Position numbers and translations under genes: made by a program | In this document: positions 1 through 64,000 of the stretch, in pieces | Numbering within the stretch: position 1 is the first letter of the stretch | Layout of the letters: each line of letters starts with the position of its first letter | Notes under the pieces: generated by a model | Told to the model about the DNA's origin: nothing | Databases searched by the model: none | Seen by the model: the letters and a program-made list of their open reading frames with translations, nothing else | NCBI GenBank assembly: GCA_961205875.1 | Contig: OY540817.1 | Location: forward strand, 5,925,001-5,989,000 | Direction: 5' to 3' | Origin: Sialis fuliginosa | Lineage: Eukaryota > Arthropoda > Insecta > Megaloptera > Sialidae | Length of the DNA: 64,000 nucleotides

Positions 1-234
1 AATTGCTACGATAATATAATAATTAATAAACAAATTATACTAATAATTAGTATAAATGTCCACCATTTTGACACCTATTGGTTGATTGTCATCAAATCAC
101 GCTTTAAGCCAGTTAAATGTATATTAATATTCAAAAATGGTAGTAATCAATTATCAACAAATATTTATAATTCAGTATGTTTAATTAAAAAATAGCCATT
201 ACTGGGGTCTTATCCAAGATTGATGCCAGTACCT
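1..234 (+). mobile_element. Family A MITE, copy 1 (left part outside window)
   Basis: Right part of the commonest repeat here. Family A is about 520-560 bases, with inverted ends AGGTACTGGCACCA...TGGTGCCAGTACCT next to TA. This copy ends GATGCCAGTACCT followed by TA and carries the family words GTCCACCATTTTGACACC and ATTAATAAACAAATTATACT. Confidence 0.8.
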
Positions 235-1544
235 TACATGTAATTAAAATTAATAAAAAAATCTACGCTCTTCGTCCAATACCCCCTCCCTTCATGGCGT
301 TCATGGTTGATAGTAGCCTCACGAAAACTGTAAAAGATCGATGATAATTAACCTAAGAAAAATCGTATAAGTGACCGCAATGAATAAAACAAAATAAGTA
401 CCTAATAAACGGTTAGATAATTAAAGTTTTAGGACCACTGGCGTACACGAGGAAATGGCGTTCATATATCCGTACTTAACTGCAGTAATAACGTTCTATT
501 CTTATATTTTATTCATAGCGCATCATTAAATGGACAACTCTTCCGCTAAGAAATTGTCAAGATGAATGTTCCAAACATTTAGTATCGATTTAATGAATGT
601 TGTTCTTGAAAACGTAATCTAAAGACTATTTTAATTGTTAAATGATTTTTTAACTTCCCAACTGGAAGTTATTATAATCGGTCCGAAAATCAAAATCAAA
701 AATTTCAACATAATTGTATGTTTTAAAGTCACTATAGTATATTTACACTATTTTCAGAAAGATGTCTGTGTGTGTGTGTATATGTACGGACATACATATG
801 TATGTATGTGCGTGTCATTTTTAACGTTCGCGAAATCTCGTAAATAAAAATTGCTATTGACTTCGTTGGGGTGTCAATCGAAGCGTCTTGACGTGATTAT
901 GATCTGAAAGAAAGGATTTTTCGAAATTCAACCCCTAAGTAGGTAAAAAGGGGTGTAAAGTTTTTTTTGGGTCGGATTTACTTGAAACTTAGTATAAATA
1001 TTTTACAATACAAATAATGAAAAATGTATTTCAGTATTTTTTTTGTTATACGTGCCTAAACAGCCATAGAAGGGGTGAAAGACGAAAACCACCCTCAAAA
1101 TTTGAATTTGAACTACTAATAAATAAGTCTACAATTCATGTTGCCTTGAAAACAAATGCAATTAAATTTAAATTGTCAGATTAGTTATTATAAAAACAAA
1201 TGCAATTTAATTCAAATTGTCAAATCAGTTATTCTAAAATTGTGTGTTATATTATTGACATTAGGATATTAGAAAACTAATATTCATAATACAAAGTTGA
1301 GTTTTGTTTCTGACCAATTCCATTAAAATTTTCCATATACATATTAAAAAAATTCACATAAACTATATGGAAAATATAAATAATTAGTATTCAAAGTGTT
1401 TATATTCATACCGTGTTGGGAAGTTGATTGTGTGGACCTAAAGGGTCTCACTCCACCCCAAGCTTGTTATTAAATTTTAATTGAAAAGTATTAAATTCAA
1501 TTTTTTAAAATTTAAAAAAAATAATAAAAATTAATAAAACAAGT
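235..1544. other. No gene seen
   Basis: AT-rich. Only a short tandem pair near 1151-1230 (AAAACAAATGCAATTHAATT twice) and a GTGTGTATGTACGGACATAC microsatellite-like stretch near 770-810. Confidence 0.5.
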
Positions 1545-1745
1545 TGTTACCCGCGACTTCATCCGCGTGGAATTTGTATTTTTTTATCTAATAAATTTTT
1601 CGGGATACAAAGTAGCCTATATCCTTCCTCAGGATGCAAGCTATCTCCCTGCCAAATTTCATTAAGATCGGTTCAACGATTTAGCCGTAAAAAGATGACA
1701 AACAGACAGAGTTACTTTTGCATTTTAATATCACTATTATTAATA
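1545..1745 (-). repeat. SINE-like repeat S, copy 1
   Basis: Reverse sense: ACCCGCGACTTCATCCGCGT, ATACAAAGTAGCCTATATCC, CAGGATGCAAGCTATCTCCC, ATTAAGATCGGTTCAACGAT. A widespread, unclassified insect interspersed repeat. Confidence 0.7.
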
Positions 1746-2309
1746 TGTAGTATTTGGTATTGACCCCCCCCCCCCACTATTCTATATATATATGTGATGA
1801 ATTATCAAACATCATAGATTGATTATAGATTTCGTATGAAAGTTTTTGTTGTTAAAATAACGTTTAAATTTAGAAAGTCAAATGTGCAAATAAAAATAAG
1901 CATAAACATTATTTTACAAGCATCAAATTTCATCTGCAATTAATTATGGCCAACCTTTGGCTTTTAAGACGGATGTGATTCTTAAGGGATCGTCTTCCGG
2001 CTTATATATGTACATATGTATATAATATAAATATACCTATACTATTACATTGTCAAAAAGATACAAGAAATATCATTATGATAAACTGTAATTAATGGGG
2101 GGAGGGAAAGCTATAAAATGATCATACATATAATGTGGTTTGTCGACTACTGTTCTAACTTTACACAAGGAAAGATTTAGGACCCATATAAAACACACTA
2201 CCTAGCGTTGTTACCATTGTTCTCCGCAAAAATGTGCTCCTTAATGTCATCGGCAAAAACGTTGTTGTTCGGATTTAAAAATAAATATCAATTGTTTTTG
2301 AACGTAGAC
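1746..2309. other. No gene seen
   Basis: AT-rich, with a poly-C run at about 1764-1776. Nothing recognised. Confidence 0.5.
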
Positions 2310-2425
2310 TTTCGCGGTTATTCAACTGTAAAAGCTTTTGATTATTGGGTTGTATACCGCGTTGCACTATGTGTATATTGGCACTTGACGTTTCGACCAA
2401 CATATCGTGGTCTTCTTCAGAAGTG
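2310..2425 (-). mobile_element. Second Penelope-like end fragment
   Basis: On the minus strand CTTCTGAAGAAGACCACGAT then ATGTTGGTCGAAACGTC: the same box order as family B (CTGAAGA, paired GACC/GGTC, GAAAC) with unrelated flanks (TGTATATTGGCACTTGACG). Confidence 0.45.
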
Positions 2426-2534
2426 AAGTGTTGAGTACAGAAGGTGTAGCTGCTTAATTAAATAAGCGTTGACGTTTGTTAGAATTAGTTTTGATTAAAA
2501 AAATCAAGACCCTTAAAAGTATATAATAATTTAA

Positions 2535-3385
2535 AACAGTTTTTGAAGTCGGTTTTATTTTTTTATTTTTTCTTAAAAAGTTCTTAATACCCTGGTATTT
2601 TTCCATTTTGTGTCGTGTATCTTCGAAGTCCATGGTCAGATTCTGATCAAATTTATATGGGACCACCTCAGGAGTATACACGTATATGGGCATATCCACA
2701 GAACGTGGCCGCATTAGCTTTAAATTAAAATACTCAAATGCTTCTTCAAAATGTCGTCTCAAAATTTTCGTAACAAAGAGAAGAATAATTGGTCTCAATT
2801 TCAGGAGTGTGCTTCGGATGTTTCAAAAGTTACAGCAAATAAACCAAATAAACAACGCTGAAATTGCCGTTCGCTGGATAAAACAATCGCGCATATGAAA
2901 TGTAAGAGGTGTGCGCCTTTTAAACTCCGGGAAAAGGTTCATTGTACCAAAAAACATGTCCAGTAAAAATTTCAGATTCATTGGTTTGAATCTGAGAAAA
3001 TTGCGGTGGTATGAATTTTTCTTTTTTTAAAAGTTCCATTCTGAAAACGTGAAAATATCCGATTTTTCAATGCAAATTGTGCTGCAGTTTTTATATGAAT
3101 CAAGCAATCGACTTGTAACTCCATGTTTACATTCACAATAAAGTATACTTTGAGTTCGTGTACTTATGGGTGGGTAATATACATTCGCACACGCGCACTA
3201 TTGCCGTTCCCCCAAAGCGGCCACGTTCTGTGGAGTTGCCCATATACGTCCAAATCGGTGCATATTTGCCCAAATATACATAAAAAATATATATTGTCGA
3301 ATTGAGAACCTCCTATTTTTTTGAAGTCGGTTAAAAATATAATCGACATCAAGTTTTGGTAACAGTTTCGTATGGTTATTACGTA
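2535..3385 (+). repeat. Family C repeat, copy 1 (interrupted)
   Basis: GAAGTCGGTTTTATTTTT at left, ATTTATATGGGACCACCTCA in the middle, TTTTTTTGAAGTCGGTTAAA then ATCGACATCAAG at right. Family C is a common, unclassified repeat here. It is interrupted at 2680-3248, and the next element begins at 3386. Confidence 0.65.
2680..3248. mobile_element. TIR element inserted in a family C repeat
   Basis: Left ACGTATATGGGCATATCCAC then AGAACGTGGCCGC; right is its inverse with two or three differences (GCGGCCACGTTCTGTGGAGT, TGCCCATATACGT). Family C sequence resumes on each side (ACCTCAGGAGTATAC before, CCAAATCGGTGCATATTT after). Confidence 0.75.
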
Positions 3386-4312
3386 GGGGAGAGGTGCTGC
3401 AATTGAAACAGTTTTTGGGTTTTCTATGATAACTTTGTTATTTTAATTAGTAATTATTTCAAATTTGGACACAATATAGTCTTTCTATTAAACTTCTAAT
3501 CACCAAACAAAATTTCTCAAAATATTAACCAGTGTATGTAGAAATTTATCTAAAGTAGAGTAGAGGAGAGTGTTTCAAATGACGCCGAGAAAGCGTCAAT
3601 TGAAACATATATTTTTTTTCAATAAAAAAGGAAAATAAGGAACAAATTAAATTAAATAATTTTTATTAATGATAAATTATAATTATTATTTGACATAAAA
3701 TCAATACAAAAAAATTAAATTCCCCTTAAAATCTTAAAAACAAGTGGGGTAATTCTTTTGAGATAATATTATTTACTCATCATATAAAATTCAACGAAAA
3801 AAAAGGTCTTTTGTATATACTGGGGGCCCCTCGGTCACTTGTTGCCACGGGGCCCCCGAGCCTCTACTTACGGCTCTGCAGGTGTCGGATGAAACATATT
3901 TCAACCGATGCAATCTAAATAGTTTCAATTGCAGCCTAGTTCGAAAAATGTAACACAATGTACACCAAATTTAAATAATTGTAAATTGATTAAAAACACA
4001 TAGCTCTATACATGCCTTGCTTCTATATCAATCTACTAACCAAATATTATCAACGAGAAATGATTTTTGACTGTGTAATCCAAAAATATATTCGTATTTA
4101 AAAATAAAACTTCAACTGAAAAAACACTAATTCTCACCTAATTCTTAAATTTTCAAAACTCATTTGACAGAATAGTAGCGCCGACTCGGTCGCTAAAGCA
4201 GTAACACATTAGCTAACTCAGATGATATAAAGCTTTCATTTATGACCACTAGTAGATATTATTTTTAAAACGTTTCAATTGACGCCGTGTTTCAACTGCA
4301 GCACCTCTCCCC
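3386..4312. mobile_element. TIR element with GGGGAGAGGTGCTGCA ends
   Basis: Left GGGGAGAGGTGCTGCAATTG then AAACA; right is its inverse (TTTCAACTGCAGCACCTCTC then CCC), TA on both sides, 927 bases. It interrupts a family C/B repeat whose uninterrupted counterpart is at 9820-9855 (ATTACGTATCTAACAAGTCT). Confidence 0.82.
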
Positions 4313-4324
4313 TACCTATCTCTA

Positions 4325-4508
4325 ACAAGTCTTGAGGCTTCCGCGGTGATCTTGGTATGGATCTTGGCTTCTGGGTGTAAGCCGCGTCGGTTTCTAAAAG
4401 TGAACTTTAAGAAGAACCTTGAAGGTATCCACTGCAATGTGTGACGAAACGTTGGCCGATAACACGACCAAATCGAAGCGGCTTACACCCAGAAGCCAAG
4501 ATCCATAT
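4325..4508. mobile_element. Penelope-like end (family B), copy 1
   Basis: Inverted ATGGATCTTGGCTTCTGGGT words enclose a core with CCACTGCAATGTGTGACGAA and ACGTTGGCCGATAACACGAC. Such CTGAAGA...GACGAAAC cores resemble hammerhead-ribozyme boxes found in Penelope-like retroelements; in this copy the first box is degraded. Confidence 0.5.
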
Positions 4509-4840
4509 GTATCTCTAACCTTTCCTAATCTATGTTTCGAACATTATTACAATTCCACTTCGAAAAAAAAACAGTTCTAGTGGGAACAAAATGCTAAAAA
4601 TTCCCTCAAACAACCGTATTTAAAATACCACACAAACAGGACACTATCACAGAAGCCGCAATAATAAACAAGCTAAAGGAATGTAGTACAAAAACCATAT
4701 CTACCTAGTCCAGTTTCCTCATCTCCGACCGGTTAGGTTAAGTGTATCAACAAATGTCTACAACTGGGTAAAATTGCGGTCAGGTTCTGAACAAATGTAG
4801 ATAAGTGAGTGAATTAATAAATGGGTGAACAATTAACTGT
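4509..4840. other. No gene seen
   Basis: Low-complexity flank of the family A copy 2 duplication. Nothing recognised. Confidence 0.5.
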
Positions 4841-4900
4841 AATTATGAAATCTGCGGATGTTGTATATCGATGATTGATCCTATGGTAATAAAGTACATA

Positions 4901-5735
4901 AGGTACTGGCACCAGTCTTAGCCGCTTTAAGAGCATACTTTTTTTTTGATTGTTGGGCTTCTTTTTCATAATTATCATGAACTTATGTTACTAATAAATC
5001 AAGTACCTCTTTATTAAATCTATTTAATTACCAAAGTCTGTAAATATAGTTTTTTTTTGTTTATATTTTTTCTCCAGTAATGGATAAAGTAAAACCAATA
5101 ATGGACACTTGCTAATGATAAATACTACGACACAAAAGTTATAAAATGTAAAGCCGATGCTATCTTAAAAATCTTAATACAATATAAAAACATTGGTGCA
5201 TATGTATGTAACGTCGTCACGCTTAAACCACTGGACATATCGAAGCCATATTCAGACCATATGTTCGTGTGGTACTCCGACAAGTGTATCTTTTTTTGGA
5301 CCCGATAGATGGCGCTGAGGTTGAGATAATTACGAAAATGTGTATTTATGGTCCGATTTGGCTCATATTCAGAAAATATGTTAGTAACGAAAAAAAAATG
5401 GACCCAGAAGGTGGCGCTGAAGTTGAGATATTTACGAAAATATGTATTTATGGTCTGATTTTTAAACAAATTATTTTTGGGTAGAAGAACAACGTTTGCC
5501 AGGTCAGCTAATGATAATATAATAATTAATAAATAGATTACACTAATAATTAGTTTTAATGTCCACCATTTTGACACCCATAGGCCGATTGTCATCAAAT
5601 TAAGCTGTTTTACAGTTAAGTGTCTATAGATTATAATTCAGTAATGGCAGTAATTAAATATCAACGAATATTTCTAATTCAGTGCATTTAATTAAACAAG
5701 AATCTAATACTGGGGTATTATCCAAAACTGGTGCT
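4901..5735 (+). mobile_element. Family A MITE, copy 2, carrying a nested insertion and bracketed by a 59-base duplication
   Basis: Starts TA|AGGTACTGGCACCAG. The body is interrupted at 5163-5508 by another element and the right TIR is cut short (GGTGCT instead of GGTGCCAGTACCT). The 59 bases left of it (4841-4899) recur immediately right of it (5738-5796). Confidence 0.85.
5163..5508 (+). mobile_element. Insertion inside family A copy 2, with two tandem ~110-base units
   Basis: Boundary words GTCGTCACGCTTAAACCACT on the left and ACAACGTTTGCCAGGTCAGC on the right are common ends of short insect interspersed repeats. Inside, two similar units each hold GGACCC, a TGGCGCTGA core, TTGAGATA and TTACGAAAATRTGTATTTAT. 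GCTA lies at both junctions and may be the target duplication. Confidence 0.6.
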
Positions 5736-5937
5736 GAAATTATGAAATTTGCGGATGTTATATATCGATGATTGACCCTTTGGTAATAAAGTACATACTT
5801 CCTTAGTCAGAGGTTCAAATAAGTATAAATTTCTTGTAATAGGTTACAAGTTACAAAGAAGAAAATGCTGGTTTATTGAATTTAACATAATATTGACGGT
5901 AAATAACTAACTGAAACCAAAGCTATTCTTTTAAATA

Positions 5938-6826
5938 CAGGGTGTTTAGTTCAGTGATACGAATATTTTGAAGAAAGGTAGTTGGAAGTTATTTAAGCAA
6001 ATATACCTATATACAAAGTGCAACAGTTTTTTTATATCGGCCATTTTAGTAAATTTTTGAAAAAACCCAGATTTATACATGTTAATCGCAAAAGTTCAAC
6101 CTATTCTAAACATTATTTTTATATTACTTAAATGTTTATGCTACACTATCAGATCAAAATAAAATTTATGAATAACAAAAACAAATAAAAAAAACTTATA
6201 AAACTTTGATAAAATTATTTCTTTAAAAAATTATTTTATAAAATCTAGTACACTTACAGATGTTCAGATAGTTTTAAAAACTGCTCTATTTTTTTAAAAG
6301 TATCGCATCACGTTCTTAATGACTTATTTAGAATAGCATACTGCGATCGACTCACTGGAAAAATGTAAAAATCTTATACTTATTCTGGGATAAAAGTAAG
6401 TTTTTTTAACAAAAATAGCCAATTCATGTAGGTATTATAGTAGATTTTTCGAAAGGATATAAAACAGATCAGTTTTTAAAACCATCTGAACATCTGTAAG
6501 TGTGCTAGATTTTATAAAATAATTTTTTTTTAAATAATTTTATCAAAGTTTTATAAGTTTTTAAATGTTAAACTGCAGCCTTTTTGTTGATTTTGTTATT
6601 CATAAATTTTATTTTGATCTGATAGTGTAACATAAACATTTAAGTAATATAAAAATCATATTTAAAATATATAAGCTCTTTAACTTTTGAACTTTTGCGA
6701 TAAACATGTTTTTTTTTAAATTTACTAAAATAGCACTTTGTATATAGGTATATTTGCTTAAATAACTTCCAAATGACTCATTCTACCTTCCTTCAAAATA
6801 TTCGTATCGTCGAACCAAACATCCTG
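5938..6826. mobile_element. Family E foldback element, copy 1
   Basis: An 889-base palindrome: both ends read CAGGGTGTTTAGTTC/CAGGATGTTTGGTTC inward, each next to TA, and the arms mirror each other (GATACGAATATTTTGAAG against CTTCAAAATATTCGTATC) through almost the whole length to a centre near 6370. TA flanks suggest a Tc1/mariner-type origin. Confidence 0.85.
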
Positions 6827-7806
6827 TATAAAAGACTATGGTATCCAGAACTCACGTTTTTCTTTTTTTTTCAAAATGTACAGTGCACTGCTAACTTAAT
6901 GCATAGACCATCACAGTATTTAGATAATGTTGACAACTTCTGATATAATAAGTCATTTTACACACTTACAGGTTTTTGAACAATTATCTTCACACTACAA
7001 CAATTATATTCGTAGATAAACAACAGCAATAAACAAATTTAATATCTCTGAAACGACTGCTATAATCCGGCCATCAAGATTCTACAATAACGGTTTCCAA
7101 TTGCAAAATGTATTTTATCGTAGGTATTTCTTGTCAGAAGCTATACCCACAAGAAAATATATAGAACACAAAACAATAACTGTATTAAAGATTCAATGCG
7201 GAAAGGGTTAATAAAATTTATAATTGATAAATTGCTATCATGAACGTTAATTAAAACGTAGAATTTTTTAAATAAACAATGCCCTATTTTCGGAGGACCA
7301 GACAATTTATTCGAAAACATTTTGAAAAAAAAAGATATTTTTAGACTTCATTTCAGTTTCATTAAATGTGCCACGAAACGTTGGGGGTGATTCATAAATT
7401 CACGCATTTTTGATCCCTCTTCCTCATTTTTTCAACCCTCTACCTAATAATACGTCATAAAACCTGAACCCTTCTAAATTAATTATTATTTTTACGAACG
7501 AAGAAAATTGTCAACGTTGATTGTTAAAAACAACGTCCTTTATATCGCGAGCGAGAAATAAAATCTATAGTTTAAAAAAAAAACTCACACGTCACGTTAC
7601 GTTTGTTCGGACCCACTCCCCCTCCCCGGACACATATCATCACGCTAAGCAATAGCCCCCCCCCCTCCCCCCTTTTGTGTACGTATTTTATGGACGACTC
7701 TTTGGATGAATTAACAACTAAAATACAATAGAACAATAATTTAAACTCTTATTATGCCGTGTTTTTAACAAAAGCGTAACAAACCCTATACATTTTTAAA
7801 TACGAA
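6827..7806. other. No gene seen
   Basis: AT-rich, with a C-rich patch at 7616-7672. Nothing recognised. Confidence 0.5.
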
Positions 7807-8095
7807 TGCCCGGTATTATAAAGAATTTGCTTGAATGCCAATGCAAATTATCTCCCAGCTAATGCTATCTGCAAGGTATTAAATATAAATGACAACTACT
7901 GACAGAATATTAAGTAGAAATCAGCGACATAAAATAAGTGCTGCCAAGTGTACCTCATACAATTCACAGCATTTACATGATTATACATTTATTACCACTG
8001 CTTTAAAATATCGAGCAATTTCATAACATTAGACTCCTGGCAGATAGCGTTAGCTGGAAGCAAATATACGTGCAAATTCTTTATAATACCGGGCA
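7807..8095. mobile_element. Family H MITE (Harbinger-like), copy 1
   Basis: Inverted ends TGCCCGGTATTATAAAGAA and TTCTTTATAATACCGGGCA, flanked on both sides by GAA. The arms continue as imperfect palindromes (GCTAATGCTATCTGC against GCAGATAGCGTTAGC-like). Confidence 0.75.
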
Positions 8096-8142
8096 GAAAT
8101 GTTTTAAAACACCATATTACTGTTTTGCTTCTTTTAGGAAAG

Positions 8143-8475
8143 AAACCCTATTAATTTCACTTTGTCGTCCGTCCGTCCTTTTCACTCAGAGCTAAATAAA
8201 TTAGCGCGTAAACTATATAAGCTATAGAAACTTGAAATTTTTACTGAACATGTAAAATGACGCCCTCGAGTAAAATATGTACAAATATATTGAAAAAATA
8301 TTTTTTCAGGAGGGACACTAAGGAGCTAAAGCTAGGTAAAAGAAATATTTTTTTTATACCAAACAAGCCGAATTTGATCCTTTCTCTATTTTATTTCTAA
8401 ATTAAAAATGGTGCCTGTAGGGGGCTTTAAAGCAAATTAAAAAAAAAAAAAATTATAATATTTTATATTTTTTTC
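8143..8475 (+). mobile_element. Family G repeat, copy 1
   Basis: AAACCCTATTAATTTCACTT then TGTCGTCCGTCCGTCC, CTCAGAGCTAAATA, CGTAAACTATATAAGCTA and TGGTGCCTGTAGGGGGCTTT, in the same order as copy 2. Confidence 0.7.
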
Positions 8476-9087
8476 TAACTCAAAAAGGCATGACTCCAAA
8501 CATTCCACGTAGTACGAACTTCGAAACCCCATATGGCATACGCCCGAATTATTTTGGTCTAAACACGGCATCATATTTTCTTTAAATTATGAACGGTTTG
8601 ATTAAAATTTCCACTTGAAGATATATGATAATGTATACCTAATAATGTTTGCACCTTTAATGCATTATAAAACAGGTACAATAAAAATCAATACATAACT
8701 GATAACCTCTGGAATTCAAATCATTAAACAAACATAAAACTTGCTACGAAATCACACACTTTAATGTCTTTGTAAACAAAAACAATAATATCTTTAAAAA
8801 AATAATAACACGCCGTTACTCGTGTGCTCAAATAACGGGTTAAATGACGCTATAAGGTCTTTGTTAGTTAGTCTGTCTGTCTGTGTGTGTCTACGTACAG
8901 ACGCAGTGAACTATTTATGTACAATGTACTACGTGCAAATAGCGGATACGCGTTCTATGAAACAAAGTAAATAAATATTTTAAATTAACTGTATACAAAG
9001 TACAAGACATGATGTTTCTTCTTCAATAATATTTTTTGCAAAATTGGTTATACTTTTTTCTCAATTTCATCCGCAATTACTTATTTT
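8476..9087. other. No gene seen
   Basis: A GTCTGTCTGTCTGTGTGTGT patch near 8870 looks like a repeat edge. Otherwise featureless. Confidence 0.45.
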
Positions 9088-9142
9088 ATTAACCGACTTT
9101 AAAAAAGGAGATTCTCAATTCGACTGTATAAATTTTTTAGGT
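9088..9142 (-). repeat. Family C fragment
   Basis: AACCGACTTTAAAAAAGGAG then ATTCTCAATTCGAC, the inverse of the family C right end. Confidence 0.6.
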
Positions 9143-9235
9143 TTCCGTAGAAAATTTGGAAACCTTATATGGATAAAGACTGATAACACAAAAACAGAAA
9201 TGATAAGATTTTTGAAAAAAAATTTTTTTTGGACC

Positions 9236-9712
9236 TCCTTAGGGCTTTAACATGGGAAAAATTACTTTTTTACTTACGCGTGAATATCTCGTTGAAAAAA
9301 ATTTTTTTTTGAAAATTTATCAGGGGAATATTTTGTAGAGAATTAAGTGTCAATTCATAAATCCAATAAATTTTAAGAAATATTTGTTTAAAAATTATCA
9401 TAAAAATTGGATTTTATTTTTTATGATAATTTTTAAACGAACATATCTTTAAAAATATTCGATCTATGAATTGAGCACTTGGGATCTTTTTTGCAAGAAA
9501 TTTAATTCTCTATAATATGCTGCTGTAAGAAATTAAAATAAATAAATTTTTCAACGAGATATTCACGCGTAAGTAAAAAAGTAATTTTTCCCATGTTAAT
9601 CAAATGGGAAAAAGACTCGGTTTGCGCCGTTCACAAATTTGATCTATGAGTCTGAAATTTTGGGACAATTAACTTTTGATCCAAAGCTAAAACATAGGCC
9701 TGCGGGACCGAA
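9236..9712. mobile_element. Family I foldback element, copy 2, left arm shortened
   Basis: Same sequence as copy 1 from the inner left arm (TTTACTTACGCGTGAATATC) to the right arm (CCAAAGCTAAAACATAGGCC). The outer left arm is missing. Inverted pieces of family C lie on both sides (9088-9142 and 9745-9858). Confidence 0.78.
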
Positions 9713-9744
9713 AAAATAAAAAATAAAAATAAATAAAAAACCAC

Positions 9745-9858
9745 CTTAATATTGTCCTCCTTTTTTGAAGTCAGTTAAAAAGATGATCGACATCAAGTTT
9801 CGATAACAGTTTCGTTTGGTTATTACGTATCTAACAAGTCTTGAGGCTTCCTCGAGCT
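9745..9858 (+). repeat. Family C/B junction fragment
   Basis: TTTTTTGAAGTCAGTTAAAA, ATCGACATCAAGTTTCGATA, then GTTATTACGTATCTAACAAG and TCTTGAGGCTTCC. It shows that the GAAGTCGG part and the CTTGAGGCTTCC part belong to one repeat. Confidence 0.65.
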
Positions 9859-10349
9859 AAAAAGATTAACCATCACTGTCATAGGTCATAGATAAAAAAA
9901 ACCACAAGATAAAAAAATTACATTAAATAATTCGTGAAAATATTATTTAAATGATGGCTCGCAAATGCTTATTATATGTATACAACACTAATGATATTTA
10001 ATGTATACATTTAAAGCAATTGGAAAAATGCAGAACCTGTATAACATTGACAGCAATTATAATAAACTTGAATTAAATGATCTGTGTCAATAATTATAAA
10101 TAAAGAAGGCAGGATTTTCAGTTTTACATAAAAATAATTATTACCAACTTTCACCTCTTTCCTGTTTAATCGTGTAAATAAATAATATAAATGTTATTCC
10201 TTCAAAGTGAAATTATATTTTCACATTTGTCGCATAATTACTTATTAATTACAATTTAATAAATATAAATAACTAAGGGGAGAGGGGGGTGAAGGCAGGT
10301 AGGGTTATAAAATATTCCTTAATATAAATATTTATATCATACTATCCAT
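9859..10349. other. No gene seen
   Basis: AT-rich, nothing recognised. Confidence 0.5.
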
Positions 10350-10503
10350 ATTTTATATTATAAATGCGAAATTAACTCTATCTGTGTTTGTTACTTTTTC
10401 TCGGCTAAACCGCTTAACCGATTTGGATGAAATTACGTAGGGAGATAGCTTGCATCTGAGGCGATTTTGTATTCCGAAAAAATTAAAATTTCACGCGGAC
10501 TTG
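10350..10503 (+). repeat. SINE-like repeat S, copy 2
   Basis: TATTATAAATGCGAAATTAA, CTCGGCTAAACCGCTTAACC, GATAGCTTGCATCTGAGG, TTCACGCGGACTTG. Confidence 0.7.
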
Positions 10504-10994
10504 AATTCGTAATATTTGTTGATATTTGATTACTACCATTTCTGAATATTAATCTACATATATACATTTAACTGTCTTACAGCGTGATTTGATGACAATC
10601 GGCTAATAGGTGTCAAAACGGTGGACATTTAAACTAATTATTAGAATAATTTATTTATTAATTATTATATTATCATAGCAACTGCTTTACATTATTTCAA
10701 ATTTTTGACGATTCTTTCTTTTATATATTTTGTGTCGTAGTACTAATCATTTTGTAATCATTAGAAAGTGTCCATCACTGCGTTCTCATTACTAGTTTTA
10801 CTTTACCCATTACTGGAGAAAACACATAAACAAAATAAAAGGTTTTATTTTAAAAAACAAACTATATTTGCGGACTTTGGTAATGAAATTGATTAAATAA
10901 AGAGTTAGTTGTTTTAGTAGTAACATGAGTTCATAAGAATTACAAAAAACAGTAAATCTTGCTCTTATAGCGGCCATAACTGGTGCCAATACCT
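10504..10994 (-). mobile_element. Family A MITE, copy 3
   Basis: Reverse orientation; ends TGGTGCCAATACCT|TA on the right and lacks the left TIR, where it abuts a SINE-like copy. Full body words (GGTGTCAAAACGGTGGACAT, TTTGTGTCGTAGTACTA) are present. Confidence 0.8.
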
Positions 10995-11594
10995 TATATA
11001 TAAATTATGTATTCACAAACTGCAATTTTCGAAAATGTCGATAGTTATAAGTTGTAACAACAATTTCAATTAACAATTTCGAAATATTAAATAACTATAA
11101 TCACGCGTTAAAAGCAATGTTAAACATTTTAAATTAAATGACCTTTAAGCGAAGCCTCCCACGATTTTAATAATTGGTTTTATTCTTATCGTGTGCCTTC
11201 AAAATATGTAATACTTTTATCTTTAAGTATGTATGTACTTAATTTTAAAACAATTTACGTAAAAGTTCAGTTAGTTGAGGTCACCTAGAGCTTATCACCT
11301 GATTGATCAAGTATTTATTACTTGTTCAACGAGACCAGATACACTTTACAAGGTTTTATTATTTATGCTTTTAAAAAATTATCAATCAAAGATAAATTTT
11401 AGTTTTTGTTGGAATGAAATATAAATTACTTCAAGTAAAACCCAGAGTGACTGACTCATCAACGCACTAACTTTTATGACGTAAGCACCCCCTAAGAATT
11501 TCAACCTCTAGGTTGCGAAAAAGTTTTTTTTTATTCGTAAAGTGTAAAAAATTGTTACACATTGTTATATCTGAAAACTGAAAGGATATTATAA
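10995..11594. other. No gene seen
   Basis: AT-rich. Relatively ordinary intergenic sequence between two family A copies. Confidence 0.5.
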
Positions 11595-11876
11595 AGTAAA
11601 GGCACCAGTTATGGCCGCTATAAGAGCAAGTTTTCGTTGTTTTTTTTATTATTGGGCTTGTTTTTTGTACTTCTCATGAATTCATGTTACTAAAAAACAA
11701 GTAACTCTTTATTTAATCAATTTAATTACCAAAGTTAAATGTATACTATGTATGTATAGACAAATATTCAGAAATGATAGTAATCAAATATCAACACATA
11801 ACATATTTCTAATTCAGTACATTTAATTTAAAATTTGCCATTACTGGGGTCCTTGCCAAGACTGGTGCCACTACCT
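11595..11876 (+). mobile_element. Family A MITE, copy 4, internally deleted
   Basis: Left end GGCACCAGTTATGGCCGCTA and right end ACTGGTGCCACTACCT|TA with about half the body missing (jump near 11739). The GCCGCTATAAGAGCA form marks one of two subfamilies. Confidence 0.8.
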
Positions 11877-12644
11877 TACATTTTTATAGTAAAAAGTACA
11901 TTTTTCTATGCATAAAGCCCTTTTATTTTGGTAAATTACACATAAATAACGGTAGATATCTCTTTAGATTATAAATTAAATAAAAAACGTCAAACAAAAA
12001 TTTTATTATCATTAAATTGTTTTACCAATCTGAAAACCATTATTATTATATTAAAAAGAAACCCAGCGTATATACTAATGATTTTGTTAATTACCTACAT
12101 TAGTAATTTATAATTTGGCACGGCAAAAATACTGTTAAGGTTAAAATACATTACATAAATTTACCAGTAATAAGATATTAATTTTTAAAAATTTTAAAAT
12201 TACTTTTAAATTATATTACAGAAATTAATCTGAATTTCCCTGAAATTTTTAATTAACTATTATTATTATTAACCTAAGCAACAATTTTGTAATTATTTAA
12301 TAAAGAGTATATGTATGTATATATAAATATTAAGTATAAACATAATCGTTATGAATTAGAAGTATTTGTAATTTTTTTATTCCAACGCTTATTTAACTTT
12401 AATTAATTTTTTCGTATACATAGTAATTTTGACCACCAACGCATTTTTATTAAAAGGCAGTACCGTCTATTAATAACTTCCTCTCTATTACTCAAAATAG
12501 AAACTTGCTAGGTTGTGTTTACATTAAAAATTCAAATGGAATTTAAGTTCATATCGATACAGGCGCCGACTTTTCATAAATTATGCTTTTATTTCTTTTT
12601 TTTTCTGAATTTGAGCTGATATGAATGTAATTAATTTTTTTTGA
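11877..12644. other. No gene seen
   Basis: AT-rich, nothing recognised. Confidence 0.5.
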
Positions 12645-13110
12645 ATGAAGTGAAAAGTTGTATTTTCAAACCGCAAGTCTGTATCTTAAACCGTTCTCGA
12701 GATATGACCTCTCAAGGTTTTTTTTTTTTTTAATTTTTAAGAAAAATAGCCGTAACTTTTGAACAGGTGGTCGGATTTGAAATCAGCGTGCCAAAATCTA
12801 AATAATGACAAGTGATTCACATATTTAATACTTTAAAATTCGGAAAATAATTTTTGGTCAAATATCGGCATTTTTTTAAAGTAGTACCCCTTTGAATTTT
12901 TTCGATTTTTCGCGAAAATTTTTTTGTTGAATTTTCAAGTAGGTGCATGTCATTAAATTTTAACACGCTGATTTCAAATCCGTTAACTGAAATCAATTTC
13001 GACCACATGTTTAAAAGTTATGGCCATTTTTCTCAAATTTTTTTCAAAAACTGAAACATTGAGAGGCCATATCTCTAAAACGGTTTGTAAATTTCAAATT
13101 TTCACCTCAT
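12645..13110. repeat. Diverged ~465-base palindrome
   Basis: Left arm AACCGTTCTCGAGATATGAC then CTCTCAA, right arm TTGAGAGGCCATATCTCTAA then AACGGTTTG. The next inner words TTTGAAATCAGCGTG and CACGCTGATTTCAAATCCG also mirror each other. Many mismatches indicate an old foldback element. Confidence 0.7.
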
Positions 13111-13508
13111 TCTCTATTTTTTCATATTTTTAATTGTACAACAAGAATATACATTTATTTCGTGTCATTTGAAGTTAACTCAAAATACAGAATTTGAGTT
13201 AACTTCAACTATCTTTACTATCGTATTTCTCGTAAACGGTTGATTTTATGGCAAATTAATAAAGTACATTTTTGTGTATTTTGTGTCATATGACCTTATA
13301 AAAGTGCCAAACATAGGACAAAATTTAAAAACAAAAATACACTGGCCCCATACACCCCTAGATGAAATTGAAAATCGATAACTTGTATTAATACTAAACT
13401 TATAATCAAATTTCAATGGGTTCTCCAGATATGTAATAAATAAAAACTAATTTTAGGCAAAATCTTTGAGGATCTGCAGCTCCCTCACAAGGTTTCCGGA
13501 CACATGTT
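13111..13508. other. Repeat fragments, no gene
   Basis: A short hairpin at about 13171-13207 (GAAGTTAACTCAAAATAC with its inverse) and a fragment related to 38343-38814. Confidence 0.5.
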
Positions 13509-14139
13509 CATTAGGGTGTTTTTTGTTTTTTTTTTCGGTCCCACAGGCCTATGTTTTAGCTTTGGATCAAAAGTTAATTATCCCAAAATTTCAGACTCAT
13601 AGATCAAACCTGTGGACGATGCAAACCGAGTCTTTTTCCCATTTGATTAACATAAAAAAAACACTTTTTTACTTACGCGTAAATATCTCGTTGAAAACAA
13701 TTTTTTTGGAAATTTCTCAGGGGAATATTTTGTAGAGAATTAAGTGCTCAATTCATAAATCCAATAAATTTTAAGAAATGTTTGTTTAAAAATTATCATA
13801 AAAATTGGATTTAACTTTTTATGATAATGTTTAAACGAACATATCTTTAAAAATATTCGATCTATGAATTGAGCACTTGGGATCTTTTTTGTAAGAAATT
13901 TAATTCTCTATGATAGCTGCTGTAAGAAACTAAAATAAATAAATTTTTCAACGAGATATTCACGCATAAGTAAAAATGTTATTTTTCCCATGTTAATCAA
14001 ATGGGAAAAAGACTCGGTTTGCGCCGTCCACAGGTTTGATCTATGAGTCTGAAATTTTGGGACAATTAACTTTTGATCCAAAGCTAAAACATAGGCCAGT
14101 GGAACCGAAAAAACAAAAATAAAAAAAACACCCTAATGT
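13509..14139. mobile_element. Family I foldback element, copy 1
   Basis: A long palindrome: ends CATTAGGGTGTTTTTTG and its inverse AAAACACCCTAATG. The arms pair almost completely (CCTATGTTTTAGCTTTGGAT against ATCCAAAGCTAAAACATAGG) up to a centre near 13810. GTTC flanks both sides. Confidence 0.82.
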
Positions 14140-15256
14140 TCATATAGACTTTTTTGCTTGTAATATTATTCTCAATCAACTGTTCAAGTTTGTTCCATCT
14201 GATATGACTCACCTGTTTATAAAACAAGGATTTCTTGGCACAAGTCAGTTTTTTACCTGTGTATCATAGAAGTTTTATATTTATGTTGAAAAATTGATTA
14301 ATCCACGCTTTCGGTGAAATTCACCGCCAAAGAATAAAAATTATGTAATTTTAAAGTAATGTTTATTTTCAATGGGCAGAATCACCAACCGTACCAAATT
14401 AAGTGGACGAGTGGGCAGCGCGTTTGGCTTATAATGCACTGGTCGTTGACTTATGTATCATAAAACAATAGACGGCCATTCAAGATATATAACTTCATAA
14501 AAATAACATCTTCAAAAAATTTGCTCTCAAGCAAAAGCTAAACTAACACTATCTGTGGGGTATTAAATATAAACTATAAATTATGAACCATTAATTTTAT
14601 TCTTTCTTTTATTAGTTTGAAAATTTTTTCAATAAAATTAGAAACACGTACATTGTATAAGAAAGTCCCGTAGCTCCCATGGCAGATATTTTTTATTCGT
14701 TAAACGACCTTCAGAATATCCGTAATAATGTCTTATTGTTGATTTAAAATCGAGATTAATGTTTCTATAATAACTATAAATATACATACTCAAAACCTGT
14801 TCATGTTAAGATTTTCTTATGTGGTACATTTCGCTTGAACAATTTTTAATAAAAATACTAACATTTGTAGTATAGGTACTTCATGTATGTACTATAAATA
14901 AATACAAAATATTCAGTGCACGGCCCTGTCCCAATCTGAGTACGACTCTGACCTATTTATTAATTATAAATAAATTTTAAAAAAAAACATTTTTTTCAGA
15001 ATACGATCCTGTTTTAGTTATTATCTTGTTATAACCCATTTTTATATTTTAATTTATTTTTTATATACATAGAAAATACATATTTTTTAAGAAACCAATC
15101 TTACAGAAATGGTGACAGTTAATCAAAAATATTTGCAACAGGTTCTAAAGAATTATTTCCTCTACACTACTAATACAAAAAAAATAACACATTTTTTAGT
15201 TCGTGAATGAGTAAAAACAAAAAAACTGATTAAAAATGTCACCACTTTAATTTAAA
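14140..15256. other. No gene seen
   Basis: AT-rich, no open frame of note and no repeat family recognised. Confidence 0.5.
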
Positions 15257-15413
15257 TATCCATACTAATATTATAAATAAATGTGAAAGTAACTCTGTCT
15301 GTCTGTTTGTTACCTTTAAAGACTAAAATGCTGAACCGATCTAGATGAAATTTGGCAGGGAGAAAAAAAAATACAAATTTCACGCGGACGAAGTGGCGGG
15401 TAACAGCTGATAG
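15257..15413 (+). repeat. SINE-like repeat S, copy 3
   Basis: ATCCATACTAATATTATAAA, GTAACTCTGTCTGTCTGTTT, ATGAAATTTGGCAGGGAGA, TTTCACGCGGACGAAGTGGC. The middle (CTTGCATCC) is deleted. Confidence 0.7.
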
Positions 15414-16084
15414 ATTTATAAATATACAAATATATATACCTAATGTTTTGAAGAATACTAAACTTACGTTCCAATGTTTATAAGAGATAACTCAATATTT
15501 AATTTTTTATTAAAAAATAAATATATAAAAGTTTATCTCTTTATCAATAGTAGGTATATTTAATATTTTTTTATTTCCATGAATTTCCTGATTAATCTCC
15601 CCTCCCCCCGCTCCCCAATATGACCACCCTGTATTTATTTTCATCCTAGACTATTTTTCTTATTTTCCCTTCCCACCTCGTCAATATGACCACCCTGAAT
15701 TCATTATTCTAACAATTTTTTTTTTCGCAGTTGATTTTTCAAATAACAAAAGTCGACCGTGATAATTATCAGCAAGCCTACTTGGTCACAGATCTATTTA
15801 ACTTCAAGAAACAAACGAACAGCAACCTGTTCGATAGATTTGTCATACAGTAGAGCACTTGGAGCGGAACGAGCGCCTTTTCTTTACGCTATGTTGCGTT
15901 CGATTCTGAGAAAGAGTTACTTTTGTACTTATATATGTACCACGTTGTTTTTTATTCTATTCATGTAACACTTGATTTCGTTTTGTAGTTGGAAGTTTTT
16001 TATCTTTTGTTTGTACCTACCATTCGTATTAAAGATGTTTCAATTCGATTTATTCTTTTGTAAAAAAAAGAATGCGTATAGGTT
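15414..16084. other. No gene seen
   Basis: Two copies of a TATGACCACCCTGWATT word (about 15617 and 15684) after C-rich patches form a short tandem duplication. Otherwise nothing recognised. Confidence 0.5.
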
Positions 16085-16609
16085 CTGACATCATTTTTGG
16101 TCGCTTTAAAAACAAGGTATACTGTTTTTTTGGGATTGATGGGCTTTTTGTAATTCTCATGAACTCATGTTACTAATAAAACAAGAGCCTCTTTATTAAA
16201 TCAATTTAATTACCAAAATCCGAAAATATAGGCTTTTATTTTGTTTGTATTTTTTCTCTAGTAATGAATAAAGTAAAACCAGTAATGGGCACCCAGCCAT
16301 GGATACTTGCTAATGATTACAAAATGATAAGTACTACGACACAAAAGTTATGAAATAAAGAATCGTAAAATTTGAAACAATGTAAAGCAGATGTTATGAT
16401 AATATAATAATTAATAAAAAAATTACGGTAATGTTCACCATTTTGACACCCATTGGCCGATTGACATCAAATTAAGCTGTTTTAGAGTAAGTGTCTATAG
16501 GCTATGATTCAGTAATGGTAGTAATCAAATATCAACAAATAATTTTTAATTAGTACATTTAATTAAACAAGTGTTCAACATTGAGGTGTTATCCAAGACT
16601 GGTGCCAGT
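16085..16609 (+). mobile_element. Family A MITE, copy 5
   Basis: Nearly full body, degraded left end (TGGTCGCTTTAAAAACAAGG) and right end CCAAGACTGGTGCCAGT. Subfamily with the GCTTTAA...GGTATACTG form. Confidence 0.75.
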
Positions 16610-17150
16610 CTATTTGTTGATAATAGTTATAAATAAAATATTTACGTAAGTAAAACTATTTTCATTTTTAACTAGAATTTTCCCGCATGTTCATTTACAA
16701 AAAAATGAAATCGAGAACTTTTTTAATCTACAGAAATGTTTACTTGTAATAACAAATAAAAATGATTTGTTCATATTTCTCAGTATGTTGTACGTGTCTC
16801 TTTAAGATCATTGTTTTTATTTTATCACACGTTTTCAAATAAAAATTACAAGTTTTACTTTTGTTTTGTTATCAATACGATTTTTTAACAAAAAACAAAC
16901 GAAGATAATTAAATAATAATATTTTTATTTTCTACGTAAAATTATATTTATTATTATCATTTTGTTTGTTGATTTTCACTTGAATTATAATTTAGAATGT
17001 TTCTTTTTTTCAGTATAATGTTTTTTACCTATATAGCTATCATATATTATGTAATTGATCCTAAATATAGAATTTTACTGATCTATCTTTAATTGTTTTT
17101 GAATAAGAGTGTCATTAATTACATATTTCAACATGCTTAATATTATACTA
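16610..17150. other. No gene seen
   Basis: AT-rich, nothing recognised. Confidence 0.5.
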
Positions 17151-17275
17151 CAGTAGAACTTCTATAATTCGAAGTCAAAAGGAACCGCTAAAAAATCGAT
17201 GTAAAGAGGTTTCATACTTCGATAAATAGTTTTGAGGACTGAAGGAAAGAGGAAAGACTTATAGAGGTTCTACTG
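17151..17275. mobile_element. Pogo/Tigger-like mini MITE
   Basis: Ends TA|CAGTAGAACTTCTATAATTC and the inverse of CAGTAGAACCTCTATAAGTC|TA. Ends of the form CAGTAGAACCTCTATAA with TA targets are characteristic of pogo/Tigger elements. 125 bases with no coding capacity. Confidence 0.85.
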
Positions 17276-17394
17276 TAGTACCTTGTTATATAATGTTAAA
17301 TATGAGTGTTTCTTCTTCTTATAACTTGTTTGTCAACTAACATATATACAAATACTAACTGGTTAGGTAATACAAATTTCTGTTATGATAGTCG

Positions 17395-17585
17395 ATAAAA
17401 CAGGTCGCGCGTACAAATGTCACACCCATTTTTTATCTAATAAATTTTTCAAATTACAAAGTAGTAAATGTCCTTTCTCAGGATGCAAGCTATCTTCCTG
17501 CCAAATTTCATAAATATCGGTTCAGCGGTTTATCCGTAAAAAAGTAACAAACAGATAGACAGACATATGTATAATATTAGTAGAT
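17395..17585 (-). repeat. SINE-like repeat S, copy 4
   Basis: Reverse sense: AGTAGTAAATGTCCTTTCTC, AGGATGCAAGCTATCTTCCT, ATCGGTTCAGCGGTTTATCC. Confidence 0.7.
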
Positions 17586-18159
17586 TGGAAAAATAGTTTT
17601 TCAACTATTTCGTAAAAATGCATTTATTGTAATTTTTATTACATATCTCCATCATTTGCAGAAAACTGGTTTGATTGAACACAATTTGAAATCAACTATT
17701 TACAACTACCTTTCCAACTATTTTGAATCTATTTGCGACACTTTTTACTGCTTCGTTTGCACTAATTATTATTAAATCGTAAAAAAACTATTTACCAACT
17801 ATTTTCCGGAAAAAAAATCAACTAGTAAGTAACTATTTCATTGAAAATAAAAACTATTTTTCCAATCTCTAAATATTAGTATGGATAGTATTGACATTAT
17901 ATCAGATAAAATATTCTAAATACAGTCATATTGAATATTCCTACCGAAGATAATTAAAGTAATTGATCCATTACTAATAGCTTTCTCAGCACGTGTACCA
18001 GAAACAAACGATAACAGAAAAAACACTTAACAATCTGCAATTTACATAAATATGATTTTTACAAAAATAAAATGAAACAAGAAAAACACTGTTTTTTTTT
18101 TGTTTTCTTCATAACCAGTGGTGTATGAATTATTAGGTCCATTCCCAATGTTGGTATTA
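17586..18159. other. Tandem TTCAACTATTT-type words, no gene
   Basis: Between about 17590 and 17870 loosely repeated AACTATTT words (TTTTCAACTATTTCGTAAAA, TTTCCAACTATTTTGAATC, TTTACCAACTATTTTCC) suggest an old simple array. Confidence 0.45.
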
Positions 18160-18397
18160 GAGATACTATAGTAAGAGTTATGACAGCGTCGCCATTTTTT
18201 TTTTATTAAAAATTAAATTTAAAAAATATATTATTTTTAGCAAGAGCTACATATTGTAATTTTGTGAGTATGTATATTGCATATCTTTAACGATATTGAT
18301 TGATAAAATAAAAAAAATACGTCTGTGAGTGAGACTTGGTTACTATAATCAATCAGAAATTGATTCGGATTGTCAGAACTCTTACTATGAGTATCTC
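18160..18397. mobile_element. TIR MITE with GAGATACT ends, copy 1
   Basis: Left GAGATACTATAGTAAGAGTT then ATGACAG; right is the inverse form (TGTCAGAACTCTTACTATGA, GTATCTC). TA on both sides. 238 bases. Confidence 0.8.
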
Positions 18398-18884
18398 TAG
18401 TTACTTGAGGTAATAACAGGTCTACGAAATATTCAATTTCATGTTTATTTCACCAAATGAAAATTACTATTGTTAATTCCCGAATGTTACAGTCAGAGAG
18501 GAAACGATATTTAATATTTAACAACCTTTTGTATTTTTCAAGGGCATCTATTACTTACTTATTCTTTTTGATTTATTGAATGATAAAATAAACAAAAAAA
18601 TGCATTCCTCATTACATCAAACTAAATCATTTCAATGTCATGTTTTATTAATAAGTACTTTAAAATTTAAATTAGGTGCCTATCTTCTTAATTTCTATAA
18701 GAAAATACATAATTTCTTATAAGGAAATACATATTTGTTCACTTGTTATATAAAAAAATATACAAACAAGCATGTATCCAAAGGATAGAGGAAGCTATGT
18801 GATCATTTCTGAAAGCATTTCAAACCAAAAAACTTTCCGTTCCGTACCTGTCTGTCTGCTGTGTGGCAAGTAGATGACATTTTT
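18398..18884. other. No gene seen
   Basis: AT-rich. A possible old family D scrap near 18780-18870 (AGGAAGCTATGTGATCATTT, TTCCGTTCCGTACCTGTC). Confidence 0.4.
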
Positions 18885-19130
18885 AAAGTGAAACTTCTTT
18901 ATCGAACTAGTGAATTGGAATGACCTCGATACGTTTTAAAATACGACAGGTTTTCAAGATGAAACGCTTAGAAAAGTGTGCATATGCATAAAAGAGCGAT
19001 GAATATAAATATAAGAGAAATATGGATGAATAGCGCATGCGTATAAGTCAGTTTACATCGGTTATGCGTGTGAGAGCGATGAGTAGATGTATAAGAGAAA
19101 GATAGATGAATGCGTACAAGCATATTATTT
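18885..19130 (+). mobile_element. Same family as 45869-46148, copy 2, one end only
   Basis: AAAGTGAAACTTCTTTATCG at the left, then ACGTTTTAAAATACGACAGG and two passes of GAGAGCGATGAGT-ATGTATAAGAGAAA. No right TIR found. Confidence 0.65.
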
Positions 19131-20029
19131 AATTTAATGAAATAGAATAAAAATAATGTATCTATGCAGGCATCAGGTAAAAAATTTGATACCTAATAGT
19201 TTTCACGTCATTTTTGACTGGTTTACCCTAAAATTATATTGCCAATCTTCCTACTAATTCGTACAAAATTTTTTTACATCTAAATTTCCGGTTTGAACCG
19301 TTTTGTGCCACTCCAAATCCAATGTCATCCGGTTTACATTATTTCTACGAAAAAAGGAACGGGAAATTCGTAAACTGTATATTTTTTGGTCCTTTTAAAT
19401 GAGTCACTGTCAAGTATCCTTTGTTAGAATATCAAAACTACCCACCTATATGCAAAATTTTAAACAAATCTCTCTCTAAAGAAAACAAAAATGACTTCAT
19501 AACAAGGTTATATATATTTAAGTATATAGAATTTTGGATACATGTTTAACAAAAATAGCATATAATATCACACTTTAAAATAACGTTTATAAATTATGTC
19601 AGATAAATGTAAATAAGTTAATAATGGTGTGCACATTGTAACAATACAACAAAACAATATTAATGTATAAATAACAATATGGTTTCTAAAACAGACAATA
19701 CAAATATTATGAACTTGGCACGTAGACAATACATGTAACATTGAAAATGAAGAATAATCATAAGAATAATAAGTTTAAATTCACGTTTTTGTGGTGTTCT
19801 TCAATGAATTCAAGGTTTTAATTTGTATTCTTTTTTTTTTTAAATAATCTACACATAATTTAATTATGTTGATAGATATATTATTGATTCTGCAATCAAA
19901 AATATGAAAATTGAAAAAAAAAATAATTTTTAACTAATTATGTTCGCAACATAACTCGAAAACTACTAAACCGATTTTGCACGACATGCACCAACGCATT
20001 CTTTGAAATCTCAGACGTGCTATAGATTA
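19131..20029. other. No gene seen
   Basis: AT-rich, nothing recognised. Confidence 0.5.
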
Positions 20030-20559
20030 GAGGTACTCCAGTAAGAGTTATGACAGCGTCGTCATTTGTAACCAAACCGATTTATTCAAAAATTCATTTA
20101 TGTATTATGTATATTTAACAAGCATAAATTGAATATTATTATAATGTAATATATTTAATGGTATTGATCAGGGCTTCGAACCGAAACTGAACCGAAAACC
20201 GGAAAAACCGTTATTTTTTGCAGGAACGAAAACCATAACAGAACCGAAATAAAAATATCGGTTTTTACGGTTCAGTACATGTTAAAATAGGCGCGTTAAC
20301 ATGATCTTATTTGCCACTTCAATTGTCGTTCGGACTATCATTCAAGTACCTAAAATGTTCTAAATTATGGTAGAAAAAATTTTTTTAATACAAATAATTT
20401 TTTTTTAATTAATCACTCGGAGCTGAACCGAAAACCAAAACGAAAAAAATAACGGTTCGAAGCCCTGGTATTGATTGATAAAATGAAAAAATACAGCTGT
20501 GAGTGAGAGTTGGCTACTACAATCAATCAGGGCTGTCAGAACTCTTCGATGAGTGTCTC
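20030..20559. mobile_element. TIR MITE with GAGATACT ends, copy 2, split by a hAT-type insertion
   Basis: Left GAGGTACTCCAGTAAGAGTT, right TGTCAGAACTCTTCGATGAG, GTGTCTC, TA on both sides. The body matches copy 1 on each side of the nested element at 20169-20467. Confidence 0.82.
20169..20467. mobile_element. hAT-type non-autonomous element with exact 8-base target duplication
   Basis: Inverted ends CAGGGCTTCGAACCG...CGGTTCGAAGCCCTG, 299 bases, flanked by GTATTGAT at 20161-20168 and 20468-20475. An 8-bp duplication and CAGGG ends are the hAT pattern. AACCGAAAACC words recur in both arms. Confidence 0.9.
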
Positions 20560-20717
20560 TACTGTATGATACATATCACACTACCACTCAAAACAGCATT
20601 TTTTTTTAATTCCGACCAATCAGATAATTATACTTATTGTTAGATATTAATGGACCTTTTGTCGAATGAGGAATTAAACTACTCAATTATTATACTATTT
20701 CAATTAAAAACAATCTA

Positions 20718-21138
20718 AGGTACTGGCACCAATCTTGGATCATACACCAGTGTTGGACACTTGTTTAATTAATATATTTGATTACTGTCATTACTGAATC
20801 ATAATATAAAACAGCTTAATTTGATGACAATCAGCCAATGGGTGTCAAAATGGTGAACGTTTAAACAAATTATTATTAGTGCACTTATTTATTAATTATT
20901 ATATTATCATAGCAACTGCTTTACTTTGTTTAAAAATTTTACGATTCTTTATTTTATAACTTTTGTGTCGTATAGTACTTATCATTTTATAATTATTATT
21001 AGCAAGTGTCCATCACTGGATACCCATTACTGGTTTTACTTTATCCATTATAAAATGAAGCATAAAAGAAGCCTACCAATCCCATTCCAAAAACAGTAAA
21101 CCTTGCTCTTAAAGCGTACAAAACTGGTGCCAGTACCT
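20718..21138 (-). mobile_element. Family A MITE, copy 6, internally shortened
   Basis: TA|AGGTACTGGCACCAATCTTG on the left and GGTGCCAGTACCT|TA on the right. About 100 bases are missing near the right end compared with other copies. Confidence 0.85.
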
Positions 21139-22317
21139 TATATTCTGTTTATAAATATATATTTATTTTTACACCACACTTCCTCTCTGGACTAATACAA
21201 CAAAAATCTCAAATAAACATCAATTAATTACCCAAATCGATTTAGGAGAGTTACCTGTATACGCCAATACAAAATAAACAAAAAATGTGATACATTGTCG
21301 AAGGTCACTCGAGACAATTATAGAACACCTATCAAACATAGAGAGGGGATGATACGCGAACACCTGCATTCTGTATAACCCCCTCTCTCTCAGGCACACA
21401 CACGATTACACCTGCAGTCAGGTATCCAGTATGAATATATCACCAATATCACTCGCATTGAGTAAGTGAAGGTTGCTTTGGTGTATGTGGGCCATTCTAT
21501 TCTAACCTCCCCCCCCACCTCCCCTCCCCCTCCTTCCGACCCCTAGAATGAATTGTGTTATATGTGTGTTATATGTATATACATAGCCGTTTATAGAATA
21601 GGTTTTACTTTCAATTAAATGTGTGTGTATGTGTGTATGAGGTTTCATACGAAGGTAATAATAGGCATGATGTCTAATTTTTAAAAACTATTTGATGATG
21701 ATCTTACGTGTCTCCTATTTCCAAAAAAAATACTTATTTCTGTATAAAATAAAGGTTTAATCACAAAAATTGATACTTTTAAAACTAATTTTGAATTTGA
21801 CGCCAAAACGCTCGCAGGTATCATGGCACATTTTTGACGTCACGCCTATGTAAAGACTCCTTGTCAACAATAATAAATCCTTGTTCCATCGCTAATGTTT
21901 CTCGGTTTTACTTTTGGTAACACAAAACTGAGGAAATTGATAATTTAAAACCACAAAATAATTTATAAAGAGTGCAGATATTAATGAAATAAAAGTGATG
22001 TTTACTTAGCCGTGGCGTCATCCACTCTGACTGGTGTTTTATCTTACATGGCGGATTGCTGTATTTTGTGTTTTTATTTTAACAAAAATCATATTAATCT
22101 CGCTTTTAATATAAAAATAAATACATTTTTTAAAAGCTTTTTAACCTATTTCATTATTTAAAATCATAATTTCAGTGATACTTTGTTACTGGCATCATGC
22201 CTATTGTGGCCGAATAGATATTTCTCAAATTATTATAGCTGGAAGTAAATACCTACTTTGTAAAATAATGAACTTGGTATAAAAATTTTATTTAAAAAAA
22301 AAAATATATATAATTTT
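21139..22317. other. No gene seen
   Basis: 21,250-21,550 is less AT-rich and free of known families (CTCTCTCAGGCACACACACG, CCACCTCCCCTCCCCC). No frame or splice pattern strong enough to call an exon. Confidence 0.4.
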
Positions 22318-22600
22318 AAATTTAAAAAAAGAAAGAATATACTACCGAGGTGGTCCCATATAAATGTTATCAGATCGTGGATTTCTTAGATACGCCACTG
22401 AAAAGGAAAAAAATAAAAAACTTTTAAAATAAAATAGACTTCAAAAAAAAACCTAAAAGCACTGAAAAGTATCTAATATTTTTTTATGAAGTCGGTGCCA
22501 AACCAATAAAAAATAAATAAACTGACTTCAAAAACTGTTTTTAATTATTATATACTTTTCAGTGTTTTTAGGGTTTTTTATGTCGTTTTTTAGTTTATTT
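22318..22600. repeat. Family C repeat, copy
   Basis: AGAATATACTACCGAGGTGG (reverse sense) followed by several GACTTCAAAA/GAAGTCGGT words and TTATATACTTTTCAGTGTTT. Confidence 0.6.
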
Positions 22601-22609
22601 TTTTAAATA

Positions 22610-22720
22610 CAGCTGTCCTATAAGTCAGGACCTATAGGAAAAAATAATAGTCCAAACATTTTTTACATAATATGTTGAAAGTACCTATAACATATAGATC
22701 CTGACTTACGGGACAGCTTG
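22610..22720. mobile_element. Mini MITE with GTCC..TAAGTCAGGA ends
   Basis: Left CAGCTGTCCTATAAGTCAGG, right inverse CAAGCTGTCCCGTAAGTCAG, TA on both sides, 111 bases. Single-ended fragments with the same word lie near 27467 and 44068. Confidence 0.75.
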
Positions 22721-22839
22721 TATATCATTAACACAAAATGATCAATGTAGCTTGTAGGTATAACTCGAAACCTTTTTACCTCTTCGACTGTATTAAAGAT
22801 TACATTAATAACACAGTCAAATAAAAAAAGGGAAGAACT

Positions 22840-23085
22840 TTTTTGAAAGCCATAATTGCATATCTATGTATTTTGAGGCGCTGAATCCGAATTTAAGATC
22901 AAAATAGCACCTTATACGATTAATTTTGAACATATCCTCGAAAACCCTAATTTTCGAGTGAATAAAAATTAGGTTCTTCGAGGTTATGTTCAAAATGAAT
23001 CTGATAAGGTGCTAATTTAGCCTCAAATTCGGATTCAGCGCCTGAAAATACGTAAGAATAAAATGATCCCCGAAAAAGTTATTTA
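22840..23085. repeat. ~245-base palindrome
   Basis: Left arm words GAGGCGCTGAATCCGAATTT, AGCACCTTAT and GAACATATCCTCGA mirror right arm words TCGAGGTTATGTTC, ATAAGGTGCT and AAATTCGGATTCAGCGCC around a centre near 22962. A piece (GGATTCGGATTCAGCGGCTC) also occurs near 45228. Confidence 0.75.
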
Positions 23086-23524
23086 CATTTTTTAGCTTAT
23101 TTTATTTAGGTTTCAGCATATTATGATTACTTTATGTTTCTACTAATGATTAAATAATTGATAGAAAGTTTCGGCAATGATTATTTTTTAGAACGTTTAT
23201 AAGAACAAACGTAAAATGTTTTTCTATAATTCAAAAATAATGATATTTCCCGAGCAATAAACTATGACAAAAATTGAAAAAATAAATTATAAAAAATAAA
23301 TAAAAGATTTTTGTACATTATTTTCTTAAATTAAATTAAAATTTTCGGTTCTTAAATGGAAAAATATTATTTCAAAAAAAAATTCACACGAGACCGAGAA
23401 TTTTAATTTTGTACAAGAGAGTACCAAGACGGGTAAGCTTCATTTTTCACGAGACAACTTTCGTCTCGTTTGCAACCATATTCTGCACGTGAACGACTTA
23501 AATTATAACCAAACATAAACAAAT
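23086..23524. other. No gene seen
   Basis: AT-rich, nothing recognised. Confidence 0.5.
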
Positions 23525-24048
23525 AAGTACTGGCACCAGTCTTGGCCGCTTTAAGGTATACTGTTTTATGATTTTTTTGTGTGTTATTCTCATGAACTAA
23601 AATTACTAATAAAACAAATACCTCATTATTTAATCAATTTAATTACCAAAGTCCGCAAATAAAGTTTATTTTTTTAATTTATAACCTTTTATTTTATCTA
23701 TGCCTTTTCTCCAGTAATGGACACTTGCTAAAAATTAGAAAATGATAAGTACAAAGCCACAAAAGTTATAAAACAAAGAATCGTAAAATTTGAAACAATG
23801 TAAAGTAGATGCTACGATAATATAATAATAATTAATAAATAAATTACCCTAATAACTAGTTTAAATGTCCTCCATTATTACACCCACTGGCCGATTTTTA
23901 TCAAATTAAGCTGTTTCACAGTTAAGTTTCTATTAATTATGATTCAGTAACGGCAGTTATCAAATATCAACAAATATTTCTAATTTAGTACATTTAATTA
24001 AACAAGTGTTCAACACTGAGGTATTGTCCGTGACTGGTGCCAGTACCT
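23525..24048 (+). mobile_element. Family A MITE, copy 7
   Basis: Left end AGTACTGGCACCAGTCTTGG, right end GACTGGTGCCAGTACCT|TA, essentially full length (about 524 bases). Confidence 0.85.
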
Positions 24049-24624
24049 TATGTTTAACATTAGCAATGTCAAGGATGATGTACGGGAAGCACAGTTGTTT
24101 CGTTTGCTCACTCTAGACATTGACTGTCGTGAGAAATCATCAACAATGCACAGTCATTAATATGTCGGTTAATTGTGTTAATTAATTCATTGTACAATAA
24201 ATGCCAAACATTATTTTATATAATACAATATAGTGTAAATGTTGTATTTTTTTCACATAACGCATGTCAATCGAGAAATTTTAAGAAATATGTATATCAA
24301 TTTTTTTATTTAATTTTGGACCTCATTTTAAACATTATTTTATAAAAAAAAAATTTAAATAAAGAGCCTGGGAACTTCATTTTCTGAACACAAAAAGAAA
24401 ATAAGACCATTATCTGCTGCCCCTTCCCACACACACAAATATATTGGACATTTAAGACCTATTTTTTTCTATCTAAACTAATTTTTTTAAATGTATCATG
24501 ATTTTTATTAAATCTCGACAGTGCTTATTCAAGAATACTTATATTTTTCCCAAAATGGACAAATAATTTATCATACATATTCTAAATTTCAGTACAGTCG
24601 TTTTTGAGTTATCTACATATATAT
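24049..24624. other. No gene seen
   Basis: A 36-codon frame begins at 24051 but has no family resemblance. Otherwise AT-rich. Confidence 0.4.
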
Positions 24625-24810
24625 GTATATTATAAAACGCAATGTCTCTCTGTCTGTCCGTTCGGGCGCTCAAGAACCACTTATCTGAGTGTTTTTAACT
24701 TCATAGATGTGTTCTCTAGCCAGGTTTTAGTATATATTTTGTTACGTTAGATAACATAAGGAATAAGTAGTGGCGATAATAGTAAATCAAGTCGAAAAAT
24801 AATAGTAAAA
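24625..24810 (+). repeat. Interspersed repeat M, copy 1
   Basis: GCAATGTCTCTCTGTCTGTC, AAGAACCACTTATCTGAGTG, CCAGGTTTTAGTATATATTT, GTGGCGATAATAGTAAATCA. Unclassified. Confidence 0.65.
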
Positions 24811-24924
24811 TATTTATGAAATATCTTGGCTCCTATGCAAGATGGGGGTTGTTTTTCGTGTACAACGAATTATTTTTGAGATATAAAGCAAGGTTTGATA
24901 ACACCGAATATTATGAATCACATA

Positions 24925-25489
24925 AGGTACTGGCATCAGTTATGGCCGCTATAAGAGCACGGTTTACTGTTTTTGTGATTGACGGGCTTGTTTTTTGTAA
25001 TTCTCATGAACTGATATAACTAATAAAACAAATAACTCTTCATTTAATCAATTTAATTATCAAAGTCCGCAAATATAGTTTGTTTTTCAAATTATAGCCT
25101 TTTATTTTGTTCATAATTTTTTCTCCAGTAATGGCAAAGGTAAAACCGGTAATGAGCACGCAGTGTTGGACACTTACTAATGATTACAAAATGATTAGTA
25201 CTACGACACAAAAGATATAAAAGAAATAATCGTCAAATTTGAAACAATGTTAAGCAGTTGCTATGATAATATAATAATTAATAAATAAATTATACTAATA
25301 ATTAGTTTAAATGTCCATCATTTTGACACCTATTGGCCGATTGTCATCGAATCACGCTGTAAGACAGTTAAATGTATATAGATTAATATTCAGAAATGGT
25401 ATAGTAATCAAATATCGACACATATTTCTAATCCAGTATATTTAATTAAAAATTTACCATTACTGGGGTCCTTGCCAAGACTGGTGCCA
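24925..25489 (+). mobile_element. Family A MITE, copy 8
   Basis: TA|AGGTACTGGCATCAGTTATG at left; right end CCAAGACTGGTGCCA without the last bases. About 565 bases, GCCGCTATAAGAGCA subfamily. Confidence 0.85.
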
Positions 25490-26044
25490 CAATACAATCA
25501 AATCATCTTGACAACATGAACATACATTAAAATTAATTAACTACAGAAGTACCTAGATAGGTAATAAAATAAATGATAAGTCCATAACAATAATTGCTTT
25601 CCCTTCATTAAAACCACTATTAGATTATATAATAACTGTTAAGATACAATAAAATAATTATTTTTCAAAAAATTCTTGTATAAAACCCGACACATGCATA
25701 GAATTCAACCTTCACAATACAAATGTAATTATTACATACCTACGTATACAAAAAATACCAAAGAACAGAATTTATTGACCTGTAGTTAGTAATTATATAT
25801 TACATAAATTGTACATAGATACATCAATAAATTTCCAAACTTCTTGTATTTTATTACATACATAAAACTAATAATACAAGACATTTAAGATAATAATCAA
25901 TGTATGTAGGTATAAGATCTTAAAGTAATTATTTTACTGAAAAGTGAAAAGAATAATAAGCAAACAAATTAATAAAGCAATTATTGTATAGATGTAACAT
26001 CTAACTGTCAAATTAAAAATAATGAGTTTCAAACAAATTCGTTT
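25490..26044. other. No gene seen
   Basis: AT-rich, nothing recognised. Confidence 0.5.
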
Positions 26045-26345
26045 TTTTCTATATAGATACACATAACCAGGAAAGGGGGGACCGCAATTAGGAGTTGTAT
26101 ATAGGAGTAATGCAAAAATAAAATAGAAATATGATATTTTAACAGTTTTGTATGTAAATGTCCAATCCCCCCCCCCAGACAGATTTCAGGAATTGAAAAG
26201 AACAGAAATATTTAAAAAAATTAGAAGTGAAAAGCAAAAAAAAGTTATTGGTAAAAGTTTTAAAATATATACCATGAAAAACAATTTTTTAAATATATTT
26301 TTACCCCCCCCCCCGCTCAAAAAAAATCCTGGCTACGCCACTGAT
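26045..26345. repeat. Poly-C-bearing repeat ending CTACGCCACTG
   Basis: Two runs of C (26167 and 26305 regions) and a right edge CTGGCTACGCCACTG. Similar edges lie near 22395, 41285 and 48152. Probably one old, unclassified repeat family. Confidence 0.4.
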
Positions 26346-27106
26346 CATATCTTTGTATATCAAACAATATACCCAATTAGAAAAATATATTTGAAATTAA
26401 TTTGATATTTATTCGTTCATTTAAGTATTTTTATATTTATTATACTATTCAAATTTTATAATATGAATACATACTTCTATTATAATTTTATATTTATTAT
26501 TAACAATAAAATTTCTTGTATTCAAAACCTACACAAAACCGGTCAAAAACTTAAAATTCTATAAAAAAACTTACAACATTTTTTTTTAATACATAATATA
26601 ACATCCATATAATTTAATGTCGATTCAATAAGTCATCAATGTACTCAAAACACCATTTTGTATACGATTTAAGTAAATATCCAGATATTTGCCAGCTGTT
26701 GTTGCTATTTTGAATATAATTTTAAATACTTGAGTGATTTATGTATAAGAAATTGTCACTTGAAATGTGTATAAGAAAGTATAGGCGTGTGCGAAAAAAG
26801 AAAGTGATTCTAATAGTGCGTGCAAGAAATATGTCTTAGTTAGCTAAAAAATGTACCGTTTGACCGGTTCATATGAGAACAAGCAATAAAAAAAATTAGT
26901 AATTAAAACGCTAACTGACATACTGTATAGGTTTTTCTACATTATTTTATTTTATTATTAGTTAAAATTATAATTATTCTAAAATAATATTAAACCTTAA
27001 TTCATTGATTTAACACGATATCACTATTTTCTACTTTTCTCTAAATTGCAATAAAATCCCCCCCCCCTCACTCCAAAATTAAAATGAAGGTAATTATTTT
27101 ATCTAA
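26346..27106. other. No gene seen
   Basis: AT-rich, C run near 27058-27067. Nothing recognised. Confidence 0.5.
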
Positions 27107-27438
27107 TGTCCGGTATTATAAAGGAGCTAGCAAAGTTACTAGCTAGCAAGCACTTTCAAATGAGATATCAAACTTATATGACAGTTCTTTTGGAGTTTGT
27201 TGATGACATTGACAAGTTTCGCGCACGCGTTGTAGGTAAATACCAACGGTATTAAAACAGTGGTGATGTTATGAAAATTATTTTGTACGGTGAAAGATGC
27301 CAACTGTGTTACAATTAGTTGAAGTGTCACTGCTCTAAATTCCATATCTAATCCATAGATACTAGTACAGAATTAATACCCCATTTGAAAGTGCTTGCTA
27401 GCTAGCAAATTTTGCTAGCTCCTTTATAATACCGGACA
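27107..27438. mobile_element. Family H MITE, copy 2
   Basis: Inverted ends TGTCCGGTATTATAAAGGAG...CTCCTTTATAATACCGGACA with TAA on both sides, the 3-bp TWA target preference of PIF/Harbinger elements. 332 bases. Holds an open frame shared with copy 4. Confidence 0.85.
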
Positions 27439-27974
27439 TAAAACTGACTAATTTTGAATTATTATTACAGACTTACGGGACAAACTATACCTACATATAT
27501 TTATCATTAATGTAATTTTCTGAGTAGATTTTTTAAATACCCATATTATCTTTTTATACAGTATTATTTTACAAATTTTCAAAGAAAAATTGAGTTATAT
27601 ATCATTAATAAAAAAAACCCAATGCCACTCGTGTTCCGCTGATTGATGGTACATAATATATGTTTATACAAAAATAAAATTTAATTATCCCTAAAACATG
27701 CAACTTGTGTTTGTATTATCAAATACAATTACATTAATTATTACATTATACCTTACCATTATCATATGAACTTTTAATTTAATTTTAATGACCTTCCTAT
27801 TTCCTGATATGAATTAATTGATTAATTTTAAACAAAAATATTTATAAAAATTGCCTCAAATAACTCTACCTTAATTATAAATCAACTCCTGACTAATAAT
27901 TAACTAAAACTTATATTATAAAAAACTTAAAAAAACTACTTAAAAGTAAATAAAAAATTAAATTAAATTTAAAT
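27439..27974. other. No gene seen
   Basis: AT-rich, with only a short GACTTACGGGACA repeat scrap at 27470. Confidence 0.5.
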
Positions 27975-28262
27975 TTTGAAGTCGGTTTTCTTTTTTTTTA
28001 AGTTTTTTATTGGCTTAGCACCGACTTCAAAAACTGTTAAATTTAATTATTATATACTTTTCAATGTTTTTAGAGTTGTTTTTTGAAGTCGTTTTTTTAG
28101 TTTTCCCTTTTGAGTGGCGTCCATGGCCCGATTCTGATAATATTTATATGGGGCCACCTCAGGAGTATTTTCTTTTAAATAATTTTAAAAAATCGTCCAA
28201 ATCAGTGCATATTTATACATAAAAAATATATATATTCGAACTGAGAACCCCATCCTTTTTAC
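27975..28262 (+). repeat. Family C repeat, copy
   Basis: TTTTGAAGTCGGTTTTCTTT, CACCGACTTCAAAAACTGTT, TATATGGGGCCACCTCAGGA and CGAACTGAGAACCCC in family order. Confidence 0.65.
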
Positions 28263-29596
28263 GTTTATGTACATAGATGAAATGTACTGTATAATAATGT
28301 ATAGTGATCATGAAAAAATTCGAACTCAAAATTTCGGAATTACATGAATTATTTTTGAAACGATGCGCAGTAGAAAAAAATGTTTTAGATTAAAGTTATA
28401 GAAAATGTTTTTATCTATAATTTATGTTCTATTCTTTTTTTGTATCTTTTATGAATTGAACAAAAGATAATAATTTTAGTTTTTATTTAAAAATAATTTA
28501 AATAATATGAATAATCTAGTTACCTATGAAAATAAAATCATTTATTATTACAAATAAATATAAATTAAATAGATGTATAGAAATAATAATATCTAAAACG
28601 TGTTAAACTGTTGAATAAGAAGCCATTGGACAAAACAACATTTTTTTTATATTTTATTTATAATTAAAACGTTTGAAATAAAATTACAGAGTAGAATTAA
28701 TTTTTTTTTTTTTATATATTTTATTTTTGTCTTCTAGCTCCTCTTGAACTTTTTAGACAGTTTTTATACTTTATTGTCATTTTTATTTTTATTATTATTA
28801 TTATTTTTATTTTTTTCTCCTTTTTTATATTTTGTTTTAATTACATTATTAAGAATTAAAATATATCTCAAACATTAACAAAAACAATAATTAAAATAAT
28901 GTAGTTTATATTCAATTTCTTAGCAGAAAGTGTTAACTTAGGTAATTTTTTCTGTATCATGATGTATAAAAAAATCTTGTGCCGACCAGGGCAGTTTATT
29001 TAAAGTCGGTTAATAAAATACAATGAATAATCATTTTCCATATACTAACTTTCCTATCTCTATTAATTTATAGCACCACTATCTACAATATAGATACGCG
29101 AATGAAAAACATTTATAATGAAACACAATTAAACTCTCAATAATTATGTTACTCACAATCTTTAACAAAACAGCTATAGATACATGGGAACTATTCTAGA
29201 AACTAGCACATTACCCATAATACCCATCAAACAGCATTTACTATAGCTATATGAATACTCTTAGTTTTTTCAGTAGAAAGTGAAGATAAATTCAACGACT
29301 AGAGTAAACTGTCTTTTTTCATAATATTTAAATAATTTTATAAAAGCAGAATACGTACAACTGCAATCATGCCACCATAGTGAAAATAAACATAGATGTA
29401 AAATTTCACTTACAATTAGAAATGCTTTTTTACAATGTCAACGGGTCATGACATATCATATTGCATATATGATATTTTTGTAAATTATATAGTTACCTAT
29501 CTTCATATTTATATTTATTTGTAAGTATATACCAGTATGAAAGTAAGTATATACCAGTAATGAAAAAATAATATAATTAGGTTATGAACTCATATG
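28263..29596. other. No gene seen
   Basis: Extremely AT-rich, with a TTATTATTATT microsatellite near 28790. Nothing recognised. Confidence 0.5.
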
Positions 29597-30152
29597 AGGA
29601 GGTTAGTATCAAAACGCAATATCTGAAATAAGACAAAATGTTGAGAAAATGGTGAAAACTGATAACTGGTAAGATAAGCAGAGGAAAATATTCAAATTTT
29701 CACCACTGAAAGATTGGACGTCGGTAATTAATCTACTAAAACGAAAAATAAAAAAAATAATTGGAAATTTTTTTATAATGTTTTTGCTTTTTACTTATTG
29801 CTTTTTAAACCAAAAGAAGGTACATATTGCTTTTTGAACCCAATTTTGATTATCAAAGAGTATGATTTGTATACAAGATTATCCTTTTGATTAATATAAC
29901 ATATTTACAAAATAAACAAATTATTACATTTTTTAAACGTGAATTTATATGTAATTTTTAATATATTTATTTTGCACATACATATATTGCGTTTTGAAAC
30001 AAAATTAACACAGTAACTTAACTATGGAACACATTGCATTTTAACCCATAATTATTTATCAACTAAAAAGAGGCTGCAAAGATGCATCTGATTCCAGCTT
30101 TAGATGAAAAATGAAACTTTATGCAGATATTGCGTTTTGATACTAACCTCCT
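29597..30152. mobile_element. TIR element with perfect 29-base ends and repeated internal motif
   Basis: The left end starts AGGAGGTTAGTATCAAAACG and continues CAATATCTG; the right end is its exact 29-base inverse. The end motif TATTGCGTTTT recurs inside in looser form (near 29779, 29794, 29825, 29984 and 30031). ATATG lies on both sides if one extra T is allowed at the right, so the target size is uncertain. No transposase frame. Class unknown. Confidence 0.78.
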
Positions 30153-30426
30153 TATATGTACTTATGTGATATAAAATACGACAAAAATGATATTTAGGTA
30201 CCTTCTAAAAATGAAGGAACCGTCAGAAAAGGTGAAGATCTAATTGACCAAATGCTTATAAGGAGAAGAAATAATTTTAATGTTGGCATTTTTTTAAATA
30301 ATATATTTAATAGCAACTTATTTTATTATTATATAAAATTCAACAACATAAAATACTTAAATAAGAAATTGTCAACGAATTTTATTACTAATAAAAAAAC
30401 ATATTTTAAAAAACTTAACCCATTTT

Positions 30427-31206
30427 GCTTCCTCGCAATATCGAAGATACGAGAAGCTATGTGATCGTTTCAGATTGAGACAAAAAAAAATTTCTCCAAT
30501 TTCAAAATTTTTAATTTATTTATCCGTTTCACGTCAAGACAAACACTTTTCGTTCCGTGTCTGTCTGTCTGTCCGTGTGTCCGTGTGTCCGTCCGTCCGT
30601 CTGTCCCCTGAATCCTTGTCACACGCATAACTCATGAACCACTGAACCGATATTATTGAAACTTGGTCGGATGGTTGGGTTTGGTTTGAGGACGGTCCCA
30701 TTTCAAAATCATCAAAATCGTGTGTAAGGGGAAGGGGTGACACCCCAAAATATTTATTTTTTCAAGATATCTCAAGAACGACACATGTTACGAGAAAATT
30801 TTATAGAATATTTTTTGTAGAGAATTAAATTTCCTATAATATGGGTCTACTACGTTTGTTGTAAAATATTCCCTTACAAAAATTTATCTAAATTAATTTT
30901 TAAAATTCGTGTTTTGTTTTTCTAAATTGATATTTGATTGGATATATTAAGTGTCACTTTGACGTTTTAAATGTCATTTTGACATTTGCATAAATTTAGA
31001 TTTAGATTGAAATTGTCAAAAAATTAAAAATATATGAAAAATATTTAGGTGCGTTTTAAGAAAAAATTCGAACTAAGATTTTTTAGTAAAATTTGTATAA
31101 AAATTAAATGGTTAACCAATGCCAGGCAATTTATCTGAACACTATCGGTTTTAATGAATTTAGCACGAGGAAGCACTGTGCATTTACTTGGCAGATGTTT
31201 TTAAGT
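30427..31206 (+). mobile_element. Family D repeat, copy 1
   Basis: Starts GCTTCCTCGCAATATCGAAG and ends CACGAGGAAGCACTGTGCAT then TTACTTGGCAGATGTTTTT. Body words in order: CGTTTCACGTCAAGACAAAC, CTGAACCGATATTATTGAAA, GAGGACGGTCCCATTT, TATGGGTCTACTACGTTTGT. About 780 bases; GCTTCCTCG and CGAGGAAGC form a short inverted pair near the ends. Class unknown. Confidence 0.82.
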
Positions 31207-31284
31207 TTTATATAACGGTACAGAACTCTTAGGGCGTGAGTCCTACTCGCACTTGACAAATTTTTAAATATTAAATTTAAAAAT

Positions 31285-31485
31285 CCATACTTATGTATAT
31301 TATAAATGCAAAAGTGTGCCTGTATCTCTGTCTGTTTGTTACCTTTTCATGGCTTAACTGCTCAACCGATCTTGATGAAAAACAGAGAGATATATAGGTA
31401 GCTTACATCCTCAGGAAGGACATATACTACTTTGTATCCCGAAAAATCTATTAGATAAAAAAAGTGTGTGTCATTTATACGCGCG
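31285..31485 (+). repeat. SINE-like repeat S, copy 5
   Basis: TTATAAATGCAAAAGTGTGC, TGGCTTAACTGCTCAACCGA, GCTTACATCCTCAGGAAGGA, TATCCCGAAAAATCTATTAG. Confidence 0.68.
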
Positions 31486-31532
31486 TTATGTCTAGCATAT
31501 TTTTTTTAAATCGAATTTTGAAAGATTTTTTG

Positions 31533-31635
31533 GCATTCTTTCGTATTGTAATGTCAGTTTTGAGCAAAACTTTCCCAATCATATTATGATAAAGCAAGTT
31601 TTGCTCAACAGTGACATTACAATATTAAAGAATTT
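31533..31635. repeat. ~100-base hairpin
   Basis: Left arm ATTGTAATGTCAGTTTTGAG then CAAAACTT pairs with right arm AAGTTTTGCTCAACAGTGAC then ATTACAAT, extended by weaker pairing to about 43 bases per arm. Probably a tiny palindromic MITE. Confidence 0.7.
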
Positions 31636-32719
31636 AATATAACATTACTATAATATAATTATAATTTAATTTAATATAACTGACATCTCGATTTTTTTTA
31701 ATGGAACGAACGAGTTTTGGAACTCACCTCTTCAAATATAAAATACTAATTTGAATTTTTATACAAAATCTTCCATGAATTTTATTACTAAATAACCCAA
31801 CTTGCAAATATTAAATTGAAAAATAAAATATAAAAGTCTAAAAAATGTTCAAAATACGCAACAGTAATTATTTTTTAAAGTTGAATAACATAAATATAAT
31901 GTTTCATTAATCGGTTCTAATAGTTTACAAAAAATAGACCACCGCTGTAACTAATAAATAATTAATATCAGAACCATTAAACTCAATTTATAACGCCGTG
32001 ATGAGATTTCTTATTCCGGGCACAAGCAGATGTCAATATTAACACATTACCAATTATGTAAATAATTTTTTGTATAGTTATTTACAAGTGTAACACTTTT
32101 ATGTACACGAGAAAATATAACCTGAAATATTGAGTGCTACTAGATAAAATTGGAATTATGTATAATTACCTATATTTTATATGAATATAATTACGTGTAT
32201 AATACCTAGTACTTACTTTCGGAACCTATATTTCAGCAGCTAATGTATATTATCGAAAAATTATTATGATCGATTATATAAATAATGTTATTTTTTATTT
32301 TTACTAAATATAAAAACATTAACGAAAATATACTTTTAAATGTTATACAATTTCATCACTAGTTTTAATTTATTTATTTTAAACTGTTTAACCAAATTTT
32401 CATATAATTACAAATCTATTTAACACCCCTTAAATGTGAAAAACTAATTTTCCTATTTGTGAATCAGATTATTCCACTGACTAGCTCTGCGTGAGTCATC
32501 TGTAAACAACCCCATTCTTAGAAGAGGGGTCAATGTGTCACGCCTTCGCAATAGGGGATAGTTTTACTGAATTATTTTTTAATTAATTAAATATGTTTCC
32601 ACGAACTATAAATAAAAATCTATTCCACGTTTTTTTATACCGTCATGAAAATATTCCATTTAAAACAGATATGTTGGTTTTTCATTTGTATAAAAAAATA
32701 TAGGTTACATAACATATAC
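31636..32719. other. No gene seen
   Basis: AT-rich, nothing recognised. Confidence 0.5.
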
Positions 32720-33066
32720 TAGCTGTGTCGCCGGCTTCGCTGACTTAAATATAAAAGTTAGATATATGGTATCGCGGAGTTTTTTTTAGATCTTTTGATT
32801 CTACATAATTCTTCACTACATTATATTGTTCAATATTTAACGGTTAAGGCAGCGTATAGCAAAAGAAGAAGAAACTTTTTTCCGACTTGATTTACTATTA
32901 TCGTCACTGCTTATTATGTTACCTAATGTAACAATATATATACTAAAACCTGGATAAAGAACATATCTATGAATTAAAAAAAAAACACGTAAATCAGATA
33001 AGTGGTTCTCGAGTGATAAGCGCACTAACGGACAGACAGACAGAGAGACGTTGTGTTTCATAATAT
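32720..33066 (-). repeat. Interspersed repeat M, copy 2
   Basis: Same words in reverse (TGATTTACTATTATCGTCAC, ATATATACTAAAACCTGGAT, AGATAAGTGGTTCTCGAGTG), with a TAGCTGTGTCGCCGGCTTCG edge typical of short insect repeats. Confidence 0.68.
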
Positions 33067-33213
33067 GTAAGAATGTGTATTACTAACTTTTACTCAAGTC
33101 CTGAAAGGGTGAAAAACCACTCTCAAAGTTTTCGTTTTTCTTATAACGCGTAAATTAAAAAATTCATCTGGAAAACCGCGAAAAGAACTGCCAGAGATTT
33201 TGGTCCGATAAAA

Positions 33214-33375
33214 TCCACACTAATATTATAAATGCGAAAGTAACTTTTCCTGTCTGTTTGTTACCTTTTCACGGCTAAACAGCTGAACCGATCTTAATGA
33301 AATTTGGCAGGGAGATAGCATGCATCCTGAGAAAGGACATAGGCTTCTTTGTATCCCGAAAAAATAATTAGATTT
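33214..33375 (+). repeat. SINE-like repeat S, copy 6
   Basis: CACACTAATATTATAAATGC, CACGGCTAAACAGCTGAACC, GAAATTTGGCAGGGAGATAG, CATGCATCCTGAGAAAGGAC. Confidence 0.72.
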
Positions 33376-33837
33376 AAAAAATCGCGAATAACAATTCCAT
33401 ATACTTTATACTTTACAAAAATGTTCGCATAATTTTCTACATTTTTCCATTAAGAACATTTATCGCACATACTCTTGAAAGTTAGAACGTGATACCAATA
33501 GAAAAACAGCTAAAACATGTGTTCAACGTTCTCTTTTCATAGATAGAAAGTTGTAGATCGATTATTAACAGTATTACCATAGACGTTGAATGGACATGTA
33601 ATTCCAAATACCCGAACATTGCTTGACAATTCAAATAAAACTTAATAACGTATAATTATACTGATATACCCATTGTGTACTGATACATAGGCACTTGTTT
33701 CTTTTTATTAAGTTAATGAAAAGAATCAAATCTGATTTAATAGCTTCTATTCAATGCAGTTATGAATAATGATTGTCCATATATACATTTTATTAATTGG
33801 TTTTTAATAGATAGAATACTCGTAGATACGAGTACTA
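33376..33837. other. No gene seen
   Basis: AT-rich, nothing recognised. Confidence 0.5.
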
Positions 33838-34402
33838 AAAAACTTTTAAAAAAAAACGACTTAAAAAACCCTTAAATAAATTAAACTAATATAAGTCGGT
33901 TTTATTTTATTTTTTATTTCTTAAAAAGGTTTTTATTGGCTATTGGAACCGACTTCAAACACTGTTAAATTTAATTATAACATATACTTTTTATGTTTTT
34001 TTGAAGTCGGTTTTATTTTTTTTCTTAAAGTTCTTTATTTTATCTTTTTGAGTGGAGTATTTTTGAAATCTACGGTCAAAATCTTATAAAATTTATATGG
34101 GACCACCTCGGGAGTATATTCTATCAAACAAACAAAAATCAAACGAATTAGTGCATATTTGTCGGAGTTATGCCCGAAAATACATAAAAAAATATATACA
34201 ACCAAAACTCCCTCCTTTTTTTGAAGTCTGTTTTAGTCAGATTTTGATAAAATTTATATGAAACCACCTCGGAAGTACACTCTTTCAAATAAACAAAAAA
34301 TACATTCATATCGGTGCATATTTACCGGAGTTACGAACGTGCATACAAAATATATATTGCTTGAATTGAGAGCCTCCTCCTATTTTTAAGTCGGTTAAAT
34401 GT
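33838..34402 (+). repeat. Family C repeat, longest copy, with internal duplication
   Basis: Two tandem passes of ATGGGACCACCTCGGGAGTA / ATGAAACCACCTCGGAAGTA and of GTGCATATTTRCCGGAGTTA, each closed by a GAAGTC-like word. Confidence 0.7.
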
Positions 34403-34684
34403 ATAATTTTTGAGTATTGGGGATGCTATGATCTTTAAAGGGGAAGGACCTAATTTTTCAATAAAAAAATCGTTGTTTTTCACTTTTTTAATTAAAAATA
34501 CGCATACTAAATTTCATGAGTCAGGGAGCAAAAACTTTAAACACTGTTTTTTCGAGGTGGTTGGTGTGATATAAATGAAATAAATAAACCGATTTACTTC
34601 AAATTCGACCTGCATCTCAAGCAAATATGGCTTTTGCTATTTTTTTATTTATTTTTTATTTTTTTAACTGTAACAAAATTTACG

Positions 34685-34860
34685 ATATGGATTTTGGCTT
34701 CTGGGTGTAAGCCATGTCGGTATGGTCGTGTTATCGGCCAACGTTTCGTCACACATTGCAATGAACATCTTCAGGGCTCTTCTAAAAGTGCAAACCGACG
34801 CGGCTTACACCCAGAAGCCAAGATCCATATCAAGATCACCGCGGAAGCCTCAAGACTTGA
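34685..34860. mobile_element. Penelope-like end (family B), copy 2
   Basis: ATGGATTTTGGCTTCTGGGT at left, ACCCAGAAGCCAAGATCCAT at right, and on the minus strand CCCTGAAGATGTTCATTGCA followed by GTGTGACGAAACGTTGGCC. Confidence 0.55.
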
Positions 34861-35277
34861 ACAAAATTTACGAATTCTTAAAGCAAAACATTATTTTTTT
34901 AAGTGACTCGTAAAAATAGATATTATGTCAATTAGCAAAGAATCTTTGATAATTATCGTTTCGATTAATTATTCATTTAAAAATAACATATAGTAATTTG
35001 TAATTATTCTAATATAGAATGTCCAATGATGTTGCATATATGCAAGAAAGTATCGAATGTAAATAAATAGTAAAATAAAATGAAATGCAGTCTTTTTAGT
35101 TGTCAAAGTAAAAAGATGCTATTAGTAGTGGCGTTAACTTTCAAAACAGCATTGTCGTACGATGACCATGAATAATCACACTTTTGCATTAAACACTTTG
35201 AAATGTAGCGATAAACGAAAGTGTCGCTAAATAAGGTATCAATTGAAAGTTCATTTTATTGTATTTATCAATATTTT
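34861..35277. other. No gene seen
   Basis: AT-rich, nothing recognised. Confidence 0.5.
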
Positions 35278-35467
35278 TTAACCGATTTCAAAAAAGGAGG
35301 ATGCTCTCAATTCAGCTGTGGATTTTTGTTTGTTTGAAAGAATATACTCCTGAGGTGGTCCTATATAAATTTTATCAGAATCTGATCATGGACTTAAAAG
35401 GGAAAAATAAAAAACTTTTTTAGAGAGAAAAAATAAAACCGACTTCAAAAACTGTTAAATTTAATAA
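35278..35467 (-). repeat. Family C repeat, copy
   Basis: AACCGATTTCAAAAAAGGAG, GAATATACTCCTGAGGTGGT and ACCGACTTCAAAAACTGTTA in reverse order. Confidence 0.65.
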
Positions 35468-35596
35468 TTATACAGGATGGAGCAATAGTGCGTGGAAGTT
35501 CGATAGCTCGTACACTATAACAGATAAAAAAAATCTTTCTAATGCAGATGTAAACTGTAGGTAAATGCGCATACGTAGAAATTATTTCCAAATATA

Positions 35597-36099
35597 CAGG
35601 GTGCTACAAAACAGTGTGGCATGCTCAAGATATTTCTTTATTATTTTTGCATATTTAACACTTCTCTTGGGATGTTTATTCATATATAAAATATTAGCCC
35701 CATCTAATGTCTGGTTTAGACGTAATAATATAAAAAATTAAATATAGACCTTATTGTAGCATGCTCATCTTTAAATATCGTAGAGCCACAATGTACAAAG
35801 TGTTCAAAATTAATTTTCAAATGTTGATAACTTCAAAATTATTATTCAATAAGGTCCATATTTAATTTTTTCTTCAAAGTAGCGGATGCGGAAATGATGA
35901 ATTGTTAAGTGGAGTACCTAATGTAAATCTCAATTTTTTTGAAAAAAATATTATTACGTCTAAACCAGACATTAGACGGGAGTGATGGGACTAATATTTT
36001 AGATATGAATAAACATCCCAAGAGAAGTGTCAAATATGCAAAAATATTCAGAGCATTCCATTAAAAAAAAAATTTCTTGAGCTATTTTTTAGCACCCTG
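35597..36099. mobile_element. Inner foldback element at the centre of the outer one
   Basis: Ends TA|CAGGGTGCTACAAAACAGTG and TTAGCACCCTG|TA. The arms mirror each other (CACTTCTCTTGGGATGTTTA against TAAACATCCCAAGAGAAGTG; ATGTCTGGTTTAGACGTAAT against its inverse). 503 bases. Confidence 0.85.
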
Positions 36100-36165
36100 T
36101 ATATTTGAAAATAATTTCTATGTATGCGCATTTACCCACAGTTTACATATGCATTAGAAAGATTT

Positions 36166-36712
36166 TTAGGGTTCCGAAAAAACCCTATTAATCTCACTTT
36201 GTCGTCCGTCCGTCCATCCTTTTCACTCAAAGCTAAATAGCTCGTAAACTATATAAGCTAAAAACTAGTAAAATATAAATAATTTTTCAGGGGGGGCAAT
36301 AAGGAGCTAAAGCTAGATAAAAAAAAATTGTATACCAAGACGTGTGGCATGTCAAAATGTACATCTCAATTAGTAGAATTTGACCATTTTTTAAATTTTT
36401 TTCTAACTTGAAAATGGCGCCTGTAGGGGGCTAAAAGCAATATTTTATTTTGTCCACCCTACCTCTAGCTCAGTAACTACTGGCTCAAAAAATCTGAAAA
36501 AAATTTGGTAACGAGGCTTTGGTGGGACTACCAACGACAAATACTAAAGTCAACAATATAATTTTAAATTTTGGAATTATAGGAAGGGGTGTCAGAATTT
36601 TTTATTTTGATATCTAGGCAAGTGGGGTGTCAAAATATAGATCTCAATTGGTAGAACTTGACACTTTTTATATTTTTTTCTAACTTAAAAATGCACCTGT
36701 AATTTATGTGTT
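36166..36712 (+). mobile_element. Family G repeat, copy 2, inserted in the outer foldback
   Basis: Starts AGGGTTCCGAAAAAACCCTA and carries CTCACTTTGTCGTCCGTCCG, a word typical of a short interspersed repeat. An internal duplication gives two versions of TTTTTTTCTAACTTRAAAATG followed by GCACCTGTA. Confidence 0.7.
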
Positions 36713-36758
36713 ATAGTGTACGAGCTATCGAACTTCCACGCATTATTGCCCCACCTTG

Positions 36759-37451
36759 TATACTTTTCAGTGTTTTTTTGAAATTGATTTTATTTTATTT
36801 TTATACTACCTATATTTCATCAACATAATAAATATTTTCATATTATTTGAATATGTATTTAAGTCACTACCTTTAACGTGCTTAAGTGCATTTGTACTCA
36901 TTCATAAGACAACACAAAACTGTAATCAGTGTCAGGGTTTGAAGCACTTTGTCGCATCCAAAATAGGATATATAAATATTTGATTGAACAATATTTACTC
37001 ATGCATTTATGAATAGATAGAAAATTATTTACTTTTTATTTGAAAAACGTTTTCAATGTTTAATAAAATATAATAAAGAGTAAACAAGATATTATATATT
37101 ATATTATGGATTACAATAGAATTATAATTTATGAAATAGAGCATACAGAAAAAAAATACAAGATTACATTTGATGAAAAATTGAATAAAATTACTGATAA
37201 TTAAAACAATGATGTTGTTATCAATATTATGATAAGATCAATATACTTATAATTGAGTAAGTAATATATTTTATGATTAACAAGGCAGAAAATGACACAG
37301 TTTTTACTTTGAAATACAATATTATCATATAGTATTATCTTTACACTTCTATATTAATTAATCTATTTGTTGATTTTAAATTTCATCAATAGAGGCAATA
37401 GTGTAAAATAAATACGGTATTACCTGAATTTACACTATTACGTTGTGTTTT
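36759..37451. other. No gene seen
   Basis: AT-rich, nothing recognised. Confidence 0.5.
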
Positions 37452-38170
37452 GCTTCCTCGCAAACTCGCAATATCGAAGATACGAGAAGCTTTATGATCG
37501 TTTCAGATTGAGACAGAAAAAATGTTCTCCGATTTCAAAATTTTAAATTTATCTTCCCGTTTCACGTCAAGACAAACACTTTTCGTTCTGTGTCTGTCTG
37601 TTCGTGTGTCCGTCCGTGTATCCGTCCGTCTGTCCCCTGAATCGTTGGGTCTGGCTTGAGGACGGTCCCATTTCATAATCATCAAAATCGTGTGTAAGGG
37701 GGAGGGGTGACATCCCAAAATATTTATTTTTTCAATATATCTCAAGAACGACACATGTAACGTGAAAATTTTATAGAATATTTTTGTAGAGCATTAAATT
37801 TTCTATAATATGTGTCTACAACGTTTGTTGTAAAATATTCCCTTACAAAGATTTATCACAATTTATTTTTAAAAATCTTATTTTGTTTTTCTAAATTGAT
37901 ATTTTCTTGAACATATTAAATGTCATATTGACGTTTGCATAAATTTAGATTTAGAATGAAATTGTCAAAAAATTAAAAATGTACGAAAAAATAATCAGGT
38001 GCGTTTTAAGAAAAATTTCGAAGATTTTTTAGTAAAACTGTATAAAAATTAAATGGTTAACCAATTCCAGGTAATTTATCTAAACACAATATATTATTCA
38101 ATAATAAACTACCTTTGGTGAATTTAGTACGAGGAAGCACTGTGCATTTACTTGGCAGATGTGTTTTTAA
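37452..38170 (+). mobile_element. Family D repeat, copy 2
   Basis: Same order of words as copy 1, with a short internal deletion around the CTGAACCGATATTATTG segment and AAAACTACC-like sequence before the right end. Confidence 0.82.
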
Positions 38171-38342
38171 GTCTTTCCACCCTTTTTCCAAACTTTTTCA
38201 ATCGCGTAAATGGAGGTATTACTAAGTATATAATGAAGCCAATTTAAAAAAATTACCACATATTTTTCTACAAGGTTGTCATTCTTATTAAATATTAGCA
38301 GGTACCCGCGGCTTCGCACACGCATTTTATTAAAATATATAT

Positions 38343-38814
38343 ACAGGATGATTTACAACAAGTATAAAAAATTAACAGTATAGATCGAGGATGTTATTTT
38401 AAACAAAAACTTTATTCGAATATATATCCGCAAATTCTTTGTGAAAATTAGTTTTTATTTGATATCTGGAGAATCCATTGTGATAAAGTTATGAAATTTG
38501 ATATTAATATTTATGAGTGTTATCGATTTTCAGTACCAACTGAAAATTATTTAGCACAAGAGTGTATTAGGTAAATAAAGAACAAAAAAATACAACATAA
38601 AAATTGTAGTGCCCGGTTACCCCATATATCTATGGGCTTAATAATTATTGATTGATACTGAAAATCGATAATACGTATTAATACTAAACCAATTATCAAA
38701 CGATAGGTTCTCCAGATATTGAATAAAAACTAATTAGTTTTGCGAGATTGTAGCTTTTTCAAACAGACACAGTTTTTTTACGTAAGTTTTAAATCATCCT
38801 GTTTATAAAAACAT
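38343..38814. mobile_element. Old foldback element with ACAGGATGATTTA ends
   Basis: Ends ACAGGATGATTTACAA and TTAAATCATCCTGT are inverted. TTATCGATTTTCAGTA and TACTGAAAATCGATAA, and AGAATCCATTGTGATA-like words, mirror inside. A related fragment lies at about 13370-13460 (TTGAAAATCGATAACTTGTA, GGTTCTCCAGATAT). Confidence 0.65.
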
Positions 38815-38883
38815 TATTATCTATAAAATTTATGTTTCATCATAATTTTATTATATAGTCAGAAAGATTTGTTTTATTTTATA

Positions 38884-39790
38884 CAGGGTGTTTAGTCTGG
38901 CGATACGAATATTTCGAAGGAAGATAGAATGAGTCATTAAGAAGTGATTTTAGCAAATATATCTACATATAATATATACAAAGTGCAACAGTTTTTTTTA
39001 TATCGGCCATTTTAGTAAATTTTTGAAAAAAAAACAGTTACAGATATTCAGATGGATTTAAAAACTGCTAAATTTTGTACCCTTTCAAAAAATCTACTAT
39101 AATATCTACATGAATTGGCTATTTTTGTTAAAAAAAACTTACTTTTATCCCAGAATAAGTAAGATTTTTACATTTTTACAGTGAGTCGATCGTAGTGTGC
39201 TATTCTAAATAAGTCATTAAAAACGCGATGCGATACTTTTAAAACATTTTTCATACACATTGGACAGTGTAACATCTACTCTTGTGCAAAGTATGATCCT
39301 GCCCATTGAGTTTAAAAAAATATTTGAAAAGTATCATGTTTTTAATGACTTATTTAGAATAGCATACTACGATCGACTCACTGTAAAAATGTAAAAATCT
39401 TACTTATTCTGGGATAAAAGTAAGTTTTTTTTAACAAAAATAGCCAATTTATGTAGGTATTATAGTAGATTTTTCGAAAGGATATAAAATAGAGCAGTTT
39501 TTAAAACCATCTGAACATCTGTAAGTGTGCTAGATTTTATAAAATAATTTTTTAAAGAAATAGTTTGATCAAACTTTTATAAATTTTTTTAATAGTGTAG
39601 TATATATATTTAAGTAATATAAAAACCATGTTTTAAAAAAATAGGCTCTTTAACTTTTGAAATTTTGCTATTAACATGTATGATTCTGGGTTTTCAAAAA
39701 TTTACTAAAATGCCCCATATAAAAAAAACTGTTGCACTTTGTATATATAGGTATATTTACTTAAATCACTTCCCAATGACTCATTCTACC
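38884..39790. mobile_element. Family E foldback element, copy 2, right end truncated
   Basis: Starts TA|CAGGGTGTTTAGTCTGG and follows copy 1, with the same mirrored arms and words (CGATCGACTCACTG, TTATTCTGGGATAAAAGT). The right TIR stops at about 39790 (CTCATTCTACC). Confidence 0.82.
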
Positions 39791-40825
39791 GTACGTATAA
39801 GAAAGTCTTCTTTTATTAAATATAGCAGAAATCTATTTATATAATTCACAAATATGAAATTCTTAAAAAATATATCAGAAAGGCCTTCAAAAAATAATAG
39901 TAAAAGTACATCAAAACAATTACAAATGAGTTACATAATGTTACCCTAAAGCTACAAAACAAGGACAGAGTATTCAGCATCCTCTAACGATTTAATCTCA
40001 TTTATGTATACCTATCTCTTTTTAAATAATTGCTTTTAACTATTAACACACCAAAAAAAAAAACAACAAATGGCGGGAATCTCTAAATAAGGACACAAGT
40101 AGCGAACGTGTTACTATTTATGTATAGTGGTATCTTTATTACTCTATTTATAAAATATTCAACAGGCAAATTTAATTTGTAAATCAAACTAAAACACTGT
40201 ACTTTATTAATTAATAAAGTCCAGTGGTCTTAAAACTTTATCGACTCACGGAACCTTTCGAACCAGGGACCTGAACCTGAACCCGAAAAAACCCGTATTT
40301 TTCATAATTTTCATGAACCTGAACCCGAACCGAACCGCTATATTTCAAAGTCAAAGAACTTGAATCTGAATCCGAACCATTTCATAGATAATCAGTAACC
40401 ATATATTTTTAAAGGTACAATAAATTAATTTTAATATTATAATATTTTTCTCCAATGATTTTTAAAAGAGATTATAAAATGTACTAACTGGAAATCTGTT
40501 TGAATTTTATGGTACTCATGATGTGATTTATCAAAGTCTACTTTTAAAATTTACATATTTTTTTACTTTTTTTTATTCTATACAACTGAATTACATTTCA
40601 ATTTGCAAAAAAATCTGGAAAATAGAGATTTCAATCTTGAAAATGTAATTTTATTTTCTGCCTTTTTTATAACAATACTTTAATGGCTATTAATGTTATT
40701 TTCTTCTTCAAAAAATGTTTTTTTTTGTTAATTATTTACAATTTAAAAAAATACTTTTCTTTCAATTACAAATTTGCACACTGACAATAAAACTAACTTT
40801 CTATCTTACCAGAAAATCTCTTTAA
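39791..40825. other. Possible hAT-type scrap, no gene
   Basis: Near 40263-40385, CCTGAACCTGAACCCGAAAA and related AACCGAACC words resemble the arms of the hAT-type element at 20169, but the ends do not pair. Confidence 0.4.
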
Positions 40826-41103
40826 TGTCCGGTATTATAAAGGATCTCGCAAAATTTGCAAGCTTACAAACACTTTCAAACGAGGTATCAAACTTATATG
40901 ACACTTCTCTTTGAGTTTTTAACAGATAGTAAGTTGATTTTTACCGTTTTTACTCAAAATTAGTAAATATACTTTACATATCTTTATTTTTACTTTCTAT
41001 GCATGAAACTATCTGTCAAAAACTCCAATAGAACTGTCATATAAGTTTGATACCCCATTTGAAAGTGATTACAAATTTGCAAACTCTTTTATAATACCAG
41101 ACA
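40826..41103. mobile_element. Family H MITE, copy 3
   Basis: Ends TGTCCGGTATTATAAAGGAT and TTTTATAATACCAGACA, flanked by TAA on each side. The middle differs from copies 2 and 4. Confidence 0.82.
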
Positions 41104-41847
41104 TAAGAATAAATATATCTTGAACATTACTAACTACATGGGGTATAGAGGTTAGATGTCAGAGCCCCCTCCGAATTTTTTTAATTTGCATTATTTAACT
41201 TAACAAAATTATGAAACATAAAAAATTAAAAATTATACATAATCTCAAAAAAAATTACTCCCCCTTAGAATTTTTTTCTGGGTGCGCCACTGGGTACGTA
41301 TAGTAATTATAATTAGTAATCAACAACATTAGAAACATGCATTTCTTTCAATTTTGATTTATTTGATAGTAACTATTTAAAAAAATACATAAAATAAAAC
41401 ATTTTGTTAAACAGGTTGATAAACGTGAATGGCAAACGCCTCAGGGCGGGAAACATTGCGACATTTAAACAACCGGGAAAGGAAATGACTACTTTTGTCA
41501 ACAAAAACGGCCAGAATAATGTCTCAGGATTAAACACAGTAACTAAAACATTCCTAACCTACTTATTCAAAGTGACAGTATAACAATAAATATTTTACAT
41601 TCAATACCATAATTAATTTATTTCGTAAGTATTTATTGTCGCCGTTTTTTATTGTTGTGAGTTATATCCTTGTTAGATAAAACAGCCAAAATTATTAGTA
41701 ATGTAAAAGGAGTAAATAAGTAAGCCTTGAGCTAAATGTATTATATTAAATGTTAACTACAATGTATATTGACTTTGTTTTATAAGCAGAAAAGGTAATT
41801 TTAAAATGTTTATACAAGATATACATGCAGTAACGCAGGGCTTCTTA
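41104..41847. other. No gene seen
   Basis: Contains a CTGGGTGCGCCACTGGGTAC repeat edge at 41280. Otherwise AT-rich. Confidence 0.45.
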
Positions 41848-42179
41848 TGTCCGGTATTATAAAGGACCTAACAAAATTTGTTAGTTAGCAATTACATTCA
41901 AATGGGGTATTAATTCTGTACTAGTATCTATGGATTAGTTATGGAATTTAGAGCAGTGACACTTCAACTAATTGTAACACAATTGGTATCTTTGACCGTA
42001 CAAAATAATTTTCATAACATCACCACTGTTTTAATACCGTTTGTATTTACCTACAACGCGTGCGTGAAACTTGTCAAAGTCATCAACAAACTCCAAAAGA
42101 ACTGTCATATATGTTTGATATCTCCGTTGAAAGTGCTTGCTAGCTAACAAATTTGTTAGGTCCTTTATGATACCGGACA
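41848..42179. mobile_element. Family H MITE, copy 4
   Basis: Ends TGTCCGGTATTATAAAGGAC and GTCCTTTATGATACCGGACA, flanked by TTA on each side. 332 bases, the same length as copy 2 and very similar in the middle but in the opposite orientation. Confidence 0.85.
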
Positions 42180-42283
42180 TTAAAGTGGTAGCCACGGCCC
42201 CCTAGGGTTTAATGGGTATTTAATGGATACAGACCAACACGCCGCCGCGCCAGTTAGATTGATACCAATATCATCCCAATGCA

Positions 42284-42442
42284 TAAGTACAAAAAAAATG
42301 TACTTAAGTACAATTACAATTACTTTTGCCAAAAATTGTACTTAAGTACAAGTACATTGCCAAAAAATGTACTTAAGTACAAACACTAGTACTTTTTGTA
42401 AATGTACTTAAATTTTTGTAATTGTAATTACAATTACATTTG
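42284..42442. repeat. AAGTAC-rich array
   Basis: GTACTTAAGTACA recurs at least three times, interleaved with TTGCCAAAAA and AATTACAATTAC. Such AAGTACTT words are common in short hAT-type elements, but ends were not found. Confidence 0.55.
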
Positions 42443-43450
42443 TTATATATTTTTTCTTTACTGTTTTAAAAAATATTATACTTCAGTGCAGTAATGGTTT
42501 TTGAAATATAACGAAAAAATGTATTTTTTACAATGTTTCGCGGGCTATAACTGGCAAACTATGGGTTTTCTGAAATGATGGCTGCAAGAAAAATTTTGCA
42601 AATTAATAGTTCTAAAAGATTGCCATTTAAGGTTTTTCAATATAATTGCTTCTTTACAAAGTAAATGCAAAAAATCTTTTTTGTTAAATTCCTTGCCTTG
42701 TATCTCGTTATCAATTGATGGTAGAGAGTTAGACCTGTGAACAAATTTATAGATTCAAGTCTATTGAACAAAAAAGGTGGTAATAAGTTTTATCGTAGGA
42801 TGAACAATTTACGAAATAATTAAGTTTAAAGTTTTCGCGCTTATAGCGGACAACGCTCAAGGTCATAGACCGCGCCAACTTAATGTTATACTCAAAACAC
42901 ACCCCACAACAATTAAAAATTAAAAAAATGACTCTGTAGAACAATGTCTTATGAACTATTTTATTTTGATAATTTGATTGGACTAAAGTTATTCACGTCA
43001 AAAAAAGCTAGTTTTTACTTAAATTTTATTATTATTTTTTTGAAGGATGGCTCATAAGACTCATAACTTACATTCGGCCCCAGGTCGCAACCTTCCTTAA
43101 TCTACAACTGTATAAATGTACTCAATTTTATGTATAATGTAAAATACTTAAGTAATGATTAACTTTCGATTGTTCGAAACATATAGAAATAACAACACAT
43201 ACCGTATCCATATAAAGTACTTATTATAGAACAAGGGTGTCTCTAAGGTCAAGCCACTTATTTTCATCCCATTAAGTTAAATAACTTGTGGGTAAAACAT
43301 GTATTAAACTCAAAACCCAAAACTATTTATCCAAAAAATAAGAAAAATAAATTAATTTTAAAAAATTCCGATTTCAAGTTAAAATATTTGAATAATTTGA
43401 AGAAACTGCAAAACACACAAAACCAATGTATGGATTTCTATTAATGAATA
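42443..43450. other. No gene seen
   Basis: 42,500-43,090 is more complex (TTTCGCGGGCTATAACTGGC, CAAGGTCATAGACCGCGCCA) and may be an old repeat. No frame of note. Confidence 0.4.
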
Positions 43451-44005
43451 AGGTACTGGCACCAGTCTTGAATTTGACCCCAATAAGGGCTATTTTTTAA
43501 TTAAATGTACTAAATTAGAAATATTTGTTGATATTTGATTACTACCATTTCTGAATAATAATCTATATACATTTAACTGTCTTACAGCGTGATTTGATGA
43601 CAATCGGCCAATAGGTGTCAAAATGGTGGACATTTAAACTAATTATTAGTATAATTTATTTATTAATTATGCTTTACATTGTTTTAAATTTGACGATTCT
43701 TTCTTTTATATCTTTTGTGTCGTAGTACTTATCATTTTATTATCATTAGCAAGTGCCCATCACTGCGTGCTCGTTACTGGTTTTACTTTATCCATTACTG
43801 GAGAAAAAACATAAACAAAATAAAAGGCTATAATTTAAAAAAACAAACTATATTTTCGGACTTTGGTAATTAAATTGATTAATTAAATAAAGAGTTATTT
43901 GTTTTATTAGTAATATTATTTCATGATAATTACAAAAAAGAAGCCCGTCAATCACAAAAATAGTAAACCTTGCTCTTATAGCGACCATAACTGGTGCAAG
44001 TACCT
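43451..44005 (-). mobile_element. Family A MITE, copy 9, full length
   Basis: TA|AGGTACTGGCACCAGTCTTG at left and GGTGCAAGTACCT|TA at right, 555 bases. The best copy for defining the family ends and its TA target. Confidence 0.88.
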
Positions 44006-44447
44006 TAATTGCAGATACAACGACATACACTTTAAACAGATATGTAAAAAAATATGTTTCCTTAAAGATCCTGACTTACGTGTCACCCTATATATATAAA
44101 CACCTCTATAATAATTAATCTACACTCGAATTAACATGACAGTGCACTTCGACTCAAATAAACAGAATAATAAATAACTTTATAGCGACATGCAAACTGA
44201 TTTAGCATAATTTTCACATATAGAGTAAAAATGCGGGTGTGACATTGTTAAAGGTCATCTCTTATCATCTACGAAGGTTCCGCGACAAAAGGATAAATCA
44301 GCAAGGCCGCATTGCCAATGACGTTGACCTGTACAAGAAAGTTGAAGGTAACGCGTAATGCTCAGACCTATATATATAAATAAATAAATACACTTTCATT
44401 TTGCATTCGATAAAATAATGTTGACTAATCGTACAACAAAATTTATA
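44006..44447. other. No gene seen
   Basis: 44,225-44,360 is less AT-rich (GGCCGCATTGCCAATGACGT) and unassigned. Confidence 0.4.
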
Positions 44448-44900
44448 TCCATACTAATATTATAAATGCGAAAGTAACTCTGTCTGGGTGTTACCTTTCC
44501 ACGGCTAAGCCGCTAAACCGATCTTGATGAAATTTGGCAGAGAGATAGCTTGCATCCTGAGGAAGAACATAGGCTACTACGCGGATTTCTAAATTCCCAC
44601 CCCCGTAATTACAACCCTCCATAAATGACAGGGGATGAAATATGAAAAAGTTTTACTTTTTATTCATTATATAAAATCGTAAATATCTCAGTTCCTATGA
44701 AAGATAGGGGGTTGTTTTCCTCCCTAAAACCCCCTCTAATGAAACTAATTACAACTCTCCATACATGACAGGGGATGAAATATTAAATAATTCTTTTCTT
44801 TTGCTTTTTATTCATTATACAAAATCGTAAATATCAAAATTCCTATAAGAGATAGGGGTTCTTTTTTGCCCCTAAAACCCCCACCTCCGTAATATTTTTC
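44448..44900 (+). repeat. SINE-like repeat S, copy 7, followed by tandem ~190-base units
   Basis: 44448-44582 is the S core. From about 44590 two and a half units of a roughly 190-base repeat follow, each with AATTACAACYCTCCATA, ATGACAGGGGATGAAATAT, TTTTTATTCATTATA and AAAATCGTAAATATC, ending in CCCTAAAACCCCC. Confidence 0.68.
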
Positions 44901-45868
44901 CTGCCGGATCGAATAAAACAAACGTGACAGCAGATGAAATTAAAAAAATTATCATACAAACTTTTACACCCCCTTTTACCCCCGTAGGGGTTGAATTTCG
45001 AAAAATCCTTTCTTAATGGGTGCTTGCGTCATAAAAGGAAGACACGTTTCTAGGTCCAAGGGTTTCAGCTCGGCGAAAAATAGGTGTCCTTAATTTTTAC
45101 CTGATTAACATTTTTACCAAGTTTCATTAAAATCCGAGAGTGGCATCTGGGGATGTTTCCTTGTCAATTATACATTTTTTCCCTAGACTAGGGGAAAATT
45201 GTGGGGTCTAGGGGAAATTCTGAGGTCGGATTCGGATTCAGCGGCTCAAAATCTATAAGGGTAGCCTATTTACATGTAAAATTCAGACCTATTTTTTTAT
45301 TTTGTGGGCCTGTGTAATCCTTATTTATACAGACCGGTTTAATTTACAATATTACCTATAATTATAACATATACACACATACAATAGCCAGAAAACTGAT
45401 ACAGCGATCTCTTATAGCTTTATCAATTAATTGACAATTACATCGATAAAAAATTACACATTAATATCAGCACGCGAACTGATATTATACATTTATCACT
45501 ATTGTTCTGTGTTATTTATTATCTATCTATATGTTTGTATACAGGCTGTCCATAAATACGCGTCCCACCTACGCGATTCTAAACAAAGCAACGACGCCCA
45601 CCGTAAGAGAAAGGGTTTATATATTTTTTTATGTAATTACAGAAATTCCTCGAGCGATGTTATATGTAAAAGTCCATACAGCAGATGTTTGCGATTCAAT
45701 AGATTCAACTGTCAAAGTGAATAATGTAATGCAATATTTTGCAGTTTATCTGTCTTTTGTTGCTTTTATTATCAACAGTCTACACTGAATCGGTCGAGCG
45801 GAAAAATAACATATACTGGAATAGAAATATTGATAAATTTAAAATAAAAGATGATTTTTGCAGAAGTT
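44901..45868. other. No gene seen
   Basis: Repeat tail to about 45,300 (TTGAATTTCGAAAAATCCTT, GGATTCGGATTCAGCGGCTC). 45,540-45,790 holds two overlapping short frames with no family resemblance. Confidence 0.4.
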
Positions 45869-46148
45869 TTGAAGTGAAACTTCTTTAGCGAGCTAAACTG
45901 GAATGCCGTCGACACGTTTTAAAATACGACAAGTTTTCAAAAGAGTGTGCATATTCATATGCATGAGAGAGCGATGAGTATATGTATAAGAGAAAGAGAG
46001 TCAGTTTACTTCGGTAATGCACGAGAGAGTCAGTGTCAAACAACGTGTATATGCGTCAAAATAATACGTTTGATTATCAATTTATTAATTGTTTACTTTA
46101 TTTATTTAATTCGCATGGTTAATGAAAACAAAAGAAGTTTCACTTCAA
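45869..46148. mobile_element. TIR MITE with TTGAAGTGAAACTTCTTT ends, copy 1
   Basis: Left TTGAAGTGAAACTTCTTT and right AAAGAAGTTTCACTTCAA are exact inverses. The body has GAGAGAGCGATGAGTATATG and ATAAGAGAAAGAGAG. 280 bases. Confidence 0.78.
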
Positions 46149-46191
46149 TCGTGCGCTTATGTGGGTGAGACACACAAATATCCTGAGTGAT

Positions 46192-46382
46192 AATGGATCT
46201 TGGCTTCTGGGTTTAAGCCGCGTCGATTTGGTCGTGTTATCGGCCAACTTTTAGAAGAGCCCTGAAGATGTCCACTGCAATGTATGACGAAACGTTGGCC
46301 GATAACACGACCACGTCGACGCGGCTTACACCCAGAAGCCAAGATCCATAACAAGATCACCGCGAATTCCTCAAGACTTGTA
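46192..46382. mobile_element. Penelope-like end (family B), copy 3
   Basis: ATGGATCTTGGCTTCTGGGT at left, ACCCAGAAGCCAAGATCCAT then GATCACCGCGAATTCCTCAA at right. The plus strand has ATCGGCCAAC, then CCCTGAAGATGTCCACTGCA, GACGAAAC and GTTGGCCGAT, so the outer words can pair. Confidence 0.55.
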
Positions 46383-46873
46383 AAATATATAAATGTTCAT
46401 AAAAAAAGAAAAAAAATTAGTTTTATTTATATAATTTAAAATTGACGTCGAAATAAATATTTCTCTACTTACTAACTAAATTCTATCTGACAAATACGAG
46501 TTTTTAATTTCTAATTTTAAAATATGATTATTGGCCAATTTTATTAAGTCAATTTAAAAAATCTATAAATAGTAAGTAGGTATAATATAAAAATTAATTA
46601 ATTTTCACTTTCATTTACTGCACAAATTAACAAAAAGTAGGAAGAACAGTAAAAAAACTGTTAAATTTTTTATTTCATAAAAATTTTTTTGAAAGTTACA
46701 ATCATAATAACTACCTATACTTATCTCATTTAATATGAAATAGGGATTATATGCAATTTAATATAATACATATTTTGTTTTTTTTTTAATAGTACAATTT
46801 ACTTACAATCTTCATTTTTAAATAATATAAATTTTAAATAGAATATTCAATAACACAATAAATGATTTTAAAC
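46383..46873. other. No gene seen
   Basis: AT-rich, nothing recognised. Confidence 0.5.
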
Positions 46874-47632
46874 AAAAAACATCTGCCAAGTAAATGCACA
46901 GTGCTTCCTTGTGCTAAATTCACCAAAGGTAATTAATTATTGAACATTTTAATAAAAACCGATGCTCAGATTGCTTAGAATTGGTTAACCATTTAATTTT
47001 TATACAATTTTACTAAAATATATTAGTTCGAAATTTTTTTTTAAGACGCACCTGATTATTTTTTCGTATATTTTTAATTTTTTGACAATTTCAATCTAAA
47101 TCTAAAATGCAAACGTCAAAATGACAATAAATATATCAAAGTAAATATCAATTAAAAAAAATAAAACACAATTTTTTAAAATAAATTGAGATAAATCTTT
47201 ATAAGGGAATATTTTACAACAAACGTTGTATACCCATATTATAGGAAATTTAATGCTCTATAAAAATATTCTATAAAATTTTCACGTAACATGTGTCGTA
47301 CTTGAGATATCTTGAAAAAATAAATATTTTGGGATGTCACCCCTCCCCCTTACACATGATTTTGAAATGGGACCGTCCTCATGTCAGACCCAATCATCCG
47401 ACCAAGTTTCAATAATATCGGTTCAGTAGTTTATGAGTTATATGTGTGACAAGGATTCAGGAGACAGACGAACGGACACATGGACAAACAGACAGACACG
47501 GAACGAAAAATGTTTGTCTTGACGTGAAACGGAAAGATCAATTTAAAATTTTGAAATCGGAGAACATTTTTTTTTTGTCTCAATCTAAAACGATCACAAA
47601 GCTTCTCGTATCCTGGATATTGCGAGGAAGCA
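46874..47632 (-). mobile_element. Family D repeat, copy 3
   Basis: Reverse copy: AACATCTGCCAAGTAAATGC at left to ATATTGCGAGGAAGC at right. Confidence 0.82.
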
Positions 47633-48211
47633 AAATCAGGGGTAGATTTTAAAAGCTGAAATAACTCGGTCAAAAATGATCGTACATTAAAAAAAAAGTA
47701 GATTGAAGAGAGAAGTCTAATCTGTAAAAGAAATTATTAGATTTGGTAAAAAAAATTAAGGAGCCTTTCAAAATTGATATTTTTGGCATCAATGTCAAAA
47801 TATACTTAAGAGAAACATAGTCCAGTTAAGAAAACATTTATTTTTAATAGGGTTGTGAAATAATCAAATGTAAATTTGACATAAATTATTATATTTGCAA
47901 TATCTACATCCGCTTTTAGACAAACTAAACCAATTCAGTGTGAACGGCCGGTTGTGGTGGTGTTATACAAAAATCAGTACAATCTTGATACTATGCAGTA
48001 TGTATGTGGCACTGTTGCAATTCAATTTAGTATTCACGGCTTTACGTAACAGAACTGTTTAGCCTGATTTGTTACAACTAAAGCGTATGTCGAAACTATT
48101 CACTTTGCGGTTTTTTTTACGAGTACATACATATGTATATACATATGTACAGTGGCGCACCCCCTCCAAATTTGTAGATATACATTAATAAATTTTACAA
48201 TTATGATGGAT
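47633..48211. other. No gene seen
   Basis: Spacer between two family D copies, with an AGTGGCGCACCCCCTCC repeat edge at 48151. Confidence 0.5.
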
Positions 48212-48989
48212 AAAAAACATCTGCCAAGAAAATGCAGTGCTTCCTAGTACTAAATTCACCAAAGGTAGTTAATTATTCAACAATTTAAATAAAAACCGAT
48301 AGTATTTATATAAATTGCTTGGAATTGGTTAACCATTTAATTTTTATACAATTTTACTAAAAAATATTAATTTTTCATAAAATGCACCAGAATATTTTTT
48401 CATATATGTATTTTTAATTTTTTGAAATTCTAAATTTATGCAAACGTCAAAGTGATATTTAAAACGTCAAAATGACATTTAATATGTCCAAGCAAATATC
48501 AATTTAGAAAAATAAAACACGAATTTTTAAAATAAATTGAGATAAATCTTTGTAAGGGAATCTTTTACAACAAACGTTGTAGACCCATATTATAGGAAAT
48601 TTAATGCTCTACAAAAAATATTCTATAAAATTTTCACGTAACACATGTCGTTCTTGAAATATCTTGAAAAAATAAATATTTTGGGTGTGTCACCTCTTCC
48701 CCTTACACACGATTTTTATGATTTTGAAATGAGACCGTCCTCAAGCCAGACCCAACCATCCGACCACGTTTCAACAATATCTATCGGTTCAGTGATTCAT
48801 ATGTTATGCGTGTGACTAGGATTCAGGGGACGGACGGACACACAGACAGACAGACACGGAACGAAAAATGTTTGTCTTGACGTGAAACGGAAAGATCAAT
48901 TTAAAATTTTGAAATCGGAGAACATTTTTTTTTGTCTCAATCTGAAACGATCACAAAGCTTCTCGTATCTTCGATATTGCGAGAAAGCA
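48212..48989 (-). mobile_element. Family D repeat, copy 4
   Basis: Reverse copy, the closest to full length; it lies 580 bases from copy 3 in the same orientation. Confidence 0.82.
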
Positions 48990-49017
48990 ATAGAATGAAT
49001 ATTTTCTAATCAAATTG

Positions 49018-49116
49018 TATAAAAGGTAAACCAATCGATATTTGTTTTTTTTAAATCGATAATTAACTCCCTTTAGTGAATTCAGCACGAGGAAGCACAT
49101 GGCAGATATTTTTTTA
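49018..49116 (+). mobile_element. Family D right-end fragment
   Basis: TGTATAAAAGGTAAACCAAT, then TTAGTGAATTCAGCACGAGG, AAGCACATGGCAGAT: the family D right end in the opposite direction to copy 4. Confidence 0.6.
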
Positions 49117-49159
49117 ATTTCTTTTACTTTTAAATTACCTCTAATCGTTAGTAAAAATT

Positions 49160-49665
49160 GATATTAAACCTTTGGCAAATTAGACAGCGCTGAAGCGTCG
49201 CTGCATTGACCTCGATAATCCGATCCGTATAAATGAATGAGCCTGACACTGAAGCTACCACCGCATATTGGACGAAAAACATTTCAATAAAAAATATCTC
49301 GCGAATAAGTGATTGCTGACTGTAGATATATATTTAATTCAAACCCCAAGAAATCCATCAGACTTAAATAAGATTACATAAAACCCACTTAACCAATCAA
49401 TTCAAAGCATCACTCACACCGTGGTGGGCAGATAATTCGCATCAAACAGAAGACACCTCAATACCTATGGGTGTCTTCAGGGCGGGGAGTCACGTACAGA
49501 CACACTGACTGCATGTAAAACTGTCCGAAACACGGCTGAATACGCAAAGCCTTATTTCACAGACATTTGCATTTAGACTGTATTGTTGTTTTCCGGGATT
49601 ATGTAACGTAAACTTTAGTGTAGATTTTCAGATTGCGATAGCCCGGGTACGGAGGACGAATTTGT
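49160..49665 (+). promoter_or_regulatory. Unique, relatively GC-rich island with strong splice donor (possible first exon)
   Basis: This stretch lacks the repeat families seen elsewhere and is visibly richer in G+C (GGTACGGAGGACGAA, CTTCAGGGCGGGGAG). It ends GACGAATTT|GTAAGTATG, a near-consensus 5' splice site at 49664. No long open frame. It could be a promoter plus non-coding first exon of a plus-strand gene. Confidence 0.35.
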
Positions 49666-52600
49666 AAGTATGTTTGTTTGTTTGTGGAGTTAATTTTTGT
49701 TCTGTTGTTTGTTGTAACGGTTAACACATGCTCACAAAAAAGTTATTTTTTGTAAAAAATAAATAAATTTTATAAAATACTAGCGCATTGGACCCGTTAT
49801 TACCCGGGGATATTAATTTAATTAAACATAAAGTAATCATGCCCACCCAACATGCTCACCCAACGCTCTTACCCAGCATTCTCACATCACACGGTTCACT
49901 GCGAATTGTTTTTTCCAGCTTCATGAAACTTACACAAAATATCCACAAATTATACACCTAAACTTAACCTATCCATTAGTGAAAACCGGAATAAAATCCA
50001 TTTAGTAGTTATTGAAAAAATCGCGTAAAATTATATTTTCAAGCTCCCAGGAAACACCAGGTCTTGTCTTAGAATTTCTATGAAAATCAAAAATAAATAA
50101 ATAAATAGGTTACCTTTCTACTCTGCGCGCTCATATTGCCCTGTGTTAATTGCCCTCGCAGAGTAGAGAAACGCGCTTAGTTGTTAATTAAAATAAAGGT
50201 AGGTGCTGGTAATAATCTTAAAATTGAAGTATACCATGTTGTTAACATTCGTTTGAAGATTATAAATATTTTTTTAAATATGATAATATTAGTTTTAAAG
50301 TGTACATTTTCATGATTTAAAACACCCAAATTCAAGGTTTTATGAACTTTAAAAAAAATATAACAAATAAATGAGTAGAGTTAGAGTTATGAGTGTAAGA
50401 ACCTTTTTTAAGCGGAAAGCCCTCATGATGAAAAAAAAAGTTTTGATTTAAAAAACAACTTTTTCCTTTTGTAGGGCCTTTTTGCGTTTTTAAAAAAATT
50501 GCACCACAGTACCGACTGGCACCTTGACTTTTTAAGTTTTTTGAGGTCTCAGGTATACGAATCTGAACATAGTTAGTTGCCGGTTGTCATATTATGTCCA
50601 CTCACTTCCTTCTAGCTCTTGATCTACTAATGAAAATAAAAGTTTTATACAAAATAAAAAAATTGTTTTTACTGACCAAGAAGCCCAAATCAATAATAAA
50701 ATATATTTAACATATAAATATATCTACTGTTAACCTTTTAGACCCCCCCCCTCCCTTATTTTAAACAAAACAATACTACCATGTACCCCATTCCCCTCTA
50801 AATAAAGTTGACTCATTAAAAAAAAATTTCATTGAATTAATTATTTTATTTATTAACCTGATAAACAGTCAACAATATTTTTTTTAGTTATAAAATAACT
50901 CTTTGCCGTCTCGTTAATTTCTCAAATAGTTGTTTAAAATGTTCTGTAACGTTTTAGGCGATTTTAGGGTGTTGGTTTTATGAATCTAAATATACAAAAT
51001 AAAATAAAATGAAAAAAATTCTTGATAAAATTAAACAAAATAATTAATAACCCATTTTTTTGTTTCATAAATACGGTAAAAGAAAATCCTTACGTAAAAA
51101 TTTTGTTTCCCCCCTCCTGTATTTTTTATTCTTTTTATTTTCATTATCATAAAATAATTACCTTAATCAGCACTTTTGTGCCCTCAGCTTTATTTTTTAC
51201 GGCCTTTTTTTAGTCGCCATCATTTTTTGCTAAACCCGGAGAAATTACACCGAAATCCTGAGCCCGGAGATCCAGTATGGAAATCCTCCGAGTCAAAACC
51301 TGAGACCTGGTCACGATACTTACACACAAATACAAATCAAAAAACTATTAATACCTAATTAAAACATGAAGTATTAAGAATCGACAAATTGAAAATTATG
51401 GAGAGCTGATCGGAAAATAATAATGTTAATAACACATACAAAAGCGAATTTTATTTGTCCGCGCTTCGTGATTTATATAACGCCCACGCACCGCTTTTTC
51501 ATATTTATCAAATATAGAATCTTGTCTAAACAAATCTATGAGTAGGATGGAAAAATGTTCAAGTAGGCAGAGGAGCTATTAAAAAATCATAATTAGTTCT
51601 ATACAAAAATATATGTTGTAAATTTGATATGCACGATGTAATATTATTGTTTACTTTTTATACTGTCCTTAATTTCGAGGTTAAGTAGAATAAAAATATT
51701 TTAAATAGACCACGAAAATGTCATATTAGTAATAAAAATGTCTTAGTAAAAATAATTGATGTAGAGAATGTAATGACTTTTTTAAATTGCAAATAGAATT
51801 AAAGAAATTGCAACACCATGTATCTAATCTATTATCAATAATTATAAATCAATTTTGTATCCATAATTATCTATTCCCCCCCTCCTATTTCTTCAAAATG
51901 TAATAAGATTAATTTCATCTATTAACTGAAATACTGTAATGTAAAAATAAATGTACAAAATAATATAAAACTTGTTATATACTTTTTTTAATATCTGCGT
52001 CCGGTGTCATTTTTTGCAGATAAGAAATTAAATGATAAACAGAGAAAATGTATGTAATATATATTTTTTTAATAGCGCAATTTTAAAGCTTGAGTCAAAA
52101 ACTGATATATTTAGATTTACATCTTATATAATTTATAAAACTATTTATCTATATAACAAAAAAATAGATATAATTAATTACCTTGCATTAAATACACTTT
52201 AAAAACTGCTTATCCAATCATGACTTACAGGAATAAAAAATGTGCACAATCACAATAAAATCACTTGCACATCACAAAAATACGCACATTATAAAATTAA
52301 AATTACCGCGAAACTTTCAACTTCAACAATCACTTTATTCAAAATAATACAACTGTTTAAATAATTGCAATTAAGACAAACTGTGTGTACATTGTTATTC
52401 TACGATATACTTTATATTATATTGATTACAATCAATACAAACAAGTAATTGTCTCTATTTTAATAAGCACAATTGACATACAGACTCGCGATATCCACTC
52501 GATAAACGTTGAAACCATACTGATTTGTTTTGAAGTTTACCTGTTGCTTCATTGTCGTTCTTCAGCGCCATCTGTCAGAAAGAGTATGAACTAAATATAC

Positions 52601-54350
52601 ATAATGCATCTCAACAAAGTAAAAGTGAAGTTACTATTTTAAGATAAATTAAGATATTTTAAATAACAGGATGAAATTTTCCAAAACGCATTAATGAAGA
52701 AAAACGAAAAGTTCGTAAAAGTTAATTATTTTCAAAAATGTTATAAAATAAATTACCAGAATCCAATTCCACGAAATTGAATTTTCGTAAAAAGCATACA
52801 ATTTTACCACCCTCAATAACAAATCACAAAATAAATTACTAATTTTTACAAATGTTTGAAATTTCCAACAATTAAACCGAACAACGTGAAGTGCGTTACA
52901 TTTAGATCACGTGATAAAACAATAATTTGTCAACAATTAAAAATCTTCGAAACACGCTGTTTTCAAATATTTGCAACAATAGAAAATTATTTAGATATTT
53001 GCAAGACATTTCTGAATTGTATAATTAAAAATTATATTTTTTAAAGTGATTAATTACTTACTTTACCTGATTTTCTATAAAGTAATATGAAGTGAGTTGC
53101 ACTGAAATAGTTAAATGTAAAAAAAAAATATATTCTCTATAAAAAATCATTTTATTTAAAATCATTTGATATAAACAAAATATCAACAATACAATGCATA
53201 AAGTATCACATTAGAAATCTGAATTTTACAGCAAACCCATGATTTTTTTATATTAGAAACAAGAAAAAGAATTTAAAAAAAAAAACATGTTTTACAAAAG
53301 GGTTTACTATATTTTTTTTTATTATTGTCCATCTACCAATAACATAAAATAAACAAATCAATTAACTGACAAATTGAATTTCAAGTTAATTTTTAATAAT
53401 GAGAAATATAAAATTACATAATAAATTTTATATAGTACATTTATTTTAGTTTACTATTTACAGTTTCGAGGAACATATATACTTAAACTGCATCAATCAA
53501 CTAAATATTCTAAATTTAAAATCACTATGTATTTAAAAACATAAAAATGTCATTTTTTATAAAACCAGTGGCACACTAAAACCTAAATGAGGTATGGGCT
53601 CCATAAATTAAAACCGGAGACTTATTCTTACTCATTTACACATTATCATTCGGTTACGACACTGATATTTTTTAATGGGGTATAAAAAAAAAGATTGGAT
53701 CGTTTTTGAGTTTAGTCAATATTAAAAATGATTTTTAAATAAGAACGGAACCCTCCGCAAGTAGCATATTTTTTTATAACGATATCTTGACTATGTTAAT
53801 TATCAACATACATCAGGACCTAATTATTCAAATTAGTATTAAATAAATTAATTAATACATGCCTCGTAGGTTTTAATAGACTTATTAATAATAAATACTC
53901 GTTACTAAATGCAATAACATCTTTATTACCAATAATAATCAAACGATGTATGTTTGTAATAATTCAAATAATCAAAGAACTAAAATAACCATAAATAGCA
54001 TAAAATGAATAATTGAGGTCAGAACGTTCCGGGTAGCATCCGATTGAATGTTCGGTTCCAGTGTAAAATAAGTCCATTTCGATTCTGAAAACTGTACTTC
54101 CATTTGTACACGAAAAAATTCACACTACCGTTAAAGGGTTAATAACGTATTTTACATAAAAACCGAACCTACAATCGGATACTAGTTTCAGGTTTACAAA
54201 AAAAATTAATACTTGCAAAAGTGCGCACAATAATGTCTAAACTAGAAACTCCTCTTCCTTGAAAAAAAAAAACACTGCGCGCACGAGCAAAAAAAAAATT
54301 AATAAATAATCAGCACTATCAAAGATCAACATCAACAACATACTCGGGTT
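49666..54350. other. Long stretch without a supported gene
   Basis: Mostly AT-rich and visibly poorer in the repeat families that fill the left part. C runs near 50742 and 51875. A moderately GC-richer patch at 51,170-51,320 (AACCCGGAGAAATTACACCG, GAGCCCGGAGATCCAGTATG) and a TTCAGCGCCATCTGTCAGAA word at 52,562 are unassigned. Short frames have no family resemblance. Confidence 0.45.
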
Positions 54351-54356
54351 TTTATT
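54351..54356 (-). terminator. mof: mof polyadenylation signal
   Basis: AATAAA on the minus strand, about 40 bases past the mof stop codon. It is the first good signal after the stop, in AT-rich sequence, so it is a plausible but unproven 3' end. Confidence 0.6.
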
Positions 54357-54396
54357 TACAGTTTAGATGTCTATTAATTTGGTATATATTAAACAA

Positions 54397-56776
<2,380 letters not shown>

Positions 56777-57153
56777 TTTTAAACAACTAAACCCGTTGTT
56801 GCGCTGCAAATTATCTAGTGAGCGTTGTTCCATATGCATAACAAAGCATCAACTGTGAATAATTTATTCTACTGCGCAGCACAATTGCGCAGTTTAGTTT
56901 AGATAGAAACCAATAGAAACATTAAAATTTAAATGAACTAATAAAATAAATCTATAATTTTTAATTGTTTAATGTGTTATTGAAAATTGTAACTTTAGTA
57001 TTTTATTAGCTAATTGAAGTATTATTGATATTACTTACATTATACATTAGAAAATTTGTTATTTGTTAATAAAAATTCATTTTGTTTATAAATAGAGTAT
57101 AATACAAAAACTTCATACAAATTTAGTATCTTTTAACATAAAAATACATAATT
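56777..57153 (-). promoter_or_regulatory. mof 5' region between NOL12 and mof
   Basis: About 380 bases separate the NOL12 stop from the preferred mof start. The mof promoter and leader must lie here unless there is an upstream leader exon. The part next to mof is less AT-rich (a GCGCAG motif recurs near 56875-56892), while the rest is AT-rich. No TATA box stands out. An upstream in-frame ATG at 56839 falls inside. Confidence 0.45.
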
Positions 57154-57909
57154 TTATTTTTTTATTTTTTTTCCTTTCTGTTTACCCATTCGTGATTTAA
57201 TTTTATCATTTCTTCTTTTTAACTGCAATGATTTTTTTCTCATTTTTCGACTTTCAATTTTATTTTTTATTTGATATGCTTTACTTTTTTGAACATTTTT
57301 AGTGGCTTGATTTTTTAAAACCTTTTTAAGATCCTTTTTTGAATTAAATATTTTTTGTTCTTCTTTAACAGGTTTTTCTACTTTAGTTGTAAGATTCATG
57401 CCAGGTATTTCTGTATCACTCACTTGATCTTTCTCTTCTGTCGATTCAACATCAGATTCATACTGTGCACGATTTGGCCCAATCCAATTATTTTCATTCG
57501 CTATGTTATTTTCTGATAGCTCTATAACTTTTATGGTAGCATTTTCTGTTTCGTATTCTTCTGAAAATAAATTTTCAATTCCTGGGATAGACCGATGTGA
57601 CAGTACAAGTTTCTTATATCTCTCTTGTGCTTCCTTCTTTAAACGTTTTCGTTCTTCTTTTAACTGTACTTGTAAGTCCTCTTCAGCTTTTTTCTTCCGT
57701 TGCAACTTTCTTTTATGGAATCCTCCAAGAAATTCTCTAAAATATTAAAATTTAATCAAAATATTTGTCAACATAACCTATAATTTCACGTACTAAAAAT
57801 CAATTCACTTGAAAGTTACTTACTTTCTTTTCTCCTCATCAAAAACTAAATGTAGTTTATTTTTCTTGTTTTTCTTACTCTTCTTATTTGTTTTAATCGT
57901 TGTTTCCAT
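57154..57909 (-). CDS. NOL12/viriato-type nucleolar RNA-associated protein, two exons
   Basis: Member of the nucleolar protein 12 family (NOL12 in vertebrates, viriato in Drosophila), needed for rRNA maturation and nucleolar integrity. Exon 1 is 57824-57909 and exon 2 is 57154-57736, joined by GTAAGT...TTTTAG in matching phase, giving 222 residues (human NOL12 is about 213). The N-terminus carries the family signature LVFDEEKRKEFLGGFHKRK, which spans the splice junction, followed by a charged helical stretch (QRKKKAEEDLQ, then EERKRLKKEAQERYKKL) likely to form a coiled coil. The middle is acidic (ESDVESTEEKDQ) and the last 60 residues are very lysine/arginine-rich, as expected for a nucleolar, RNA-binding tail. 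The start is the first ATG before the signature, after which lysine-rich sequence begins. An AATAAA overlaps the stop codon. It lies just upstream of mof on the same strand. Confidence 0.9.
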
Positions 57910-58166
57910 TATTAAATAATTAATTTCTTATTAAACTAAAATTTGTATGTTTCTGACAGTGTGTGCGTCACACGTGGTTGTGGTTTTATTTTTCTTCTTC
58001 TTGTTTTCCAATTCAAAATTTTATACACACCTATATACCTACCTATCGAGAAAATGTTTTAAAAAGAATTTTAAAGTATGAGGGTCCATAAGGTGGGTTT
58101 TTGGCCCTAAAAATGACTACAAATGTCTTATTAATGTAATATTAATGTTGTTTTTTTTAATTTTTA

Positions 58167-58371
58167 GGGTCGATCCAGACTATCGTACCAGTCCCGGTCC
58201 GGTCTCGCTGCAATCAAAATATAAATAAACAATAAACAATGAAAGCATCCACACTATAAGTGTTGTGCCGGTCTCGCTCCAGTCACACTCCAATACAGTA
58301 TTTACTATAATACTGAATATTTGACTGGAGCGAGACCGGACCGGGACCGGCACGATAGTGTGGATAGACCC
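58167..58371. mobile_element. Short TIR element with TTA target duplication (Harbinger-like MITE)
   Basis: Ends are about 43-base inverted repeats starting GGGTCGATCCAGACTATCGT on the left, matched with four or so differences on the right (GGGTCTATCCACACTATCGT read inward). TTA flanks both ends (58164-58166 and 58372-58374). The arms are GC-rich (CCGGTCCGGTCTCGCT), unlike their surroundings. It sits between the NOL12 start and the orcokinin 3' exons. Confidence 0.75.
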
Positions 58372-58397
58372 TTAGTACTTGTACTTTAACGTATAAT

Positions 58398-58920
58398 CAG
58401 TGCCAGATTAAGCCAGCGCGGGGCCTGTAGCAAATGTCATAGAGACCCTTGGCAGTGGTGTCACTAAGAGGGGGGAGGGTGACACCCGGGGTGTAAATCG
58501 ATAGTGTTACTCCCCCAAAAAATTAGAAAGTGTAAGCTTTTGAATGAGCTTTAGATCATGCAAATCGAATAATTTTTCGCGGAGATATAACTGTTTGAAA
58601 ATTTGATTTTTTGTTGGTTTTTTTTAACTTATCCCTTATTTTAAATAATTTTTTTGCAGAGTGTATCATAAAACACCACTTTTACAGACAAACTTTTCTC
58701 AATTTAATGTAGGCAAATTTAGAGAAATCGATTAAAAAAATCAAAGATCGGAGCTTTAAAAATCGATTTTTCGATAAAATCGAATCGAAGTCGGAAACCC
58801 TAAAATTAAATTATTAATTACTGTAAATTTGGACACCACGTATCAACCATTGGATAATGAGATATTTTTTCGCTAAACCGCGAGAGCCCCACTTCTGCTA
58901 CATGGCTAATCCGGCACTAA
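58398..58920. mobile_element. TIR element ending in CAGTGCCAGATTA, with a possible nested insertion
   Basis: Left end CAGTGCCAGATTAAGCCAGC and right end GGCTAATCCGGCACTAA are inverted matches, and both continue into similar GC-rich words (GGGGCCTGTAGC against GTAGCAGAAGTGGGGC). A second repeat with a GTGGTGTCACTAAG boundary seems to start near 58454 inside it. Class uncertain. Confidence 0.5.
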
Positions 58921-59312
58921 TCTTTTTTTGGGTCCCGGTTTCAAAATAATTGGGTACCTCTGGTCCTTGTAATAATTTTTATTATGCAACAATTAAAATC
59001 TTACATGTTTTAAAAACATCTAAATAAACTAAATAGAAAGGGAAATTTGGTATAGAATAAAATATAATAAAATTTATTAATTTTACAATATACATTTATT
59101 ATTTTTATAATAAAATATCATACTTCAAATTAAATGTATTTAAATTTCGTTGAACAAGTATAGTACATTTACATGTATGTATTTAGCACATTTATTATAA
59201 AATAAAATTATTATTGAAGAGACAACGATTTTCAACAACGCCATTATTTCTATAAGTTTTATTTAAAATTGATTCAAAACATAAAATATATAGTTATTTA
59301 AAATGTTATTTA

Positions 59313-60192
59313 TTAATTTTTTAAATGTTTCCTCAGAAATTTGACCTGCTCAAATGGATGTTCATGCCAGCTGTAGTCGTTTTGAGAATTTAAATAATAC
59401 AGATACATTTTTTTCATTGCGTTTTCAGGTTCGTAGATATTGTAGCTGTCAGCGCTGAAAAATCAAGAAAAATTATTTGGGGGGGGGGATTATTTTATTG
59501 TATTATATATTTTTTAATTACCGATAAGTACTAAATCCCATATCCCCACCCCTCCCTCTTATGTTTTTGTAATATTAATAATGATTACCTGTTTGGGGGG
59601 TTGTACCTCTTAGCTACTCCAAATGACGCTCCTGTAAGTGAGTCAATACCGGCTCTTCTATTTCTAATCGAGAAAGGATGCCAACGTTCCAAAATCCTGC
59701 AATTAATACAAAAAAATGTGTTCTACTCTATACTCTATTTCATTTAAGAATGCAGTGGTTGCCATGGTTTTTGACGGTAAAATGCACGATTCGTACCGTA
59801 AAAACCCCGGCAACCACTGAATTCTTAAATGAAATAGAGTATAGGTCAAGTATTTTGCGTATTGATAAAAGTATTATTTTTTAAATTTCTTCAGCAACTG
59901 ATTTTTACATAAAAGAAAATCGGTCAATTTTATACAAAAAATATTTACCGAGGGTCAAATCTTTTAGCAGTTCCAAATGAAGCTCCAGTTAGTGAATCTA
60001 TGCCCCCTCGAGTATTCCTTGAAAACAGTAAAGAATTCAAGTCACTGAAAATAAATGAACAGTTAGAAAATAAATTTATTAACAGTACTTCTGCCGTTTA
60101 CCTTTGGTCGAATCTCTTAGCAGTACCAAACGATTCACCTACCAATGGATCAATGCCTCTTGTTTGTCGTTGATCAAATTGATTTAAAAGTC
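59313..60192 (-). CDS. Alternative 3' exon set, probably a second orcokinin-gene transcript, encoding three GIDxLxGxSFG peptides
   Basis: Four small exons on the minus strand join in one frame with clean GT-AG sites: 60102-60192, 59949-60044, 59589-59696 and 59313-59454, ending at TAA. The first three each encode one peptide copy: RGIDPLVGESFGTAKRF, RGGIDSLTGASFGTAKR and RAGIDSLTGASFGVAKR, each preceded by a basic cleavage site (R, R or RR) and followed by KR or KRF. The fourth encodes a tail ending FLRKHLKN. The first exon starts with two bases of a split codon, exactly the phase of the orcokinin B exon upstream, so both could splice to one shared signal-peptide exon, as orcokinin genes are known to do for their A and B transcripts. 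The peptides are not the classic NFDEIDR orcokinin A; they share only the D-S-L-x-G core with orcokinin B. A separate neuropeptide gene is the alternative. Confidence 0.7.
59728..59844. repeat. 117-base near-perfect hairpin (mini MITE) in an orcokinin intron
   Basis: Two arms of about 51 bases, beginning CTATACTCTATTTCATTTAA, pair with only a few mismatches around a 14-base loop. TA sits on both sides if the ends are taken as TACTC...GAGTA. It lies in the intron between exons 59949-60044 and 59589-59696. Most likely a short palindromic MITE; a transcribed small-RNA hairpin is possible. Confidence 0.8.
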
Positions 60193-60333
60193 CTATAGGT
60201 TTACAAAATCGATATCAGACAAATGATTTATATATACAATGAAAAAATATGAAAATAATGATAAGAAATACGTACAACATACACTTTGTTTCAATTTTTT
60301 ATTTTAAACAAATTCATTTACATTTTTTAAATA

Positions 60334-60339
60334 TTTATT
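60334..60339 (-). terminator. Polyadenylation signal of the orcokinin B transcript
   Basis: AATAAA on the minus strand, about 105 bases past the B-exon stop and before the next alternative exon at 60192. It fits a B transcript that ends here. Confidence 0.5.
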
Positions 60340-60443
60340 TAATATATATACAGTCAATTATTAAATTATGATTGATTTTCTTGATTGGTACTACTGATTA
60401 ACTTTAGCTTCAGTCGTTTAAAATCCGAATCGCTATCGCTTAC

Positions 60444-62083
60444 TTATCTTTTAAGTAAGTTTGTTCCTCCAAGTGAATCTAATTCTCTCTTAAGTAAATT
60501 TGATCCTCCGAGCGAATCCATTTCTCTTTTAAGTAAGTTTGTTCCTCCAAGTGAATCTAACTCTCTCTTCAATAAATTTGTACCTCCAAGTGAATCTAAC
60601 TCTCTCTTCAATAAGTTTGTACCTCCAAGTGAATCTAAATTTCTTTTGAGTAAATTACTTCCCCCAAGTGAATCTAACTCTCTTTTCAATAAGTTTGTTC
60701 CTCCAAGTGAATCTAACTCTCGCTTCAGTAAGTTTGTTCCTCCAAGTGAATCTAACTCTCGCTTCAGTAAGTTACTTCCTCCAAGTGAATCTAACTCTCT
60801 CTTCAATAAGTTTGTTCCTCCAAGTGAATCTAACTCTCGCTTCAGTAAGTTTGTTCCTCCAAGTGAATCTAACTCTCGCTTCAGTAAGTTACTTCCTCCA
60901 AGTGAATCTAACTCTCTCTTCAATAAGTTTGTTCCTCCAAGTGAATCTAACTCTCGCTTCAGTAAGTTACTTCCTCCAAGTGAATCTAACTCTCTCTTCA
61001 ATAAGTTTGTTCCTCCAAGTGAATCTAACTCTCTTTTCAATAAGTTTGTTCCTCCAAGTGAATCTAATTCTCGCTTCAGTAAGTTACTTCCTCCAAGTGA
61101 ATCCAACTCTCTCTTAAGTAAATTCGAACCTCCAAGAGAGTCTAAAGTTCTTTTAACTAAGTTATTTCCGCCAAGTGAATCAAAATGTCTGTCATTTATG
61201 TTATTAAATGAATATAATCTTCTCTTATCTAATAAATTAGGGCCTCCAAGTGAATCTAACTCTCTTTTAAATATAGTTGAGCCTTCAAGAGAGTCTAAAG
61301 TACTTTTAATTAAATTATTACCTCCAAATGAATCTAAACTACTTTCAAGTGAATTTCTAGGATCAAATGAATATAATTTTCTCTTATTTATTATATTACT
61401 ACCCCCAAGAGGATCTAATGTTCTTTTAAGTAATTTTGTACCCCTAAGTGAATCTAAATTTATCTTAATTAAATTTGGGTCAGCAAATGAATCTAATGAA
61501 TTCCTATTTCTCAAAAAATATATAGCTCTTTTAAGTATATTTGTACCTCCAAGAGAGTCTAAAGTTCTTTTAATTATGATATTCCCTCCAAGAGGGTCTA
61601 AAGGTATTCTAAGGATTTTTTCATCGTTAAATTGCCTTTTAAGTAAGTTGGTTCCACCAAGGGAGTCAAGCTCTCTTTTCAAACGTTTAGCACCTCTCAG
61701 AGAATCTAACTGTTTTGCAAATACACTGATTTCTTCAGCAGAGTTATAAGTCTTCTTTGGAGGGTTTGTGCCTGGTAATGAATTCAACTCGCTTGAAAAT
61801 AAATTCTTATCTTCTAGAGAACTAAAATCTCTATTTAACATTGTATTTGTTCTAAATAAAGTATTAGAATCGATAGGAAGTCTTTGTTTTTTCCACATTT
61901 TTCCTCTGGAATTTATTTTGAATTCTTTTCTCAAGAGAGATATTCCTTCATTTGATTCTAATACAGTTTTGAATAATTTTGTTGCGCCGATTGTATCGAT
62001 TTGCCTTTTCAATATCTTTGCATAATATCTAAGATTTTTGTTCGCCAAACGGATTGGTTTTTTTACGGCAACTTTTGAATAAT
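60444..62083 (-). CDS. Orcokinin precursor, orcokinin B repeat exon (terminal exon of the B transcript)
   Basis: Encodes the secreted prohormone part that prohormone convertases cut at Lys-Arg sites into orcokinin B peptides; Drosophila orcokinin B is GLDSIGGGHLI. The exon opens after a good acceptor (TTTTTGTAG, 62084 on) and ends at a TAA, 545 codons. After about 110 spacer residues come roughly a dozen degenerate units (for example LDPLGGNIIIKR, FDSLGGNNLVKR), then 18 nearly identical 13-residue units of the form ELDSLGGTNLLKR or ELDSLGGSNLLKR. Every unit is separated by KR. There is no signal peptide in this exon, so it must be spliced to an upstream exon not identified here; the first ATG at 62048 is internal. 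The first complete codon follows two bases, so the upstream exon must end with one base of a split codon. Family assignment is from the peptide motif; the exact number of released peptides is inferred. Confidence 0.88.
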
Positions 62084-62610
62084 CTACAAAAATAATTCCA
62101 CAATTTATTTTTAATATAGAATAATATTATTTACAAAATAATACATACATTTATAAAACTGCTATGTACAATGCAAATTCTTCGTAAGAAACTGTTTAAC
62201 AGATATGAATATGTACAGTTTTTATACACATATCTATATATTTACAAACATAAACCCCGTGTGCTGAAAATGATAACTGAATTTTTATTATAATATACGT
62301 CTTGATAACTAACCTTTTCTTCTCAAACACTAAAAATAATTTTAAAAGTTGGTGTGTACTTGGATAGACAAATCAAAAATCAGTACCTATATAGATGTAT
62401 TTTATAAAGTAGTTTTTCTGTTCTGCATTATATCTAGTATAAATATGAATGAATTGACCCCTCCCTAATCTTGGACCATCAGGCTAGAGCCTTATCAGCC
62501 CCTCCCTTTTTTAATACATTTATTTATAAAGATATAATGTGCTTAAAATGTAAAAATTATATTATTTCGTTTATATTAAGAATCAAATATTAATAGTAAT
62601 ATAAGAAAGT
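62084..62610 (-). other. Orcokinin upstream intron or flank, no supported exon
   Basis: AT-rich sequence between the B exon and the next repeat. A 16-base stretch at 62314-62329 has an acceptor-like left edge (TTTTTAG), a donor-like right edge (GTTAGT) and the right phase for the B exon, but microexons cannot be supported from sequence alone. Confidence 0.4.
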
Positions 62611-63452
62611 ATGGTATATTGGACCACTCGCTAAATTGGACCACTCTTATATCTCGAAAAATAGTTTTCTGAATTTTTAAACGGTAATACCATACGATAG
62701 GCGCCTAACTTTATTGCATATCGGCTATATTGTTTTCCTTGACAAGTTGAATGTTAGTGTTTTGTTTCCGCAAATGTAAATAAATGATTTTTGATGTAAT
62801 TTTGAGTGATTCGTGCTAAGGGTGTAGTTAGTACAAATGTAAGCATACAGTGTTTTTAATTTATAATTTGCAGCAGCAATTTATCAACAATTAACTGTCA
62901 TAAATTGATTGACGGCTTTGATAGGTTATATTTTTGTTAAATTTCTTTTTCTCACTTTTCACACTGTTGGTTAAAAATGGACCGCACTTAGTTGCCATAG
63001 CTTGGAATCATGAAACTTATATCAATAATCCTGACATATGTGATGATTGTCTTTCTTGAATAATTTAAATGAAATTATGTAACGAGTCTGATTTCTTATA
63101 GTTTTTTGTTTTAATACTTATGATAAATAATTGTTTGATAGTCTGCAATTCATAAATATATATGTTTTGTTAACAGGTGTATTTTAGTTAATATTCTATT
63201 CAAGTCCAAATTAGCAACCCCGTGGTCCAATTTACAGTATCGGTTGGCTAAATTGAAACAAAGCTCCGATCTAACATTTTGTTGATTTTTGCCGAGTTTA
63301 TAATAATTATGTTGATTAATACTTAATAAAAATAAAATCTATAAACTGCTGTTTCATTTCATAAAAAATAATTTGTCTAAACCTAAAACTAGTATACTAA
63401 ATATCTTAATTTAAAAAAATGGACTAAATTAACCGACTTTCCCCTATATACT
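62611..63452. mobile_element. Diverged TIR element rich in TTGGACCA words
   Basis: Left end AAAGTATGGTATATTGGACC and the inverted right end AAAGTCGGTTAATTTAGTCC match imperfectly. 'AAATTGGACCACTC', 'GGACCGCAC' and 'TGGTCCAATTTAC' recur inside. It lies upstream of the orcokinin B exon, where the missing first exon might be expected. The flanking 62,500-62,610 and 63,490-63,600 also resemble each other (TTTATTTATAARGATAYAATGTG), so a wider duplication is possible. Confidence 0.45.
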
Positions 63453-64000
63453 AGAAGAGTTTTATTTCGTCTGTTACCCTTCCCACCCCCATTTCAATAT
63501 ATTTATTTATAAGGATACAATGTGTACAAAACATTAAATTCTATTACTTCTTTCTTATATTATGAACCAAAGAAAAATATTATACAAAAAGAAAAATTAT
63601 TAGTAATACACATATGTAGGTACTAGAGACTAGAAGAGTTTTATTTCGTCTGGAAAATCCATACGAAATACGAAAATATTTTCATAAGAATGAAAACATT
63701 AGGAAAAAAACATTTCCTCATCGATAACAGTTGAGTGAAAATGTCATGTATAGAAACAGAAATGTCAGTGTTTGAACATGTGGACCACATGCAACAAATA
63801 TAGAAACATGTCTTTGTTTTTACGAAAAAAATCTTTGTTGACAGATACGGACTTGATATTTACGTATATTTTTTTTTGGAAATAAACTGATATGGCTTGT
63901 GATATATTATTTCACAAACGTTAACTACGATTTTTCTTTTTTTTAACATTTTTTTCTTTTACGAACCGTTTTAAAAATAAAGTTTATTTTTATTAAAATA
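63453..64000. other. Intergenic, nothing recognised except a short direct repeat
   Basis: A 24-base word beginning ACTAGAAGAGTTTTATTTCG occurs at about 63450 and again at about 63629. The rest is AT-rich with no supported feature. Confidence 0.4.

Follow-up and report, generated by a model that had tools for sequence, protein, structure and literature searches.

A probable A-type alternative exon set encoding orcomyotropin-like peptides in the orcokinin gene of Sialis fuliginosa

Introduction

In the excerpts of four reports considered here, one gene with A and B forms of orcokinin is described in other insects (PMC4237046, PMC6585902, PMC6250713, PMC11817372). The locust (Locusta) orcokinin A transcript carries the peptide SGLDSLSGATFGEQ, which is described in the partial text of its source as resembling both orcomyotropins and orcokinin B (PMC4237046). 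For the B form, most precursors are stated to be cut at a single Arg, and Lys-Arg (KR) sites are linked to loss of the convertase PC1/3 in the sections drawn on (PMC6585902).

We analyzed a window of 64,000 nt from the megalopteran Sialis fuliginosa (GCA_961205875.1, contig OY540817.1, positions 5,925,001 to 5,989,000), in which a first-pass annotation had proposed that a group of tiny exons, here called exon set A, serves the orcokinin gene as alternative exons and encodes a possible undescribed peptide family. We find it very probable, judging from the sequence, that one insect orcokinin gene lies here on the minus strand and that exon set A forms its A-type alternative 3′ end. Since the window ends at position 64000, before the start of the gene, 60 kb more of the same contig was added (124 kb in total), and positions beyond the window are given in these extended coordinates.

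Results

Read on the minus strand, the region 59313-60192 extends exactly from the end of exon A4 to the start of exon A1. Exon A1 (60102..60192, 91 nt, phase 1 in and 2 out) has an AG acceptor, a GT donor and an open frame, and encodes ...QTR-GIDPLVGESFGTA-KR-FDQ. Exons A2 (59949..60044, 96 nt, phase 2-2) and A3 (59589..59696, 108 nt, phase 2-2), each with an AG acceptor and a GT donor, encode ...NTR-GGIDSLTGASFGTA-KR-FDP and ...NRR-AGIDSLTGASFGVA-KR-YNPPN, respectively, and the terminal exon A4 (59313..59454, 142 nt), also preceded by AG, runs from phase 2 to a TAA stop and supplies the last 47 residues of the A precursor, split codon included. When the exons were joined by script, the frame remained open up to the stop with the phases 1 to 2, 2 to 2, 2 to 2 and 2 to stop, and the first-pass description of three tiny exons, each with one conserved peptide next to KR and with consistent splice phases throughout, was thus confirmed and extended by a fourth, stop-bearing exon. 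A1, A2 and A3 each contain one copy of G-I-D-x-L-x-G-x-S-F-G-x-A-KR, and basic residues flank every core, with KR after all three copies and R, R and RR before them. Being of phase 2-2, exons A2 and A3 are frame-neutral, so that the reading frame could survive duplication or skipping of either. An AATAAA at 59258..59263 (minus strand), 3′ of the A stop codon, is a candidate poly(A) signal of the A transcript by consensus match, as are four further AATAAA, matched in the same way, that lie 3′ of this stop down to 58978. The intron between A2 and A3 also holds a 45-nt inverted repeat (59728-59844), with arms 93% complementary and 27 nt apart, which may represent a small transposon or form a hairpin with an effect on splicing.

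We then considered whether the set is coding and conserved. A relaxed motif regex matched three times in 104 kb read in six frames, in A1, A2 and A3, although these matches show rarity and not independence, as the regex was derived from the finding itself. Over the 17-codon repeat, the three copy pairs gave pS values of 0.75, 0.72 and 0.76 and pN values of 0.12, 0.23 and 0.11 (Nei-Gojobori counts without correction, on 17 codons only), corresponding to 9.0-10.0 synonymous differences on 12.5-13.2 sites and 4.0-9.0 non-synonymous differences on 37.8-38.5 sites per pair. The codons were chosen for likeness, so the low pN is partly due to that choice, whereas the high pS is not. Since most differences among the copies are silent, the peptide itself appears to be under selection, and the near saturation of the silent sites suggests that the copies are probably old. 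A chance motif was rejected in view of three copies that differ by mostly silent changes. When the assembly of the species itself was searched with the set, at least four matches among the best candidates scored corresponded to A1, A2, A3 and A4, and no second copy of the set was seen among those candidates. Pfam yielded no family for the A precursor.

The orcokinin B exon lies upstream at 60444..62083 (minus strand), and many xLDSxGGxxL copies, the feature of orcokinin B, stand within this one long exon. The form (L/M/I/F)DSLGG(T/S/N)NL(L/V)KR was counted 20 times by a strict regex and 28 times by a loose one, and the exon includes a 39-bp tandem array. The only Pfam match above cut-off in this exon was DUF6189, the entry of which says nothing on orcokinin. 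Of five starts tested, two (62083 and 62080) maintain the frame, and 62083 is the one of this pair preceded by AG, which sets the entry phase at 1; the earlier statement that the A set and the B exon are entered in the same phase therefore holds, with phase 1 for both. One ATTAAA and two AATAAA at 60298..60343 (minus strand), after the B stop and upstream of A1, are candidate poly(A) signals of the B transcript by consensus match. Lys-Arg follows most B copies, unlike the single-Arg cutting described for most orcokinin B precursors in the part of the source cited (PMC6585902), and several subtilisin-like convertase loci are present in the genome. The B precursor also contains the stretch SFDPRNSLESSLDSFGG at 61370-61320 (minus strand), and the FDPR in it recurs after the KR of A2 (59959-59949) in the spliced A precursor; this shared FDPR is possibly a trace of common origin or a worn piece of orcokinin A.

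Upstream of the B exon, two candidate 5′ exons were identified on the minus strand. Candidate exon 1 (71230-71150) encodes a predicted signal peptide, MQSFGVKECIFLTCLIVSVVSSFESNH, and has a phase 0 donor, and candidate exon 2 (66345-66303, 43 nt) encodes VQQISSSEDFDEPD plus one base and has a phase 1 donor. Exon 1 was the only signal-peptide exon to pass strict criteria on both strands of the 124 kb, was one of five candidates under looser criteria (minus strand, 62084-104000), and was also among the 29 ATG frames with a hydrophobic start in the loosest list. Among 31 phase 0-to-1 candidates, 17 of them on the minus and 14 on the plus strand, exon 2 ranked first with a score of 17.4, followed by a nested variant of it (12.5) and an unrelated candidate (11.8). 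Both predictions were made with crude home-made splice/donor and hydrophobicity scores, and the same thresholds would miss true exons of this gene (A1 acceptor, 2.8 versus 3; A2 donor, 0.7 versus 2), so the uniqueness of the two exons is suggestive and not proof. Four frames of the loosest list have a weak phase-1 donor (starts 100427, 94124, 81569 and 66888) and could enter A1 directly, with none of the four passing the donor score of the looser 62084-104000 scan. Joined to the B exon, exons 1 and 2 give a precursor of 587 aa, and joined to A1-A4 a precursor of 186 aa, both open to the stop; the junction codon of exon 2 becomes GAT (D) into B and GGA (G) into A1, and its predicted phase 1 fits both ends. 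No ATG in the A1 frame occurs between the A1 acceptor and the preceding stop codon, and no separate signal-like first exon with a phase-1 donor for the A set was listed in 62084-66302.

To place the peptides, we scanned six frames of the 124 kb without gaps for the locust peptide SGLDSLSGATFGEQ. A2 and A3 were the joint best (44 each), followed by a B repeat (31) and A1 (30), while the best window outside the gene scored 23 and the best of 60 shuffled queries over 6 kb scored 29. These scores put A2 and A3 far beyond chance; A1 (30 versus 29 for the best shuffle) is marginal alone and is tied to the others by its likeness to A2 and A3. A core like the Locusta SGLDSLSGATFG is accordingly clear in A2 and A3 and marginal for A1 taken by itself. 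With the crustacean orcomyotropin FDAFTTGF as query, none of the eight best windows listed in the 124 kb lay in the A exons, and the orcokinin NFDEIDRSGFGFN did not find these exons in the same 124 kb either. In the open-licence literature searched, the A-core strings were not found in print apart from the locust SGATFG (PMC4237046, partial text). The A set peptides are thus most likely, on sequence likeness, of a known kind, insect orcomyotropin-like, and constitute no new neuropeptide family.

The classic NFDEIDR of orcokinin A is absent from the A set, and the first-pass annotation was right in setting its peptides apart from that sequence. An NFDEIDR core by dibasic sites was not found in the 124 kb, where the best score was 27 and the best eight windows listed all lay outside the gene. 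Over the 392-Mb assembly, the pattern N(F/L/I/M)DEID plus a partial codon, which allowed zero mismatches and would miss a motif split by an intron, gave eight matches; a backward control pattern gave five, which indicates that the eight are near chance. NFDEID itself is read in two of them, preceded by a single K within a 50-residue frame in one case and lying within a 24-residue frame in the other; both are single copies in their loci. The match nearest to an orcokinin, ...LK-NFDEIDK-LNF... at C7:24141700 (50-residue frame, single copy in a 3-kb locus, no KR), is probably due to chance. A canonical orcokinin A elsewhere in the genome was not found with this pattern, none of the eight matches being flanked by KR. 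Within the limits of these searches, the A-type transcript of this insect would encode orcomyotropin-like peptides but no orcokinin A peptide.

Several other loci were noted. The downstream neighbor on the same strand (57154-57744, minus) matches Pfam Nop25 (nucleolar protein 12, E = 2e-17) and thereby bounds the orcokinin gene on its 3′ side. A MYST-type zinc finger at 55741-56142 (minus strand, E = 3.3e-25), accompanied by a match below cut-off to the beginning of a MOZ/SAS domain, suggests what is probably part of a histone acetyltransferase gene. A GC-richer stretch at about 58180-58380, parts of which resemble inverted repeats by eye (GGTCCGGTCTCGCTCCAGTC and near complements), is perhaps a MITE. 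Elsewhere in the assembly, the first 2500 bases of a 25-kb contig (C19) contain long ORFs of bacterial type that look by eye like those of a sensor histidine kinase and a response regulator, and this contig looks like bacterial DNA in an insect assembly. CCTAA telomere repeats were present at four of the ten contig ends examined, and two of the other six start with N. The mitochondrial tRNA order is I-Q-M and W-C-Y, the ancestral insect order. A USP fragment had as its best library matches the RXR-like 1xiu (274 bits) and USP 2nxx (273.5), followed by USP 1z5x (252.9) and, much lower, 1hg4 (157) and 1r1k (150); 2nxx, 1z5x, 1hg4 and 1r1k are taken to be from Tribolium, whitefly, fly and moth, respectively. 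The AKH in the genome is pQVNFSTGWamide, a form reported from Orthoptera, Hymenoptera, Neuroptera, Dermaptera and water striders in the excerpt consulted (PMC10926376). Together, the telomere repeats, tRNA order, USP fragment and AKH argue against a moth or a fly but are otherwise barely informative on the insect order, and a placement among ladybirds, suggested by the KR sites in B, was abandoned as unsupported.

Discussion

The arrangement described above is consistent with one gene that has two alternative ends. In the proposed scheme, the two 5′ exons (71230-71150 and 66345-66303) would be common to both transcripts and would form the true 5′ end of the gene. In one form, the phase-1 donor of exon 2 would be spliced to position 62083 of the B exon and the transcript polyadenylated ahead of A1, to yield the 587-aa precursor with its many orcokinin B peptides; alternatively, exon 2 would skip B and be joined to A1-A2-A3-A4 to yield the 186-aa precursor. 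Alternative terminal exons would be the simplest working of such an A/B choice, with candidate poly(A) signals after the B stop and after the A stop. The signal peptide would direct the A precursor into the secretory pathway, where predicted cleavage at the KR after and the R or RR before each copy may release GIDPLVGESFGTA, GGIDSLTGASFGTA and AGIDSLTGASFGVA as free acids, all orcomyotropin-like. By analogy with reports on other insects, the A form may be expressed in neural tissue and the B form in the gut, and a role in signaling may likewise be supposed here.

Other readings of the locus were weighed against this one. A separate neighboring neuropeptide gene with its own signal-peptide exon upstream of 60192, an option named in the first-pass annotation, could draw on the link between A1 and exon 2 being predicted only, from crude splice scores, and on the four ATG frames of the loosest list that have a weak phase-1 donor. 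Immediately upstream of A1, however, stand the last part of the B exon and some 250 nt beyond the B stop, a stretch that lacks an ATG in the A1 frame; no signal-like first exon with a phase-1 donor is listed between 62084 and 66302, the entry phase of the A set equals that of B, and the peptides resemble one from an orcokinin A transcript in the locust, all of which makes such a gene very unlikely. The fit of one upstream signal-peptide exon and one short exon to both ends in phase, together with an A1 frame that has no ATG, instead supports the suggestion that these exons are an alternative set within the orcokinin gene.

It seems even less probable that the peptides form a third product class of the gene, a possibility also raised at first pass, without homology to the orcomyotropin-like kind. 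AGIDSLTGASFGVA shares 8 of 14 identities with the Locusta A-transcript peptide, and 11 of 14 when I/L and S/T exchanges are included (hand count), so that the match to an orcomyotropin-like peptide speaks against this class, in spite of the failure of the crustacean motif FDAFTTGF to find the A exons and of the flanking pieces FDQ..., FDP... and YNPPN..., which match nothing known to us. The same match, in which A2 and A3 were the best of the 124 kb, leaves the idea of an undescribed peptide family unsupported. We give the least credence to a decaying remnant of an A-type exon set whose product is no longer made: the frame, the splice sites and the stop are intact across four exons and the changes among copies are mostly silent, which outweighs the NFDEIDR peptide not having been found.

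Under the preferred reading of an A-type alternative 3′ end, we lean, with little more than even confidence, toward the view that the A transcript in this lineage dropped canonical orcokinin A and now serves solely as a precursor of orcomyotropin-like peptides, which spread through duplication of phase 2-2 exons. If the A transcript is orcomyotropin-like only, A-type signaling would run on that peptide, antisera or assays against NFDEIDR would miss it, and searching for orcokinin A with NFDEIDR as the sole motif would score the A transcript of this gene as absent. A species with such a transcript would also offer a separate test of the action of the orcomyotropin-like peptide; in 2016, the receptors for orcokinin products were described as unknown, according to the excerpt of the report cited (PMC4770511).

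Compared with known systems, the A set shares with the Locusta SGLDSLSGATFGEQ the core G-(L/I)-D-S-L-(S/T)-G-A-(S/T)-F-G in A2 and A3, the absence of an amidation glycine, and an origin in an alternative to the B transcript, which is predicted here. It differs from Locusta in that each of three small exons carries one copy, with KR-FD(P/Q) or KR-YN after it, and in that no NFDEIDR peptide was found. The peptide that defines classical orcokinin A (NFDEIDR...) in Bombyx and Orconectes, as given in the portions of the sources used (PMC13302288, PMC11817372), was likewise not found in the gene here, and the genome-wide pattern search showed none beside KR. In Bombyx, A and B forms are described as products of alternative splicing of a gene with exons numbered 1-8 (PMC13302288, PMC11817372, partial texts), the same A/B splicing as is proposed here. 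The orcokinin B of Coccinellids and Drosophila is stated to have Lys-Arg cleavage sites (PMC6585902, in part), similar to the 29 KR sites in the B precursor of Sialis. In tenebrionid beetles, the passages cited describe one gene with two splice variants and an A-type transcript without NxDEIDR (PMC9552230); these A transcripts are also reported there to be without FDAFTTGF, as is the A set, and, likened by description only, they provide a precedent for the exon set described here.
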